From Sphingomicrobium sediminis (lineage in GTDB: Bacteria > Pseudomonadota > Alphaproteobacteria > Sphingomonadales > Sphingomonadaceae), in NCBI RefSeq assembly GCF_023805295.1, contig NZ_JAMSHT010000001.1, positions 2,181,001-2,245,000 on the forward strand: DNA of 64,000 nt, read 5' to 3'. The translations under genes and the position numbers were made by a program. The notes beneath the pieces were generated by a model. It did no database searches, was not told the DNA's origin, and saw only the letters and a list, made by a program, of their open reading frames with translations. Numbering within the stretch: the stretch's first letter is position 1; each line of letters starts with the position of its first letter. Of the stretch, positions 1-64,000 are shown piece after piece.

Positions 1-596
1 GCCCGCGCTTCAACGTCGAAGGTCGCGCCCGTTATGGCGAAGACATTGACGGCTTTGCCGGCGTGACCGAGGACTATCAGGCCCTCGGCGTGGTGCGCTG
101 GACCGTCTTCAACGGCGCCACCAACATCTACAATGTGCGCGAACAGCAGGCCCGTGCCGACCAGGCCCATGCCCGCCTGTTCGAGACGCAGCGCAATGCC
201 GAAGAGTCGACCCGCAGCGCATGGACCCGCCTCGTCAACCAGGGTCGCCTGGTCACCGAGCTGGCCGAACAGTCGCGCATTTCGGACGACCTCCTGCTCT
301 CCTATCGCGAGCAGTTCGGTGTCGGCCGTCGTTCGCTGCTCGACGTGCTCGATGCGCAGAACACGCGCTACAATGCGATGGCGCAGCTCGAAACCGCACG
401 CCTCGCGCAGCTTTATGCGCAATATCGCGTGCTCGCCTCGGTCAATCGCCTCGTCGAAGCCATGAATGTCGACATGGCACGCAATGCGTACGAGGAAGAT
501 CGGCGCGAATATTGGGTCAATCCGGTCCCGGCGACCGACCGTGCCGAGGAAAGCCTCGAATATCCGGTCATGGGCCCGCCGGCCTCGGACGAGTAG
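1..596 (+). CDS. TolC-family outer membrane protein, C-terminal part (partial)
   Basis: This is the C-terminal 197 codons of an outer-membrane efflux protein. The frame is open from base 3 and enters from outside the window. The protein would form the trimeric outer-membrane channel of a type I secretion system. Visible are a strand-like stretch (VRWTVFNGA), long amphipathic helices, and the segment YREQFGVGRRSLLDVLDAQN, which is highly typical of the second TolC repeat. It ends with an acidic, proline-containing periplasmic tail. The ABC exporter gene begins 16 bases downstream on the same strand, so the genes very probably share an operon. The N-terminus, signal peptide and first repeat are not visible, so the exact subfamily (LapE/AggA type or other) is inferred from context. 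Confidence 0.9.
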   Translation, partial: PRFNVEGRARYGEDIDGFAGVTEDYQALGVVRWTVFNGATNIYNVREQQARADQAHARLFETQRNAEESTRSAWTRLVNQGRLVTELAEQSRISDDLLLSYREQFGVGRRSLLDVLDAQNTRYNAMAQLETARLAQLYAQYRVLASVNRLVEAMNVDMARNAYEEDRREYWVNPVPATDRAEESLEYPVMGPPASDE

Positions 597-612
597 AAGT
601 TAGGGATGGGGT

Positions 613-2775
613 ATGAGTTTCGCTAATTGGCTTGTCGCGGAAAACCCGCGTGAACTCGACCCCGTCCTCGACTGCCTCGCTTTTGTCGCGCGCGCGAGCG
701 ACCGGCCTTCATCGCCGGTAACGCTGCGCGCGGGACTGGCCCTCGACGAACAGGGCCTGCTTCCCTTCCACCAGATCGAACCCGCGCTCGACCAGGTCGG
801 GATGCGCGGCACCGCGACGTCCCGCCGTGTCGGGGCGATCAAGGAGCGCGAGCTTCCCGCCATCCTCGAGCTTGAAGGCGGCCGCGCTGCGGTGCTGATC
901 GAGATCGAGGGCAAGCAGGCGCTCGTTTATGCGCCCGGCATCGAGGAACCGCTCTGGGTCGAGCGTAGCGAAGTTGCCGACGCCGCCACCGGCCGCGTCG
1001 TGCTGGTCGAAGCCGATCCGACGCGCGAGCGCGAAGGCGAACGCCCCTGGGACAAGGCCAAGCGCAGTCACTGGTTCTGGTCGGAAGTCTGGAAAGCGCG
1101 CAAGAGTTTCTGGCCGGTCATCCTGGCCGCCGCGGTGATCAACCTGCTGGCGCTCGCCGTGCCGCTCTTCACCATGAACGTCTATGACCGGGTCATTCCC
1201 AACAATGCGGTGAGCTCGCTCTGGGTGCTCGCGGCGGGTGTCGGGCTGGCGCTGGTGTTCGACTATATCCTGCGCCTCGCTCGCTCGCGGCTGGTCGACG
1301 ATATCGGGCGCAAGCTCGACGAACGCTATTCGCAGAAGATTTTCGAGAAGGTGATGAACCTCCCGCTCGCCGAGCGGAAAGGCTCGACCGGCGCGTTCGC
1401 GCGGCGGGTGAGCGAATATGAAAGCGTGCGCGATTTCTTCGCCTCGACCAGCGTCGTGCTGCTCGTCGACATCGCTTTCATGGCGATCTTCCTCGTCTTC
1501 ATCGCGATGCTGGCCGGCTGGCTGGTTTTCGTGCCGATCGTGCTCATCACCATCATGCTGGTGGTCGGGGTGCTGCTGCAAAAGGCGATGGGTCGCACCG
1601 CGCTCGATGCGCAGGCGGACAGCTCCCTGCAGCATAGCGTGCTGGTCGAAGCGATTGGCGGGGCGGAAACGCTGAAAGCCGCGCGCGCCGAAGGGCAGAT
1701 GCTGGGTCGCTGGCGTCGCTTCTCGGGCATGGCCGCGAATACGCAGGAGAAGATGCGCCGCCTGACCGCCATCGCGGTCAACCTGGCCGCCGTGACGCAG
1801 CAGGCGATGAGCGTCGCGCTGATCATCGGCGGTTTCTATCTCTTCCATGCCGGCGACATCACCATGGGTGCGATCATCGCCATCGTCATGATCGCCGGTC
1901 GCGCCATGGCGCCGGTCGGCCAGTTCGCCTTCCTCCTGACCCGCGCCAAGACGGCAAGCGCCACGCTCGACAGCCTGCAGGCGATGATGATGGCGCCCGA
2001 CGAGCGCAGCGCCGAAGCGCGCAGCGTTGTCCCCGAAATCCGTGCCGGCCAGGTCAAGTTCGACCGCGTCTCTTTCCGCTATCCCGAAGCCGCCGGCGAC
2101 AGCCTTGCCGACGTCAGCCTGTCGATCAATCCGGGCGAGCGGATCGGGGTGATCGGCCGCGTCGCCTCGGGCAAGTCGACCTTCGGGCGCCTGCTGTGCG
2201 GGCTCTACGCACCGACCGAAGGCGTGATGAGCATCGATGGCCTCGACAGTCGCCAATATCACCCGCACCAGATCCGCGATGCCTTCCGCTTCGTCGGGCA
2301 GGACGCCGAGCTTTTCTCGGGCACGGTACGCGACAACCTCATGCTGGGCGCCGCGCGCGCCAGCGACGAGCAGCTGATCGACGCGGTTCGCCGTTCGGGC
2401 GCCGACCTGTTCCTCAGTCAGGGTGCCGCCGGGTTCGACCTCAATGTCGGCGAACGCGGAAGCCAATTGTCGGGCGGCCAGCGCTCGCTACTCGTCCTTG
2501 CCCGCGCCTTGGTCAGCGACTGCAAATTGCTCTTCCTCGACGAGCCGACGGGCGCGATGGATACGCAGACCGAACGCTATTTCATCGACAAGCTCGGTAA
2601 CGCGATCGATGCCGACCAGACGCTGGTCGTGTCGACGCACCGCCATGCGATGCTTAGCCTCGTCGACCGCCTGCTGGTGATCGACAAGGGCCGCGTTGTG
2701 GCCGACGGCCCGCGCGACGAGGTCATGGCCAAGCTCAACGAGGCGGCTGCCAAGAAGCGCGAGGGGGCGGGATGA
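613..2775 (+). CDS. Type I secretion ABC exporter, LapB/RtxB-type (permease-ATPase)
   Basis: A 720-residue inner-membrane exporter that would power one-step secretion of a large substrate through the HlyD adaptor and the TolC channel. Residues about 15-140 form an N-terminal C39-peptidase-like domain. Its LDCLAFVAR segment matches the family position, but I see no convincing Cys/His/Asp protease set, so it probably acts as a non-cleaving substrate-docking domain, as in RTX exporters. Residues about 155-440 hold the transmembrane helices. The ATPase domain has a Walker A motif (GRVASGKST, about 513-521), a Q-loop (FVGQDAELFSG), the signature LSGGQ (about 619), a Walker B motif (LLFLDEPTGAMD, about 640) and the H-loop STHRH. 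Its stop overlaps the next start (ATGA). The family is clear; the substrate is not in view. Confidence 0.94.
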   Translation: MSFANWLVAENPRELDPVLDCLAFVARASDRPSSPVTLRAGLALDEQGLLPFHQIEPALDQVGMRGTATSRRVGAIKERELPAILELEGGRAAVLIEIEGKQALVYAPGIEEPLWVERSEVADAATGRVVLVEADPTREREGERPWDKAKRSHWFWSEVWKARKSFWPVILAAAVINLLALAVPLFTMNVYDRVIPNNAVSSLWVLAAGVGLALVFDYILRLARSRLVDDIGRKLDERYSQKIFEKVMNLPLAERKGSTGAFARRVSEYESVRDFFASTSVVLLVDIAFMAIFLVFIAMLAGWLVFVPIVLITIMLVVGVLLQKAMGRTALDAQADSSLQHSVLVEAIGGAETLKAARAEGQMLGRWRRFSGMAANTQEKMRRLTAIAVNLAAVTQQAMSVALIIGGFYLFHAGDITMGAIIAIVMIAGRAMAPVGQFAFLLTRAKTASATLDSLQAMMMAPDERSAEARSVVPEIRAGQVKFDRVSFRYPEAAGDSLADVSLSINPGERIGVIGRVASGKSTFGRLLCGLYAPTEGVMSIDGLDSRQYHPHQIRDAFRFVGQDAELFSGTVRDNLMLGAARASDEQLIDAVRRSGADLFLSQGAAGFDLNVGERGSQLSGGQRSLLVLARALVSDCKLLFLDEPTGAMDTQTERYFIDKLGNAIDADQTLVVSTHRHAMLSLVDRLLVIDKGRVVADGPRDEVMAKLNEAAAKKREGAG

Positions 2776-3794
2776 TGCCGCTGCGCACCTCCCTCCAACG
2801 TGCCGGGCTGGCGCTGTTGCTGCTTGTGCCGCTGGTGCTGGCCGCCTTGCTGTGGCCGCAGTCGCCGAGTGATGCGCATGCCGATGTCGCGCCGCGCAAT
2901 GTGGCGAGCGCCTCGCTGCAGGGCGCGACCCTCGTCGCAGCCACGACGGGCGAAGCGTCGGTCGACATGCGCGCGGTCGGCAATGATGCCCAGTCGATCA
3001 ATGCCTCGCTTCCTTATGCCGGCGGACCCAATCCTGCCGCTGCCCGCTTTGCCGGGGCGAGCGCAGGGACGCGCGATCATGGCCGCGCCCATCTCTGCCT
3101 CACGCAGGCCATCTATTACGAAGCCGGTTTCGAGCCGGTGCAGGGTCGCCGCGCCGTCGCGCAGGTCGTGCTTAACCGGGTCAAGCATCCCGCATTCCCG
3201 GCCTCGGTCTGCGGCGTCGTCTATCAGGGCGCGCGTCAGCCGGTTTGCCAGTTCAGCTTCACCTGCGACGGCTCGCTCAACCGCGCGCCCGCGGCCAGTG
3301 CATGGGCCCGCGCCAAGGATATCGCCGCCGAAGCGTTGAGCGGCCGCGTCGAGCCGAGCGTCGGCATGGCGACCCATTATCATGCCGACTATGTCGCGCC
3401 GAAATGGGCCCCGATGCTGGCCAAGGTCGAGACCATCGGAACGCACATTTTCTATCGCTGGCCAGGCAGCTGGGGCCGCCCCGGCGCTTTCACCGAACGC
3501 TATATCGGCGAACCGGCAGCAGCGAGCGCGCTGCGCCCCGCCGACCGCATCGCGATGGTCGAGGAACTGGTCGAGGTCGCGCCGCCGCCCAAGCCCAAGG
3601 CACATCCGACCCGCGAAGAGGACCCGACCATCTATCGCGCCGAGAATGATGTCGGCGGGCTGGTCGATACGCGGACCGGCTGGCGTCCCTCGATGCCTGA
3701 CCCCACCAAGACGTCGGGCGCGCGGGCGCGGATCGAATTTCAACAAACCTACAATGCCGGCGAAGATGTCGGGCCAAGTGATGGAGGCGAATGA
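2772..3794 (+). CDS. SleB/CwlJ-family cell wall hydrolase, membrane-anchored
   Basis: A 340-residue protein with one N-terminal membrane segment (about 12-28). A SleB-type hydrolase_2 domain follows at about residues 105-225. The LCLTQAIYYEAG motif places the expected catalytic glutamate at Glu117, and the AVAQVVLNRVKHPAFPASVC and CQFSFTCDG segments are family hallmarks. Such enzymes cut peptidoglycan glycan strands, here in the periplasm. The C-terminal 110 residues are low-complexity and proline/charge rich. The gene is joined by 4-base ATGA overlaps to the ABC exporter before it and the HlyD gene after it, so it is translationally coupled into the secretion operon. A likely but unproven job is opening the wall locally for assembly of the secretion channel. 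Confidence 0.88.
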   Translation: MMPLRTSLQRAGLALLLLVPLVLAALLWPQSPSDAHADVAPRNVASASLQGATLVAATTGEASVDMRAVGNDAQSINASLPYAGGPNPAAARFAGASAGTRDHGRAHLCLTQAIYYEAGFEPVQGRRAVAQVVLNRVKHPAFPASVCGVVYQGARQPVCQFSFTCDGSLNRAPAASAWARAKDIAAEALSGRVEPSVGMATHYHADYVAPKWAPMLAKVETIGTHIFYRWPGSWGRPGAFTERYIGEPAAASALRPADRIAMVEELVEVAPPPKPKAHPTREEDPTIYRAENDVGGLVDTRTGWRPSMPDPTKTSGARARIEFQQTYNAGEDVGPSDGGE

Positions 3795-5050
3795 TGGTTG
3801 CGCGTTGGAGCAATCTGTCGGGGGCGACCCGGGTCATCCTGTTGGTGACGCTGGCGTTCATCGCCTTTCTCGTCTGGGCCAATTTTGCCCGTGTAGATGA
3901 AGTGACGCGCGGCCCCGGGCAAGTCATTCCGTCTTCTAAGGTCCAGCTCATACAAGCCAGCGAACCTTCGATCGTCGAGGAATTGCTGGTGCGCTCGGGC
4001 GAGCGGGTCGAGGCCGGCCAGTTGCTGGCGCGGCTCGACGATACGCAGAGCGCTGCGGCGGTCGGCGAAATCGCTGCCGAGACGCGCAGCCTCGAAGCCC
4101 GCGAAGCGCGCCTTCGCGCCGAAGGCACCGGCAGCTCGATCAATTGCGTCGGCGCCGATTGTGCCGACGAACGTGCCGTCAGCGCAGCGCGTCGCAGCGC
4201 GCTCAACAGCCGCGTGACGGCGCTCAATGCGCAGGCGCGCCAGGCCCAGGCCGATGTCGATGAAGCGACCGCCACGATCAACAGCTTGACCAGTTCGGTG
4301 CGCCTCGCGCGCGACAATGTGTCGCGCCTCGAGCCGCTGGCGCAGCGCAATATCGTGCCCCAGACCGAACTGGACGAGGCCCGCCGCGAAGTGATCGAAT
4401 TGGAAGGTCGCATCGCCTCGGCACGCGAACAGCGTAGCCGGGCACAGGCCGCGATTGCCGAAGCCAATGCGCAGGCCGCCGAGGCGCGCGCCGACTTCCG
4501 CCAGCAGGCACTGGACGAGCGCAGCCAGGTGGCGAGCCGGATCGCGGTCAATCGCGAGAGCCTGCGCGGCGCCGAAGGGCGCGTGGCGCGGACCGAATTG
4601 CGCTCGCCGGTCGAAGGCGTGGTCAACAACCTCGCTGTCACCACCATCGGCGGCTTCGTCCAGGCGGGTGAAAGCGTGATGGAAGTCGTGCCGGTGGGCG
4701 ACAAATTGCTGGTCGAAACCCGCGTGCGGCCCTCGGACATCGCTTTCGTCGCCGTAGGGGACGAGGCGCTGGTGACCGTGACCGCCTACGATTTCTCCAT
4801 CTATGGGGGCCTCAAGGGTCGGGTCGTCGAGATCAGCGCCGACAGCATTTATGACGAGGTCGAGCGCGAGGCCTATTTCAACGTGATCGTGGAGACCGAA
4901 GTCGCCTATCTGCAGGCGGGTGCGACCCGTTTGCCGATCACGCCCGGCATGATGACCGACACACAGATCATCACCGGCCGCAAGAGCGTGCTGGCTTACC
5001 TGATGAAGCCGTTCAACAAGGCCCGTTCGGAAGCGCTGCGCGAGCGCTAA
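3791..5050 (+). CDS. HlyD-family type I secretion periplasmic adaptor
   Basis: A 419-residue membrane-fusion protein that would bridge the inner-membrane exporter and the TolC channel. One transmembrane helix lies near residues 14-32. A first lipoyl half-motif follows (GPGQVIPSSK ... RVEAGQLLARLDD). Residues about 90-260 are a long Ala/Arg/Glu-rich coiled-coil hairpin. The second lipoyl half (TELRSPVEGVVNNLAVTTIG) and a beta-barrel/C-terminal domain containing TPGMMTDTQIITGRKSVL complete the family pattern. Two cysteines (Cys-Val-Gly-Ala-Asp-Cys, about 118-123) sit in the hairpin, which is uncommon and could form a disulfide. The start overlaps the preceding stop (ATGA). It is convergent with the LapG-like protease gene, with only three bases between them. 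Confidence 0.94.
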   Translation: MMVARWSNLSGATRVILLVTLAFIAFLVWANFARVDEVTRGPGQVIPSSKVQLIQASEPSIVEELLVRSGERVEAGQLLARLDDTQSAAAVGEIAAETRSLEAREARLRAEGTGSSINCVGADCADERAVSAARRSALNSRVTALNAQARQAQADVDEATATINSLTSSVRLARDNVSRLEPLAQRNIVPQTELDEARREVIELEGRIASAREQRSRAQAAIAEANAQAAEARADFRQQALDERSQVASRIAVNRESLRGAEGRVARTELRSPVEGVVNNLAVTTIGGFVQAGESVMEVVPVGDKLLVETRVRPSDIAFVAVGDEALVTVTAYDFSIYGGLKGRVVEISADSIYDEVEREAYFNVIVETEVAYLQAGATRLPITPGMMTDTQIITGRKSVLAYLMKPFNKARSEALRER

Positions 5051-5053
5051 AGC

Positions 5054-5929
5054 CTAAAGCGAGGCGACGCGGATCGGGGTGCTGAAAGCCGGCGCCTGCG
5101 GACGCGAATAGCCGTGCGTCCAGCTCTGGCCTGCCGAATAGGTGAGGATCGGGCGGTAGTCGCGCACGGCATCGCTATCGAGGATCTTGTCAGTGCCATT
5201 GTCGAGCACGAGGAAGCGGCCCTCGTGACGGACCACCAGCACTGCGTGATCGGCGCGGCGGACGAGGTCCTTGAGCACGACTAGGTAGAGATCCTCTTCG
5301 GCAAAACCGGCGGCGCGCAGCATCTGCATCTTGGCGATGGCATAATCTTCGCAGTCGCCCGCACCGCGCGCTAGCGTGTCTGCAGCGCGGCTCCAACGGT
5401 CGGCGACGCGATACTGATCGCGATCCTCGGTGAAGGCGACGCGCGCATTCACATAGGCATTGATCGTCTTGATCGCTTCCATGCGGTCGGCATCGGCAAG
5501 ATCGGTGGCGACGCGGCGCGCGCTACCGAGGCGATTGTCGGCGAAGACGCCGGCCCAGCGCGCATCGAACGGCGTGCGGGTGACGCCGAGGGCGACCGAG
5601 CCGAAGACATCGGGGCGCGTGGCATGCGCGGTGCGCAGCTTGGGCGCGAACATCGCGCGGCGCGAGCGGTCGGGATAGGAAGACGGGATCGGAATGGCGC
5701 CGGCATTGGCATGCGCAAAGGTCCCGAGACGCTGACCCTGCGTAACGGCTTCGAGCGCCGACGGGCGGCCGAGCAAGGCTTCGCTCTTGGCGCTCGAGAC
5801 GACCGGCGCTGCGGAAATGGCCAGCGTCGGCGGCGGCGAATCATAATCGGTGGCACTTGCAGGCGCGGCAAAACCCAGCAGGGCGAGGCCTGCTGCTGCG
5901 ATGGCGAAGCGATGCGAATTGCGTTCCAT
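5054..5929 (-). CDS. LapG-like transglutaminase-like cysteine protease (BTLCP)
   Basis: A 291-residue exported protein with a signal peptide (residues 1-26, ending ASA). The catalytic domain occupies about residues 140-265. The expected triad is visible: Cys193 in GAGDCEDYA, His228 in RADHAVLVV, and Asp243 in FLVLDNGTD. This is the bacterial transglutaminase-like cysteine protease family, of which LapG is the best-known member. LapG releases the surface adhesin LapA by periplasmic cleavage when the c-di-GMP receptor LapD does not hold it. The gene is convergent with the type I secretion operon, which supports a role in processing that system's substrate. No LapD or giant adhesin gene is present in the window, so substrate and control are inferred. 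Confidence 0.85.
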   Translation of the reverse strand: MERNSHRFAIAAAGLALLGFAAPASATDYDSPPPTLAISAAPVVSSAKSEALLGRPSALEAVTQGQRLGTFAHANAGAIPIPSSYPDRSRRAMFAPKLRTAHATRPDVFGSVALGVTRTPFDARWAGVFADNRLGSARRVATDLADADRMEAIKTINAYVNARVAFTEDRDQYRVADRWSRAADTLARGAGDCEDYAIAKMQMLRAAGFAEEDLYLVVLKDLVRRADHAVLVVRHEGRFLVLDNGTDKILDSDAVRDYRPILTYSAGQSWTHGYSRPQAPAFSTPIRVASL

Positions 5930-5968
5930 GGCCCCGCTTGTCGCAGGGCAAGGCGAATATCGGCCTAA

Positions 5969-5997
5969 GCGGTAAGGTTAAAATGGCGGTAAGGTTA
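5969..5997. repeat. Two 12-bp direct repeats, 17-bp period
   Basis: GCGGTAAGGTTA occurs at 5969-5980 and again exactly at 5986-5997, with a 5-base spacer. It lies 40-68 bases upstream of the LapG-like protease start. The second copy covers the stop codon of the adjacent hydrolase gene. Spacing of roughly 1.6 helical turns does not match one standard dimeric regulator. It could be an operator for the protease gene or a chance slippage duplication. Confidence 0.5.
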
Positions 5998-6789
5998 GAC
6001 TTTTTGCTCCACGGTGGAGAGGAATTGCTCCACTGCATGGTTAAAGGCCTCGGGCCGTTCGGCGTTGGATAAATGTCCCGCTTCGGGAATGTCGAGCCGC
6101 TCCGCGCCCTCGATGAGATCGGCAAGCGCGTTCGACAATTCGGGCGGGGTGACCACGTCCTTCTCGCCGCACAGGACAAGGGTCGGGCGGGTGATCTTCT
6201 GCGCGACGCTGGTGAGGTCGGCGAGCCAGACGGCCCGGGCGCCCATGCGATAGGCGGCCTCGGGAATCTTGCTCATGACCGCGATCGTTTCCTCGCGCAG
6301 GCCGGGCGGCGGATTGTCGCCGAGCAGCCGGTCGACACGGTCGCGCGCGAGGCCGGACATGCCGAAGCGGCGCGCGCCTTCGATCGAATTGTCGTGAATG
6401 TCGCGGCCGTCGGGATGGCGCGCAAACGTATTGGCGAGGATCAGGCTGGCGATCCGCGACGGTGCGCGGTCGGCCATCAGCATGGCGATGATGCCGCCAA
6501 GCGAGAGACCACAAATATGCGCGCGCTCGATCTCGAGCCGGTCCAGGAGCGCGATCATCGCATCGGCGAAATCCTCGCGCGTTGCCTCGAGCGGCAGGCC
6601 CGACTGGCCGTAGCCCGGATAATCAGCGGCAATTGCTGGCCGCCGCTCGGCAAAATGTTTGACCTGTGGCGCCCAGACACCCTTGTCGGACCCCACGCCA
6701 TGCAGGAACAGGATCGGTGTATGGCCCTTGTTTGCCTCCCCGCGCACAAGCGCACCGATCCGGCCCTTGGCCGTATCCATACCCCCCAT
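5995..6789 (-). CDS. Alpha/beta hydrolase, 3-oxoadipate enol-lactonase-like
   Basis: A 264-residue cytoplasmic alpha/beta-hydrolase. It has the oxyanion strand LFLHGVGSDKGVW, the nucleophile elbow GLSLGG (Ser96), an acid in GEKDVVTP (Asp211) and the catalytic His239 in PEAGHLSNAERPEAF. The overall pattern is closest to enol-lactonases of the PcaD type, but no other beta-ketoadipate pathway gene is nearby, so the substrate is uncertain. Two ATG codons are possible: 6789, preceded by GGGGAGATT, and 6780, preceded by GGGGGG. Both leave the domain intact. It points in the same direction as the LapG-like gene, with a 65-base gap, and is divergent from the [2Fe-2S] gene. Confidence 0.82.
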   Translation of the reverse strand: MGGMDTAKGRIGALVRGEANKGHTPILFLHGVGSDKGVWAPQVKHFAERRPAIAADYPGYGQSGLPLEATREDFADAMIALLDRLEIERAHICGLSLGGIIAMLMADRAPSRIASLILANTFARHPDGRDIHDNSIEGARRFGMSGLARDRVDRLLGDNPPPGLREETIAVMSKIPEAAYRMGARAVWLADLTSVAQKITRPTLVLCGEKDVVTPPELSNALADLIEGAERLDIPEAGHLSNAERPEAFNHAVEQFLSTVEQKV

Positions 6790-6890
6790 AATCTCCCCAC
6801 GCTCTTACAATAAGCTACACTACGAACGGCATCCATAATGCCTCCGAAACGATGTATTGCAACCATGGACTTAGGACCTAGTCTGCCGGC

Positions 6891-7418
6891 ATGACGCGCT
6901 TCACCTTGAACGGCCGCCCGCTGGCCTTCGACCTCGATCCCCAGACGCCCTTGTTGTTCGCGCTGCGCGACGCGGCGAACATCACCAGCGCCAAATATGG
7001 TTGCGACGACCAGAGCTGCCATGCCTGCACCGTGCTGGTCGATGGCCAGGCGGTGCGCAGCTGCACGCTGACCATCGCGCGGGCCGAGGGCGCAGTGGTG
7101 CAGACGGTCGAGGGACTGGCGCCCGACGACCCGTTATTTTCTGCCTGGGAAGACGAGCAGGTGAGCCTGTGCGGTTTTTGCGATCCGGGCTTCATGTGCG
7201 CGCTATCCGCGCTGCTGGCGGTCAATAGCGCGCCGACCGAAGAGGAATTGGCGGCGATCCCCAATCGCTGTCCGTGCGGCGCGGGGCCCCGGATTCGCAA
7301 GGCGGCCCAGCTCGCAGCGCGTCGCATTCGCCAGGCATCGGCCCCGCAGGCCGTCCAAACGGCTGATTCGAACCTGACAGAAGGGTTCAGCTTAGGGTCA
7401 GGCGGCGACGGCAATTAA
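6891..7418 (+). CDS. Orphan [2Fe-2S] subunit of the molybdenum hydroxylase family
   Basis: A 175-residue protein matching the small iron-sulfur subunit of xanthine-dehydrogenase/aldehyde-oxidase-type molybdenum hydroxylases. The N-terminal plant-type ferredoxin cluster is complete (Cys38, Cys43, Cys46, Cys58). The C-terminal helical-domain cluster is also complete (Cys94, Cys97, Cys127, Cys129, in CGFC and CPCG). The family's usual CRCTGY is replaced by CPCGAG. In known operons this subunit transfers electrons from the molybdopterin subunit to FAD or a cytochrome. No molybdopterin or FAD subunit gene adjoins it here, so it must pair with a distant partner or act alone. The last 35 residues are variable. 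The ribosome-binding site before the ATG is weak. Confidence 0.85.
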   Translation: MTRFTLNGRPLAFDLDPQTPLLFALRDAANITSAKYGCDDQSCHACTVLVDGQAVRSCTLTIARAEGAVVQTVEGLAPDDPLFSAWEDEQVSLCGFCDPGFMCALSALLAVNSAPTEEELAAIPNRCPCGAGPRIRKAAQLAARRIRQASAPQAVQTADSNLTEGFSLGSGGDGN

Positions 7419-7466
7419 ACTTCTGTAAAAAATTGTACCAAGCGTATTCCGAAAGGAGACAGCGTC

Positions 7467-8480
7467 ATGCGTAGTGCACTGACCCTTGTCATCGCCATGG
7501 CGCTGGCGGCCCCTGCGGCAGCCGAAGCCTCGACGATGGAAATGAACCAGGACCGCGGCCAGAGGGTCGACAGGTCCGATCGCGTCGACCGCCCCAACAG
7601 GGCCAAGGCGCGCAGCGAACGCCGCGCCAGCCGCAGCGAAGCGAGAAGCGAACGCCGTGCCTCGAGGCCGGCGCGCAGCGAAGCCCGCACCGAGCGCCGC
7701 TCGGAGCGCCGCGCGGCCACCACCAACCGTTCCAACCGCGTCGAACGGGCCGAACGACGCGAACGTCGGACCGATCGTCAGCTCGACCGCGCCCAGCGCG
7801 TCGAACGCCGGACCGACCGCAACTTCACGCAGGGCAGTCGCCCCGAGCGCCGCGCCGATCGTCGTCTCGAGGATGCGCAGCGCCAGGAACGGCGCGCCGA
7901 TCGCAATCTCGACCGCGTGACGCGTCCCAACGATCGCCAGGCCCGCCTCGAGCGGCGAAATGCCGACGGCCAGAACCCGCGCGTGCGCGAGGATTGGAGT
8001 CGCTATGATGACGGCCAGCGCCGGATCCGTGACGGTCGCCGCGAACAGGTCGACGGCACCCGCCGCGATCGTACCCGTGACGGTAACCGCGACGGACGCC
8101 GGGCCGGTAATCGTGATGGCTATCGCGACGGCTATCGCGATGGCCGCCGTGAGGGCTATCGCGACCATCGCCGCTGGGAGCGCAATCACTGGCGTTCCGA
8201 CCGTCGCTATAATTGGCGTCATTATCGCGACCGCAACCGCTCGCTGTTCCGGCTGGCCTTCTACTCGGATCCGTTCGGGTGGAATTACCGGCGCTACAAT
8301 GTCGGCTGGTATATGCGGCCGGCTTATTACGGCCATCGTTTCTGGATCAACGATCCGTGGCAGTATCGCCTGCCGCCGGTCTACGGTCCCTATCGCTGGG
8401 TCCGCTATTATGACGATGCCCTGCTCGTCGACATCTATAGCGGTGAAGTGGTGGACGTGATCTACAACTTCTTCTGGTAG
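7467..8480 (+). CDS. Exported Arg-rich protein with RcnB-like C-terminus
   Basis: A 337-residue protein with a short signal peptide (about 1-22, ending AAAEA). Residues about 30-240 are low-complexity and extremely rich in Arg/Glu/Asp, built from loose repeats such as SERRASR, VERRTDR, QERRADR and later YRDGYRDGRREG. The last 90 residues are aromatic-rich (YSDPFGWNYRRYNVGWYM, YYDDALLVDIYSGEVVDVIY) and match the RcnB domain, whose founding member is a periplasmic factor in nickel/cobalt homeostasis. The start has a strong ribosome-binding site (AAAGGAGAC). A good intrinsic terminator follows. No metal transporter gene is nearby, so a metal-linked role is only a family guess. The Arg-rich part is far longer than the domain needs. 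Confidence 0.75.
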   Translation: MRSALTLVIAMALAAPAAAEASTMEMNQDRGQRVDRSDRVDRPNRAKARSERRASRSEARSERRASRPARSEARTERRSERRAATTNRSNRVERAERRERRTDRQLDRAQRVERRTDRNFTQGSRPERRADRRLEDAQRQERRADRNLDRVTRPNDRQARLERRNADGQNPRVREDWSRYDDGQRRIRDGRREQVDGTRRDRTRDGNRDGRRAGNRDGYRDGYRDGRREGYRDHRRWERNHWRSDRRYNWRHYRDRNRSLFRLAFYSDPFGWNYRRYNVGWYMRPAYYGHRFWINDPWQYRLPPVYGPYRWVRYYDDALLVDIYSGEVVDVIYNFFW

Positions 8481-8503
8481 GCGAGAGCATCGCCGGGCAA
8501 TGA

Positions 8504-8538
8504 GGGGCGCTGCAGCCGATGCAGCGCCCCTTTTGTTT
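8504..8538 (+). terminator. Intrinsic terminator after the RcnB-like gene
   Basis: A perfect 11-bp stem (GGGGCGCTGCA paired with TGCAGCGCCCC) encloses a 5-base loop GCCGA and is followed by TTTTGTTT. It starts 23 bases after the stop codon. This is the clearest rho-independent terminator in the window. Confidence 0.93.
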
Positions 8539-8618
8539 ACGAATTCGGGTCTATGATCTGGATCAGAACCTGCCATAAGTAATCGGTAGGGACGCGTTGC
8601 GTATTTGGGGGTAGAGTG

Positions 8619-9281
8619 ATGGGTAAATCCGACAATTTCTTCACGCGGGCCAAGCGGATCGTCGCTGGTGGGATCGACTCCGCGCTGACCAAGGCCGAAA
8701 AGGCGACGGGTCCCGCACTGCTCAAGCAAGCGGTGCGCGACCTGGAAGCAAGCCGCGAGCGCCTGCAGCGGGCGCGGCGCGATGCGCTATCCAATCATGA
8801 CAAGGCACTCGAACTGCGCAACCAGCGCCTGGCTGAAGCCAAGTCGCTCGGCGAGGATGCGGCCTATGCGCTGTCGAAGGACCATGACGATCTGGCGCGC
8901 GACGTGCTGGCACGGCAGATGGCCCGCGAAACCGAAGCCGGCGCACTTGCCGAGCAGGCCGCAGGTCTCAAAGCCCAGGCCGCCGAACTCGACAAGGCGA
9001 TTGCCGACCTCGACCCCGAGATCGAAAAAGTGCGCGCCGATGTTGCTGCTGCGATTGCGGCGGGCGGGGCGAGCGTGACCGGTGCGGTCAAGCGCGAACG
9101 CGAAGCCGGCGACATGGTCTCCAAGGTGCGTGCGCTGCTCGATCGCATGTCGGCCGATGATGGTGGGCATGCCGACGTGAGCGCGATGCGGCGCGAAGAA
9201 GAGCTCGAGGCGCGACTGGCCGAACTCAAGGCGAAGGGCGGCAAGGCGCCCAAGCCGAAGGGCAAAGCGAAGCGCAAATAG
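8619..9281 (+). CDS. PspA/IM30-family coiled-coil protein
   Basis: A 220-residue, almost entirely helical protein. The N-terminal part (IDSALTKAEKATGPALLKQAV) and the middle (LSKDHDDLARDVLARQM) follow the PspA/IM30 pattern: an amphipathic first helix, then long Ala/Glu/Arg-rich coiled coils. It ends in a Lys/Pro-rich tail (GKAPKPKGKAKRK) not typical of classic PspA. Family members bind stressed inner membranes as ESCRT-III-like scaffolds. No pspB, pspC or pspF is beside it. ATG 8619, placed behind GGGGGTAGAGTG, is preferred over the GTG one codon earlier. A 76-residue acidic protein gene follows after 49 bases. Assignment rests on general pattern rather than on a unique motif. Confidence 0.68.
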   Translation: MGKSDNFFTRAKRIVAGGIDSALTKAEKATGPALLKQAVRDLEASRERLQRARRDALSNHDKALELRNQRLAEAKSLGEDAAYALSKDHDDLARDVLARQMARETEAGALAEQAAGLKAQAAELDKAIADLDPEIEKVRADVAAAIAAGGASVTGAVKREREAGDMVSKVRALLDRMSADDGGHADVSAMRREEELEARLAELKAKGGKAPKPKGKAKRK

Positions 9282-9330
9282 GGAACCCTGCCACGGTCTC
9301 CTTCGCTGGTTAGAGTGAAGGAGATTCACC

Positions 9331-9561
9331 ATGGCAGATGTCAATAGTAATAAGAATCAAGCCTATACGGGCGGTCCGTCGATCCAGTCGACGGGCGAGG
9401 TCGCGCAGACCAACCAGCCTGACAGCCAGCGTCATGCCGGTGCCAATGCCACCGGTGCGAAGGGCTATGGCGGCGGTCGCGGCGCGCCCGACGTCAATCA
9501 GACGGGCGGCCCCCAGCCGACCGATCCGGTCCAGTCGTACAGCGCTGAAGAAGAAGAATAA
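9331..9561 (+). CDS. Small hydrophilic protein of unknown function
   Basis: A 76-residue protein rich in Gly, Asn, Gln, Ser and Thr, with no hydrophobic stretch and an acidic end (SAEEEE). It is predicted to be disordered and cytoplasmic. The start ATG follows a good ribosome-binding site (GAAGGAG, spacing about 7), which supports real expression. It lies between the PspA-like gene and a convergent Lrp-type regulator gene. I do not recognise the family. Its composition recalls small stress-induced hydrophilic proteins, but no specific motif supports that. Confidence 0.6.
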   Translation: MADVNSNKNQAYTGGPSIQSTGEVAQTNQPDSQRHAGANATGAKGYGGGRGAPDVNQTGGPQPTDPVQSYSAEEEE

Positions 9562-9570
9562 GCTTCAAGC

Positions 9571-10041
9571 CTAGTCGCGCCGGGGTTGCAGCCTCACGAA
9601 GGGGGCGACCTTTTCGGTGCGCATGATGAAATGCGTCTCGCGCCGCTCGATCAGCGGCTCGTCGAGATGACGTTCCACGAAACCGGTCAGTTCGTTCATG
9701 TTGGCGCAGTTGAGCATCATCATGAGGTCGAGCTGGCCGGTAATTTCGTAGAGTTGCTGGACCTCGTCGACCGCGCGTAGCGCGCGCAGCTTGCGGTCCC
9801 GTTCTCCGCGACTGCTGCCCTTGCTCCATTGCGCGATGACCAGCGCCTGCAGGCGATCGGTCGTCAGTTTGGCGGCAGGCAGCGCGATGGTCTGTGCAAT
9901 CCAACCGTGCTTGCGGAGCCGTCGCAGCCGCCGCGAAATGGCAGATGGGGACAGCGGCACATCCTCGCTCAACGAATCCGCCGTGCGGGCCGCATCACGC
10001 TGCATCAGGTCGAGCAGTTGGAGGTCGATTTCGTCGAGCAT
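9571..10041 (-). CDS. Lrp/AsnC-family transcriptional regulator
   Basis: A 156-residue regulator. The N-terminal winged helix-turn-helix (LDEIDLQLLDLMQRDAARTA ... LSPSAISRRLRRLRKHGWI) is followed by an effector-binding RAM domain. The RAM domain contains the family pattern LYEITGQLDLMMMLNCANMNELTGFVERHLDEP. Such proteins bind DNA as dimers to hexadecamers and respond to amino acids or related metabolites. It is divergent from the S41 protease gene, with 108 bases between the start codons. An inverted repeat (10053-10069) just upstream of its own start is a candidate autoregulatory site. The ligand cannot be deduced. Confidence 0.92.
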   Translation of the reverse strand: MLDEIDLQLLDLMQRDAARTADSLSEDVPLSPSAISRRLRRLRKHGWIAQTIALPAAKLTTDRLQALVIAQWSKGSSRGERDRKLRALRAVDEVQQLYEITGQLDLMMMLNCANMNELTGFVERHLDEPLIERRETHFIMRTEKVAPFVRLQPRRD

Positions 10042-10052
10042 TGCCGCCCTAC

Positions 10053-10069
10053 TTGCCAGAATTTGGCAA
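10053..10069. promoter_or_regulatory. Candidate Lrp-type operator (inverted repeat)
   Basis: TTGCCA at 10053-10058 and TGGCAA at 10064-10069 form a perfect 6-bp inverted repeat with a 5-base AT-rich centre. It lies 12 bases upstream of the lrp-like start codon, in the shared divergent promoter region. Lrp/AsnC members commonly bind short palindromes with AT-rich centres and repress themselves. Assignment to this regulator is inference from position. Confidence 0.5.
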
Positions 10070-10149
10070 CTGATGCACGAAAATTGCAGAAAGGGTGTTG
10101 GCCATCGGGACTAAGATGAGGGCAATCTCATCAAGTGAAGGTGCCAGTC

Positions 10150-11259
10150 ATGAACATTGCCCGCCCTCTTTCCCTGCTGCTTTGCGCCGGTGCGCTGGCC
10201 ATGGTCCCGACCCCGTTCGGAATGTCGGCTGCCGATGCCGCCGCGCTTGGGCAGTCGGATGACCCGGCACCCGTGACTGCCGATGAACGCGCAATCGTTG
10301 TGGAGCAGCTCGCTGGGCTGCTCGAGGAACGATATGTCTTCGCCGATGTCGGGCATCAATATGCGGCCGCGCTGCGCGGCAAGCTGGCGGCGGGCGCCTA
10401 TGACGACCTCACCGACGTGCACGAATTTTCGCGCCAATTGACCCGCGACATGCGCGAGGTCAGCCGCGACCGGCACTTGCGCGTCGGCTATCGCCCGCCG
10501 CGCGATGATGAGGGCGAGAGGCCGCGCATGGGCATGCCGGGGCCCGACTATAACGGGCTGACGCGCAGCGGCTGGCTCGCCGATGGCGTGGCCTATATGC
10601 GCTACGACGCTTTCCCTGGGAACGAGACCACGCTGGAGGCCACGCGCGCGGCGCTGGCAGACTATGCGGGCGCTGAATCCCTCATCATCGATGCCCGCGC
10701 GCATCGCGGCGGTTTCCTGAGCGAGATGGACATCCTGTTCGCCGAGCTGTTCGCCGACCCGCAGGACCTCGTGATCATGCAGATGCGCGAGGCCGTGGCT
10801 TCAGGCAGCGGGGCCCCCATGCTGGAAAGCGCGCGCAATGGCGATGTGCGCCTGCGGGAGACCGACGCCCCTGATGGCCTCGTCTACCTCACTCATTACA
10901 CCGCGCCTGCGACAGGCGGCGCATCGCTGGCCGACACCAAGGTTTATCTGCTGACGTCCAAGGGGACTTTCTCGGCTGGCGAGCATCTTTCTCTGGTGCT
11001 CAAGCGCACCGGGCGCGCGACGTTGGTCGGCGAAGCGACCGGTGGCGGCGCGCATTTCGGCGGCGGCGAATTGCTCGGCACGCGCTTCGGGACGTTCATC
11101 CCGCATGGCCGCACTTTCGACCCTGATACGGGAGAGAGCTGGGAAGGCACCGGGGTCGCGCCCGATATCGAGGTCGAGCGCGAGGATGCCTTGGCGGAGG
11201 TACTGCGGCTGGAAGGGGTCGAGGCGGACGCGGAAACCCTGCTCGCCGCGCTCGACTAG
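10150..11259 (+). CDS. Exported S41-family (IRBP-like) serine protease
   Basis: A 369-residue protein with a signal peptide (about 1-32). A helical N-terminal region (about 45-120) precedes the S41 tail-specific-protease fold, containing GWLADGVAYMRYDAFPGNE, SLIIDARAHRGGF and LLTSKGTFSAGEHLSLVLK. Ser275 in TFSAGE is the expected nucleophile. There is no PDZ domain, so it resembles the short IRBP-like branch rather than CtpA. The start ATG 10150 is favoured by the upstream GAAGGTG. A GTG five codons earlier would lie inside that site. The stop overlaps the stop of the convergent lysyl-tRNA synthetase gene. Its substrate is unknown and it acts in the periplasm. Confidence 0.87.
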   Translation: MNIARPLSLLLCAGALAMVPTPFGMSAADAAALGQSDDPAPVTADERAIVVEQLAGLLEERYVFADVGHQYAAALRGKLAAGAYDDLTDVHEFSRQLTRDMREVSRDRHLRVGYRPPRDDEGERPRMGMPGPDYNGLTRSGWLADGVAYMRYDAFPGNETTLEATRAALADYAGAESLIIDARAHRGGFLSEMDILFAELFADPQDLVIMQMREAVASGSGAPMLESARNGDVRLRETDAPDGLVYLTHYTAPATGGASLADTKVYLLTSKGTFSAGEHLSLVLKRTGRATLVGEATGGGAHFGGGELLGTRFGTFIPHGRTFDPDTGESWEGTGVAPDIEVEREDALAEVLRLEGVEADAETLLAALD

Positions 11260-12845
11260 GCGGCGAGCGCTTCGGCGATCAGCTTGCGGGTTTCCTCGAT
11301 GCCGTAAAGCGCGATGAAGCTACCCATGCGCGGGCCTTGGCTCGAGCCGAGCAGGGTCTCGTAAAGCGCCTGGAACCAGTGGCGCAGCGTCTCGAATTCG
11401 TAATTTTTGCCGACCTCGAAGACGATGTTCTGGATGTCTTCGCCCGTCGCATCCGCGGGGAGCGCTGCAAGCTTCTCGTCCAGCTCCTTAAGGGCATCGA
11501 CTTCCTGCCCGACCGGCGCACGGCGCGCGAGGCCGGGTACGACGAAGTCGCGGGCATAATTGACCGCAAGGCCGATCAGCTTGTCGAGTTCAGGATCGCT
11601 CTCGGGCGAGGATTCAGGCGCATAGCGCTGCACGAACTTCCAGGCGATGTCCTTGTCCTGGACGCCGGGCAGACTGACGAGGTTGAGGAGCAGGCCGTAG
11701 GTCAGCGGCAGCGTCTTGTCGGGCACGCGTCCGGAATGGACGTGATGCACCGGATTGCCGAGCTTCTTCTCGATCGGCTGGTTGTCATAATTGCCGCGAA
11801 ACTGCCAATATTCGTCGACCGCGCGCGGAACGAGGCCGAGGTGGAGATTCTTGGCCTTCTTGGGCTCGCGATAGATGTAGAATGAGAGGCTCTCTTCGCT
11901 GCCATAGGTCAGCCATTCCTCGATCGAGAGGCCGTTGCCCTTCGACTTGGAAATCTTCTCGCCATTGGCGTCGAGGAACATCTCGTAGATCATGCCCTCG
12001 GGCTTGCGGCCGCCCAGTACCTTGGCGATGCGGCCTGACTGGACGCCGCTATCGGTCAAATCCTTGCCGTACATTTCATAGTCGACGCCAAGGGCGACCC
12101 AGCGCATCGCCCAGTCGACCTTCCACTGGCACTTCGATTGGCCGCCCAGCGCCGACTGTTCGACGGTGCTGCCATCTTCGTCGGTGAAGCGGATCGTGCC
12201 GGCGTCGGCATCGACGATCTCGACCGGAACCTGGAGGACGCGACCGGTGGTCGGCGAGACAGGCAGGATGGGCGAATAGGTGGCGCGGCGCTCTTCGCGC
12301 AGCGTCGGCAGCATGATGTCGAGGATCGCCTGGTTCTGGCGCAGCACGGTGCGCAGCGCATCGTCGAACGCGCCGTTGTTATACTTGTCAGCAGCCGAAG
12401 CGAATTCGTAGTCGAAACCATATTGGTCGAGGAAGCGCTGCAGCAGCGCATTGTTGTGCGCGGCAAAGCTCTCGTCATCCGTGTCGAACGGATTGGGGAT
12501 GCGGCTCAGCGGCTTGCCGAGATTGTCGGCCAGCATCTCGCCATTGGGCACGTTGTCGGGCACCTTGCGCAGGCCGTCCATGTCGTCCGAGAAAGCGATG
12601 AGGCGGGTGCGGCCATCTTCGGGCGCGTAGCCCATCAATTCTTCGTAGGCGCGGCGGACCATCGTGGTGCGCAACACTTCGTTGAACGTGCCGATATGCG
12701 GCAGACCCGACGGGCCGTAGCCCGTTTCGAACACGACCGGCTCCGCTTTCCCCTCGGGGAAGCGTTTCGCAATGCGCTTGGCCTCTTCATAGGGCCAGGC
12801 CTTGGAGTTGCGGGCAGCGGCGGAAAGTTCGTCTCGGTTCAACAT
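11256..12845 (-). CDS. lysK: Lysine--tRNA ligase, class I
   Basis: A 529-residue class I lysyl-tRNA synthetase that charges tRNA-Lys in the cytoplasm. It carries the HIGH-type motif as PSGLPHIGTF (residues 45-53) and the KMSKS-type motif as KISKSKGNG (about 296-304), on a Rossmann fold. The family's opening pattern LNRDELSAAARNSKAWPYEEA fixes the start at 12845, although the frame stays open upstream to another ATG at 12881. Class I LysRS is archaeal in origin and is found in alphaproteobacteria in place of the usual class II enzyme. It follows the phosphoribosyltransferase gene by 51 bases and may be cotranscribed with add and that gene. I see no class II lysS in the window. Confidence 0.95.
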   Translation of the reverse strand: MLNRDELSAAARNSKAWPYEEAKRIAKRFPEGKAEPVVFETGYGPSGLPHIGTFNEVLRTTMVRRAYEELMGYAPEDGRTRLIAFSDDMDGLRKVPDNVPNGEMLADNLGKPLSRIPNPFDTDDESFAAHNNALLQRFLDQYGFDYEFASAADKYNNGAFDDALRTVLRQNQAILDIMLPTLREERRATYSPILPVSPTTGRVLQVPVEIVDADAGTIRFTDEDGSTVEQSALGGQSKCQWKVDWAMRWVALGVDYEMYGKDLTDSGVQSGRIAKVLGGRKPEGMIYEMFLDANGEKISKSKGNGLSIEEWLTYGSEESLSFYIYREPKKAKNLHLGLVPRAVDEYWQFRGNYDNQPIEKKLGNPVHHVHSGRVPDKTLPLTYGLLLNLVSLPGVQDKDIAWKFVQRYAPESSPESDPELDKLIGLAVNYARDFVVPGLARRAPVGQEVDALKELDEKLAALPADATGEDIQNIVFEVGKNYEFETLRHWFQALYETLLGSSQGPRMGSFIALYGIEETRKLIAEALAA

Positions 12846-12896
12846 GGCGTGGCGATTATCGCGCTTTGTGCGCCGCATCAACCGTAACGGAGTGCC

Positions 12897-13451
12897 TTAG
12901 TCCTTGAGGATCGTCTCGGCCTGCGGCTTGTGAGCGGCGATCTCTTCTTCAGACAGTCCGCAAATTTCATGCGGGAAGACGAGCCAATCGTCGCATTCGT
13001 GGACGTGATAATCGGGCTTGAGGTCGGTCTGGTTGCGGCTGGGCTTGTAATAGACCGTGGCGATGCGCGTCTCGCGCGGCATGTTGTGGCGGCAGCGGGC
13101 GCGGAGTTCCTCGAGGAAGGCCTGGATCGATTTGCCGGTGTCGAACACGTCATCGATGACGAGCAGGCGGTCTTCGGGATTGAGCGTGTCGATAAGGTAG
13201 CCGAGCGCAAAAACCCGCACTTCCTTGTCCTGCTTGTCGATGCCCGAATAGGAGGACGTGCGGATGGAGATGTGATCGCAATCCTGGCCGTGGAACGCGA
13301 GCAGTTCCTGGACCGCAATGCCGACCGGTGCCCCGCCGCGCCAGATTCCGACGAGATGGGTCGGCGCGAATTCGCTCTCGAGCACTTGCCGCGCCAGCTT
13401 GAAGCTGTCGGCGAGCAATTCGTCGGCGCTGATCCAGACCTTGTGGCTCAC
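12897..13451 (-). CDS. Purine-type phosphoribosyltransferase
   Basis: A 184-residue type I phosphoribosyltransferase. The PRPP-binding motif is LLVIDDVFDTGKS (about 96-108). An N-terminal loop (VGIWRGGAPVG) provides the pyrophosphate-binding backbone. Several aromatic residues near the C-terminus (DDWLVFPHEICG) would frame the base. This pattern matches hypoxanthine/xanthine-type enzymes, which convert a free purine base plus PRPP to the nucleotide. The 4-base overlap with the upstream adenosine deaminase stop supports a purine-salvage role: deaminase makes inosine, phosphorolysis yields hypoxanthine, and this enzyme could recycle it. The exact base is not fixed by what I can see. Confidence 0.85.
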   Translation of the reverse strand: MSHKVWISADELLADSFKLARQVLESEFAPTHLVGIWRGGAPVGIAVQELLAFHGQDCDHISIRTSSYSGIDKQDKEVRVFALGYLIDTLNPEDRLLVIDDVFDTGKSIQAFLEELRARCRHNMPRETRIATVYYKPSRNQTDLKPDYHVHECDDWLVFPHEICGLSEEEIAAHKPQAETILKD

Positions 13452-14467
13452 AGCGACGCGATCCTGTCGAGGTGGCGCTGGCGCACGTCGGCGTCGATCA
13501 GCGCGCCTTCAAAGCCGTTGCGGGCAAGGGTCAGGATTTCCTCGCGGTCGAGGTCGAGCGCGTCGGCGATGGCTTGGAAATTGTCGTTCACATAGCCGCC
13601 GAAATAAGCGGGATCGTCGCTGTTGATGGTGGCGCGCAAGCCCGCATCGAGCATCTTGCGTACCGGGCTGTCCTCGATCCGGTCGATGACGCACAGTTTG
13701 AGATTGGATAGCGGACAGACGGTGAGGGTGAGGCCCTCATCGGCGATACGCTGCGTCAGCGCGGCATCTTCGAGCGCGCGGTTGCCATGGTCGATACGGC
13801 GGACCTGCAGCAAGTCGAGCGCCTCGTGGACATATTCGGGCGGACCCTCCTCGCCGGCATGGGCGGTCGGGAAGAGCCCCATGGCACGCGCCTTGGCGAA
13901 GACTTTTTCAAACTTGCTCGGCGGGTGGCCGACTTCGCTTGAGTCCAGCCCGACCCCGTGAATGCGATTCAGCCATGGCTTGGCCTGTTCGAGCGTTTCG
14001 AAGGCCGCTTCCTCGTCGAGATGCCGGAGGAAACACATGATCAGGCGGTGGGTAATGCCGAGTTGCTCCTCGCCATCGTCGAGTGCGCGGGTGATGCCCT
14101 TGATGACCGTGTCGAAGGCAACGCCGCGCTCGGTATGGCCCTGCGGATCGAAGAAGATCTCGACATGGACCACGCCGTCCTGATGGACGCGCTTCAAGTA
14201 AGCCATGGTGAGGTCGTAGAAATCCTGCTCGTGGAGCAGCACGCTCATCCCCTGATAGTAGATGTCGAGAAAGTCCTGCAGGTTCGAGAAATCGTAGGCG
14301 GCGCGGACCGCCTCGACGCTGTCGAAGGGGATTTCCACCTGATTGCGCTGGGCAAGTTCGAACAGCAATTCGGGCTCCAGCGAGCCTTCGATATGGAGGT
14401 GCAGTTCGGCCTTGGGCAGGGCCTCGATGAGCGCGCGGCGATCGGCGGGCGTGAAGGTCTCGGTCAT
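13448..14467 (-). CDS. add: Adenosine deaminase
   Basis: A 339-residue metal-dependent amidohydrolase that deaminates adenosine to inosine (or adenine to hypoxanthine in the adenine deaminase subgroup). The zinc-binding HxH is in ELHLHIEGSL (His23, His25). The catalytic helix carries HAGEEGPPEY, with the expected catalytic glutamate. Later motifs are RIDHGNRALED, VCPLSNLKL and INSDDPAYFGG, whose aspartates bind metal and activate water. The first DD-type motif (SDDPAYFGGY) is also shared with Aah1-type adenine deaminases, so substrate choice between adenosine and adenine stays open. It is first in an add-phosphoribosyltransferase-lysK gene run and divergent from the helicase gene. Confidence 0.9.
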   Translation of the reverse strand: MTETFTPADRRALIEALPKAELHLHIEGSLEPELLFELAQRNQVEIPFDSVEAVRAAYDFSNLQDFLDIYYQGMSVLLHEQDFYDLTMAYLKRVHQDGVVHVEIFFDPQGHTERGVAFDTVIKGITRALDDGEEQLGITHRLIMCFLRHLDEEAAFETLEQAKPWLNRIHGVGLDSSEVGHPPSKFEKVFAKARAMGLFPTAHAGEEGPPEYVHEALDLLQVRRIDHGNRALEDAALTQRIADEGLTLTVCPLSNLKLCVIDRIEDSPVRKMLDAGLRATINSDDPAYFGGYVNDNFQAIADALDLDREEILTLARNGFEGALIDADVRQRHLDRIASL

Positions 14468-14556
14468 GGCGCGGCAAGCTGACGCAAGCCGGTCGCGCCG
14501 TCAATCTGCCCACAAGGACTGTTGCCCTTTCGTTCTCGTGACTTAGAAGATTTCAC

Positions 14557-17271
14557 ATGAGTCTCCTGCCGCCACTTCCCGCCCTGCATGCGACCCATGC
14601 GGGTATCTGGGTCGCCGACCCGGAGGGGCAGGTGCGTTCGGTCGGGCGAGGCGAAGCGATGAAGCTGGCGGCGGAGACGCCGCACCTCATCCTCAACGCG
14701 CCGTTGGTGGGCGGACGGTTGGGGACCGGCGAACTGTCGGGGCTCGATTTGTTGGAGCTGTTCGCCTTCATCCATCCGGCGCGCTTTGCCGTGCCGACGG
14801 TGAAGGGGATGGCGCGCGCGGTCGGGATCGATCTGCCTGCTGATGACGAAGCGGCGGTGCTGGCATTGAAGGCGATTGCCGAGGCTTTGGTGGCGCGCAC
14901 CAAGGAGCCGGACTGGGCGGAGCGGGAGGGGGCGTGGACGGTCAACCTTGCATTGTCGCGCAATGGGTGGACCTGGTCACCGATCCTGACGGCCCAACTG
15001 CAGACGCCGGGCGAGATGGAGCGCAGCCTGTTCACGCGCCTGCCCGAATGGGACGAGCATGCCGAGGCAAGCCAGCCGCGCACTGTGCGCGTCGATGAAG
15101 TTGAGAGCCTGCAGCGGCTCGATCGCTTTCTCGGGACAGGTGCGGAGGCGCGCGAGGGCCAGCGAAAGATGGCGGCGGAGATCGCGCCGGTCTTCGATCC
15201 GCGGCCGCGCGCCGGGCAGCCCAATGTGCTGCTCGCCAATGCGGGGACGGGGATCGGCAAGACATTGGCCTATCTCGCCCCCGCGACGGTCTGGGCGGAG
15301 AAATCGGGCGGGACGGTCTGGGTGTCGACCTACACCAAGGCATTGCAGCGGCAGCTCGATGCCGAAGGGCCGCGGATCGAGCCGGACCCCGCCGCGCGGA
15401 AACAGCGGATCGTCGTGCGCAAGGGGCGCGAAAATTATCTCTGCCTGCTCAATCTCGAAGATGCGATGCAGGGCGGCTTTTCGGGCCGTGCGGCGGTGTT
15501 GGCGCAGCTGGTGGCGCGCTGGGCGGCCTATTCGAAGGATGGCGACATGGTCGGCGGCGACATGCCCGGCTGGTTGCCGAGCCTGTTCAGGCGCGCCGGC
15601 GCGACCGCGCTCACCGACCGACGCGGCGAGTGCGTCTATGCGGGCTGCGCGCATTATCGCAAATGCTTCATCGAACGCGCCGAGAAAGCGGGGCGCGAGG
15701 CCGACCTTGTCATCGCCAACCATGCGTTGGTCCTGATCGGCGCGGCGCGGGGGCGGCCCGATGCGCCGAGCCGGATCGTGTTCGACGAAGGGCATCACCT
15801 CTTCGATGCGGCGGATTCGACCTTTTCGGCGGCGCTGACGGGGCGCGAGGCGATCGATCTCAGGCGCTGGGTCATCGGCCCCGAAGGCAAGCATCGCGGG
15901 CGGCGACGGGGGCTGGCGGCAAGGCTGATGGACCTTGCCAGCTATGACGAGGAAGGCAGCCAGGCGATCGCCGATATTGTCGAGGCAGCGGGCAAATTGA
16001 ACAGCGAAGGCTGGCTGGCGCGGATCGGCGAGGGCGACCCTTGGGGACCGTTCGAGAAGCTGTTCGCGGCGGTGCGCGACATGACCTATGCGCGGGCGAA
16101 GGCGCAGGATGCGGGCTATGGGCTCGAGACCGAGATGGTCGAGCCTGACGGGCCCCTGGTCGAGGCGGCAAGTGCGGCGTTGGAGGCGTTGGAAGCGCTC
16201 GCCAAGCCGATGGCCAAGTTGTCGCAGCGGCTGGAAGCGGTGCTCGAGGATGCGCCCGACTGGCTCGACAGCCCGGCACGTGCGCGGGTCGAAGGGGCGA
16301 TCAATTCGCTCGGCTGGCGGCGCGACGAGATTAGCGGCTGGATGGCGATGCTGGGGCGCGTCGGCGGGCCGGCCGATCCCGATTTCGTCGACTGGCTGGC
16401 AATCTACCGCGTCGAGGGGCGCGAATATGATCTTGGCCTGCATCGCCATTGGCTTGATCCGACGCGGCCGTTGGCCAAGGCCGTGATCGAGCCGTCGCAT
16501 AGCGTGGTCGTGACCTCGGCGACGCTGAAAGGCGCGGAGGATTGGGACGAGGCGGACCAACGCACCGGCGCCGTCCATCTCGACGCACCCGTCCGCCATT
16601 TCGAGGCGAAGAGCCCGTTCGATTATGCGGGCCAGACGCAGGTGCTGGTGGTCAATGATCTTGGCCGCGACAATATTCCGGCGCTGGCGGGCGCCTATGC
16701 GCGGCTGATCGAGGCGGCGGGCGGCGGGACGCTGGGGCTGTTCACTGCGATCAAGCGGCTGCGAGCGGTGCATGCGCGGATTGCCGACCGGCTGGCGCGC
16801 GCGGGACTGCCGCTCCATGCCCAGCATGTCGATCCGATCGATACCGGCACGCTGATCGACATGTTCCGCGACGATCCCAAGGCGAGCCTGCTCGGCACCG
16901 ATGCGCTGCGCGACGGGGTCGATGTACCTGGGGATTCGCTGCGGTTGGTGGTGATGGAGCGCGTGCCATGGCCGCGTCCGACGGTACTGCATGGCGCACG
17001 GCGGCTGGCGGGTGGCGGCAGCGGCTATGACGACAAGGTCGTGCGCGCCAAGCTGGCCCAAGCCTACGGCCGACTTGTGCGGCGCGAGGGTGATGGCGGC
17101 TTCTTCGTGCTGCTCTCGGCGGCCAGCCCGTCGCGGCTGATGACCGCTTTTCCCGAAGGCGTGTCGGTCGACCGCGTGCCGCTAGAGGAAGCCGTGGCGC
17201 GGATTGCCGACCGCACCGCGTTTCGGGTAGCCTCGGAACGTAGCAAGGAAGGAGTGGGGGACGATGCCTGA
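14557..17271 (+). CDS. DinG/XPD-like Fe-S DNA helicase
   Basis: A 904-residue superfamily 2 helicase. Residues 1-110 are an N-terminal extension often seen in alphaproteobacterial DinG-like proteins (it recalls a degenerate exonuclease-type fold). The Walker A motif is NAGTGIGKTLAYL (about 230). Cys296, Cys359, Cys364 and Cys370 are spaced as the four ligands of the XPD-type [4Fe-4S] cluster (in NYLCLLN and ECVYAGCAHYRKC). A DEGH box (FDEGHHLF, about 410) follows. C-terminal motifs include VVTSATLKG, LGLFTAIKRLRAVH and AYGRLVRREGDGG. Such enzymes unwind 5'-tailed DNA, R-loops or G4 structures in repair. The gene overlaps the SixA-type phosphatase gene by 8 bases. Confidence 0.92.
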   Translation: MSLLPPLPALHATHAGIWVADPEGQVRSVGRGEAMKLAAETPHLILNAPLVGGRLGTGELSGLDLLELFAFIHPARFAVPTVKGMARAVGIDLPADDEAAVLALKAIAEALVARTKEPDWAEREGAWTVNLALSRNGWTWSPILTAQLQTPGEMERSLFTRLPEWDEHAEASQPRTVRVDEVESLQRLDRFLGTGAEAREGQRKMAAEIAPVFDPRPRAGQPNVLLANAGTGIGKTLAYLAPATVWAEKSGGTVWVSTYTKALQRQLDAEGPRIEPDPAARKQRIVVRKGRENYLCLLNLEDAMQGGFSGRAAVLAQLVARWAAYSKDGDMVGGDMPGWLPSLFRRAGATALTDRRGECVYAGCAHYRKCFIERAEKAGREADLVIANHALVLIGAARGRPDAPSRIVFDEGHHLFDAADSTFSAALTGREAIDLRRWVIGPEGKHRGRRRGLAARLMDLASYDEEGSQAIADIVEAAGKLNSEGWLARIGEGDPWGPFEKLFAAVRDMTYARAKAQDAGYGLETEMVEPDGPLVEAASAALEALEALAKPMAKLSQRLEAVLEDAPDWLDSPARARVEGAINSLGWRRDEISGWMAMLGRVGGPADPDFVDWLAIYRVEGREYDLGLHRHWLDPTRPLAKAVIEPSHSVVVTSATLKGAEDWDEADQRTGAVHLDAPVRHFEAKSPFDYAGQTQVLVVNDLGRDNIPALAGAYARLIEAAGGGTLGLFTAIKRLRAVHARIADRLARAGLPLHAQHVDPIDTGTLIDMFRDDPKASLLGTDALRDGVDVPGDSLRLVVMERVPWPRPTVLHGARRLAGGGSGYDDKVVRAKLAQAYGRLVRREGDGGFFVLLSAASPSRLMTAFPEGVSVDRVPLEEAVARIADRTAFRVASERSKEGVGDDA

Positions 17272-17764
17272 GCTCTATCTGTTGCGTCATGCAAAGTCCG
17301 ATTGGGGGGATCATCGCCTCGCCGATATCGACCGGCCTTTGTCGCCGCGCGGGGTGAAGGCGGCAGCGCAAATGGGTGCCTTTCTCCAGGATATCGCGCC
17401 GCCCGACCTCATCTGGGCCAGCAATGCGGTGCGCGTGCAGCAGACGGTGTCGGGCCTGCGCAAGGCGTTTCCCGAACTGCCCGCGCCAGTCACCGTGCCT
17501 TCGATCTATGGCGCGAGTTATGCCGGGCTGCTCGACCTCGTGCGCCAGGCGCGGTGCGACCGGCTCATGCTGGTGGGACATAATCCCGGCATGGAGGAAT
17601 TGGCGACGCGGCTTACGCGCGGCAGCAACGGGCCGGGACGATCGGTGATGGTGCGCAAATATCCGACTGCGGCGCTGGCCGAGATCCTGTTCGATTGCCA
17701 GTGGAGCGAGCTCGATACGGGAATGGCGGAGCTGAAGCGCTTCACGCGCCCCAAGGACCTCTAG
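17264..17764 (+). CDS. SixA-type histidine phosphatase
   Basis: A 166-residue branch-1 histidine phosphatase. The catalytic RHG-type motif is LLRHAKSDW (Arg8, His9), and the second conserved His lies in MLVGHNPGMEEL. The short length and the RHAKSD variant place it in the SixA group, which removes phosphate from phosphohistidine on signalling or phosphotransferase proteins. Its start lies within the last codons of the helicase gene (8-base overlap), so the two are probably coupled. It is convergent with the MerR-type gene and shares its last bases with that gene's stop. The partner protein is not evident. Confidence 0.88.
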   Translation: MPELYLLRHAKSDWGDHRLADIDRPLSPRGVKAAAQMGAFLQDIAPPDLIWASNAVRVQQTVSGLRKAFPELPAPVTVPSIYGASYAGLLDLVRQARCDRLMLVGHNPGMEELATRLTRGSNGPGRSVMVRKYPTAALAEILFDCQWSELDTGMAELKRFTRPKDL

Positions 17765-18075
17765 GCGTCGAGCGCGCGCGCGATGCGGGTGCGGATCGCC
17801 TTCAATGCCGAGAGATCGTCGAGGACCGGCTCGCCACCGCCCTCGCGCAGCGCCTTTTGCGCGCCCTTCACCGTATAGCCTTCGCGGTTGAGCAGCTGGT
17901 CGATGCGGCGAACGATCTCGACGTCCGACGCGCGATAGTAACGACGGTTACCGGCCCGCTTGAGCGGCTTCAATTGCGGAAACTTGGTTTCCCAGTAGCG
18001 CAGGATGTGCTGGGCGATGCCCAGCTCTTCGGACAATTCACCGATCGTGCGAAAGGCGTCGGGGTCCTTGTCCAA
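17761..18075 (-). CDS. MerR-family transcriptional regulator (TTG start)
   Basis: A 104-residue regulator with a winged helix-turn-helix (FRTIGELSEELGIAQHILRY, then WETKFPQLKPLKRAGNRRYY) and a short coiled C-terminus. There is no metal- or drug-binding extension. The reading frame stays open upstream through the ihfA gene, but those residues look random. The family pattern starts at DKDPDAFRTIGEL, so the TTG at 18075, preceded by GGCGAGACG, is the likely start. It lies eight bases after the ihfA stop. A MerR-type gene next to ihfA is a conserved alphaproteobacterial arrangement. Its targets are not known from sequence. Confidence 0.85.
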   Translation of the reverse strand: MDKDPDAFRTIGELSEELGIAQHILRYWETKFPQLKPLKRAGNRRYYRASDVEIVRRIDQLLNREGYTVKGAQKALREGGGEPVLDDLSALKAIRTRIARALDA

Positions 18076-18083
18076 CGTCTCGC

Positions 18084-18416
18084 CTAGCCGGCGATCTTGT
18101 CGCGCATGATCTGGCTGGCGCGGAAGGTCATCACGCGGCGCGGCGCGATCGGCACTTCGACCCCGGTCTTGGGGTTGCGACCGATACGCTCGCCCTTGTC
18201 GCGCAGCACGAAGCTGCCGAAGCCCGAAATCTTGACGTTTTGGCCGTCCGAGAGCGAATTGCACATGTGATAGAGGACGCGCTCGACCAGCGAGGCCGAC
18301 TCCGCGCGGCTCAGGCCGAGCTTCAGATGAACGACGTCGGCGAGATCCGCGCGCGTCAGCGTCCCGGTCTCGTCCTCACTCATGCTCGCAGCGCGTGCAA
18401 CACCCAAATCGGCCAT
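18084..18416 (-). CDS. ihfA: Integration host factor subunit alpha
   Basis: A 110-residue HU/IHF-fold DNA-bending protein. The family core runs from [20 protein letters not shown] through [20 protein letters not shown] to [20 protein letters not shown]. The FGSF and GRNPKTG segments mark the dimer core and the DNA-inserting arm with its proline. As a heterodimer with IhfB it bends DNA sharply at specific sites. An ATG at 18416 follows a strong GGAGAAGG site. A second Met 11 residues in would give the usual length of about 99, so the N-terminal 11 residues may be an extension. It sits downstream of fabH in the plsX-fabH-ihfA-merR order. Confidence 0.93.
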
Positions 18417-18528
18417 TTCCTTCTCCCGCCCCTCTAGCGACCTTTAAGGAGATTAGGTCGCGGACTCAAAAACTTAGGTCAGCCCGGAGGACCGACTCGC
18501 GGTAACCTTGCGCAATTTACGTGCAAGT

Positions 18529-19488
18529 TCAATAGCGAAGCGCGGCTGCACCCCAAGTTAGGCCGCCGCCCATGGCTTCCATGACCACCATGTCGCCCTT
18601 TTTGATGCGTCCGTCGCGCACTGCGACATCGAAGGCGAGCGGGACCGAGGCAGCCGATGTGTTGGCATGCTGGTCCACCGTGACGATGACTTTGGCGGGA
18701 TCGAGGCTCAATTTCTTGGCGGTCGCATCGAGGATGCGCGCATTGGCCTGGTGCGGCACGACCCAGTCGATATCCTCGGCGGTGAGGCCGGCGGCTTCCA
18801 TCGTCTCGTTCAGGACCTCGGCCAGGTTGACGACGGCATGGCGGAAGACTTCGCGGCCGCGCATGCGGACATGGCCGACCGTTTGCGTGGTCGAGGGGCC
18901 GCCATCGACATAGAGAAGTTCGTTATGCTGGCCCGCGGCATGGAGGCGCGTGGCGAGGATGCCGCTATCGCCGTCCTGCGCTTCCAGCACGAGCGCGCCG
19001 GCGCCGTCGCCGAACAGGACGCAGGTGGCCCGATCGTCCCAGTCGAGAATGCGGCTGAACGTTTCCGCGCCGATCACCAATGCGCGCTTGGCATTGCCGC
19101 CACGCAGCATCGAATCGGCGACCGTCAGCGCATAGAGGAAACCGGTGCACACGGCGGCAACGTCGAAGGCGATGCAGTCTTCGATGCCGAGATTGGCCTG
19201 CACGCGCGTTGCGGTTGCCGGAAAGGTCTGGTCGGGCGTTGCCGTGGCGAGCACGATGAGGTCGATATCGCTGGCCGCGATGCCGGCCGTCTCGAGCGCC
19301 TTTTTCGCCGCGTCGGTGGCGAGGCTCGAGGTCGTCTCAGTCTCGTCGGCGATATAGCGCTGGCGGATGCCGGTGCGCTCGACGATCCATTCGTCCGACG
19401 TGTCGACGCGCTTGGCCAGCTCGTCATTGCTGACGCAATTCTTTGGGAGGGCGCTCCCGGAACCCAGGATCACGCTTTTCGATGTCAC
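18529..19488 (-). CDS. fabH: Beta-ketoacyl-ACP synthase III
   Basis: A 319-residue condensing enzyme that starts fatty-acid synthesis by joining acetyl-CoA to malonyl-ACP. The catalytic triad is complete: Cys114 in [11 protein letters not shown], His246 in PHQANARI, and Asn276 in [10 protein letters not shown]. The N-terminal thiolase-fold half contains [14 protein letters not shown], the usual FabH signature. The start overlaps the plsX stop by four bases, so both products are made together. This links phospholipid acyl supply (PlsX) and chain initiation (FabH). Length is normal. Confidence 0.97.
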
Positions 19489-20537
19489 TTGGCGGCCTCT
19501 GGCATATTGCCTTGGTGGCTTCGGAAATTGTCGAGATCGTCGCGGATCTTGGCGGTTATGTCATTGCGGACCATCGAGCCGGCGACCGAGATGGCGTTGG
19601 CGACGCCCTTAGCGCTGGCGCTGCCGTGGCTTTTCACGACGATGCCGTTCAAACCAAGGAAGACCGCGCCATTATGGTTGTTGGGGTCGAGATGGACCTT
19701 GAGCAGGCGCATGGCGGGCTTCGAGATGAGGAAGCCGATGCGGCTCCGGAGGCTCGACTTGAAGGCGCCGCGCAGCAGGTCGGTGACGAACCGGGCCGTG
19801 CCCTCGGCGGTTTTCAAAGCGATATTGCCGGAGAAGCCGTCGGTGACGACGACATCGACATTGCCGCGCGCGAGCTGGTCGCCTTCGGTGAACCCGGCGA
19901 AATTGAGGGGGAGGTAGTCGGCATCGCGGAGCATCTGCGCCGCATCCTTCAATTCCTCGGTGCCCTTGAGCTCTTCGGTGCCGATGTTGAGCAGTTTCAC
20001 GCAGGGCTTTTCATTGCCCATGACGGTGCGCGCATAGGCCGAGCCCATGACCGCGAACTGGACGAGATTGTTGGCATCGCACTCGGTATTGGCACCGAGG
20101 TCGAGCATTACGAGATCGTCATCCTTCAATGTCGGGAGCAAGGCTGCAAGCGCCGGACGGTCGATGCCTTCCATGGTGCGCAGCGCAAGCTTGGAGATGG
20201 CCATCATCGCGCCGGTATTGCCGCCCGAGACGGCGGCATGCGCATCGCCTTCCTTCACGGCGGCGACGGCTTCGCCCATCGACGTGCCCTTGGCCTTGCG
20301 GATCGCCTGGCTGGGCTTGGCATCACCTTCGATGACGCCTTCGCAGTGATGGATCGTGGAGACGCGATTCAGCTTTTCGTACCGCTTCAATTCGGCGGCG
20401 ATACGATCTTCGTCTCCGTAGAGATCGAACCTTAAGTCCTTGTCGCGGCGGCGGGCGAGGGCGGCACCTTCGACCATGACCGATGGGCCGATATCTCCGC
20501 CCATCGCATCAATTGCGATCCTCGGTTTTGCCGCCAC
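19485..20537 (-). CDS. plsX: Phosphate acyltransferase PlsX
   Basis: A 350-residue peripheral membrane enzyme that makes acyl-phosphate from acyl-ACP for the PlsY step of phospholipid synthesis. Hallmarks are the start [20 protein letters not shown], the mid-segments [16 protein letters not shown] and [18 protein letters not shown], and [17 protein letters not shown]. Length and ending are normal. It lies between rpmF (22 bases upstream) and fabH (4-base overlap), the standard gene order. Transcription probably begins upstream of rpmF. Confidence 0.97.
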
Positions 20538-20559
20538 CCTGCCGCGTGCCTGCTAGGAC

Positions 20560-20739
20560 CTAGTCTTCGGGCGCGATGATTTCGCGGCCATTATAGTGGC
20601 CACAGGCGTCGCACATATGGTGCGGGCGCTTGAGTTCGCCGCAGTTCGGGCACTCCTGGAACGCACTCGGCTTGAGCGCGTGGTGGCTGCGACGCATACC
20701 CTGCTTGGAGGGCGTGGTTTTTCTCTTAGGGACGGCCAT
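20560..20739 (-). CDS. rpmF: 50S ribosomal protein L32
   Basis: A 59-residue ribosomal protein, read directly on the minus strand. It begins [20 protein letters not shown], the classic L32 start, and carries a zinc ribbon of the type with CPNC and CDAC pairs. It ends GREIIAPED. The upstream GAAGGTG is a suitable ribosome-binding site. It is the first gene of the rpmF-plsX-fabH-ihfA-merR run. A 126-base gap separates it from the metallo-hydrolase gene upstream and should contain the operon promoter. Confidence 0.97.
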
Positions 20740-20865
20740 GACGGCACCTTCATCTAACAGTCAAAAAAAATGAGCGACTCATCCGCGCCCCAATCATGCG
20801 GACGCAGGGACGGTCGCTGGCTGGGGCGTCCTATAACGGATATCGGGCGTGATGCAAGCATATCG

Positions 20866-21537
20866 CTACCCCTTTTGCAGGGCTGCATCGCCAACGAAGG
20901 GATTCGAGGCGCGTTCGGCCCCGAAAGTCGACATCGGACCGTGCCCGGGGACGAATCGGGTGTCATTCCCTAGCGGCCATAGCTTGGTCGTGATCGCGTC
21001 GAGCAGGTCCTGGTGATTCCCGCGCGGGAAATCGGTGCGCCCGATCGATCCCTTGAATAGGACGTCGCCGACCAGAGCGAGCTGCGATTCGGCATTGTAG
21101 AAGACGACATGGCCGGGCGTATGGCCGGGGCAATGGTGGACCGAGAAGGTGAGTTCGCCGACCGTCACTTCGTCGCCATCGACCAGCCAGCGATCGCTTT
21201 CGAAACTGGCACCCGGCACGCCATAGCGCGCGCCATCTTCCGGCAGGCGGTCGATCCAGAAGCGGTCATCCTCGTGCGGTCCCTCGATCGGCACGCCCAA
21301 TTCCTTGGCGAGCACGCCGGCCTGGCCGCAATGGTCGATATGGCCATGGGTGAGGATGATCTTCTCCAGCTGAGCGCCCGATTGGTCGAGCGCCGACTTC
21401 AGCCGGTCGAGATCGCCGCCCGGATCGCAGAAAGCCGCCTTGTTGGTCTTGGTACACCACAGAAGCGTGCAATTCTGCTGGAGCGGCGTCACCGGGATGA
21501 TGGCGGCCTTCATGGGCGGTTCGATGGGATCGGTCAT
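20866..21537 (-). CDS. Metallo-beta-lactamase-fold hydrolase, glyoxalase II-like
   Basis: A 223-residue metallo-hydrolase. The metal-binding motif THGHIDHCGQ gives His64, His66, Asp68 and His69. Further ligands are in HHCPGHTPGHVVF, LVGDVLFKGSIGRTDF and FVPGHGP. This set matches short glyoxalase II-like enzymes, which hydrolyse glutathione thioesters such as S-lactoylglutathione. The C-terminal substrate-binding domain of true GloB is missing, so it is one of the YcbL-type short forms. The start follows the dipeptidase gene order on the same strand, but an 11-base gap separates its start from the dipeptidase stop upstream. Confidence 0.86.
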   Translation of the reverse strand: MTDPIEPPMKAAIIPVTPLQQNCTLLWCTKTNKAAFCDPGGDLDRLKSALDQSGAQLEKIILTHGHIDHCGQAGVLAKELGVPIEGPHEDDRFWIDRLPEDGARYGVPGASFESDRWLVDGDEVTVGELTFSVHHCPGHTPGHVVFYNAESQLALVGDVLFKGSIGRTDFPRGNHQDLLDAITTKLWPLGNDTRFVPGHGPMSTFGAERASNPFVGDAALQKG

Positions 21538-21548
21538 GGCGGGCGGGC

Positions 21549-22835
21549 TTAGTCCTCAAGCGGCGCCATGTCGATGAGCGGATCGGTGCTACGCTTCATG
21601 TCGCGGCTGACCGCCTCGGCCTCGCGCATGACGCGCAGGACGTTGCCGCCGACCAGCTTGGCGAGATTTTCATCGCTCCAGCCGCGCGCGACGAGTTCGG
21701 CCAGCAAGTCGGGATAATCGTCGACCGAATCGAGGCCGGCGACGGTCATGCTGATGCCGTCGAGGTCGCCGCCAATGCCGACATGGTCGTAGCCGGCCAC
21801 CTTGGCGACATGCTCGATATGGTCGGCAACGTCGGAAATGGTGGCGGTGGGGGCGGGATTGGCCTCCATCCACGCATCTAGTGCGGCGCGGCCTTCCTCG
21901 CTCGGCTGACCGTCGACCATCGGATATTGCTCCATCAGTCGTTCGATCTCTGCGCTGCGACGCTCGCTCCATGCGCCGACATCGGCATTCACGAATTGGG
22001 GCACGAAGGTGACCATGACGACGCCGCCATTATCCTTGAGGCGCAGAAGCACATCGTCGGGCACGTTGCGGACATGGTCGGTGACGCCGCGCGCCGAAGA
22101 GTGGCTGAAGATGACCGGGGCCGAGGTAACGTCGAGCGTGTCGTGCATGGCATCGGGGGTCACGTGGCTCAGATCGACCAGCATGCCGACGCGGTTCATC
22201 TCGCGGATGACCTGCTTGCCGAAATCGGACAGCCCGCCATGGACGGGATCGTCGGTGGCGCTGTCGGCCCAGCCGGTCGTGCGGCTGTGAGTCAGGGTCA
22301 TGTAGATGGCACCGAGCCGCTTGAACTGGCGCAGTGCGGCGATGTTGCCGCCAATCTGGTGCCCGCCTTCGATGCCGGCCATCGAGGCGATACGGCCGCT
22401 GTCGAACACTTCCATTACCTCGTCGGCGTCATGGGCCCAACCGAAATCGCGCGGATAGGCCTCGACCAGGCGGTCGACGATATCGATCTGGTCGATGGTG
22501 GTGCGGATGGCCTCGTCGCCGGTCGTGTTGGCGGAGATGTAGACCGACCACATTTGCGCACCGACGCGGCCGGCATGCATGCCCTCGATATCGGTCATGT
22601 AGGGCGTGTCGGCCTCGAGATCGTCGATCGCCCGGTTGGCGCGAAAGCGCAGCGCGATGGGCAAATCGTTATGCCCGTCGATGAGCGGCGTTTCTGCCAG
22701 GATGCGCTCGATCCGCGCGGCGGCGTCGGGATCGATCCCGTCGGCAGCCATGGGGGGATGCGCCGCGGCGAGCGCGGCGGCGGTCGACTGAGGGGTCGAC
22801 GCGACCAGGGCCGCGGCGAGAGTGAGGTTCAACAA
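21549..22835 (-). CDS. Membrane dipeptidase, peptidase M19
   Basis: A 428-residue exported zinc dipeptidase with a short signal peptide (about 1-20). Metal-binding and active-site motifs include LIDGHNDLPIALR (HxD), GIEGGHQIGGN (bridging Glu), LVDLSHVTPDAMHDTLDV and VIFSHSSARGVTDHVRNV. This is the renal-dipeptidase-like M19 family, which cleaves dipeptides and sometimes beta-lactams. The C-terminal part (HVGIGGDLDGI, GWSDENLAKLVGGNVLRVM) is also typical. It starts two bases after the stop of the upstream S9 peptidase gene. This suggests the pair work together, with the S9 enzyme making small peptides and this enzyme finishing them in the periplasm. Confidence 0.93.
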   Translation of the reverse strand: MLNLTLAAALVASTPQSTAAALAAAHPPMAADGIDPDAAARIERILAETPLIDGHNDLPIALRFRANRAIDDLEADTPYMTDIEGMHAGRVGAQMWSVYISANTTGDEAIRTTIDQIDIVDRLVEAYPRDFGWAHDADEVMEVFDSGRIASMAGIEGGHQIGGNIAALRQFKRLGAIYMTLTHSRTTGWADSATDDPVHGGLSDFGKQVIREMNRVGMLVDLSHVTPDAMHDTLDVTSAPVIFSHSSARGVTDHVRNVPDDVLLRLKDNGGVVMVTFVPQFVNADVGAWSERRSAEIERLMEQYPMVDGQPSEEGRAALDAWMEANPAPTATISDVADHIEHVAKVAGYDHVGIGGDLDGISMTVAGLDSVDDYPDLLAELVARGWSDENLAKLVGGNVLRVMREAEAVSRDMKRSTDPLIDMAPLED

Positions 22836-22837
22836 AT

Positions 22838-24775
22838 CTATTCTCCCGCTTCGTCTTCGAGCATCAGGTCCTGCCAGAACGCGATGGCAGCCCAGCCATA
22901 ATAGTCGGCATTTTCCTTCTTGCGGAAGCCATGGCCTTCATTTTCGCCGACGAGATACCAGACGTCCTGCCCGTTGGCGCGGACGCGTTCGACCAGCTGG
23001 TCGGCCTCCGATTTGGGTACGCGCGGGTCGTTGGCGCCCTGGATGACGAAGAGCGGGTCCTCGACTTCCTCGATGCGATTGAGGGGCGAGATTTCCTCGA
23101 GCTTGGCGCGCTGTTCGGGATCGCGCTCATCGCCATATTCGGCACGGCGAAGGTCGCGGCGATAATCTTGCGTATTTTCGAGGAAGGTGACGAAGTTGGA
23201 GATGGCGACGTTGCATTCCGCGCCGACCAGGCGGTCCTTATAGGCGAGGATGGAGGCGTAGCACATATAGCCGCCATAGGAGCCGCCGCGCACGCCGATG
23301 GCATCGCCGTCGATTGCCGGATCGGCCTGCAGCGCATCGAGGAAGGCGCCGATATCCTTGACGCTGTCCTCGCGCAGGAAAGGCCCGTTATCGAGGCTGA
23401 CGAAGCGGCGCCCAAACCCGGTCGAGCCGCGCACATTGGGATAGAACATGCCGATACCGAGCTCGTTCAGATAATAGTTGCGGCTGCCGAGGAAGCCGGG
23501 GCGATACTGGCCTTCCGGCCCGCCATGGATCGACACGATCAGCGGGCGCTCGCCGGGGAATTTGGCGGGATCAGGGCGATAGAGCCAGCCGGTGACCTTT
23601 TCGCCGTCGAAGCTTTCGACTTCGACCAGTTCGGCGCCGACATTGGCTTCGGGGTCGAGACCGCCGGTTTCCGACTTGGTCCAGCGGGTGACCTCGAACG
23701 TGTCGGGGTTGATCGAATAGGCATCGGACGGGCTGGTCGCGCTGGTGAAAGTGAAGCCCAGCGGCCCCCAGGGCGCGAAGTCGACGCCGCCGATAAGGCC
23801 CGGCGGCAGCGTGTCGACGCGGCGTTCCTCGCCAGTGGCGATGTCGTAGAACCAGAGCTGGCTCGACCCGCGTTCGTTGGTGACGACCGCGAGCATCGTC
23901 TTTTCCTCGTTGATATCGAGGCTGGTCACTTCCCAGCCGCCGAAATCGCCGATCGGCGCGAAGTCGCCGGTTGAGACGTCCATCGTGCCGAGCCGCTTGA
24001 TGTCGCTGTCGATATCGGCGGCGATGAACCAATTTCCGTCAGCGGCCTCGGCGGCGCCACCGAACGCCCAGTCGGGCCCTTCAGGATCGCGCACCGCCAT
24101 GAGCTCGCCCGTGGCGAGGTCGATCATGTAGAGGTCCATGTTGGTGACCGACGTATATTTGACGACGATGGCGTGGGTGCCGGCCTCGTTGAAGCCGCCC
24201 GGAAACCAGCCGACGCCCGGCGCTTCGAAGATCATCCGGCTGGTCGAGGGATCGTTGGGGTCCATCATATAGATGTCGCCGTCGCGCCCGTTACGCTTGG
24301 TCGAGGAGTAGAGGATCTGCGTGCCTTCCTCGTTCCAGCCGCCTAGGCCATTGCGGCTCTCGCCGTCGGTTAGGAGCACGAGATTGCCGTTTTCCCAGCG
24401 ATAGAGCTGCGAGAATTCGCTGCCGCCGGCATCCTTTGAAATGACGATGGTCGATCCGGTAGGGTCGATCGAGCCGCCGACGGGTTCGGCCTCGAAGGTC
24501 AGCTGCTGGCGCATGCCCAACGGCATGGCGACTTTGTGCAGCTGGCTCACATTGCCGAAGCGCGTGCCGATCAGCATCGAGCGGTCGCTGGCATCCCAGC
24601 CGCGGAAACCGGCGGTGCGATATTCCTGGTAGGGGCGCGTCGCCTCGACGATCTCGATCGGAATGTCGGGCATGCCCGAGGTTGTGAGTTCGGCAGGCTT
24701 GGCCGCGACCTGCGCCATGGCAGGCGAGGCGGCGAGGGTGACGGCGGTGGTGGCGAGCAAGGCAGCAAGGCGCAT
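22838..24775 (-). CDS. S9-family prolyl oligopeptidase, exported
   Basis: A 645-residue serine peptidase with a signal peptide (about 1-21, ending AMA). The N-terminal two-thirds form a beta-propeller of WD40-like TolB-type repeats that restricts entry to small peptides. The C-terminal alpha/beta-hydrolase domain carries the nucleophile motif RGGSYGGYM, an aspartate in QGANDPRVPKSE and the histidine in ENEGHGFRKKEN. It probably cuts oligopeptides in the periplasm. The dipeptidase gene follows at two bases. The divergent pabBC gene starts 119 bases away, so this gap should hold both promoters. Confidence 0.92.
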   Translation of the reverse strand: MRLAALLATTAVTLAASPAMAQVAAKPAELTTSGMPDIPIEIVEATRPYQEYRTAGFRGWDASDRSMLIGTRFGNVSQLHKVAMPLGMRQQLTFEAEPVGGSIDPTGSTIVISKDAGGSEFSQLYRWENGNLVLLTDGESRNGLGGWNEEGTQILYSSTKRNGRDGDIYMMDPNDPSTSRMIFEAPGVGWFPGGFNEAGTHAIVVKYTSVTNMDLYMIDLATGELMAVRDPEGPDWAFGGAAEAADGNWFIAADIDSDIKRLGTMDVSTGDFAPIGDFGGWEVTSLDINEEKTMLAVVTNERGSSQLWFYDIATGEERRVDTLPPGLIGGVDFAPWGPLGFTFTSATSPSDAYSINPDTFEVTRWTKSETGGLDPEANVGAELVEVESFDGEKVTGWLYRPDPAKFPGERPLIVSIHGGPEGQYRPGFLGSRNYYLNELGIGMFYPNVRGSTGFGRRFVSLDNGPFLREDSVKDIGAFLDALQADPAIDGDAIGVRGGSYGGYMCYASILAYKDRLVGAECNVAISNFVTFLENTQDYRRDLRRAEYGDERDPEQRAKLEEISPLNRIEEVEDPLFVIQGANDPRVPKSEADQLVERVRANGQDVWYLVGENEGHGFRKKENADYYGWAAIAFWQDLMLEDEAGE

Positions 24776-24894
24776 TTTTGTAGGTCCCCTGATTGTCGAA
24801 ACGATCGCGGGAGAGCAAACCAGAGCCGGGGCGAGGGGGCAAGGCGAAGCGACCGCCCTTCGTCGAAAGCTTGTGACCTTGCTCGCGGACCGCC

Positions 24895-26667
24895 ATGAGG
24901 GCGGATATGTGGATGCTGTTCGACGATGCCCGTCCGGTGCCGGAGCGCGCGTGCCTGCGCTTTGCCGAGCCGTCGGACGTCATCATCGCACGCGAGCATG
25001 ACGAGGTAAGGCGTGCACTCGACCGGCTGCGCGAGGCATTGCGCGCCGGGCATCATGTCGCGGGGTACATGGCCTATGAGGCGGGCTTCGCGCTCGATCC
25101 CGCTCTCGCCGGGATGCACCGCAGCGATGGGCAGCCGCTCTTGCTGTTCGGCCTGTTCGATGCGCCCGAGCGGCTGTCGCAGCGCGAGCGGGCGGACTTG
25201 CTGGCCGGGGCCGGGCGGGCTTCGCTAAATCCCTTCACGCCGCGTATCTCGAAGCAGGATTACGAGGCGGCGGCGACGACGGTGCGTGAGGCGCTCTTTG
25301 CCGGCGATTATTACCAGGCCAACCTGACCTTCGGTTGCAATTTGCTGGCGGGCGGGGAGCCGCTGGCGCTCTATGCCAAGCTTGCAGCTTCCGGCGGTGG
25401 CGGCTGGGGCGGCGTGCTGGTGCATGACGATGGCGCACTGGTTTCCCTGTCGCCTGAACTCTTCTTCACGCTGAAAGACGGGACGCTATCGGCGCGGCCG
25501 ATGAAGGGCACCGCGCCGCGCCGCGCCGATCCCGAAGCGGACGAGGCCGAACGCGTCGCGTTGATGAGCGATGAAAAGCAGCGCGCCGAAAACCTCATGA
25601 TTGTTGATCTGTTGCGAAACGATCTGGCGCGTGTGGCGGAGACGGGAAGCGTCACCGTGCCCGATCTCTTCACCGTCGAGATCTATCCAACCGTCCACCA
25701 GATGGTGAGCCGGATCGAAGCGCGGATCGGCGAGGGGCTGGATGCCGTCGACGCGCTGGAGAAGCTGTTTCCCTGCGGGTCGGTGACCGGCGCGCCGAAG
25801 ATTGCGGCGATGCGGGCCTTGGTCGATCTCGAACCCGAGCCGCGCGGCGCCTATACCGGGTCCATGGGCTGGATTGCCCCGGGCGTTAACGGCGCAGCGG
25901 GGGACGCGGCATTTAACGTCTTAATCCGGACAATCCAGATTGATGCCGCGCGGGCACAGGCGCGGATCGGATTGGGATCGGGGCTTGTCGTGGACTCAAA
26001 GCCCGCGCAGGAGTGGGCCGAATGTTTGCTTAAGGGGGCGTTCGTCAATCGCGTGACGCAGAAATACGACCTTATCGAAACGATGCGCTACGATCCCGTC
26101 GAAGGGATCCATGCGCTCGAGGATCATCTCTTGAGGATGAAGGTGTCGGCGGGCGAACTGGGCTTCGCCTATGACCGCCATGATGCCCGAAACGAGCTGC
26201 AGGCGGCGACGTTCGGACAGAAGGAAGCCTCGATGGTGCGGCTGCTGACCGGACCGGGCGGCGCGATGGCGATCGAGGTCAAGCCGATGCCGCCCGCGCC
26301 GAGCGAACCGGTCGATGTGCTGGTCAAACCGCTGCCGGTCGATCCGCGCGACTTCCGGCTTCGCCACAAGACGTCGGACCGCGATTTCTACGATGACGCG
26401 CGCGAGCCCGATCGGGCCTTCGAGACGATTTTCGAGCGCGAGGACGGGCTGCTGACCGAGGGCAGTTTCACCAGCATTTTCGCCGAAAAGCATGGCCAGC
26501 TCACGACGCCGCCTCTGTCGCTGGGGCTCATCCCCGGCATCCTGCGCGGCCAGCTCCTGTCCGAAGGCCGCGCGGTCGAGGGCGTGCTGACGCGCAGCGA
26601 CCTGGAAGACGGTTTCTGGATCGGCAATTCGGCGCGCGGGCTGATTGCGGCGCGGCTGGCCGACTAG
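24895..26667 (+). CDS. pabB: Aminodeoxychorismate synthase component I fused to aminodeoxychorismate lyase (PabB-PabC)
   Basis: A 590-residue two-domain enzyme of p-aminobenzoate (folate) synthesis. Residues about 1-380 are a chorismate-utilising PabB domain with PMKGTAPRR (about 202), ENLMIVDLLRNDLARV and PCGSVTGAPKI (about 298). Residues about 385-590 are a PLP-dependent class IV aminotransferase fold of the PabC type, with LIETMRYDPVEG, the PLP lysine in LRHKTSDR (about 491), and LTEGSFTSIF. One protein would thus convert chorismate plus ammonia to aminodeoxychorismate and then release pyruvate. A PabA glutamine amidotransferase is not nearby. The ATG at 24907, behind AGGGCGG, is an equally good start. 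Confidence 0.93.
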   Translation: MRADMWMLFDDARPVPERACLRFAEPSDVIIAREHDEVRRALDRLREALRAGHHVAGYMAYEAGFALDPALAGMHRSDGQPLLLFGLFDAPERLSQRERADLLAGAGRASLNPFTPRISKQDYEAAATTVREALFAGDYYQANLTFGCNLLAGGEPLALYAKLAASGGGGWGGVLVHDDGALVSLSPELFFTLKDGTLSARPMKGTAPRRADPEADEAERVALMSDEKQRAENLMIVDLLRNDLARVAETGSVTVPDLFTVEIYPTVHQMVSRIEARIGEGLDAVDALEKLFPCGSVTGAPKIAAMRALVDLEPEPRGAYTGSMGWIAPGVNGAAGDAAFNVLIRTIQIDAARAQARIGLGSGLVVDSKPAQEWAECLLKGAFVNRVTQKYDLIETMRYDPVEGIHALEDHLLRMKVSAGELGFAYDRHDARNELQAATFGQKEASMVRLLTGPGGAMAIEVKPMPPAPSEPVDVLVKPLPVDPRDFRLRHKTSDRDFYDDAREPDRAFETIFEREDGLLTEGSFTSIFAEKHGQLTTPPLSLGLIPGILRGQLLSEGRAVEGVLTRSDLEDGFWIGNSARGLIAARLAD

Positions 26668-27326
26668 GCGGCGAGCGGGAAGCGCAGCAGCCGGTCGCTG
26701 ATCGGCACCCACGCCTCGGCAGGCGCGCCGACGGCTTTCAGGATTTCGGGATGGTTGGCGTCGAGCCCGCCGGTGAAGGCGCCATAGGCCGGCAGGATGA
26801 GCTTGCGGCTGGTCGCGACGAAACAGCGGCGCGAGACGCGGCGACCGCGCCCCTTGATCCGCAGCTTGGGATGATAGTGGCCAGACAGTTCGGGGCGGGT
26901 CTCGTCATGCTCGGCCTCGTGGCGGAGCAGCAGGCCGCCGACCTCGATCTCTTCGACCACCCGGCCGCCGCAATGGTCGATCATGCCGGCATCGTGGTTG
27001 CCGGTGATCCACACCCAGTCGAGCGAGGCGGTAAGGGACGTGAGCTTGTCGCGTGCGGCCTGGGGTAAGCGGTCGCAGCCGAAGCGGTCGTGAAAGCTGT
27101 CGCCCAGGCAATAGACGGTGTCGGCGCCGCAAGTCGCGACATCGTCGGCGACCCAATCGATCGTCTGTTCGCTGTCATAAGGGGGCAGCATCTGGCCGAA
27201 GCGCGCGAACCAGCTGCCCTTTTCAAGGTGCAGGTCGGCGAGCAACAGTGCGCGCTCATCGGGCCAGAACAGCCCGCCCGAAGGCAGCACCGAAAAGTTT
27301 CGGTCAGAGAACGAAAGGGGAACCAT
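26664..27326 (-). CDS. pdeM: Ligase-associated DNA damage response endonuclease PdeM
   Basis: A 220-residue calcineurin-like metallophosphoesterase. Metal-binding motifs appear in order: LLADLHLEKGSWF, CLGDSFHD, ITGNHDAGM and LSGHYHPKLRIKG. These and the start pattern (SDRNFSVLPSGGLFWPDERALLLADLHLEKG, in pieces) match PdeM. That protein is usually encoded with an ATP-dependent DNA ligase, an Lhr-type helicase and a beta-CASP exonuclease. Here the helicase and exonuclease genes lie within 4 kb but no ligase gene is seen. It is the last gene of its run, 26 bases after the DEDDh-type gene, and its stop overlaps that of the convergent pabBC gene. Confidence 0.93.
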   Translation of the reverse strand: MVPLSFSDRNFSVLPSGGLFWPDERALLLADLHLEKGSWFARFGQMLPPYDSEQTIDWVADDVATCGADTVYCLGDSFHDRFGCDRLPQAARDKLTSLTASLDWVWITGNHDAGMIDHCGGRVVEEIEVGGLLLRHEAEHDETRPELSGHYHPKLRIKGRGRRVSRRCFVATSRKLILPAYGAFTGGLDANHPEILKAVGAPAEAWVPISDRLLRFPLAA

Positions 27327-27352
27327 ATCCCCTCTTAATCAGGCCGTCCGAT

Positions 27353-27808
27353 TCACGCCAAGTGATTTGTGACATGCTCGCGCAAGGAGCGCGCGTCGTG
27401 CAGCGCATTGTGCGGCACCGCGCTGTTCGCAGCGGTCGAGAAACCGCTGAGATTGAGCATTTGCAGGCTGAAGGCGGGCATGGTCACCATGTGGCCCGGA
27501 CCGACTACGGTGAGCATCGAGAAATGGGCGAGGTCTTCGGGCCAGTCGGCGCAAATGACGGGCTCGGGGTCATGCGCGAGATAATGGGCCAGCGCGCGCG
27601 CGGCATCCTCGCGCGACATGGGGTCTTCCTTGAGCGCCTCGGGCACCATGAAGAGATAGGGCAGGACATTTTTCTGCACCCACTCGTTCTCCGCGTGCGG
27701 CGGATCGAGGACGACGTAGAATTCCTCGCCCTCATCCTCCGGCACGAGCGCGAGGCTCAACAGGCGCCCGCCAAAGCCGTCATATTCGGTGTCGCAAAAG
27801 TAGCGCAT
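27353..27808 (-). CDS. DEDDh-type 3'-5' exonuclease/exoribonuclease-like protein
   Basis: A 151-residue small nuclease-like protein. The start MRYFCDTEYDGFGG carries the first DxE metal pair (Asp6, Glu8). A middle aspartate is in VICADWPEDLAHFSML. The terminal motif PHNALHDARSLREHV supplies a His and an Asp five residues apart, as in DEDDh enzymes. This matches the Rv2179c-like exoribonuclease family, known to trim 3' overhangs of RNA duplexes. It sits between the Lhr-type helicase gene (11-base gap) and pdeM (26-base gap), all on the minus strand. This position inside a DNA-repair set suggests a linked role in nucleic-acid processing, but its substrate is unproven. Confidence 0.83.
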   Translation of the reverse strand: MRYFCDTEYDGFGGRLLSLALVPEDEGEEFYVVLDPPHAENEWVQKNVLPYLFMVPEALKEDPMSREDAARALAHYLAHDPEPVICADWPEDLAHFSMLTVVGPGHMVTMPAFSLQMLNLSGFSTAANSAVPHNALHDARSLREHVTNHLA

Positions 27809-27819
27809 GGCGGGTGGTT

Positions 27820-30234
27820 CTAATCCAAGCTCATCGCGGCGTCGATCAATGCTTCCTCGGCCGCGACCAGCACGGCTTCGTCGGCAGCCGCGCCCGGCGC
27901 CTGTTCACGGCCGATCACGACCATCAGCGGGACGGCCATCGGGGTGACGCGGCTCGCCTCGACATGGACCATCGTGTCGGCGGCGCGGTCGACGAGCCGG
28001 ACGAGGCGGCCAAGCTCGGTCATGCGCGCTCGGGCATCGTCCCAGGCGGCCTTCAGGAGCAGGTGATCGGGCTCGTAACGCTTGAGGACGTCATAGATGA
28101 GGTCGGTGGAGAAGCTGACCTGCCGCCCGGTCTTGCGCTGGCCCGGCTGCTGGCGGTCGACCAGCCCGCCGATCACCGCGACTTCGCGAAACGCGCGTTT
28201 CAATAAGTGGGACTCCTCGACCCAGGTGACGAATTCTTCCTCGAGGATGTCGGGGGAGAAGAGCGCCTGCGGATCGGTCACCGGCTCGATCGAGGAAATG
28301 GCCAGCGCATAATCGTTGGCGACCCAATTGAGCGGTTTGAGGCCGGCCTGCTCCATGCGTTTGGTAACGAGCATGCCGAGCGACTGGTGCGCATTCCAGC
28401 CGTCGAACGAGTAGGCGACCATGAAGTGGCGGCCCTCGTGCGGAAAGGTTTCGACGAGGAGTTCGTGCGGTTCCGGCAGGCGCGAGCGCTGCGACTGGAC
28501 GTCGAGCCATTCGCGCACGTCATCGGGAAAGCGCGACCATTGCGAGCGGTCGGCGAGGAAATTGCGCACGCGCTGGGCAAGGTGCGTCGACATGCTCATC
28601 CGCTGCCCGCCATAGCTGACGATCTGGCCGTTCTTCTTGGAGGCGCGGACGATGATGTCGGCATCCTTGAAGCCTTCAACCTCGAGGCTGATGCCCGAGA
28701 AATAGAAGGCATCGCCAATGGTAAGGGTTGAGCCGAACCCTTCCTCGACCTTGCCGATCTTGCGGCCGTTGCGGAAGCGGACGTCCATCATGACATTGTC
28801 GACGATGACGCCGGCATTGAGGCGGTGCTGCTTGGCGACGGCGGGCCGGGCAATGCGCCACTTGCCGGGGCTGTCCTCGACCAGGCGCTTATATTTGTCA
28901 TAGGCCTTCAAGGCGTAGCCGCCGGTCGAATTGAGGTGGAGGATGCGCTCCCACATCTCGTCGGTAAGGCCTGAATAAGGCGCGGCGGAGCGGACTTCGT
29001 CGAGCAGGGCCTCGCTTTCGAACGGCCCTGCGCAGGCAATTCCCATGACATGCTGGGCCAGCACGTCGAGCGCGCCGGGGCGGAAATCTTCGGGGTCCAA
29101 CTCGCCATCGGCAATCGCATCGAGACAGGCGCGCGCTTCGAGATATTCGAAGCGGTTGCCGGGAACGATCATGCCTTTGGATGGCTCGTTCAGCCGGTGG
29201 TTGGCGCGGCCGACGCGCTGGAGCAGGCGGGAGGACCCTTTGGGGGCCCCCATCTGCGCGACCAGGTCAACATTGCCCCAGTCCAATCCCATGTCGAGCG
29301 AGGCGGTGGCGACCAGTCCGCGTAGGCGCCCGTCGGCCATGGCCAGCTCGACCTTGCGCCGCGCTTCGCGACTGAGGCTGCCATGATGGACGCCGATGGG
29401 CAGTTGCTTGTCGTTGGCGCTCCACAGGTCCTGGAAAATGAGCTCGCACAAGGAGCGCGTGTTGCAGAAGATGATGCTCGCCTCATGCTCTTCGATAAGA
29501 TCGAGCACTTGCCCTGCGGCATAGCGACCCGAATGGCCCGACCAGGGCACGCGCTCTTCGGGGATGAGGATGGAGAGGTCGGCAGGTGCGCCGGGTTCGC
29601 CTTTGACCAAACTTACCGCATCGATATCGCCATAAGGTGCGAGCCAGGCGCGATAGGCATCGGGGTCGCTGATGGTGGCGGAAAGCCCGACGCGGCGCAG
29701 GCCGGGCGAGATGCGCTGCAACCGCGCCATTGCGAGATTGAGAAGGTCGCCGCGCTTCTCCTTGGCGAAGGCGTGAACCTCGTCAATGATGATCGTCTTG
29801 ATGTTTGCGAACAGGTCGATGCTGTCGGGATAGGAAAGCAGGAGCGACAGGCTCTCGGGCGTCGTCAGCAGCATTTGCGGCGGCTTGGTGCGCTGCCGCA
29901 TCTTGCGATTGTAGGGTGTGTCGCCCGAGCGCGTCTCGACGCGGATCTCGAGCCCCATTTCCTCGATCGGGGTCAGCAAGTTGCGCTGGACGTCGACCGC
30001 CAGCGCTTTCAGCGGCGAGATGTAGAGCGTGTGGAGACCTTCCGAGGGATTGTCGATCAGGTCGGCAATGCTGGGCAGGAAGCCGGCGAGCGTCTTGCCC
30101 GCGCCGGTCGCGGCGACGAGCAATGCATGCTCGCCAGCCTCTGCAGCCTCGAGCATGCCGAGCTGGTGGGTGCGCAGCTGCCAGCCGCGCCCACTCAGCC
30201 AATCATCGATGATGCCGGGGAGGCGTGGGCTCAG
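27820..30234 (-). CDS. Ligase-associated DNA damage response DEXH-box helicase (Lhr type), CTG start
   Basis: An 804-residue superfamily 2 helicase of the Lhr group. It carries LLVAATGAGKTLAG (Walker A), TLYISPLKALAVD, LLTTPESLSLLL, IIIDEVHAFAKEKRG (DEVH), VGLSATI, a helicase C-terminal half (IIFCNTRSLCELIF, GRANHRLNEPSKG) and a long C-terminal region. The first ATG (30156) would cut off the conserved part RLPGIIDDWLSGRGWQLR and TH-QLG ahead of Walker A. The frame has no ATG, GTG or TTG there. The CTG at 30234 overlaps the stop of the upstream 60-codon gene as CTGA, the same geometry as the ATGA couplings nearby. I therefore place the start there. Confidence 0.88.
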   Translation of the reverse strand: MSPRLPGIIDDWLSGRGWQLRTHQLGMLEAAEAGEHALLVAATGAGKTLAGFLPSIADLIDNPSEGLHTLYISPLKALAVDVQRNLLTPIEEMGLEIRVETRSGDTPYNRKMRQRTKPPQMLLTTPESLSLLLSYPDSIDLFANIKTIIIDEVHAFAKEKRGDLLNLAMARLQRISPGLRRVGLSATISDPDAYRAWLAPYGDIDAVSLVKGEPGAPADLSILIPEERVPWSGHSGRYAAGQVLDLIEEHEASIIFCNTRSLCELIFQDLWSANDKQLPIGVHHGSLSREARRKVELAMADGRLRGLVATASLDMGLDWGNVDLVAQMGAPKGSSRLLQRVGRANHRLNEPSKGMIVPGNRFEYLEARACLDAIADGELDPEDFRPGALDVLAQHVMGIACAGPFESEALLDEVRSAAPYSGLTDEMWERILHLNSTGGYALKAYDKYKRLVEDSPGKWRIARPAVAKQHRLNAGVIVDNVMMDVRFRNGRKIGKVEEGFGSTLTIGDAFYFSGISLEVEGFKDADIIVRASKKNGQIVSYGGQRMSMSTHLAQRVRNFLADRSQWSRFPDDVREWLDVQSQRSRLPEPHELLVETFPHEGRHFMVAYSFDGWNAHQSLGMLVTKRMEQAGLKPLNWVANDYALAISSIEPVTDPQALFSPDILEEEFVTWVEESHLLKRAFREVAVIGGLVDRQQPGQRKTGRQVSFSTDLIYDVLKRYEPDHLLLKAAWDDARARMTELGRLVRLVDRAADTMVHVEASRVTPMAVPLMVVIGREQAPGAAADEAVLVAAEEALIDAAMSLD

Positions 30235-30413
30235 ATCTCGCCCTCGCGCTTTTCGGCCGCTTCATGCTCGGCCTCGTAAAGATCGTGCGTCGCCTTTTCG
30301 GTGCGTTCGATCGGCACGTCGCTATCCTTGTTCGACTTGATCACGAAAATGTAGACGAGCAGCAGCGCCAAAGCACCACCGCCGACGACGAAGAGCCAGA
30401 TATTCTGGGTCAT
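30231..30413 (-). CDS. Small single-pass membrane protein
   Basis: A 60-residue protein with one transmembrane helix (IWLFVVGGGALALLLVYIFV, residues 5-24) and a charged cytoplasmic or periplasmic tail rich in Glu/Lys. The ATG at 30413 has an upstream GAGG at suitable spacing. The frame is open further upstream, but that part lacks a start signal. It is the first gene of the run that continues with the Lhr-type helicase (overlap CTGA), the DEDDh-type nuclease and pdeM. I do not recognise the family. The coupling suggests it may help localise or regulate the helicase, but that is inference only. Confidence 0.72.
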   Translation of the reverse strand: MTQNIWLFVVGGGALALLLVYIFVIKSNKDSDVPIERTEKATHDLYEAEHEAAEKREGEI

Positions 30414-30477
30414 GAAAACCTCTTTCCAATCCACCGCGCGCAGGGAACCTGCACGCCCTTTCATTGACTATAACGGC

Positions 30478-31479
30478 ATGACACCCCGTTTGGGTTCCTG
30501 GATCGTGCCGCACCCGGAAGGGATTTACGTGAAGCCGGCAGATGCGTGGGTCGATCCCTCGCAGGAAAAGCCGCGCGCCTTGGTGACACACGGCCATGCC
30601 GATCATGCGCGCAGCGGGCATGGCAAGGTGTGGGCGACACCCGAAACGCTGGCGATCATGGGGATCCGCTACGGGACGCAGCCGGACAATCCCGTCCAAT
30701 ATGGCGAGACGGTGCGGCTGGGCGAGGTTGATGTGAGCTTCGTGCCCGCAGGCCATGTGCTGGGCTCGGCACAGATCCTCTTGGAATATCGCGGCGAGCG
30801 GGTCGTCGTTTCGGGCGATTACAAGCGCCGCCCCGACCCCACGTGCGAGCCCTTTGCGGTGACGCCCTGCGACATCTTCATTACCGAGGCGACGTTCGCA
30901 CTGCCGGTCTTTCGCCATCCCGATACGGGCGCAGAGGTCGAGAAATTGCTGACCCGCCTCGACAGCGAACCCGACCGCAGCGTGCTGGTCGGCGCCTATG
31001 CGCTGGGCAAGGCGCAGCGCGTGGTGAAGGAGCTACGCGAGCGCGGGCATGACGCGCCCATTTACTATCACGGCGCGATGGAGCGGCTGTGCAATCTCTA
31101 CGAGGAGCTGGGTGTCGGCCTTGGCGAGCTGCGTCCGGTTGCCGAGGCGACCAAGGCGGACATGGCCGGGCATATCGTCATCTGCCCGCCGGGCGCGCTC
31201 AATGATCGCTGGTCGCGGCGCCTGCCCGATCCGATCACCGCCATGGCGAGCGGCTGGATGCGCGTGCGGGCGCGGGCGCGGCAACGCAATGTGGAACTGC
31301 CGCTGATCATTTCCGATCATGCCGACTGGGACGAGCTGACGCAGACCATCCGCGAGGTGGCGCCCAAGGAAGTGTGGATCACGCATGGGCGCGAGGATGC
31401 GCTGAAGCATTGGTGCCTGACGCACCAGATCAAGGCGCGCGAGCTGAACCTTGTCGGGCGCGAAGAGGAGGATGACTAG
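30478..31479 (+). CDS. Ligase-associated DNA damage response exonuclease (beta-CASP)
   Basis: A 333-residue metallo-beta-lactamase/beta-CASP nuclease. The metal motif VTHGHADHARSG gives His38, His40, Asp42 and His43. Later segments (FVPAGHVLGSAQILLEYRGERVVVSGDYKRR, in pieces; ITEATFALPVF; LIISDHADWDEL; EVWITHGRED) complete the family pattern. This is the exonuclease that accompanies PdeM and the Lhr-type helicase in ligase-associated repair sets. ATG 30478 fits the conserved start (MTPRLGSWIVPHPEGIYV) better than the ATG 66 bases earlier. It is divergent from the helicase run. Its stop overlaps that of the convergent phosphomannomutase gene. Confidence 0.93.
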   Translation: MTPRLGSWIVPHPEGIYVKPADAWVDPSQEKPRALVTHGHADHARSGHGKVWATPETLAIMGIRYGTQPDNPVQYGETVRLGEVDVSFVPAGHVLGSAQILLEYRGERVVVSGDYKRRPDPTCEPFAVTPCDIFITEATFALPVFRHPDTGAEVEKLLTRLDSEPDRSVLVGAYALGKAQRVVKELRERGHDAPIYYHGAMERLCNLYEELGVGLGELRPVAEATKADMAGHIVICPPGALNDRWSRRLPDPITAMASGWMRVRARARQRNVELPLIISDHADWDELTQTIREVAPKEVWITHGREDALKHWCLTHQIKARELNLVGREEEDD

Positions 31480-32843
31480 CTGCGGCTGATGCCGAGTTTT
31501 CCGAGTTCGGCGTCGATCTGGGCGACGAGGCGGTCGAGGCCTTCCTCATCGCTTGCCTCAGCGCGGGCGGCGAGGACGTCCTGCGTGTTCGAGGCGCGGA
31601 GCAGCCACCAGCCATCCTCGGTCGTGACGCGCGCGCCGTCCGTATCGTTGATGTCAGCACCGGCCGCGCGGAGATTGTCAAGCAACTGGTCGATCACCGC
31701 GAACTTGTCCTTGCCGTCGACGGGGAAGCGCATTTCGGGCGTCGCGACGGTTTCGGGGAAATTGTCGTAGAGGCTGGAGAGGCTCATCCCGGCTTGGCCG
31801 ACCGCCTCGATCAGGCGCACGGCGGCATAGAGCGCATCGTCGAAACCGTACCAGCGATGCTTGAAGAAGATATGCCCGCTCATCTCGCCCGCGAGCGGCG
31901 CGCCGGTTTCCTTCATCTTGGCCTTGATGAGGCTGTGCCCGGTTTTCCACATGACGGGGTCGCCACCCATGCTCTCGATCCGGTCGAACAAGGCCTTGGA
32001 CGCCTTCACGTCGGCGATAATCGTCGCGCCTGGATTTTCCGCCAGCACGGGGCGGGCAAGCAACATGAGGATCTGGTCGCCCCAGATGACGCGGCCCTTG
32101 CCATCGACCGCACCGATCCGGTCGCCGTCACCGTCGAAGGCGATCCCGAAGTCGAGCCCCTTTTCGGCGACGAGCGCTTTCAGGTCGTCGAGATTCTTTT
32201 CGACCGTCGGGTCGGGGTGGTGGTTGGGAAAGCTGCCGTCCACCTCGGTGTAGAGGGTGTGATGTTCGCCGGGCAGTGCCTTGACGAGCATCTCGAGCGC
32301 CGGACCAGCAGCGCCATTGCCGGCGTCCCAGCCGATGCGGAATTCACCGCCGCGAAAATCCTTGGTGAGACGCTTCACATAGGCCTTGAGCACGTCCTTC
32401 GACTTGAGGCTGCCCGCGCCTTCGCTCCATTCGCCCGAGGCCGCGATGCGGCCCAGTTCCTGGATCGCCTCGCCATGCACGCTGCCGTCGCCCAAGAGCA
32501 TCTTGAAGCCGTTATAGTCGCCCGGATTGTGGCTGCCCGTCACTTGGATGCCGCCATCCACGTCGAGTTCGGCGGCCGCGTAATAGAGCATGGGCGAGGG
32601 GCCCATGCCGACATTGACGACGTCCATCCCGCAGACGCGCAGGCCATCGATCAGCGCGTCCTGCAGGCGCTGCGAATGATCGCGCCCGTCGCGGCCGACC
32701 GCGATCTTCGACAGGCCACGATCGCTCGCCATGGTGGCGAAGGCGCGGCCGAGCGCGCGCGCATCCGCCTCGTGGAGAGTGTCGTCGACGACGCCGCGAA
32801 TATCGTACTGGCGCAGGATCGAGGGGTCGAAGACGTGGGACAT
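31476..32843 (-). CDS. Phosphomannomutase/phosphoglucomutase
   Basis: A 455-residue alpha-D-phosphohexomutase that interconverts 1- and 6-phosphates of mannose or glucose for polysaccharide and LPS sugar supply. The phosphorylated serine is Ser104 in VTGSHNPGDYNG. The magnesium loop is FDGDGDRIG, the sugar-binding loop GEMSGHIFF and the phosphate-binding end RASNTQDVLAAR. The family start DPSILRQYDIRG fixes ATG 32843. The frame remains open upstream into the mipZ gene, but those residues are not family-like. It starts four bases after the mipZ stop. Bifunctional AlgC-type activity is likely, but the sugar preference cannot be read. Confidence 0.93.
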   Translation of the reverse strand: MSHVFDPSILRQYDIRGVVDDTLHEADARALGRAFATMASDRGLSKIAVGRDGRDHSQRLQDALIDGLRVCGMDVVNVGMGPSPMLYYAAAELDVDGGIQVTGSHNPGDYNGFKMLLGDGSVHGEAIQELGRIAASGEWSEGAGSLKSKDVLKAYVKRLTKDFRGGEFRIGWDAGNGAAGPALEMLVKALPGEHHTLYTEVDGSFPNHHPDPTVEKNLDDLKALVAEKGLDFGIAFDGDGDRIGAVDGKGRVIWGDQILMLLARPVLAENPGATIIADVKASKALFDRIESMGGDPVMWKTGHSLIKAKMKETGAPLAGEMSGHIFFKHRWYGFDDALYAAVRLIEAVGQAGMSLSSLYDNFPETVATPEMRFPVDGKDKFAVIDQLLDNLRAAGADINDTDGARVTTEDGWWLLRASNTQDVLAARAEASDEEGLDRLVAQIDAELGKLGISRS

Positions 32844-32847
32844 GGTT

Positions 32848-33654
32848 TTAGCTCGCTTCTCGTGTTTCGTTAGGCGTGCGTTGTTCGGCCCTGGGATCGG
32901 GCAGGCCGAGGCTGGAGACCATCTCGCGCAATTCCTGCCGCGCCGCGACATGGCCGATGCCGATATCGGGGAGATGCTTGAAGTCGAGCAGGGTCAGGCC
33001 CTTTGGGAAAAGTTCGCGGAAGATGACGCGCTCGGCAAGGCCCGGAATGACGCGGAAGCCGACGCGTTTGGAGAGCTGGCCCAAGGCGAGGCCCATCCGC
33101 TCTTTATTGTGGCTCTCGACATGCTGGAGACGATTGCGCAGCACGACCCAGTCGACGCTGCGCCCAAGCTCGCGCGCGCGGGTCTGGCGCGATTGCCAGA
33201 TGAGGTCGGCATAGAAGGAGGGGCGGGTGACTTCGTAAGTGTCCGGATCGACTTCGCCGATCAGGTCGAGGTCGATGAAGCTGTCATTGATCGGGGTCAC
33301 CAGTGTGTCGGCGAAGAGGATGGCAGTGCGCGCCATCGGATCGTCGCGTCCGGGCGTGTCGACGACAACGAAATCGCTGTTGGCTGCGAGGCGGGACAGC
33401 GCGGCATCGAAGGCCTCGTCGGTGCGCTCGGTCAGCACTTCGTGGCGGATCATCGGGATATCCGCGCCGATCCGCTCGGCCGTCTTGGCGCGATTTTCGA
33501 GGTAGCGCGTCATCGTACGCTGCCGCTCGTCAAGGTCGAGCGCGCCGACGCGCACCCCCGTCGCGGCCAGCGCGATGGCGGTATGGACGGCAGTGGTGGA
33601 TTTCCCCGTTCCGCCCTTTTCATTGGCGAAGATGATGAAATGCGGCTGGCCCAT
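32848..33654 (-). CDS. mipZ: MipZ-like division-plane ATPase (ParA family)
   Basis: A 268-residue ParA/MinD-type ATPase. The deviant Walker A is NEKGGTGKSTTAVH (Lys13 signature, Lys18). DLDERQRTMTRYLENR and VVVDTPGRDDPMAR follow, with FIDLDLIGEVD and the C-terminal GLTLLDFK region. The DLDxRQRT pattern is typical of MipZ, which in alphaproteobacteria forms gradients from the ParB-bound origins and blocks FtsZ assembly away from midcell. It is divergent from panC and immediately upstream of the phosphomannomutase gene. Typical MipZ is about this length. Confidence 0.9.
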   Translation of the reverse strand: MGQPHFIIFANEKGGTGKSTTAVHTAIALAATGVRVGALDLDERQRTMTRYLENRAKTAERIGADIPMIRHEVLTERTDEAFDAALSRLAANSDFVVVDTPGRDDPMARTAILFADTLVTPINDSFIDLDLIGEVDPDTYEVTRPSFYADLIWQSRQTRARELGRSVDWVVLRNRLQHVESHNKERMGLALGQLSKRVGFRVIPGLAERVIFRELFPKGLTLLDFKHLPDIGIGHVAARQELREMVSSLGLPDPRAEQRTPNETREAS

Positions 33655-33713
33655 GCGGCCCCGGCCCCCTACTAATTGCTCTCCCCAACAGCCTTATCGG
33701 AGGGTCAGAAGCG

Positions 33714-34547
33714 GTGCAAATCATTAGCGGCATGGACGGGCTCGCCGAGGCGATGGAAAAGCTGCGCGCTGCCGGCCGGATAGGGATGGTCCCGACCATG
33801 GGCGCGCTGCACGAGGGACATCTCACGCTGGTACGCGAAGCGGCCAGCCGCGCCGACAAGGTTGTCGCCTCCATCTTCGTCAATCCGCTCCAGTTCAACG
33901 ACAAGGCCGATCTGGACCGCTATCCGCGCGATCATGAGGGCGATGCGAAGAAGCTGGAAAGCGCAGGCTGCGACCTGGTGTGGATGCCGACCCCCGCCGA
34001 TCTCTATCCCGACGGCTTTGCGACCACGGTCAGCGTCGCGGGCATTACCGAACGTTGGGAGGGCGCGCATCGTCCCGGCCATTTCGACGGCGTGGCGACG
34101 ATCGTCACCAAGCTCTTCACGAACATCCGACCTGACGTGGCGATCTTCGGCGAGAAGGATTTCCAGCAGCTGGCGCTCATTCGCCGGCTGACCCGCGACC
34201 TCGATCTGGGTGTCGAAATCGTCGGCTTTCCCACGGTTCGCGCCGAGGATGGTCTGGCGCTCTCGTCGCGCAATGCCTTGCTGAGCGCCGACCAACGGGC
34301 GCGGGCGACGGCGCTGCCGCAGGCGCTGGAGGAAGCACGCAACATGATTCGTGACGGCGAGGGGATTGGCGCAGCGCTCGAAACGGCCGAAAAATCGCTC
34401 GCCGATGCGGGTTTCGGGGAGGTCGAATACTTGGCCTATGTCGATGCCGACAGCCTCGAACCGCTCGAAAACAGGGCCGAGAATGCGCGCCTGATTGTCG
34501 CCGCTTTCCTCGGAAAAGTGCGATTAATCGACAATATCGAGGGCTGA
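33714..34547 (+). CDS. panC: Pantothenate synthetase
   Basis: A 277-residue enzyme that joins pantoate and beta-alanine with ATP to form pantothenate, the precursor of coenzyme A. It shows the HxGH nucleotidyltransferase motif in VPTMGALHEGHLTLVREA, the FVNPLQFN segment, TTVSVAGITERWEGAHRPGHFDGVAT (in pieces), the GEKDFQQLALIRR loop, and the KMSKS-like ALSSRNALLS. The start is GTG 33714, preceded by GGAGGG. It stands alone here, with no panB or panD adjacent. A hairpin follows the stop. Confidence 0.96.
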   Translation: MQIISGMDGLAEAMEKLRAAGRIGMVPTMGALHEGHLTLVREAASRADKVVASIFVNPLQFNDKADLDRYPRDHEGDAKKLESAGCDLVWMPTPADLYPDGFATTVSVAGITERWEGAHRPGHFDGVATIVTKLFTNIRPDVAIFGEKDFQQLALIRRLTRDLDLGVEIVGFPTVRAEDGLALSSRNALLSADQRARATALPQALEEARNMIRDGEGIGAALETAEKSLADAGFGEVEYLAYVDADSLEPLENRAENARLIVAAFLGKVRLIDNIEG

Positions 34548-34559
34548 TCGGTCCGATTT

Positions 34560-34579
34560 CGCGAAACATGGTTTTCGCG
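34560..34579. terminator. Weak candidate terminator hairpin after panC
   Basis: CGCGAAA and TTTCGCG form a 7-bp perfect stem with a 6-base loop (CATGGT), 13 bases after the panC stop. No clear T-run follows, so it may be a weak or rho-assisted terminator, or a stability element. A TTAACCAT sequence a few bases further matches the CtrA half-site pattern of alphaproteobacteria but is single. Confidence 0.35.
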
Positions 34580-34665
34580 CGTTAACCATTTCTCAAACCC
34601 GACTCGCGATCACTGGCTTCATCGACGGGCGAACAGCCCGCAACATGGAACAGGGGTAAGTGATC

Positions 34666-34983
34666 ATGGCCATCAGCCAGAAGAGTGCCGAATTCCTGAT
34701 GCAGAGCCGCATCGACGATGCGATGGCGGGCGATATCGACGCATTGTTCGATCTTGGCGTCGCCTATTCGACCGGCCGCGGCGGCTGCGCCGTCGACCTT
34801 GTCGAAGCCCATAAGTGGTTCAACCTTGGCGCCCTTAACGGCGACATGCGTTCGCAGCAGTGCCGCGCGGAAATCTCGGTCGAAATGACGGCCCGCGAAA
34901 TCGCCGAAGCGCAAAAATCGGCGCGTGCCTTCCTCGCCATGGGCGGTGCAGGCGCAAGCCAGGCCCAGCCCTACGCGGCCTGA
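34666..34983 (+). CDS. Small Sel1-like repeat protein
   Basis: A 105-residue protein with one to two Sel1-like helical repeats. GDIDALFDLGVAYSTGRGG and VDLVEAHKWFNLGALNGDMRSQ are the recognisable repeat halves. Sel1 repeats make protein-protein contacts. There is no signal peptide. The ATG 34666, nine bases after AGGGG, is more likely than the GTG two codons earlier. It stands alone between panC and the pal terminator region. Sphingomonads commonly encode a near-identical short protein, but its partner is not known to me. Confidence 0.75.
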   Translation: MAISQKSAEFLMQSRIDDAMAGDIDALFDLGVAYSTGRGGCAVDLVEAHKWFNLGALNGDMRSQQCRAEISVEMTAREIAEAQKSARAFLAMGGAGASQAQPYAA

Positions 34984-34990
34984 AACGAAC

Positions 34991-35029
34991 AGGGGCCGAC
35001 CGCACCTCCGATTGGCGCGGCCGACCCCT
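34991..35029. terminator. Bidirectional terminator hairpin between Sel1-like gene and pal
   Basis: AGGGGCCGACCGC (34991-35003) pairs with GCGGCCGACCCCT (35017-35029) as a 13-bp stem with two mismatches and a 13-base loop. It lies in the 72 bases between two convergent genes. Flanking AT-rich bases (CAATTCCTCTTT on one side, TGAAACGAAC on the other) fit weak terminators for both directions. Confidence 0.6.
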
Positions 35030-35055
35030 CAATTCCTCTTTGGTGGTGACGGTCC

Positions 35056-35568
35056 CTAGCGGACGACCACCGTCACAGCGCGGCGGTTCTGGGCCCAGGC
35101 CTGTTCATTCGAACCAAGCGCCACCGGACGCTCCTTGCCCCAGCTGATGACCGTCAGGCGATTGCCCGGGACGCCCATCGATTCCAGATAATCGCGCGCC
35201 GCATTGGCACGGCGTTCACCCAGAGCAAGGTTATATTCGCGCGTGCCGCGTTCGTCGGCATGGCCTTCGATCGAGGCATTGACGCCAGGATTGGCGACCA
35301 GCCAGCGGGCCTGCGCTTCGAGCGTACGGCGGGCATCGGCCTCGAGATTGTAGAGGTCGGTGCCGAAATAGATGGTGTCGCTGCCGGCAGCGGCGATGAG
35401 CTCGGCCTGCGCACCCGGCAGGGTGACCAGATCGACATCTTCATCGGCAACCACGTCCGACGGGGTGGTGTCCTCGACGACGACCGGCGCGGTTTCGACG
35501 GCATCATCCTTGGACGAACAGGCGGCAAGCACGAGCGTGGCCGCCGAAATCAAAAGAACCTTTTTCAT
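35056..35568 (-). CDS. pal: Peptidoglycan-associated lipoprotein
   Basis: A 170-residue outer-membrane lipoprotein of the Tol-Pal system. The lipobox LVLAAC directs lipid attachment to the cysteine about residue 17. A Pro/Asp-rich linker (about 20-55) follows. The OmpA-like peptidoglycan-binding domain has TIYFGTDLYNLEADARRTLEAQ, SIEGHADERGTREYNLALGERRANA and the C-terminal RLTVISWGKERPVALGSNE. It anchors the outer membrane to the wall and is remodelled by TolB during division. ATG 35568 with GGGAG upstream is preferred over an upstream TTG. It is last in the tolQRAB-pal run, 18 bases from tolB. Confidence 0.97.
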   Translation of the reverse strand: MKKVLLISAATLVLAACSSKDDAVETAPVVVEDTTPSDVVADEDVDLVTLPGAQAELIAAAGSDTIYFGTDLYNLEADARRTLEAQARWLVANPGVNASIEGHADERGTREYNLALGERRANAARDYLESMGVPGNRLTVISWGKERPVALGSNEQAWAQNRRAVTVVVR

Positions 35569-35586
35569 GTGCAAAACTCCCTTTTG

Positions 35587-36933
35587 CTAATTCTGTAACG
35601 GAGACCAGCTGGGATCGGATCCACCCAGCGGGGTCGGCATCAAACGGGCTTCGCCGCCGTTTACGGGAACGGCATAGAGGCTGGCGTCCCCCGAACCCTG
35701 GCGGGTGCGGTGGAACATGACGAACTGGCCATTGGGGGCCCAGCTCGGGCCCTCATCCTGCCAGGACGATGTGAGGAGGCGTTCGCCCCCGCCCGCAGGG
35801 CTCATGACGCCGATGCGGAATTGGCCACCACCGATCTTGGTGAAGGCAATGAGGTTGCCGAGCGGGCTCCACGACGGATCGGCATATTGGCCGCCGCCAA
35901 AGCTGATGCGGCGCTGGTTGGTGCCGTCTGCATTCATGACATAGAGCTGCTGCGAGCCCGAGCGATCGCTTTCGAACACGATCGAGCGGCCGTCGGGCGA
36001 GAAGCTCGGCGAGGTGTCGACACCCGGCATGGTGGTGAGGCGACGCGGCGAACCGCTGCCGTCGGCGCGGGTGACATAGATGTCGGTATTGCCGCCCTCG
36101 GCCATCGAGAAGACGATGTTGCGCCCGTCGGGCGAGAAGCTCGCCGAGAAGGTGAAGGCGGTGCCGGGGACCAGCAGGCGGGTATTGCCGGTGGCGAGGT
36201 CGAGCACATAGACGCGCGGACGGCGGCCCTTGTAGCTCAAATAGGTGAGGCGCGAGCCGTCGGGGCTGAAGCGCGGCTTGATCACCGTTTCCTGGCCCTC
36301 GGTGAGGTAGCGATGGTTGCGACCGTCGCTGTCCATCAGCGCGATGCGCTTGACGCGGGCATCCTTGGGGCCGGTTTCGGCGACGTAGACGATACGCGTG
36401 TCGAGGAAGGCGCCTTCGCCGGTGAGGCGGGCATAGACCATGTCGGCGCATTTGTGCGCGCCGCGACGCCAGTCGGCGGGAATGACCGAAAAGCCCTGGC
36501 GCGCCAGTTCGCGGCCGGTGACCGTGTCGAACAGGTAGCAGGCGACCGTGAGGCGGCCGTTTGCCGCAAATTCGGTATAGCCGGCCACCAGCGCGGTCGC
36601 GCCGGCATTCTGCCATTCGTTGAAGTCGGGATTGACAACTTCGCCATCGCGCAACGGGCGGATGCCGACCGGGCCGATCGGCGTGATCGCGCCGGTCGAG
36701 CGAAGGTCCGAGGCGATGACCGAGCTGATGTTGCGGGCCAACGCGTCGATTTCGCCGGCGGGCGTCATGCGTGGACCGCGCGCGACCATCTGCGGCACGG
36801 CGACGGGCTGCGCCGCCTGCTGGCCGCCGATGACGTCGACCTCGATGGGCCCGCTATCCTGCGCCAGCGCCGGGAACGGGAGCAGCAGGGCGAAGAGGGC
36901 GATCAATCTGACAAACATAGGTTTTGTCCTCAT
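35587..36933 (-). CDS. tolB: Tol-Pal system beta-propeller protein TolB
   Basis: A 448-residue periplasmic protein with signal peptide (about 1-24, ending ALA). An N-terminal alpha/beta domain (about 25-180) holds TALVAGYTEFAANGRLTVACYLF-type sequence. The C-terminal six-bladed propeller consists of repeats such as KPRFSPDGSRLTYLSYKGRRP, ASFSPDGRNIVFSMAEGGN, PSFSPDGRSIVFESDR and DPSWSPLGNLIAFT. TolB shuttles between TolA and Pal. The ATG at 36933 overlaps the tolA stop (ATGA). A second ATG five codons later has an AGGA site, so the exact start is uncertain. Order and length are normal. Confidence 0.97.
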   Translation of the reverse strand: MRTKPMFVRLIALFALLLPFPALAQDSGPIEVDVIGGQQAAQPVAVPQMVARGPRMTPAGEIDALARNISSVIASDLRSTGAITPIGPVGIRPLRDGEVVNPDFNEWQNAGATALVAGYTEFAANGRLTVACYLFDTVTGRELARQGFSVIPADWRRGAHKCADMVYARLTGEGAFLDTRIVYVAETGPKDARVKRIALMDSDGRNHRYLTEGQETVIKPRFSPDGSRLTYLSYKGRRPRVYVLDLATGNTRLLVPGTAFTFSASFSPDGRNIVFSMAEGGNTDIYVTRADGSGSPRRLTTMPGVDTSPSFSPDGRSIVFESDRSGSQQLYVMNADGTNQRRISFGGGQYADPSWSPLGNLIAFTKIGGGQFRIGVMSPAGGGERLLTSSWQDEGPSWAPNGQFVMFHRTRQGSGDASLYAVPVNGGEARLMPTPLGGSDPSWSPLQN

Positions 36934-37694
36934 GGCAGGCGGAAGCTGGCGCGAATCTCTGACCAGCCACCGCTTGGGGTGGAATAAAGTTCCGGTGGCA
37001 GCCCGTCATAGGGTGCGCAGCCCTGATAGGCGGCGACGGCAAGGTCGCGCACGCGCTGCTCATAACGGGCATTGTCGGGCGTGACGCCTTCGGTGCGCAC
37101 CACGCGCGGCGTGCGCGACAGGCGGCCATCGCGCGTCAGGTTCAATTGCATGACGACGCGGATGCGATTGGCGCCGGGGCCGGGGTCGATCTGGCGGTTG
37201 GCGCACGGTTGGACCTGGCGCTGGATCACGGCGGCGACGGATGCCTGCGCATTGGCATCGAAGGTCGGCGCGGCGGCCTGGCCGGTCTCGGCTTGGCCGG
37301 TGCGGCTATTGCCGTCTCGAACGCCGTCGAGAATCCCTTCCAAGCGCTCGCCGCGCGGGCGCGGGCGAGGTCGGGTGGGCGTTTGCGGCGGGGTGGGCGT
37401 TTCGCTCGCCGTCCGCGGCGGCGGCGGAGGCGTGTCGACCGGTTCGACCTCGTCGGGCGGAGGCGGCACGGCATCGTCGGGAAGATCGTCCAGCGCGGCC
37501 TGCGCGGCGGCGGCGCTCACCTGGTCGGGCGCGCGGCTGTCGAGGCCGACTTCATCGACGAATTCGACGAAGATGGCAGGCGCTTCGGGCGCGCGATTGG
37601 GCTTGGCGAGGCTGAGCGACAGTGCAGCGACCAAGGCGACGTGCAGCGCGAAGGCTGCGCCGTTGCCGGTCCATTCTGCCGCGTCCAGCTTCAT
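36930..37694 (-). CDS. tolA: TolA-like energy-transducing protein
   Basis: A 254-residue inner-membrane protein with one N-terminal transmembrane helix (about 12-32). A proline- and aspartate-rich middle (PPPPDEVEPVDTPPPPP, then TPPQTPTRPRPRPRGE) replaces the long helical rod of E. coli TolA. The C-terminal TonB/TolA domain follows (QPCANRQIDPGPGANRIRVV, VAAYQGCAPYDGLPPELY). It should couple the TolQR proton motor to TolB/Pal. It is joined to tolR and tolB by 4-base overlaps. It is short for the family but typical of alphaproteobacteria. Confidence 0.9.
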   Translation of the reverse strand: MKLDAAEWTGNGAAFALHVALVAALSLSLAKPNRAPEAPAIFVEFVDEVGLDSRAPDQVSAAAAQAALDDLPDDAVPPPPDEVEPVDTPPPPPRTASETPTPPQTPTRPRPRPRGERLEGILDGVRDGNSRTGQAETGQAAAPTFDANAQASVAAVIQRQVQPCANRQIDPGPGANRIRVVMQLNLTRDGRLSRTPRVVRTEGVTPDNARYEQRVRDLAVAAYQGCAPYDGLPPELYSTPSGGWSEIRASFRLP

Positions 37695-38145
37695 TGGCCG
37701 TCCTGACCGACCGAAACGAGGGCGACGCGGTTGAGGCCTGCCGCATTGAGTTCGCCCATCACCCGCATGACCTGCCCGTAATCGAGCGTACGGTCGGCGC
37801 GCAGGTAGACGCGGCGGCCCTCGGGCGGGGCGGGTTCGGCAGCGATGGTGGCGAGCGCTTCAGGGAGATCGCCTTCGCCGAGCGGCGTGTCGTTGATCGA
37901 GATGGTGCCGTCGGCGGCCATGGAGAGCTGCACCGGCTCGTTATTCTGGTCGAGCGTTTCGGCGCGGCTTTCCGGCAGGTCGACGGCGACGCCGGCAACC
38001 AGCAGGGGCGCGGTGACCATGAAGATGATCAGGAGCACCAGCATCACGTCGACGAAGGGCGTGACGTTGATCTCGCTCATCGGGCGGCGCTTGCCGCCGC
38101 GGCGGCCGCGCCTACCGCGCGAAGAGGCGACGGTGCCCATGCCCA

Positions 38146-38146
<1 letters not shown>
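37691..38146 (-). CDS. tolR: Biopolymer transporter TolR/ExbD family
   Basis: A 151-residue inner-membrane protein. After a Gly/Arg-rich cytoplasmic start it has the key motif MSEINVTPFVDVMLVLLIIFMV, split here as SEINVTPFVDVMLVLLIIFM. The aspartate in the helix (FVDVML) takes part in proton flow. The periplasmic domain with VYLRADRTLDYGQVMRVMGELNAAG follows. TolR, with TolQ, forms the stator that energises TolA. It starts one base into the tolQ stop (TGATG) and overlaps tolA by four bases. Confidence 0.96.
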
Positions 38147-38835
<689 letters not shown>

Positions 38836-38836
38836 A

Positions 38837-39283
38837 TCAATGTCCTTCGTCGACGACGGCGTTGAATTTATCGATCCAGTCGCGCGGCTGCCGTCGCGGC
38901 CGCCCGTCCGGTGTCAGGAGCGCAGCGGTCACTTCGGCCGATGCCAGCAATTCATCGCCGCGCCTGACTGATTGATGAATGAAACAACTGGCAGCGCGCA
39001 CCTGTTTCACGCGACTTTCGACAATGAGCGCATCGTCGAGTTTGGCGGGGCGTTTCCAGTGAATGTCCATATGGGTGACGGCATAGGCGCCGAGGCCCTC
39101 ATCCTGCGCCGCGCGCTGGTCGATGCCGACGGCGCGGAGCATGTCCGAGCGGGCGCGTTCGAAATAGCGCAGATAATTGGCGTGATAGACGATCCCCGAC
39201 AAATCGGTGTCCTCGAAATAGACGCGCACGGGAAAGGAGTGGAGGCTGCCGTCGAAGCGGCCCTCTGGCGGGGTCAAGGTCAT
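38837..39283 (-). CDS. ybgC: YbgC-family acyl-CoA thioesterase
   Basis: A 148-residue hotdog-fold thioesterase. The active-site region VYFEDTDLSGIVYHANYLRYFERARSD (given in parts) has the conserved Asp and the HANYL loop. YbgC enzymes hydrolyse short- or long-chain acyl-CoA or acyl-ACP and are almost always found upstream of tolQ. The ATG at 39283 gives the normal length. The frame continues upstream for 36 codons, but without family similarity. It is followed by tolQ at one base. Confidence 0.92.
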   Translation of the reverse strand: MTLTPPEGRFDGSLHSFPVRVYFEDTDLSGIVYHANYLRYFERARSDMLRAVGIDQRAAQDEGLGAYAVTHMDIHWKRPAKLDDALIVESRVKQVRAASCFIHQSVRRGDELLASAEVTAALLTPDGRPRRQPRDWIDKFNAVVDEGH

Positions 39284-39353
39284 TACGGGCGTGAATAGCG
39301 CGGGAAATGCCCCTGCGCCAGCAGGGTTAACATGGGGGTCGCCAAAGCGACTC

Positions 39354-40481
39354 CTATTCGCGACCGACGGTGTCCGACATCGCCGCGACAAGGTTGATCA
39401 GGTCTTCCTGCGCAAAGGCGATGTCGTTGAGATGCTTGCCCCAGCCGGGTAGGAAGAAGCCGCCCATGCCGACTTCGCCGCCGATACGGCGCGAGCGCGT
39501 GTCGTCGGTGCCGCGTGGAATGCGGATGGCGAGATAGCCGGCGGGGCCGTCTTCGACGCATTGCGCCTCGACGAAATCGTCGGCCACCGCATAGGCGGTC
39601 GGCGGCGGACCGTCGGTGGTCCAGGTAATCGGACCGCCCTTCACCGGATAGGTCGATTTGACGAAATAGTAGCCGTCCAGCTTGGTCCAGCCGCCATTGG
39701 CGTCGGCGGCAGGCACGGTGCAGATGGGCCGCATGCCCGGCACCGGGCTGTAGCCGAACAACGCGCCGCGGGACGGGGGCTCGTTGGCGCCGAAACTCGA
39801 CCAGCTCATGACGCATTGCGTCTGCAGCGCATCGCGGCAGGCCGGCGTCTCGGCAAAGCTGCCGCCGACATCCTCGCCCTCGGGCACGAGGATGTTCCAG
39901 CCGGGCAGGATGGCGCGGAGCATGAGGTCGTGCGCGTCGCTGCCCTCGATTTCCTCGCGCACCAGCTGTTCGAGCATGATCGAACCCTGGCTGTGGCCGA
40001 TAAGGACGAAGGGTCGGCCGTCATTATGGTCGCGCAGGTAGGTGCGGAAGGCATCGCGCACGTCGCTATAGGCGATTTCGCCATAGCGGGTCATGTCGGC
40101 GCCGGTGGCCGCAAGCGCGATCGAGGCCATGGTCATCTGGCGATAGACGGGCGCGAAGGGACGGCAGACGCTGGAGAAACGGGCGAACTGCATCTGCGTG
40201 ATACGCAGTTCCTCGTTGCTGCCGACCTGCATGTCGCTGTTCATGCCGCTATCGCCGCTGATCGTCGGATAGACGTAGAAGCAGTCGACGCTGGCCTCTT
40301 CGTAAGGTGCGCTGATGGCGGCGCGGCCCCAGCCTTGCGGCGTCAGCTCGCTGCCAATGGGAATATCCGAACAGATATCATCGCCGCCGGGCAGGCAGAT
40401 CCAGTTTTGGGAAAGCGTGTAATCGGGCGCGTCGAGCGCGGGCTGCGCGGCGGCCAGCGAGGCCAGAGCGAGAAGCGACAT
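39354..40481 (-). CDS. DUF3089-family alpha/beta hydrolase, exported
   Basis: A 375-residue protein with a signal peptide (about 1-15, ending AAAQ). The central part has an alpha/beta-hydrolase nucleophile elbow in FVLIGHSQGSIMLEQLV (Ser in GHSQG) and the DUF3089 patterns VDCFYVYPTISGDSGMNSD and FARFSSVCRPFAPVYRQMT. The substrate is unknown; lipase or esterase activity is a fair guess. Its start overlaps the ruvB stop (TAATG), so it is translated from the ruv transcript. It is followed by ybgC after 70 bases. The cysteines spread along the chain could form disulfides, which fits export. Confidence 0.85.
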   Translation of the reverse strand: MSLLALASLAAAQPALDAPDYTLSQNWICLPGGDDICSDIPIGSELTPQGWGRAAISAPYEEASVDCFYVYPTISGDSGMNSDMQVGSNEELRITQMQFARFSSVCRPFAPVYRQMTMASIALAATGADMTRYGEIAYSDVRDAFRTYLRDHNDGRPFVLIGHSQGSIMLEQLVREEIEGSDAHDLMLRAILPGWNILVPEGEDVGGSFAETPACRDALQTQCVMSWSSFGANEPPSRGALFGYSPVPGMRPICTVPAADANGGWTKLDGYYFVKSTYPVKGGPITWTTDGPPPTAYAVADDFVEAQCVEDGPAGYLAIRIPRGTDDTRSRRIGGEVGMGGFFLPGWGKHLNDIAFAQEDLINLVAAMSDTVGRE

Positions 40482-41512
40482 TACTTTTCCTCGAATAATC
40501 CGTTTTGCGTGTCGGAGGGCGGCGTCAGGCCCAAATGGGTCCAGCCGCGTCCGTTCAACTGCCGCCCTCTTGCGGTACGCGCGATGAGGCCAAGCTGAAT
40601 GAGATAGGGCTCGATCACATCCTCGATCGTGTCGCGCGGTTCGCTAAGGCCTGCGGCGAGCGTTTCCACGCCCACCGGGCCGCCGCCATACAGATCGGCG
40701 ATCATGGTGAGGTAGCGGCGGTCCATCGCGTCGAGTCCGAGTGCATCGATCTCGAGCCGGGTAAGCGCGCGGTCGGCAGTGGCCGCGTCGATGCTGGCGG
40801 CATCCTCGGCCTGCGCAAAGTCGCGGACGCGGCGGAGCAGGCGGCCCGCAACACGCGGCGTGCCACGCGAGCGCTTGGCGATTTCGTGCGCGCCATCCTT
40901 AGCGAGCGGCGCGTCGAGCAGGCCCGCGGCGCGGGTGACGACCAGTTCCAATTCCTCCACCTCGTAGAAATTGAGGCGAACCGGAATGCCAAAGCGGTCG
41001 CGCAAAGGCGTGGCGAGCAGGCCCTGCCGCGTGGTTGCGCCGACCAAAGTGAAGGGCGGCAGGTCGATGCGGACCGAACGTGCGGACGGGCCTTCGCCCA
41101 CCATGATGTCCAGCGCGCGATCTTCCATCGCGGGATAGAGGATTTCCTCGACCGCCGGATTGAGACGGTGGATCTCGTCGATGAAGAGGACGTCGCCTTC
41201 CTCGAGATTGGTGAGCAAGGCGGCCAGATCGCCCGACTTGGCGATGACTGGGCCGGACGTGGCGCGGAAACCGACGCCGAGTTCGCGCGCGATGATTCCG
41301 GCCAATGTCGTCTTGCCCAGCCCCGGCGGGCCGAAGAAGAGCACATGGTCGAGCGCATCCCCGCGCTTCTTCGCCGCATCGATGAAGATGCGGAGGTTCT
41401 CGCGCGCGCCCTTCTGCCCGACAAATTCGTCGAGCGATTTGGGACGCAGCGCTGCGTCGGCATCTTCGGTGCGCCGCTCGGGCGTGGTCAGGCGATCGGG
41501 GTCAGTGGCCAT
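40481..41512 (-). CDS. ruvB: Holliday junction branch migration ATPase RuvB
   Basis: A 343-residue AAA+ ATPase that, as hexamers flanking RuvA, drives Holliday-junction branch migration. It shows Walker A ([15 protein letters not shown]), Walker B ([16 protein letters not shown]), the beta-hairpin/sensor segment [20 protein letters not shown] and the C-terminal winged helix ([18 protein letters not shown]). ATG 41512 gives the normal start ([19 protein letters not shown]). An upstream frame extension is not family-like. The 59-codon microprotein gene ends 11 bases inside it. A near-copy of its first 12 codons lies 267 bases upstream, in a chimeric frame. Confidence 0.97.
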
Positions 41513-41681
41513 AATTCGAACCGATTTCCGCTCCGATGCATTGCTCGGATTGCCCACTCCACGAGCCACCTCGATCCAAGCAGCGATCTTTCTTCATAAA
41601 TTCTGAATGCATCACAAACCAGTAACCCAACAGCCCCAAAAGTAAGAATGCAAAAAGCAGCATAGCAAGGACACGCCTCAC
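41502..41681 (-). CDS. 59-residue membrane microprotein between ruvA remnant and ruvB
   Basis: A GTG-started frame with one hydrophobic helix ([18 protein letters not shown], residues 7-24) and a short soluble tail with [19 protein letters not shown], where two cysteines bracket a Gly/Trp loop. Similar 'CLDxGG.W' tails occur in many small alphaproteobacterial proteins of unknown function. The GTG overlaps the stop of the chimeric frame as GTGA. The stop lies 11 bases inside ruvB, so all three are coupled. The DNA is visibly more AT-rich than ruvB. An internal ATG (codon 7) is an alternative start. No function is known. Confidence 0.68.
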
Positions 41682-41779
41682 TTCGCCGCCTTCTTCAATG
41701 CCACGCGGACCAGCGCATCGAGCCCCGCATCCTCACTGCTGCGCTCGGGCGTGGTCAGGCGGTCGGGGTCAGTGGCCAT
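41678..41779 (-). pseudogene. Chimeric ruvB'-'ruvA remnant (rearrangement scar)
   Basis: A 33-codon frame. Codons 1-12 ([12 protein letters not shown]) match the start of ruvB with one base change in 36. Codons 20-33 ([14 protein letters not shown]) match the last 14 residues of RuvA exactly. In that tail, counting the stop, 10 of 15 codons differ from the intact ruvA at 42735, all synonymously. The middle (RSSEDAG) is the junction. The result is what a tandem duplication of a ruvA-end to ruvB-start segment, or integration of a diverged copy, would leave behind. It is too short to make either protein. It may be translated, since its stop is coupled to the microprotein. Confidence 0.85.
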
Positions 41780-41829
41780 GGCGACAACCTAACGCGGCTT
41801 TCCCGCCACTGCGAGCGCGAAGTTGCCCG

Positions 41830-42738
41830 CTATTCCGACGGCAATGGCCGATAGGTGATGAAGTCGCCGGCCTCGAGGATTTCATCGCCATGATTGGCGA
41901 AGGTCAGCGGCAGGCTCGGGCAGGCTTGCGGTTCGCCGCAATGCTGGAGCTGGACGTGGAGGTGGGGCCCATAGCTGTCGCCGCTATTGCCGAGTTCGCC
42001 GACCTTATGGCCCTGCACGACCGTATCGCCGACCGCGACGACGACCGATCCGAACTTGAGGTGCATGAGCGAGGTGAACTCGCCGTTGCCATGGTCGATG
42101 ATGACATTGTTGCCGTGATAGGCCTGGCTGCCATCGGGAAAGGTGAAGGTGGCGCTGTCATAACCGCCCACCTGGTCGGGGACGCGATCCTCGATGAAGA
42201 CGACCTTGCCGTCGGCAGGCGCGATCACGTCCATCCCGAAGCCGGCGAGGTTCTCGTTCCGATATTCGGGGTCGGTCATGGGCCCATACGTGTCGGACAG
42301 GCCGAGAAAGTCATAGGCGAAGCGCGAGCGGATCCAGCCATGGCCGTTATTGTTGAAGACGCCGTTCGAAATGATCGCATTGCCGGCGAGCGGCAGGATG
42401 TAGCTGCCCTGCTGTTCGAAGGCGATCGGCTCATAGCGCACGCCGATGTCGCCGACACTGATCGTGAAGGACCTGACCTCCAGCGATTTGGGATAATGGG
42501 CGACGTAGGTGAAGCGCCCGTCCACGTTGCTGTCGAGCATCGATATGTCCGGCCATTCCTGGACGACTTTGGCGCCATTGGCGCCTTCGGCGATGATCTG
42601 GACCGGACCGCCGAGCTCGGCCGAATATTGGTGATCGACGACCCAGCTTTCATAGTCGCCGGGGCCCGGCATATCGATGCGATAAACGGGCTGGTCGCTG
42701 ACGGCGATGGAGCCGGCGAGGGCTAGGATGGAGATCAT
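41830..42738 (-). CDS. M23-family metallopeptidase-like protein, exported
   Basis: A 302-residue protein with a weak signal peptide (about 1-13, SIAVSDQ). A C-terminal LytM/M23 domain (about 150-285) contains [35 protein letters not shown] and [17 protein letters not shown]. The HxH metal pair (HLH) and the histidine in MHLK are present. The first metal His of the usual HxxxD motif is replaced by Gly, although related proteins also vary there. These enzymes cut peptide cross-links in the wall. It starts in an ATGA overlap with the ruvA stop and lies between ruvA and ruvB, an unusual place. It could be an inactive activator (EnvC/NlpD-like) or an active peptidase. Confidence 0.85.
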
Positions 42739-43334
42739 TTGGCGGCCTTTTTGAGCGCGACGCGCACGAGCGCGTCGAGTGACGCCCCGGACCCCAATTC
42801 CTCCTGCGCCGCGGCAACGGCCTTGCTGGCTTCGGCGGGTTTGAACCCCAGGTTGGCGAGCGCCGAAAGCGCATCTTTGGCGACGCTGCCCGCCGGAGCT
42901 ACGTTGGGCCCGGCTGCAGGGATGCCTTCGAAGTCGCCAAACTTGCCAGCAAGCTCGTTGCAGATGCGCTGCGCGAGCTTGGGACCGACGCCGTTGGCTC
43001 TGGCGATCATCGCCTTGTCACCGCTGGCGATCGCCGCGCCCAGTTCCTCGGGGCCGAGGACCGACATGATGGCCAGCGCGACGCGGCCGCCGACGCCCTG
43101 CACGCCGGTCAGCGCGGTGAAGCCGGCTTTCTCGGCTGCGCTCATGAAGCCGTAGAGCGTCATCGAATCCTCACGCACCTGCATCTCGGTCATCAGCATG
43201 ACGTGGCTGCCCACGGTTCCGATGGCATCCAAGGTGCGCGCCGAGACGTGGATGAGATAGCCGACGCCCGAAACGTCGAGGACGATGGTGTCGGAACCGA
43301 TTTCGGCAAGCTTGCCGGTGAGCCGTGCGATCAT
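42735..43334 (-). CDS. ruvA: Holliday junction branch migration protein RuvA
   Basis: A 199-residue protein that binds four-way junctions as a tetramer and loads RuvB. The start [15 protein letters not shown] and the patterns [55 protein letters not shown] and the C-terminal domain III ([20 protein letters not shown]) are all typical. ATG 43334 gives the normal length; an upstream extension is not conserved. It overlaps the M23 gene by four bases. Its last 14 residues are repeated in the chimeric remnant. It is divergent from the lipoprotein gene at 43439. Confidence 0.97.
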
Positions 43335-43438
43335 GCGACTTTTGTGGCGGGCATCGGGCCGTCTGTCGAGGGGGTGGTGACGCGGCAGGGGCATAGGGTG
43401 TAGCGGAGCGGCGACTATTCAACTTGGAGACCTTGATC

Positions 43439-44410
43439 ATGCGTACCCTGTTTCTCGCCCCGCTCATCATGCTGAGCGCGTGCAGCACGACCGCCGAGCC
43501 GCTGCGCTACGGCACCAGCGCCGACATGCTGGTGGTCGGCAACAAGAGCGAGGACACGGTGAGCTTTATCGATCTCGATACGGGCGCCGAGCTTGCGCGG
43601 CTGGCGACGGGCAGCAACCCCCATGAAATCGCCGTTTCGCCGGATGGGGAGACGGTCGCGGTTGTTCATTATGGCGGCAAGTCGGTCGAATTGTTCGATG
43701 CCGAGGATCCGGCCTCGATCCGCACCATCGATCTTGGCGACAATGAAGGGCCACATGGCATCGTCTGGGCCTCCAACGACCGGCTCATCATCACGACCGA
43801 GCGAAGCCAGAGCCTGACCATCGTCGACCTCGAGGATGACAGCGTGCGGGCCATCCCGACCGGCCAGCAGGTCAGCCACATGGTGGCGCTGACCCCCGAT
43901 GAGGAGACAGCCTTCGTCGCCAATATGGGGTCGGGCACGGTGAGCGTGATCGACCTCAAGACTGGCAGCAAGGTGCGCGATATCGCGGCGGGCGATACGC
44001 CCGAGGGCATCGCCGTATCGCCGACCGGGAAGGCGCTATGGGTGGCCGACCGCGACAATGCGACGTTGATCCAGTTCGAAATCCCGACCTATCGCGAAAT
44101 CCGCCGCTACGAGACGGGCAACTTCCCGATCCGCGTCGCGGTCAGTCCCGACGGCAAGCGGGTGGTGACCTCCAACTATGCCGATGGGAGCCTCACCGTC
44201 ATCGACACCGACAAGGCGCCGCAGACCATCGCCGTGTCGGGCACGCAGGAAGCCGGGCAGGTCACGATCCTGTTCGCCGAAGACGGCCGGCACCTATTCG
44301 TCGCCGAAACCGGCCGCGCGCAGGTGGCGCTGGTCGATCTCGATACGGGCGAGGTCGTGACGCGCTTCGATGCGGGTGCGGGGTCGGACGGGCTCGCGCT
44401 GGCCGACTAG
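43439..44410 (+). CDS. YncE-like beta-propeller lipoprotein
   Basis: A 323-residue lipoprotein with a lipobox (IMLSAC, Cys15) and a seven-bladed beta-propeller of YVTN-type repeats. Blade-like segments include VVGNKSEDTVSFIDLDTGAEL, FVANMGSGTVSVIDLKTGSKV, WVADRDNATLIQFEIPT, VTSNYADGSLTVIDTDKAP and FVAETGRAQVALVDLDTGEVV. YncE-like proteins bind DNA, quinohaem systems or surface partners in different species, so function is open. It lies on the plus strand between ruvA and ruvC, which are on the minus strand, and its end overlaps the ruvC stop. ATG 43439 behind GGAGACC is preferred over the upstream TTG. Confidence 0.83.
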   Translation: MRTLFLAPLIMLSACSTTAEPLRYGTSADMLVVGNKSEDTVSFIDLDTGAELARLATGSNPHEIAVSPDGETVAVVHYGGKSVELFDAEDPASIRTIDLGDNEGPHGIVWASNDRLIITTERSQSLTIVDLEDDSVRAIPTGQQVSHMVALTPDEETAFVANMGSGTVSVIDLKTGSKVRDIAAGDTPEGIAVSPTGKALWVADRDNATLIQFEIPTYREIRRYETGNFPIRVAVSPDGKRVVTSNYADGSLTVIDTDKAPQTIAVSGTQEAGQVTILFAEDGRHLFVAETGRAQVALVDLDTGEVVTRFDAGAGSDGLALAD

Positions 44411-44892
44411 AGCCCGCGCGCCCGGCTCGCGGCATGGTGGGCGTGGGTAATGGCGACGGCGAGGGCGTCGGCGGCATCGCTGCCGGCAATCTTGATGCCG
44501 GGCATCAGCACCTTGACCATGTCGTGAACCTGGCGCTTTTCGGCATTGCCGACGCCGACAACCGACTTCTTGACCAGCCGCGCGGCATATTCGCCAACCT
44601 CGATACCGCCCTGCGCGCAAACCGCCAGCAGCGCCCCGCGCGCCTGCGCGAGCTTGAGCGTCGATTGCGGGTTCTTGTTGACGAAAATCTCCTCCACCGC
44701 CGCGCAGTCGGGATCATGATCCTTGATCAGCGCGTCAATCTGCAGCGCAAGGTGCGAAAGGCGCTGCGGCAGGGCCTCCTTCGCATCGGTTTTCACCTGC
44801 CCGTTGGCAAGGTGGCGCAGGCGATTGCCGTCGGCCTCGACCAGGCCCCAGCCAGTGGTGCCGAGGCCCGGGTCGAGTCCGAGGATTTTCAT
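44407..44892 (-). CDS. ruvC: Crossover junction endodeoxyribonuclease RuvC
   Basis: A 161-residue Holliday-junction resolvase. The four catalytic acids are in place: Asp7 (LGLDPGLGTTGWG), Glu67 (VEEIFVNKN), Asp139 and Asp142 (GSDAADALAVAITH). It cuts junctions symmetrically in concert with RuvAB. The ATG 44892 shares a base with the yebC stop (TAATG), so yebC-ruvC is one unit. An inserted, oppositely oriented lipoprotein gene now separates it from ruvA, whereas ruvCAB is contiguous in many relatives. Confidence 0.96.
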   Translation of the reverse strand: MKILGLDPGLGTTGWGLVEADGNRLRHLANGQVKTDAKEALPQRLSHLALQIDALIKDHDPDCAAVEEIFVNKNPQSTLKLAQARGALLAVCAQGGIEVGEYAARLVKKSVVGVGNAEKRQVHDMVKVLMPGIKIAGSDAADALAVAITHAHHAASRARGL

Positions 44893-45644
44893 TATTCGGC
44901 CTGGCCGAGCCGCTCCAGTTCGGCGTCCGAGAAGGTGTAGTTGCCCCACACCGTCTGGACGTCGTCATCATCCTCGAGCAGTTCGATCAGCTTGACCAGC
45001 TGGTCGGCATCCTTGCCCTCGACTTCGGTTTCCATGTGCGGGCGCCAGGCGAGCTTCGCCGTTTCGGGTTCGCCAAGCACCTTTTCGAGCGCCGAGGAGA
45101 CTTCGTGGAGCTGGTCGGCCTCGGTCCAGATGGTGTGCGTTTCCTCGTCCGACTGGATGTCGTCCGCGCCCGCTTCCATCGCAGCTTCGAGAACCTTTTC
45201 CTCGCTCAGGCCCTCGGCCTTGTATTCGATCAGGCCGAGACGGTCGAAGCTGTGCGCGACCGCGCCGGTCGAACCAAGGTTGCCGCCATTTTTGGACAGG
45301 ATGGTGCGCACGCTCGTGGCGGTGCGGTTGCGATTGTCGCTGAGCGTCTCGATGATCAGCGCGATGCCGTTCGGGCCATAGCCTTCGTAGCGGATTTCTT
45401 CATAATCATCGCCTTCGGACGCCGAGGCCTTGTCGATCGCCTTCTTGATATTGTCCTTGGGCATCGACTGCTTGAGCGCGGTGTTGACCGCGAGGCGGAG
45501 GCGCGGGTTCATGTCCGGGTCGGGTAGACCCATCTTGGCCGCGACGGTGATTTCGCGGCTCAGCTTGGAAAAGAGCGCCGAGCGCTTCTTGTCCTGCGCG
45601 CCCTTGCGATGCTTGATATTGGCGAATTTACTATGGCCTGCCAT
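44892..45644 (-). CDS. yebC: YebC/PmpR-family protein
   Basis: A 250-residue conserved protein. The opening [20 protein letters not shown] and later [42 protein letters not shown] (in parts) and [18 protein letters not shown] are classic. Family members were named transcriptional regulators, and one branch relieves ribosome stalling at proline runs; which applies here cannot be read. It is the usual upstream neighbour of ruvC. Length is normal. Confidence 0.96.
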
Positions 45645-45705
45645 GGGTCCTGCTCGGTTAGTGAAGTTATGGGCCGGTCTATAGCGCCCGCTGGAGATTT
45701 GTTAA

Positions 45706-46398
45706 GTGACGCTTGTTGATCGGGCCGTTGGCGACCTCATCGCTTTCCTGCGCCGTCCGCGACCTTTCGAGGAAAAACGTACCCATTGGGGCGAAGTGGC
45801 GATCCTGTTCGCGATCGGCTTCACGCTCATCGTCACCGTGGCCACATTGGTTGGCAGGTTCGAGGCGTCCATGGGCGTCGAGCGCTACGACCTCATCGGC
45901 GAGGACGAGCCGTTGTGGCAGCAATATCTGATCGTCGGCCTGCTCTTCCCGCTCGGCGAGGAGTGGGTCTTTCGCTATTGGCTCGACCGGCGCCCGCGCG
46001 GTCTCATTCTGATCGTCGCCATCCTGGCCGGTCTGGCGGCGGCGATGATCGTTTCGGCATGTTCAGCGGCGGGCGCGGTCGTGGCGGGTCCGCTCACCTT
46101 CGTCCCGGTCTTCGCCGCCGTTCTGATAATCGGCTTGGCGAATGCGGATAAGCTGTCACCATTTATCTTCGGTCGGTTTTTCCCGATTCTATTCTGGCTG
46201 ACGGCAATCGGATTCGCCGCACTCCACATGACCAATTTCTCGGCTGGCGGTGCTTTGACCGCCTTGTTCGTGGGGCCGCAGCTGATTGCGGGCATCCTTT
46301 TTGGCTATGTCAGGTTGCGATACGGCTTTGCCGAAGCGGTGGCGGTGCATGCCGCCAACAATTCGTTGGCAGTCAGCCTGATCGCGCTGGGGATCTAG
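45706..46398 (+). CDS. CPBP-family intramembrane metalloprotease
   Basis: A 230-residue membrane protein with about six hydrophobic segments. The CPBP (Abi/CAAX-like) motifs are EEWVFRYWL (EExxxR), [10 protein letters not shown] (FxxxH) and the last AVHAANN (HxxxN-type). Members act as membrane proteases in prenyl-protein maturation, bacteriocin immunity or signalling; here the substrate is unknown. GTG 45706 with upstream GGAG is the start. It is divergent from yebC (61 bases) and convergent with the YbjQ gene, with a 4-base stop overlap. Confidence 0.87.
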
Positions 46399-46715
46399 GC
46401 CAGCTTCACCGCCGTGCCGCTGCAGGTGACCATCAGCATCGAGCCATTCTGGCCAATCACCTCATAGTCGAGGTCGATGCCGATGACCGCGTCGGCGCCC
46501 AGTTCGGCGGCTTCGCCTTGCAATTCGGCGAGCGCCTGGCGGCGCGCCTCATCGAGGCTTTTCTCATAGGCGCCCGAGCGGCCGCCGACGATATCGCGGA
46601 CGGCCGCAAACAGGTCCTTGAAGATATCCGCGCCGATGATGACCTCCCCGTGCACGATCCCGAGATAGGCCGAAATAGTGCGGCCTTCGACATTGGGCGT
46701 GGTGGTCTGGATCAT
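46395..46715 (-). CDS. YbjQ/UPF0145-family protein
   Basis: A 106-residue protein. The pattern [53 protein letters not shown] and [17 protein letters not shown] marks the YbjQ/DUF74 family. Members form pentamers, and the family is sometimes annotated as heavy-metal-binding without firm proof. Start ATG 46715 gives the family length, and an upstream extension is not conserved. The gapR gene lies 31 bases upstream on the same strand, so they may share a transcript. Confidence 0.88.
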
Positions 46716-46746
46716 CGGCGTGGCTCCCCGTTCTTGGTTGGTCCTA

Positions 46747-46989
46747 TTAGCTAAGACCCACGGCGGCGCGATAGGTTTCCAGCAGCGCGTCCTGTTCCTG
46801 CAATTCGTGGCGTTCCATTTTGCGAAGGGCGACGATCTTGCGCATGATCTTGGTGTCGTAACCATTGGCCTTGGCCTCGGCATAGACGTCCTTCACATCG
46901 TCGGCGATCGCCTTCTTTTCCTCTTCGAGGCGCTCGATGCGCTCGATGAGCAGTTTCAATTGGTCGGCTGCGATGGCGCCGTCGGCCAT
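46747..46989 (-). CDS. gapR: GapR-family nucleoid-associated protein (DUF2312)
   Basis: An 80-residue, almost wholly helical protein. The pattern [20 protein letters not shown] and [20 protein letters not shown], then [19 protein letters not shown], matches DUF2312/GapR. In Caulobacter GapR encircles overtwisted DNA ahead of replication and transcription and stimulates topoisomerases. ATG 46989 fits the family start, and a second ATG six codons upstream is not conserved. It is divergent from pyruvate kinase with a gap of about 113 bases. Confidence 0.92.
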
Positions 46990-47102
46990 AAGACTTCTCC
47001 AGGTCACTGTTGGTGTGGGTGTTGAGTGAAAAACTCGCGTCGGCTCTCCTAGACCGGAAGGCAGGAGGGCTCAAGGCAGTTGCACTGTCATTTCAGGACG
47101 CT

Positions 47103-48602
47103 ATGCCGTGCCCGATGAGCAAGAAGACGAAGATGAGCGACAAGCTGAAGCCCCGCGGCCGTAAGGTCAAAATCCTCGCAACGTTGGGGCCGGCTTCCGA
47201 TACACCGGAAATGATCGAAGCGCTGATGCGCGCCGGTGCCGACGCCTTCCGAATCAATATGAGCCATGGCGAGCAGGCCGATAAGGCCAAGCTGGTCGAG
47301 CATATTCGCGGCCTTGAGGAAAAGCTCGGTCGCCCGACGACGATCCTGTTCGACCTCCAGGGGCCCAAGCTGAGGGTTGGCGCTTTCGAGGGCGGCAAGG
47401 CCGATCTTGAAAAAGGCGGCACGTTCATCCTCGACCGCGACAAGGCAAAGGGCGATGAGACCCGCGTCTGCCTGCCGCATCCCGAACTGTTCGAAGCGGT
47501 CGAGGTCGGCTCGCTGCTGCTCGTCGATGATGGCAAGATGCGCCTCAAGGTCACCGAGGTGTCGGACGACAAGATCGTCACCGAGGTCAGGGTTTCGGGC
47601 ACCATTCGCGACCGCAAGGGCGTCAACGTGCCCGACGTGCTGATCCCGATCCCCGCGCTCACCAAGAAAGATCGCAGCGATCTCCAGTTCGCTCTCAGCC
47701 AGGGCGCCGACTGGATCGCACTGTCGTTCGTGCAGCGTCCCGAGGATGTCAGGGAAGCGCGCGAACTGGTCGGCAAGCAGGCCGCGATCCTCGCCAAGAT
47801 CGAAAAGCCGCAGGCGGTCGATGGCCTCGATGAAATCCTAAAAGAGGCTGACGCGGTCATGGTCGCGCGCGGCGACTTGGGCGTCGAACTGCCGCCCGAA
47901 ATGGTCCCGCCGGTACAGAACAAGATCGTCGCCACCGCGCGCCTCCACGGCAAGCCGGTGGTCGTCGCGACGCAGATGCTGGAAAGCATGATCACCTCGC
48001 CGACGCCGACGCGCGCCGAAGTGAACGATGTCGCCGATGCCATCTATGACGGCGCCGATGCCGTGATGCTGTCGGCCGAAAGCGCGGCGGGCGATTATCC
48101 GATCGAAGCGGTCAAGATGATGCACCGCATCGGCAAGGCGGTCGAAGGCGACGAACGCTATTTCGACCGAGTCCACTTCACCGAAACCCCGCCCGATCCG
48201 ACGACCGCCGATGCGCTGGCCGAAAGCGCCCGCGGGATCGCGCGGACCGTCGATGCCAAGGCGATGGTCTGCTATACCTCGTCGGGCTCGACCGCGCGCC
48301 GCATCGCGCGCGAACGGCCGAGCGTGCCGACCCTCGTCATGACCGCTTCGCAGCAGGTCGCGCGCCGCCTCGGCATCCTGTGGGGCGTCTATGCCGTGCG
48401 CACCCGCGACGTCGACAGTTTCGAGGAAATGGTCGGCAAGGCCAAGCGCATGGCGCTGCGTCACTCCATCGCCAAGGGCGGCGAGCGGATCGTGCTGATG
48501 GCCGGCGTGCCGTTCGGCGTGTCGGGATCGACCAACGTGATCCACGTCGTGAAGCTGCAGGGCAACGAGCTGGAAACCCACCAGCGGCATTTCGAGCTTT
48601 AG
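47103..48602 (+). CDS. pyk: Pyruvate kinase
   Basis: A roughly 499-residue glycolytic enzyme that makes pyruvate and ATP from phosphoenolpyruvate and ADP. Family patterns are KILATLGPASDTPEMIEALM, FRINMSHGE, TTILFDLQGPKLRVG, the active-site loop AILAKIEKPQAVDGLDEI, VMVARGDLGVELPPEMVP and VVATQMLESMITSPTPTRAE. The C-terminal allosteric domain follows. The start is unclear. ATG 47103 has an upstream AGGAC at good spacing, and 47115 and 47133 are alternatives. Only the first dozen residues are affected. Confidence 0.95.
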   Translation: MPCPMSKKTKMSDKLKPRGRKVKILATLGPASDTPEMIEALMRAGADAFRINMSHGEQADKAKLVEHIRGLEEKLGRPTTILFDLQGPKLRVGAFEGGKADLEKGGTFILDRDKAKGDETRVCLPHPELFEAVEVGSLLLVDDGKMRLKVTEVSDDKIVTEVRVSGTIRDRKGVNVPDVLIPIPALTKKDRSDLQFALSQGADWIALSFVQRPEDVREARELVGKQAAILAKIEKPQAVDGLDEILKEADAVMVARGDLGVELPPEMVPPVQNKIVATARLHGKPVVVATQMLESMITSPTPTRAEVNDVADAIYDGADAVMLSAESAAGDYPIEAVKMMHRIGKAVEGDERYFDRVHFTETPPDPTTADALAESARGIARTVDAKAMVCYTSSGSTARRIARERPSVPTLVMTASQQVARRLGILWGVYAVRTRDVDSFEEMVGKAKRMALRHSIAKGGERIVLMAGVPFGVSGSTNVIHVVKLQGNELETHQRHFEL

Positions 48603-48675
48603 GGTTCCCCCAATTGACGGCACCGCGCCCGCTGTGCCACCGCCTGCCTCGTCATTTTGAGAGGGTTTGGACTTC

Positions 48676-50204
<1,529 letters not shown>

Positions 50205-50208
<4 letters not shown>

Positions 50209-50726
50209 TGCTTGGTGAAACTGAACTTGCGCTAATTCTTCCTCTTCTAACGCTGGGGATCGGTTATCTCTTCGGAGCGAGACGCGATGCTGCAAAGCTT
50301 AATAAGGAAAAGCGCACTCAAGCTTATCTAGATTTTCTGAATCTCGGCGCTTGGACTGGGCGCCCGGAAGTTCACGCCATCTTTAAGAAATTTGCTGAGC
50401 AAACGCCGTTGCCCTCACACGAGCAGCAAATCTTCACGGAGCTGGAAACGAAATATTCTGATCTGAATGGTCGGCTGTTGCTGTACGGCTCACCAGGTTT
50501 CTTGAAGAAGCTAGTAACTTACTACGACGATTTTCCGGGAGGCTGGATCGCAGAAGGCGGTGAGGATGCCTACGCCGCCCTTGTCGCAGAAATGCGCAAG
50601 GACAGTACCTCGCGATCCTACCGAGGATATCGCGACCACGTAAAATCGATTCACTTGTCTGGTGTCCAAAGGCGCCGCGATAAATTGCAAGACCAAGTGA
50701 AGTCAGGAGAGCTGAAAATCCCATGA
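50205..50726 (+). CDS. Protein of unknown function, AT-rich gene within the propionate operon
   Basis: A 173-residue protein. One hydrophobic N-terminal segment ([18 protein letters not shown], about 9-26) is followed by a charged helical region with [20 protein letters not shown] and a mixed C-terminus ending [21 protein letters not shown]. The overall shape, a membrane anchor plus a cytoplasmic helical domain, recalls many small accessory proteins of unknown role. I recognise no family. Codon use is unlike its neighbours: codons such as CTA, CTT, TTA, AAA and TCA are common, and the 60 bases from 50281 contain only 25 G/C. It overlaps pccB before it and mce after it by ATGA, so it was inserted precisely and is coupled to both. 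Confidence 0.75.
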
Positions 50727-51142
50727 AACTAGGCCGCCTCAACCATGTCGGCGTTGCGACGCCGTCCATCGCCGACAGCATCGCGCATTACGAAGCGACC
50801 ATGGGCGCCAGCGTCACCATGGAGCCGTTCGACCTGCCCGCGCAGGGGGTGAAGGTCTGTTTCGTCGATACGCCGAACAGCCAGATCGAGCTGATCGAGC
50901 CGCTAGGCGAGAATAGCCCCATCCACAAATTCCTCGAGAAGAACCCGTTGGGCGGGCAGCATCATCTGTGCTTCGAAGTGCCCGATATCGAGGAAGCACG
51001 CGCCTGGTTCGAAGGGATCGGCAAACGCATCCTCGGCCCGACCCGCACCGGCGCGCACGGCACGCCGATCTTCTTCCTGCATCCCAAGGATATGGAAGGG
51101 GTTCTCACGGAAATTATGGAATCGCCGAAGCAGGCGCACTGA
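50723..51142 (+). CDS. mce: Methylmalonyl-CoA epimerase
   Basis: A 139-residue vicinal-oxygen-chelate enzyme that interconverts (S)- and (R)-methylmalonyl-CoA, between the carboxylase and mutase steps. Metal-binding and active-site patterns include RLNHVGVATPSI, QIELIEPLGENSP, GGQHHLCFEVPDI and FLHPKDMEGVLTEIME. Its position between pccB and mutase genes confirms the role. Start and stop overlap the neighbours (ATGA and TGATG). Length is normal. Confidence 0.95.
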   Translation: MKLGRLNHVGVATPSIADSIAHYEATMGASVTMEPFDLPAQGVKVCFVDTPNSQIELIEPLGENSPIHKFLEKNPLGGQHHLCFEVPDIEEARAWFEGIGKRILGPTRTGAHGTPIFFLHPKDMEGVLTEIMESPKQAH

Positions 51143-51381
51143 TGTTCGGCGAAGGACGTCCCGAAGAAATCCTGGTCGGCATCGTGTCGGCGGCGCTGGC
51201 CGTCTTGCTCGCGATCCGCATCCGTCATGCGCTCACCAAGGGCGTGGTGCCGATCTACAAGAAGCGCATCTCTCGCAGCGAAGTGGGCGAGGCGAAGTTC
51301 AATTTCGTCGTCATCGCCAATGCGGTGGGGATGCTGCTGCTTCTCTGGATTTCGGCAGACCTTATCTTCCAGATCCGATGA
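51142..51381 (+). CDS. Small two-helix membrane protein
   Basis: A 79-residue protein with two hydrophobic helices (ILVGIVSAALAVLLAIRI and FVVIANAVGMLLLLWISADL) joined by a basic loop (KKRISRSEVGEAKF). The start shares bases with the mce stop (TGATG), and the end overlaps the RDD-protein start (ATGA). No known function. Its tight coupling to mce and to the RDD gene argues that it is a real gene of the operon. Confidence 0.75.
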   Translation: MFGEGRPEEILVGIVSAALAVLLAIRIRHALTKGVVPIYKKRISRSEVGEAKFNFVVIANAVGMLLLLWISADLIFQIR

Positions 51382-51866
51382 AGCAGCCGGTTCGCCGCCT
51401 CGCCGCGTTCGGCTTCGACTATCTGCTGATTGCCTGCTGGGCCGTCTTCGTCGGGCTGGTGAGCGTCGCGACCGGGCTTCACGAGAATCTCGACATGAGC
51501 AGCTGGGCCGGGCGCGCCGGGGCGCATCTGGTCGGCTTTCTCTCGCTGACGCTGCCGGTTATCGCTTATTTCGCGCTCACCGAAGGCGGGCCCAAGCGCG
51601 CCAGCCTCGGCAAGCGGGCGCTCAAACTTCAAGTAGAGGGTAACCGCACCTGGCTGCGCAACATCGTGAAATTCCTGCCGTGGGAAATCGCCCATGCCGC
51701 GATCTGGTGGCAGGATGCGCAGCCCTTCGTGGACCCGATGCCGCCCACCAACATGGCGGTCTCGGTCGCTGCCATGCTGATCGGCCTCGCCTATGTGGCG
51801 AGCCTGTTCGTCGGCGATGGGCGCACGCCCTATGACAGGCTGGCAGGAACCCGCGTGACGCGCTAA
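51378..51866 (+). CDS. RDD-family membrane protein
   Basis: A 162-residue integral membrane protein. The N-terminal RxxxxxxD-type pattern ([19 protein letters not shown]) and about three to four hydrophobic helices ([44 protein letters not shown]) are seen, along with [14 protein letters not shown], a common RDD loop. RDD proteins are thought to be transporters or membrane-stress proteins in some bacteria, without a clear link to propionate metabolism. The gene overlaps its upstream neighbour by four bases and precedes the mutase gene by ten. Confidence 0.83.
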
Positions 51867-51876
51867 CAGGCGCGCC

Positions 51877-53999
<2,123 letters not shown>

Positions 54000-54003
<4 letters not shown>

Positions 54004-54392
54004 GCGAACAGGAGCAGGAGATTTCGACAGAAGTCGAGCAGCCGGCGTGGAAGATTCGCCAGGCCAAACTTCGCGGGGCGGACACAGAACATCTTGGCTA
54101 CGACTTTCTGAAGACGGTCATGAATGTGTCCCTATTGTCGCTCGGCGCCGTGCTCACCCTAGGCGAAACGGCCTATGCCGACCTCATTCCCGATTGGGGC
54201 CTCTTCGCTTCGATCGGCCTGATCGCACTGGCCGGCATCAGTTCATTCATTGCGCTCCAAGAGATGGTTCGTCTCTTCAACGGGGTGATCGAGCAAAGCC
54301 AGACGCTGCGTTTCCTGGAGCCTATTGCGCCGACGTTGTTCGGTGGGGGGATCAGCCTGTTCGTGGGGCTGGCGATCGGCATTTTCGGCTAG
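54000..54392 (+). CDS. Membrane protein of unknown function after mutase
   Basis: A 130-residue protein starting with GTG in a GTGA overlap with the mutase stop. A charged N-terminus (about 1-35) precedes three hydrophobic segments ([39 protein letters not shown] and [18 protein letters not shown]). There are no active-site-like motifs. The coupling implies expression with the mutase. I recognise no family. It might anchor or regulate a membrane transporter, but nothing in the sequence says so. Confidence 0.7.
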
Positions 54393-54463
54393 GTTGCCTT
54401 GCCCTCGCCGGCCCATGACGGCATAGGCGAGTTACGTCACGAGAGGGCCCGAGCGGAGACCGC

Positions 54464-56473
54464 ATGTTCAAGAAAATCCTGATCGCAAACCGGGGCGAAA
54501 TTGCCTGCCGTGTGATGCGCACTGCCAGCCGCATGGGGATCAAGACCGTCGCGGTCTATTCGGATGCCGACGCGCATGCGCCGCATGTGATGATGGCCGA
54601 TGAAGCGGTGCATATCGGGCCCGCAGCGGCTGCGGAAAGCTATCTCGTCGCCGACAAGATCATCGCGGCGTGCAAGGAAACCGGCGCTGAAGCCGTTCAT
54701 CCGGGCTATGGATTCCTGTCCGAGCGGACCAGCTTTGCCGAAGCGCTCGATGAAGCCGGCATCGCCTTTATCGGACCGCCGGCTGGCGCGATTGCGGCGA
54801 TGGGCGACAAGATCGAATCCAAGAAGCTCGCCAAGGAAGCGGGCGTCAACGTCGTGCCGGGCTATCTCGGCGAGATTGCCGATACGGACGAGGCGGTGAA
54901 GATCGCTTCGGATATTGGCTATCCGGTGATGATGAAGGCTTCTGCCGGTGGCGGCGGCAAGGGCATGCGCCTCGCCTATAGCGAACAGGATGTGCGCGAC
55001 GGGTTCGAGGCGACCAAGCGCGAAGGCCTCAACAGCTTTGGCGACGACCGCGTCTTCATCGAAAAATTCATCGAGGATCCGCGCCATATCGAGATCCAGC
55101 TGATCGGCGACAAGCATGGCAACATCGTCTTTCTGGGCGAGCGCGAATGCTCGATCCAGCGCCGCCACCAGAAGGTGATCGAAGAAGCGCCGAGCCCCTT
55201 CGTCACTGACAAGATGCGCAAAGCGATGGGCGAACAGGCCGTCGCGCTGGCCCGCGCGGTGGATTACCATTCGGCGGGCACGGTCGAATTGATCGTCTCG
55301 GGTGCCGACAAGACCGGTGAAAGCTTCTACTTCCTCGAGATGAATACCCGCCTCCAAGTGGAGCATCCGGTGACCGAGGAGATTACCGGCGTCGACTTGG
55401 TCGAGCAGATGATCCGCGTCGCCTTTGGCGAGAAGCTGCCTTTCGCGCAGGATGACGTGACCTATGACGGCTGGGCCATCGAGGCCCGTGTCTATGCCGA
55501 GGATCCCTATCGCGGCTTCCTGCCCTCGACGGGTCGCCTGACCACCTATTCGCCGCCCGCAGAGATGCGCAGCGAGGATGGCGTGGTGCGCGTCGACGAC
55601 GGCGTCACCGAAGGCGGCGAAGTCTCGATGTTCTACGACCCGATGATCGCCAAGCTGATTACCCATGGCGCGACGCGCGACGAGGCGATTGACCTGGCAG
55701 TGGAAGCGCTGGATGCGTTCGAGCTGGAAGGCCTCGCCGACAATGTCGATTTCCTTTCGGCGCTCTTGCAGCATGACCGCTTCCGTTCGGGCGAGCTGAC
55801 GACGGGCTTCATTGCCGAGGAATATCCCGAAGGCTTCGAGGGCGCACCGACCGATGACGAACTGCGCACCGACCTTGTCGCGATCGCGGCCGTCGTCGCG
55901 ATGACGCACGAAACGCGCATGAGCTTGATCGACGGCCAGCTGGGCGATCCAGTGTTCCCGTCGATGGAACAGGTCCTGTTCCTCGATGGCGCGCGGCATG
56001 ACGTGACCATCGATCCCTATGATGGTGGGACCCTGATCGGCATCGGCGATGACGAGCAGGTCGATGTCATCGCCGATTATTCACCGGGCCAGACCCTGAT
56101 CGAGGCCGATTGCGACGGGCGCCACCGCATCGTGCAGGTCGCGCATAATGGCCGTGGCTTCCACCTGACGACGCGCGGGGCGAAGCATCACGCCCGGCTC
56201 TATGCGCGCGACGTTGCCGATCTTCTGGCGCACATGCCCGAAAAGGTCGCGCCCGACCTGTCGAAGTTCCTGATGGCGCCGATGCCGGGCCTGCTGACCA
56301 AGCTTCAGGTGGCCGAAGGCGACAGCGTCGAAGCGGGCCAGCCGCTTGCCGTCGTCGAGGCGATGAAGATGGAAAACATCCTCCGCGCCGAAAAGGCCGC
56401 CACGGTAAAGGCCATTCCGGTCGAAGAAGGCGCGAGCCTGCAGGTGGACGAAGTCATCGTCGAATTCGAATAG
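54464..56473 (+). CDS. pccA: Propionyl-CoA carboxylase alpha subunit (biotin carboxylase/BCCP)
   Basis: A 669-residue protein. The biotin carboxylase part (about 1-450) has KILIANRGEIACRVMRTA, HPGYGFLSERTSFAEAL, KASAGGGGKGMRLAYS, ERECSIQRRHQKVIEEAPSP and EMNTRLQVEHPVTEEITG. The C-terminal biotinyl domain carries VVEAMKMENIL, with the biotinylated Lys635. A propionyl-CoA-type middle domain lies between them. It carboxylates biotin and passes the group to PccB. The gene follows the mutase group by 71 bases, so all three steps from propionyl-CoA to succinyl-CoA are encoded in one 8 kb stretch. Confidence 0.96.
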   Translation: MFKKILIANRGEIACRVMRTASRMGIKTVAVYSDADAHAPHVMMADEAVHIGPAAAAESYLVADKIIAACKETGAEAVHPGYGFLSERTSFAEALDEAGIAFIGPPAGAIAAMGDKIESKKLAKEAGVNVVPGYLGEIADTDEAVKIASDIGYPVMMKASAGGGGKGMRLAYSEQDVRDGFEATKREGLNSFGDDRVFIEKFIEDPRHIEIQLIGDKHGNIVFLGERECSIQRRHQKVIEEAPSPFVTDKMRKAMGEQAVALARAVDYHSAGTVELIVSGADKTGESFYFLEMNTRLQVEHPVTEEITGVDLVEQMIRVAFGEKLPFAQDDVTYDGWAIEARVYAEDPYRGFLPSTGRLTTYSPPAEMRSEDGVVRVDDGVTEGGEVSMFYDPMIAKLITHGATRDEAIDLAVEALDAFELEGLADNVDFLSALLQHDRFRSGELTTGFIAEEYPEGFEGAPTDDELRTDLVAIAAVVAMTHETRMSLIDGQLGDPVFPSMEQVLFLDGARHDVTIDPYDGGTLIGIGDDEQVDVIADYSPGQTLIEADCDGRHRIVQVAHNGRGFHLTTRGAKHHARLYARDVADLLAHMPEKVAPDLSKFLMAPMPGLLTKLQVAEGDSVEAGQPLAVVEAMKMENILRAEKAATVKAIPVEEGASLQVDEVIVEFE

Positions 56474-56515
56474 ACCATTCAGTCGGCAACGCGGCGTTCT
56501 GCACCAATGCAGGCG

Positions 56516-57244
56516 CTAGTTGGCCGTCCTTTGGAAAAACCACCGACGCTTCGCTAATAGGAGCAGCAACGCGCCGCAGCTCAAGATGGCGATGATGATG
56601 TTGAGCGCCAAGAGCGATTGTTCCTGGTTGGAGGCGTTCGCCGCCCAGAAGGTCGCGCCATTGAAGCTGCCGTGGATCAGGATGGCGAGCGGGAGGCCGC
56701 CGCGCAGGCGGAAGCAGGCATAGGTCATGAGGATCGACAGGGCGATGCAGAGCAGCGGCAGCGTCGGGATGAAGAGCAATTTCGGCCCGTGCCACAGGCC
56801 CCAGAACACACCAACAATCATCGACGCGACCAGCGGGTTGGCGACCTGCATCAGCTTGGGCGTGAGATAGGCGCGCCAGCCAATTTCCTCAGGGATCGCC
56901 GTGATGACGATCTGGATTGCAAACAGCGCGAGCGCGGACTGCCATTCGGGAAGCGGCGGGGGGCCGATGGCGGCCGAGACGGCTGCGGCCAGCGCATAGA
57001 GCCCGAGCGGGACGAGTAGCCACCAAGCTTTGACTTGCGTGTCACGAAAGCGCTCGGCGAGCCATTCGAATGGCCTCTGCTTGCGGACCATCCACAGGGC
57101 CGCGACGGTCGGTCCGATGATGGCCAGGCCCTCCACCCACCGACCGAGCAGTGGGACGAGCGGCATGGTGGCGAACCAGACGGCGTAGGTGACTGCAACG
57201 GCTAGCAGGAAATAGTGCGCGCTGTCGCGCCACGGCGTTGTCAT
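56516..57244 (-). CDS. CPBP-family intramembrane metalloprotease
   Basis: A 242-residue membrane protein with about six to seven hydrophobic segments. Motifs: AIPEEIGWRAYLTP (EExxxR-type), GVFWGLWHGPKLLF (FxxxH-type) and IHGSFNGATFW (HxxxN/B-type). This is the CPBP family, like the protein at 45706, but the two are not close copies. The EEIGWRAYL form is frequent in bacterial CPBP proteins of unknown substrate. The S9 peptidase gene lies 20 bases away on the same strand and may be cotranscribed. It is convergent with pccA. Confidence 0.87.
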   Translation of the reverse strand: MTTPWRDSAHYFLLAVAVTYAVWFATMPLVPLLGRWVEGLAIIGPTVAALWMVRKQRPFEWLAERFRDTQVKAWWLLVPLGLYALAAAVSAAIGPPPLPEWQSALALFAIQIVITAIPEEIGWRAYLTPKLMQVANPLVASMIVGVFWGLWHGPKLLFIPTLPLLCIALSILMTYACFRLRGGLPLAILIHGSFNGATFWAANASNQEQSLLALNIIIAILSCGALLLLLAKRRWFFQRTAN

Positions 57245-57264
57245 GTCTGTTGCGTCGGCTCGGC

Positions 57265-59208
57265 TCAGTTGGTGCCGATATGCTCGTCGAGGAAGGCGAC
57301 ATAGGCGTTGCTGGCGGCAATGCGGTTCTCGCGCTTGCGGAAGCCATGGCCTTCATCCTCGAACAGGACATATTCGACCGGCACGCCATTGGCCTCGATC
57401 GCGGCGACCAGCTCGTCGCTTTCGACCTGCAGCACGCGCGGGTCGGTCGCGCCCTGGACCACCAGCATCGGCTTGGTGATCTGGTCTGCATGGAAGAGTG
57501 GGCTGATCGCGCGATGGCGTTCCTCGTCGGTGGCCGGGTCGCCCATTTCGTCATAGAGCGCGACGCGGTTGGCGCCCCACCATGCCGGGATCGACTTCAA
57601 TGTGCGCACCCAGTTGGTCACGCCGAAAATGTTGATGCCGGCATCGAAGACTTCGGGGTGGAAGGCGAGTGCCGCGGCGGTCATGTAGCCGCCATAGGAA
57701 CCGCCCATGACGGCGATGCGGTCATTGGCGATCCAGTCCATCGACTGGAGGAAGTCCTTGGAGGCGACCACGTCCTTCAGGTCGACATCGCCATGCTTCT
57801 TGTCGTCGAGATGGAAGAAGGTCTTGCCGTAGCCCGAGCTGCCGCGATTGTTGATCGCGTAGACGGCATAGCCGTGATTGACGAGGTGCTGGACCTGTGC
57901 GCGATAGCCGCGGGTCGACTGGCCGCCGGGACCGCCATGGACAAGCACGACGGCGGGCGCGGGATTGTCGGCGCTGGAGCCGTGCGGGCGATAGAGGATG
58001 CCCGGGATTTCGAGGCCGTCATAGCTTTCGAACCGCGCGACGCTGGCGGTGACGAGATGATCTTCGTCGATCGCGGGGTTGAGGGCGGTGGTAAGGCGGC
58101 GCGCTTCGCCGCTGTCGAGATCGGCGACATAGATGTCGGACGGCGAAGTGTCGGACGACAAGGTGAAGGCGATCCGGCCCTCATCGGCATCGAAGCGGAT
58201 GCCGTTGATATTGCCGTCGGGAAGGCCGCTCAGTTCGACCGTCTCGCCGCTTTCCGTATCCTCGATGGTAACGCGGCTCAGCGCGTCTTCGTTGACGCCG
58301 ACGACCTGGTAGCGGCCGGATTTGGAATGGCTGATATAGCCGATATCCCAATCGGCTTTTTCATATTCGGCGCGCTCGCCGCTTTCGAGGTCATAGGTCC
58401 ACGCCTCGCGCCATTCGCCATGCTCGTCGGTGGCGTAGATGAGTTTGCTGTCGTCGCGGGTGAAACCGAACGAACCGTAGCGAATATTGCCCTCATGCTC
58501 GGTGATGAGCTGCGGTGTCTTGTCGTCGGCAGCGAGGTCGACGAGGAAGAGGTCGCTGTCGGCGCTCGAATTGTTTTTCTGGAGCGCCATCCAGCGGCCA
58601 TCGCCCGAAATGCCGGCGGGGAAGTAGCCGTCATTCTCGAAGATCATCTCGCGCGAATAGTCGCTCGCATCATAAGCGTAGACGTCGAAATTCTGCGGAT
58701 CGCGCTCGTTGGTGGCGATGTAGAAGGTCTCGCCGTCGGCGCTGAAGCCGGCAAAGTTGGCCTTGTGCCCGTCGCCCGGCGTGAGGTCGCGGACCGAGCC
58801 GTCTTCCTCGCGGACCCAGACATGGTTCAACTCATCGCCGCTATCGTCGGCTGTGTAGAGGATGCGGCCGCTGCCAGGAATGAAGCTGATCGCGAAGGTC
58901 GCGTCATCGGTGCTCTCGGTGAGCGGGACAGGGTCGCCGCCATTGAGCGGGAGGAGCGAAGCGTTGAAGACGCCGCTCGCATCGGAATTGATGAGCACGG
59001 CATCGCCGTCGGGCGAGAAGGCGCTGCCCAGCCCGCTGCCGGCGAGGCTGTAGGACACGCTGTCGTAAAATTGTTCGGCGCTATAGCGGGGGACTTCATA
59101 GTCGAGCGTCACGGGCGCCTCCGGCTGGTTGGATGATCCGGTCTGGCCGCAGGCCGTCAGCAGCGCCAAGGCGGCGGCCGATGCGAACAATGTGCGCTTG
59201 ATGGTCAT
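57265..59208 (-). CDS. S9-family prolyl oligopeptidase lipoprotein
   Basis: A 647-residue exported serine peptidase. A lipobox (LLTACGQ, Cys about residue 20) suggests outer-membrane anchoring. The propeller domain (about 50-380) precedes the alpha/beta-hydrolase domain, with nucleophile VMGGSYGGYMTAA, Asp in QGATDPRVLQVES and His in EDEGHGFRKREN. The ATG 59208 follows GGGGA, and the earlier ATG 59241 lacks a site. It is probably a DPP- or oligopeptidase-like scavenger enzyme. It is similar in layout to the S9 gene at 22838, so the organism invests in peptide use. Confidence 0.91.
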   Translation of the reverse strand: MTIKRTLFASAAALALLTACGQTGSSNQPEAPVTLDYEVPRYSAEQFYDSVSYSLAGSGLGSAFSPDGDAVLINSDASGVFNASLLPLNGGDPVPLTESTDDATFAISFIPGSGRILYTADDSGDELNHVWVREEDGSVRDLTPGDGHKANFAGFSADGETFYIATNERDPQNFDVYAYDASDYSREMIFENDGYFPAGISGDGRWMALQKNNSSADSDLFLVDLAADDKTPQLITEHEGNIRYGSFGFTRDDSKLIYATDEHGEWREAWTYDLESGERAEYEKADWDIGYISHSKSGRYQVVGVNEDALSRVTIEDTESGETVELSGLPDGNINGIRFDADEGRIAFTLSSDTSPSDIYVADLDSGEARRLTTALNPAIDEDHLVTASVARFESYDGLEIPGILYRPHGSSADNPAPAVVLVHGGPGGQSTRGYRAQVQHLVNHGYAVYAINNRGSSGYGKTFFHLDDKKHGDVDLKDVVASKDFLQSMDWIANDRIAVMGGSYGGYMTAAALAFHPEVFDAGINIFGVTNWVRTLKSIPAWWGANRVALYDEMGDPATDEERHRAISPLFHADQITKPMLVVQGATDPRVLQVESDELVAAIEANGVPVEYVLFEDEGHGFRKRENRIAASNAYVAFLDEHIGTN

Positions 59209-59300
59209 GATGTTCCCCTCGCTCTTCGTATCAAGCGGCAACGAATATCAGACCCATATCGGCCTGCGGAAGGGCAGGATGCCCCCGTTTGTCGAAAAGC

Positions 59301-60662
59301 TCAGGCGCGCAGGGTTTCCCAGGGGCCGGTGATGGCCAGCGTGATGCCGGGTTCCTGGATGTTGACGAACATGGTCTTGCCGTCGGGCGCGAAGCAGGCA
59401 CCGCAAAACTCGCTATTCTCGTCATGGGCGTTGCGGGCGAAATCGTAGATGCGGCCCTCCGGGGTCACTCCGCGCAGATACTGGTCGCCGACGCCGTCCT
59501 CGCAGACGATCAGGTCGCCCCACGGCGCGACTGCCAAATTGTCGCAATATTCCATCGTGCCGGCGCCGGGGCTTTCGAAAAACAGGGTGAGCGTCCCGCC
59601 ATCGCCGGTCTCGTCCGGCGCGTAGCGAAAGACCTGCCCGACGCCGGCCCTGCCGCCCGAGGTGCAGGTGAAGAAAATGTCGCCCTGTGCCCCGCCGGGC
59701 CGGTGGCCATAGGCGATCCCTTCGCCGCGCTTGAACATCGCCGCACCCGCCGCCTGGGCGCGACGGGCAAGATCGGCCTCGGGGGCCTCGACATCGTCGA
59801 GCGTGATCCAGCGCGCGGCATAGGCTTTGCCCTCGACCAATGTGGGCCTCGACCCGTTGCTGGTATCGGCATGAGGAATGTCAGACAAAACGAGCGCCTG
59901 TAGCGTGCCGCCGTCGGCCAAACGTCCCGGGACGTCAGGAATGAAGCGGTAGAAACAGTCCTCGTCATCGTCTTCGGTCATGTAGACCATGCCGCTGGCC
60001 GGATCGACGGCGCAGGCTTCGTGGCTGAAGCGGCCCATGGCCTTCAGAGGCACAGGGTCGACCGGTCCGTCGGCCAGCGCGGGGACTTCGAACACGAAGC
60101 CGTGCGGCTTGTTGCCGACATCGGTGGTTTCCTCGCAGCTCAGCCAACTGCCCCAAGGCGTCGCGCCGCCGGCGCAATTGATTTTGGTCCCGGCCAAGGC
60201 GAGGAAGTCGCGTTCAACGTGGCCCGTGGCAAGGTTGAAATGGGTGATGGTGACGCCGCCATGATAGGGGCGCCCGGTATCAGGCCGCGTGCCGTAGAAT
60301 TCGCCCTCATAAAGGTCGAGCAGCCGGTCATCCTCGCCGAACGCGCTCTTGCTCTCCCAGGTTGGGATTTCGTGATTGGAGGTGAGGATGACCATGTCCT
60401 CGCGGCCCGGCATCGCAAAACAAGCCATGCCGTCGGGCCGTCCGGGGCGCAACAAGCCGTCCGTCATGGTCGAGCCGGTGCGTGCGACGATCCGGTAGGA
60501 GAAACCCTCTGGCAGGTCGAGAATGGAATCGGGATCGGCAACCAATGCCATGGTGCGATTGGTCGATGGGATGTTGCGGTTTCGCCATGCCGTCAGGCCG
60601 CCAAAAGCGGCGGCTGCCACACCGACCGAGGTGCCGACCATCGCGCGTCGTGAGATTTTCAT
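59301..60662 (-). CDS. PhoX-family (DUF839) phosphatase-like protein, Tat-exported
   Basis: A 453-residue protein with a twin-arginine signal (MKISRRAMVGTSVGVAAAAF). A beta-propeller-like domain matches PhoX/DUF839: LDLPEGFSYRIVARTG, ILTSNHEIPTW, GTKINCAGGATPWGSWLSCEE (in parts), and GRFSHEACAVDPASGMVYMTED. PhoX-type enzymes are calcium- and iron-dependent alkaline phosphatases that free phosphate from organic esters. The conserved acids near the C-terminus (DDEDCFYRF, CEDGVGDQYLRG) fit metal binding. It is divergent from putP. No Pho-box-like sequence was seen upstream, so regulation is open. Confidence 0.87.
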   Translation of the reverse strand: MKISRRAMVGTSVGVAAAAFGGLTAWRNRNIPSTNRTMALVADPDSILDLPEGFSYRIVARTGSTMTDGLLRPGRPDGMACFAMPGREDMVILTSNHEIPTWESKSAFGEDDRLLDLYEGEFYGTRPDTGRPYHGGVTITHFNLATGHVERDFLALAGTKINCAGGATPWGSWLSCEETTDVGNKPHGFVFEVPALADGPVDPVPLKAMGRFSHEACAVDPASGMVYMTEDDDEDCFYRFIPDVPGRLADGGTLQALVLSDIPHADTSNGSRPTLVEGKAYAARWITLDDVEAPEADLARRAQAAGAAMFKRGEGIAYGHRPGGAQGDIFFTCTSGGRAGVGQVFRYAPDETGDGGTLTLFFESPGAGTMEYCDNLAVAPWGDLIVCEDGVGDQYLRGVTPEGRIYDFARNAHDENSEFCGACFAPDGKTMFVNIQEPGITLAITGPWETLRA

Positions 60663-60736
60663 GGTGTCATTCCTAACACGGCCCAGCTGTGCTGTAACTA
60701 TAATACAGTCGGAACAAGCGGTTTACGCAGGCCCAA

Positions 60737-62227
60737 ATGATCCATAGCGTCGCGCGCATGCAAACAGGGACACTGATTTCACTCGCCGCCTATTTCATCG
60801 TCATGATCGGAATCGGCTTCTACGCCTATCGCAAGTCGACCGACACGAGCGAGGGCTACATGCTCGCGGGGCGCAACCTCCATCCGGCGGTCGCGGCCTT
60901 GTCCGCGGGCGCGAGCGACATGTCGGGTTGGCTGCTGCTGGGCCTGCCGGGCGCGCTCTATGCCGCGGGCCTCGTCGAGGCTTGGATCGGCATCGGCCTG
61001 TTCATCGGCGCGCTCGTCAACTGGATCGTGGTCGCGCCGCGGCTGAGGAAGCAGACCGAGGAGCGCGGCAACGCGCTCACCATCCCCGAATATCTCGCCA
61101 ACCGCTTCCCCAATCAGGCCGTGGCGCTGCGCGTCACCAGCGCGATCATCATCGTGCTCTTCTTCGCGGTCTATACAGCGGCCGGCCTCGTCGGCGGCGG
61201 CAAGCTGTTCGAGACGAGCTTTGCCGGCATGCTGCCCGGGCTCGGCATGAGCGATTATATGACTGGCATCTGGATCACCGCATTGGTGGTGCTGGCCTAT
61301 ACGATGGTCGGCGGCTTCCTTGCGGTCAGCCTCACCGATTTCGTGCAGGGCATCATCATGGTGACGGCGCTCGTCGTCATGCCGTTGGTCGTCATGTTCG
61401 GTGCCGGCGGCGAGGGCGGCGGCAGCATTGCCGATGTGCCTGTCGAAGGCTTTACGGACCTGACCAAGGGGCTGACGCTCGTCGGCTGGATCAGCCTGAT
61501 GGCCTGGGGTTTGGGCTATTTCGGCCAGCCGCACATCATCGTGCGCTTCATGGCCGTAAGGAGCGTCGCGGCGGTCAAGACGGCGCGCAATATCGGCATG
61601 AGCTGGATGGGCGTTGCGCTGATCGGCGCGATCGGCGTCGGCATTGCGGGGCGTGCCTATACCGAGCGCAACGGCATCGTCGTCGATGATCCGGAAACGA
61701 TCTTCATCGTGCTGGCCAATACCTTGTTCCACCCGATCGTCACCGGCTTCCTGCTCGCCGCCTTGCTCGCCGCGATCATGTCGACGATCAGCTCGCAATT
61801 GCTGGTCGCGTCGAGCTCGCTGACCGAGGATTTCTACCGCTTGTTCCTGCGCAAAGATGCGAGCGAGCGCGAGCGGGTCAATGTGGGCCGTGTCTGCGTC
61901 GCGCTGGTGGCGGTTGCGGCGATCATGATCGCCAGCGATCCGGACAGCCAGGTGCTGGGCCTCGTTTCCAACGCCTGGGCGGGCTTCGGCGCGGCGTTCG
62001 GACCGCTCATCATCCTGTCGCTGACCTGGAAGAAGATGACCGGTGCAGGCGCGGTTGCCGGTTTGGTGACTGGCGCTGCCGTCGTCATGGGCTGGATCGC
62101 GACCGGCGCGAGCGATGGCCTGTACGAGATCGTGCCGGGCTTCATCGCGGCGTGGGTCGCAATCTGGCTGGTCAGCCTTGCGACCCGGCCCGAGGCGTCG
62201 ACAGCCGGCGGCACGGAGCAGGCCTAG
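60737..62227 (+). CDS. putP: Sodium/proline symporter PutP-like
   Basis: A 496-residue membrane transporter with about 13 helices. Typical SSSF motifs include LISLAAYFIVMIGIGFYAYRKS, RNLHPAVAALSAGASDMSGWLL, LGLPGALYAAGLVEAWIGIG, LGYFGQPHIIVRFMAVRS and LLAAIMSTISSQLLVASSSL. The last carries conserved sodium- and substrate-binding residues. The ATG at 60758 (MQTGTLISLA) could also be the start. It stands between the PhoX gene and the secreted collar protein gene, and no putA is nearby. Proline is the likely substrate, but other solutes are possible. Confidence 0.93.
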   Translation: MIHSVARMQTGTLISLAAYFIVMIGIGFYAYRKSTDTSEGYMLAGRNLHPAVAALSAGASDMSGWLLLGLPGALYAAGLVEAWIGIGLFIGALVNWIVVAPRLRKQTEERGNALTIPEYLANRFPNQAVALRVTSAIIIVLFFAVYTAAGLVGGGKLFETSFAGMLPGLGMSDYMTGIWITALVVLAYTMVGGFLAVSLTDFVQGIIMVTALVVMPLVVMFGAGGEGGGSIADVPVEGFTDLTKGLTLVGWISLMAWGLGYFGQPHIIVRFMAVRSVAAVKTARNIGMSWMGVALIGAIGVGIAGRAYTERNGIVVDDPETIFIVLANTLFHPIVTGFLLAALLAAIMSTISSQLLVASSSLTEDFYRLFLRKDASERERVNVGRVCVALVAVAAIMIASDPDSQVLGLVSNAWAGFGAAFGPLIILSLTWKKMTGAGAVAGLVTGAAVVMGWIATGASDGLYEIVPGFIAAWVAIWLVSLATRPEASTAGGTEQA

Positions 62228-62272
62228 GCAAAGATTAAGTCGTACGGAGATTCAAAAAGGAGGAGAACGCGT

Positions 62273-62752
62273 ATGCAGTCGAAGAAGTTGATGGCCGCAC
62301 TTGGCGCGGCAATGACGATGGCCTTAGCAGCACCGACCCCTGCGGCCGCGCAGGATGCAATGCTCGGCGAAATCCGGCCATTCGGTTTCAATTTCTGCCC
62401 GCGCGGCTGGGCGCCGCTAGACGGTCAATTGCTCGCAATTTCCCAATATACCGCTCTATTCTCACTGCTGGGGACTTATTATGGCGGCGACGGTCGGACC
62501 ACCTTCGCACTTCCCGACATGCGCGGTCGCGTCATGGTTCACGAAGGAACGGGACCGGGCCTGCCGCCGGCCCGGCTTGGCCAGACTAGCGGGACTGTGG
62601 AAACCGCCCCTCGGAGCGTGCCGGTCGCACCGCAACGCGGTAATCGTGAGGGGGACACTGCGGCCTCGACCGATCCGGTGAACAACATGCAGCCCTATCT
62701 CGTAGTCAATTGGTGCATTGCGCTGCAAGGCATCTACCCGTCGCGCAACTAG
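62273..62752 (+). CDS. Secreted phage tail-collar domain protein
   Basis: A 159-residue protein with a signal peptide (about 1-27, ending AAAQ) and a strong ribosome-binding site (AAGGAGGAG). The mature part is a phage tail-collar domain: MLGEIRPFGFNFCPRGWAPL, DGQLLAISQYTALFSLLGT, YYGGDGRTTFALPDMRGRV, and the C-terminal YLVVNWCIALQGIYPSRN. This is the microcystin-dependent protein (MdpB) type. The usual H-x-H segment and the Gly-rich loop before the end are shortened. No other phage or contractile-injection gene lies nearby, so it seems to be a domesticated extracellular or periplasmic protein of unknown function. Confidence 0.85.
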   Translation: MQSKKLMAALGAAMTMALAAPTPAAAQDAMLGEIRPFGFNFCPRGWAPLDGQLLAISQYTALFSLLGTYYGGDGRTTFALPDMRGRVMVHEGTGPGLPPARLGQTSGTVETAPRSVPVAPQRGNREGDTAASTDPVNNMQPYLVVNWCIALQGIYPSRN

Positions 62753-62857
62753 CAGCCTCAATGCATTATGGCGGCGGCGCGCCTTTCTCCTTGAGGGGCT
62801 GTCTTGCGGGGCGGTTCCGGCTGGCCTAGCAAGGGCGCGAAAGAGGGAGAGCCAGTC

Positions 62858-63961
62858 ATGAAGACGCGCGCCGCCGTTGCGTTTGCCGAGAAACAGCCGC
62901 TCGAGATCGTCGAAGTCGATCTTGAAGGGCCCAAGGCCGGCGAGGTGCTGGTCGAGATCAAGGCGACCGGCATCTGCCATACCGACGCCTATACCCTCGA
63001 CGGCTTCGACAGCGAGGGCATCTTCCCTTCGATCCTCGGCCATGAAGGCGCGGGCATCGTCCGCGAGGTTGGGCCCGGCGTGACCAGCGTCGCACCCGAT
63101 GACCATGTCATCCCGCTCTACACGCCCGAATGCCGACAATGTAAAATGTGCCTTTCGGGCAAGACCAACCTGTGCAGCGCGATCCGCGAGACGCAGGGCA
63201 AGGGACTGATGCCCGACCGGACCAGCCGCTTCTCCTACAAGGGCGAGACGATCTTCCATTATATGGGCTGCTCGACCTTTTCGAACTTCACCGTCCTGCC
63301 CGAAATCGCCGTGGCCAAGATCCGAAAGGACGCCCCGTTCAAGACCAGCTGCTATATCGGTTGTGGGGTGACCACGGGCGTCGGCGCGGTCGTGAATACC
63401 GCCGACGTGCGTCCGGGCGACAATGTCGTCGTCTTCGGGCTTGGCGGCATCGGTCTCAACGTCATCCAGGGCGCCAAGATGGCGGGCGCAGCGCGGATCG
63501 TCGGCGTCGACATCAATCCCGACAAGGCCGAATGGGGCGAGAAATTCGGGATGACCGACTTCATCGACGCGCGCGACGGCAGCGTCGTCGAGAGAATCGT
63601 CAACATGCTCGACGGGGGTGCGGATTACAGTTTCGACTGCACCGGCAATGTCGAGGTCATGCGCCAGGCCTTGGAATGCTGTCACAAGGGGTGGGGCACA
63701 AGCATTATCATTGGCGTGGCCGAGGCCGGCAAGGAAATCGCGACGCGGCCCTTCCAGTTGGTCACCGGCCGCAACTGGCGCGGGACCGCGTTCGGCGGGG
63801 CCAAGGGCCGCACCGACGTGCCCAAGATCGTCGATTGGTACATGGATGGGCGGATCGAGATCGATCCGATGATCACCCATGTCCTCGAGCTTGAGGATAT
63901 CAACAAGGGCTTCGACCTCATGCATGAGGGCAAGTCGATCCGAAGCGTCGTCGTTTACTAG
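62858..63961 (+). CDS. frmA: S-(hydroxymethyl)glutathione dehydrogenase, class III alcohol dehydrogenase
   Basis: A 367-residue zinc alcohol dehydrogenase that oxidises S-hydroxymethylglutathione, so it detoxifies formaldehyde. Catalytic zinc: Cys40 and His62 in [11 protein letters not shown] and LGHEGAG. Structural zinc: [17 protein letters not shown]. The NAD-binding fold is in [20 protein letters not shown]. The start ATG 62858 follows AGAGGGAGAG; 18 more codons upstream are open but unlike the family. The VOC-family gene begins nine bases after the stop, the usual partner in sphingomonads. It may be followed by fghA beyond the window. Confidence 0.96.
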
Positions 63962-63970
63962 GGAGACTCT

Positions 63971-64000
63971 ATGTTCAGCCATGTCATGGTCGGTGCCAAC
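63971..64000 (+). CDS. VOC-family protein, start only (partial)
   Basis: The first ten codons of a gene that runs out of the window. MFSHVMVGAN matches the start of glyoxalase/bleomycin-resistance (VOC) proteins. It lies nine bases after frmA, behind GGGAGA, on the same strand. A VOC gene beside frmA is common in this group, so the assignment is plausible but rests on ten residues. Confidence 0.55.
   Translation, partial: MFSHVMVGAN

What the first reader, a model, noticed from the sequence alone, without database searches (positions are those of the whole stretch)
41678..41779. Chimeric ruvB'-'ruvA frame: a scar of ruvAB duplication or integration of a diverged copy
The 33-codon frame begins with the first 12 codons of ruvB (one base change in 36) and ends with the last 14 residues of RuvA. 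In that tail 10 of 15 codons (including the stop) differ from the intact ruvA, all synonymously, while the amino acids are identical. The head is nearly identical to ruvB; the tail is an old, diverged ruvA tail. A simple recent duplication would leave both parts equally similar. This suggests recombination between ruvAB segments of two lineages, with the new M23 gene brought in between ruvA and this scar. The scar is in frame and coupled to the next gene.
Basis: partly seen in the sequence, partly recalled or inferred. Interest (0 to 1): 0.75.

Follow-up and report, generated by a model that had tools for sequence, protein, structure and literature searches.

The report
Recombination scar inside a bacterial repair operon
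A short fused remnant of two DNA-repair genes marks the seam where two different versions of the ruvA–ruvB region were joined, at a spot where this group of bacteria often carries different unrelated genes; it is a clear fossil of gene exchange rather than a new kind of gene.

Summary
Window 41779..41678 (minus strand) is a 33-codon frame that starts as ruvB and ends as ruvA. It is RuvB-like to residue 18 and RuvA-like from residue 17/18; the join lies in two Asp-Ala codons that both proteins share in register. Nothing comparable was seen in the other 89 ruvA–ruvB spacers scanned.

The recombination reading is mostly supported. Both parental arrangements exist, outside the genus. One other genome has ruvA–M23–ruvB (M23 65% identical). 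Six have the small membrane gene directly before ruvB, and in two of these its GTG overlaps the ruvA stop just as it overlaps the chimera's stop here.

More generally, ruvA–ruvB is a cargo slot. In 61 measurable genomes of the genus the gap runs from -4 to 4699 bp, while nearby tol junctions are fixed.

Best mechanism: import of a diverged ruvAB segment, homologous at one end, illegitimately joined at the other. Which copy is resident cannot be told.

The parts
42735..43334 (-). ruvA, intact; its TGA (AAATGA) contains the ATG of the M23 gene
   Evidence: Pfam RuvA_N, HHH_5 and RuvA_C; only RuvA match in the own genome
41830..42738 (-). M23 peptidase gene, 302 aa, cargo 1
   Evidence: PF01551 E 3.7e-16; nearest full-length relative in 397 family genomes, 65% identical, also lies between ruvA and ruvB
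41780..41829 (-). Leader before the chimeric frame, resembling the leader of ruvB in a congener
   Evidence: The 55 nt before the chimera's ATG score 36 against the 60 nt upstream of ruvB in G016; maximum of 600 shuffled comparisons 26
41678..41779 (-). The chimeric 33-codon frame (the scar)
41726..41779 (-). RuvB-derived head, codons 1-18
   Evidence: residue agreement with 53 RuvB; 7 of 54 nt differ from the intact ruvB
41726..41731 (-). Join: Asp-Ala codons GAT GCG shared in register by RuvB and RuvA
   Evidence: D17 and A18 agree with both families
41678..41731 (-). RuvA-derived tail, codons 17 to stop
   Evidence: 18-residue profile match, score 39.2; nearest ruvA tail G001, 5 of 45 nt; own ruvA 11 of 45
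41502..41681 (-). 59-aa single-helix membrane protein gene with a CLDxGGxW motif, cargo 2; GTG inside the chimera's stop, own stop inside the ruvB start
   Evidence: homologues directly before ruvB in G282, G254, G155, G162, G334 and G435. G+C 0.494. The single helix and the motif are my reading of the sequence
40481..41512 (-). ruvB, intact; its first 36 nt (41477-41512) form a direct repeat with 41744-41779
   Evidence: Pfam RuvB_N, AAA_lid_4, RuvB_C; only RuvB match in the own genome

Best explanation
The frame is a recombination scar. One lineage had ruvA–M23–ruvB, another had ruvA–59aa–ruvB. DNA from one entered the other, was exchanged by ordinary homologous recombination at one end (in or beyond ruvA, or in ruvB), and at the other end was joined illegitimately where codon 17-18 of ruvB met the matching Asp-Ala codons near the end of ruvA. 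The product keeps a whole ruvA, the M23 gene, the old ruvA tail still coupled to the 59-aa gene, and a whole ruvB, so no repair gene was lost. The frame fused in phase, so translation that starts at the copied ruvB start would end on the GTG of the 59-aa gene. Shown: chimeric structure, position of the join, existence of both parental arrangements, uniqueness in the sample, cargo turnover at this site. Inferred: homology-facilitated illegitimate recombination as the route, the microhomology, and the coupling.
For: Structure and join. Parental ruvA–M23–ruvB in G438. Parental ruvA–small gene–ruvB with identical GTG/stop overlap in G282 and G254; small gene directly before ruvB in four more. Two tails in one genome differ by 11/45 nt (24%), like whole ruvA between species of this clade (0.11-0.24). 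Leader of the chimera matches a congener's ruvB leader. The site has frequent cargo change. A 3-10 bp microhomology at most such junctions is reported for homology-facilitated illegitimate recombination (PMC3240628, introduction), and the same mechanism was proposed for stacked immunity genes in Vibrio cholerae (PMC5361080, passages).
Against: The true parents are not in hand: no congener has either cargo, and G438, G282 and G254 are other genera. The microhomology is inferred from shared codons, not from parental DNA. Trees of the short pieces do not reject grouping each with the resident copy (AU p 0.13 and 0.247; the head tree also holds one misplaced row, G010). No left crossover point could be located: W is roughly equally far from its clade in ruvC, ruvA and ruvB, with only a slight lean of ruvA to G005. 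In E. coli conjugation, 56 of 60 clones with this kind of substrate were single-crossover products and 4 were illegitimate joins, 3 of those 4 without homology (PMC3240628, results section), so the rival route is not rare.
Confidence: 0.72

Rival explanations
1. Merodiploid then deletion. A single crossover or a tandem duplication first gave ruvA–M23–ruvB–ruvA'–59aa–ruvB; a later deletion between ruvB codon 17 and the end of ruvA' left the chimera.
For: Gives exactly the same end product. Single-crossover products outnumbered illegitimate joins 56 to 4 in one E. coli experiment (PMC3240628).
Against: Needs an extra step and an intermediate that none of the 99 measurable spacers shows. The two cargo genes differ, so a plain within-genome duplication is excluded; one copy must be foreign.
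Confidence: 0.2
2. A real small gene or regulatory peptide: the frame is selected, either to feed ribosomes to the 59-aa gene or as a peptide carrying the RuvA C-terminal helix.
For: In frame, with a ruvB start and a stop overlapping GTG; identical RuvA residues despite 10 synonymous changes.
Against: Not found in the other 89 spacers scanned. The unchanged residues are explained by selection on ruvA before the fusion. Fusion in phase has a one in three chance.
Confidence: 0.05
3. Assembly artefact joining two strains.
For: The two copies are diverged like two species; only one genome shows the frame.
Against: The genome has 4 contigs, 99.99% completeness and 0.07% contamination. The join is at six shared bases, much shorter than the exact overlaps on which assemblers join (general knowledge). 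Reads were not available.
Confidence: 0.03

Closest known systems
Homology-facilitated illegitimate recombination (seen: PMC3240628 abstract, introduction and one results section)
   Same: One homologous end, one illegitimate join, usually at 3-10 bp microhomology; foreign DNA trapped next to a homologous anchor
   Different: Natural case seen only as a product; anchor end not located; no deletion of resident genes, whereas about 1 kb deletions are typical in the experiments cited there
Stacked orphan immunity genes of Vibrio cholerae type VI clusters (seen: passages of PMC5361080)
   Same: New cargo enters beside a conserved anchor gene and older cargo is pushed downstream and kept
   Different: Here the anchor is a DNA-repair operon, the cargo is unrelated to it, and a piece of the anchor gene was left behind at the seam
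Hotspots of gene turnover flanked by core genes, without mobile elements (seen: abstract and passages of PMC5635113)
   Same: Variable genes between two conserved genes, no integrase among the cargo examined, homologous recombination at flanks proposed there
   Different: The slot lies inside an operon, and most measurable spacers use a start codon embedded in the upstream gene's stop; comparison here is between species, not within one

Membership tests
Homology-facilitated illegitimate recombination product | One end formed by homologous recombination | tested here: inconclusive
   Distances along ruvC, ruvA and ruvB show no clear crossover
Homology-facilitated illegitimate recombination product | Other end joins non-homologous DNA, mostly at 3-10 bp microhomology | tested here: inconclusive
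Homology-facilitated illegitimate recombination product | RecA dependence | not testable with these tools
   needs experiment
Core-gene-flanked hotspot of gene turnover | Conserved flanking genes with variable content between them | tested here: met
   61 genus spacers, -4 to 4699 bp, 58 of at least 150 bp; 13 combinations of six cargo families plus 9 spacers with other content; tol junctions 0 of 80 at 200 bp or more
Core-gene-flanked hotspot of gene turnover | Excess over the rest of the genome | tested here: inconclusive
   Only eight neighbouring junctions in 21 genomes compared; ruvC–ruvA (11 of 19) and ruvB–ybgC (21 of 21) also hold extra DNA of 200 bp or more
Conserved small gene | Frame kept in relatives | tested here: not met
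   No match in the other 89 spacers scanned

The most novel reading that the evidence does not exclude
ruvA ends mostly in Lys-TGA (AARTGA), so its stop carries a ready start codon (ATG or GTG). This makes the ruvA end a built-in landing site: coding DNA joined behind it is translated at once by coupling, and cargo accumulates between ruvA and ruvB by recombination anchored on ruvA and ruvB themselves, stacking new genes in front of old ones. The scar would be a rare inexact product of this ordinary process.
Probability: 0.3. Interest if true: 0.6.

Novelty: new member of a known kind. Interest (0 to 1): 0.42.

Why it matters
Seams left by gene import are usually erased. Here one is preserved with both parental arrangements still visible in other genera, so the route by which unrelated genes enter an operon can be read from sequence. 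The surroundings show a DNA-repair operon whose two subunits, ruvA and ruvB, are separated by changing cargo in nearly all measurable genomes of a genus, with the ruvA stop codon supplying the cargo's start. That makes ruv-anchored gene exchange directly testable by transformation in a harmless bacterium.

Tried and rejected
Age contrast of head and tail: rejected. Trees of tails (51 nt) and heads (54 nt): unresolved; in the head tree G010 was misplaced by an alignment offset. Promoter in the leader (GYTAGG before start codons): 6 hits at -26..-12 against 0.6 expected in 519 called genes, but the control CYTAGG gave 9 against 0.6, so the motif is not specific; dropped. Plasmid search with the frame: 6 records, best E 6e-3, none covering 80%. 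Rfam over 39000-45000: no match. Named-genome scan with the 59-aa protein: no relative confirmed. Other ruvA-tail copies in the own genome: one exact 21-nt match, the scar itself, and two with 3 mismatches elsewhere, against 1 for the backward control. Paper searches for an insertion site between ruvA and ruvB gave listings only, nothing on gene insertion there in sphingomonads; and one search returned no paper; one listed Borrelia paper was checked and its hit is a reference title.

Early errors mended: and mis-set some ruvA ends and ruvC starts (wrong gaps for G028 and G025, for example); one search replaces them. A hand-typed family list is replaced. Gene calls in spacers are mechanical and missed some GFA genes; maps families directly.

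Full report
What is there. On the minus strand the order is yebC, ruvC, (a plus-strand beta-propeller gene), ruvA, M23 peptidase gene, the 33-codon frame, a 59-codon frame, ruvB, a DUF3089 gene, ybgC and the tol genes. The own genome has one RuvA and one RuvB match. ruvA ends AAATGA, and the ATG in it starts the M23 gene; the chimeric frame ends AAGTGA, and the GTG in it starts the 59-codon frame, whose own stop (41502) lies 11 nt inside ruvB.

The observation. The first 36 nt of the frame differ from ruvB by one base; the last 14 residues equal RuvA with 10 of 15 codons changed, 11 of 45 nt. Residue by residue, the frame agrees with the RuvB of its genus up to A18 and with RuvA from D17/A18 on (53 RuvB and 61 RuvA, the window's own included). 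So the head is 18 codons, not 12, and the join lies in GAT GCG. Profile scores of 39.2 (tail) and 28.3 (head) stand against null maxima of 14.0 and 12.8 from 540 reversed frames. Among the 90 spacers of at least 60 bp (61 genus and 38 other-genus loci were measurable; 90 were long enough), the next best scores are 13.5 and 14.1.

Age of the two parts. Taken to codon 18 the head differs from the resident ruvB by 7 of 54 nt; the resident ruvB differs from the four nearest species by 6, 7, 8 and 10. The tail differs from the resident ruvA by 11 of 45 nt (0.24), and whole ruvA genes of the five-species clade differ by 0.11-0.24. Both parts are therefore about as diverged as two species of this clade. 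The tail is nearest to G001 (5 of 45). Trees of the short pieces have no starred branch, and grouping each piece with the resident copy is not rejected (AU p 0.13 for the tail, 0.247 for the head).

Parents. The M23 protein has one full-length relative in 397 genomes of the family, 65% identical, in G438, and it lies between ruvA and ruvB there (gap 1025 bp). In 70 congeners the best M23 match is 40% over part of the protein. In a database of 5.8 billion proteins only six others match it over at least 97% of its length (46-73%). For the 59-aa protein, 32 other genomes of 397 match at E 0.01 or better. In six of these the gene lies directly before ruvB: G282, G254, G155, G162, G334 and G435, six genera by their group codes. 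In G282 and G254 it also starts at the GTG in the ruvA stop, exactly as it does at the end of the chimera; in the other four ruvA lies about 0.56 to 0.9 kb upstream of it. Of the other 26 hits, 23 were fetched and have no ruvA and ruvB nearby (one, G289, has ruvC near), and three (G195, G205, G211) lie far from ruvB by the coordinates. No convincing match to the small gene was found in the 70 congeners (three weak ones, E 0.04-0.09).

The leader. The 55 nt before the chimera's ATG resemble the 60 nt before ruvB of the congener G016 (score 36; 600 shuffled comparisons reach 26 at most). The copied piece is thus a ruvB start with part of its upstream sequence. A promoter motif there could not be supported.

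The slot. RuvB was found at E 1e-60 or better in 68 of 71 genomes of the genus; 66 loci were taken, own included, and in 61 both genes lie in the stretch. In five (G006, G018, G050, G051, G058) ruvA was not in the stretch, twice because the contig is short. Gaps run from -4 to 4699 bp; 58 of 61 are at least 150 bp. In 38 measurable loci from other genera (43 taken; three of them chosen because of M23 or small-gene hits), 26 have gaps of at least 150 bp. In 21 genomes with 20-kb stretches, ruvA–ruvB holds 200 bp or more in 18 of 19, ruvC–ruvA in 11 of 19, ruvB–ybgC in 21 of 21, yebC–ruvC in 2 of 19, and the four junctions from ybgC to tolB in 0 of 80. So variability is not confined to ruvA–ruvB, but it is greatest there in range.

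Cargo. Six recurrent families were mapped in the 61 spacers: GFA 32, M19 dipeptidase 23, DUF1622 12, YkuD 5, ParA-like 4, a 147-aa membrane protein 4, in 13 combinations, with 9 further spacers of at least 150 bp holding none of these. Stacks such as ParA–GFA–M19 and YkuD–GFA–M19 occur. On a ruvA tree of 60 genomes DUF1622 changes as often as with shuffled labels (11 against 11.2; 119 of 200 shuffles no more), GFA somewhat less (16 against 20.0; 10 of 200), while M19 (10 against 18.5), YkuD and the 147-aa gene follow the tree (0 of 200 each). That tree is of ruvA itself and may carry the same recombination. No integrase or transposase family appeared among the 20 cargo proteins scanned with Pfam.

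Start codon in the stop. In 46 of 61 genomes the ruvA stop contains a start codon at -4; of the 44 of these with a gap of at least 150 bp, 36 have a frame of at least 80 aa from it (36 of all 58 such spacers). Shuffled spacers give 15%. The shuffle keeps base composition only.

How it arose. The simplest account is one import between two lineages, homologous at one end and illegitimate at the other, at a short shared word. This is the pattern called homology-facilitated illegitimate recombination (PMC3240628: abstract, introduction and one results section read) and proposed for stacked immunity genes in Vibrio cholerae (PMC5361080: passages). Core-gene-flanked hotspots without mobile elements are described in PMC5635113 (abstract and passages). 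A two-step route through a merodiploid gives the same product and is kept as a rival. Direction is open: the 59-aa gene has G+C 0.494 and GC3 0.533 against 0.642 for the window and about 0.8 GC3 for ruvA and ruvB, which would make it the odd piece, but its homologues' spacers in G282 and G254 have G+C 0.66, so composition does not decide.

Organism. This is by matching lengths, not by a name for the window itself.

Verdict. A real and well-preserved scar, a new example of a known kind of event, at a site of marked cargo turnover that the searches made here did not find described.

Noticed in passing
window 43424-44410 (+): A beta-propeller gene lies between ruvC and ruvA on the other strand; in 21 genomes the ruvC–ruvA gap is either near zero or about 1 kb or more.
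   Followed up: partly
window 39354-40481 (-): A DUF3089 gene between ruvB and ybgC was found in all 21 genomes with 20-kb stretches.
   Followed up: no
window 41516-41677: The 59-aa gene is AT-rich (G+C 0.494) in a 0.642 window, unlike the spacers with its homologues in G282 and G254.
   Followed up: partly
L102 (G009) ruvA–ruvB spacer: Two GFA genes in tandem behind a ParA-like gene.
   Followed up: no
L118 (G044) and L106 (G026) spacers: Remnants of the M19 gene: a C-terminal piece with a stop in G044, a second C-terminal piece beside a whole gene in G026; possible further scars of cargo loss.
   Followed up: no
L124 (G013): RuvB matches in two adjoining pieces and M19 in three, suggesting frameshifts or sequencing errors.
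   Followed up: no
window 41744-41779 and 41477-41512: The two ruvB starts form a 36-bp direct repeat with one mismatch, 267 bp apart; recombination between them would remove the old ruvA tail and the 59-aa gene.
   Followed up: no
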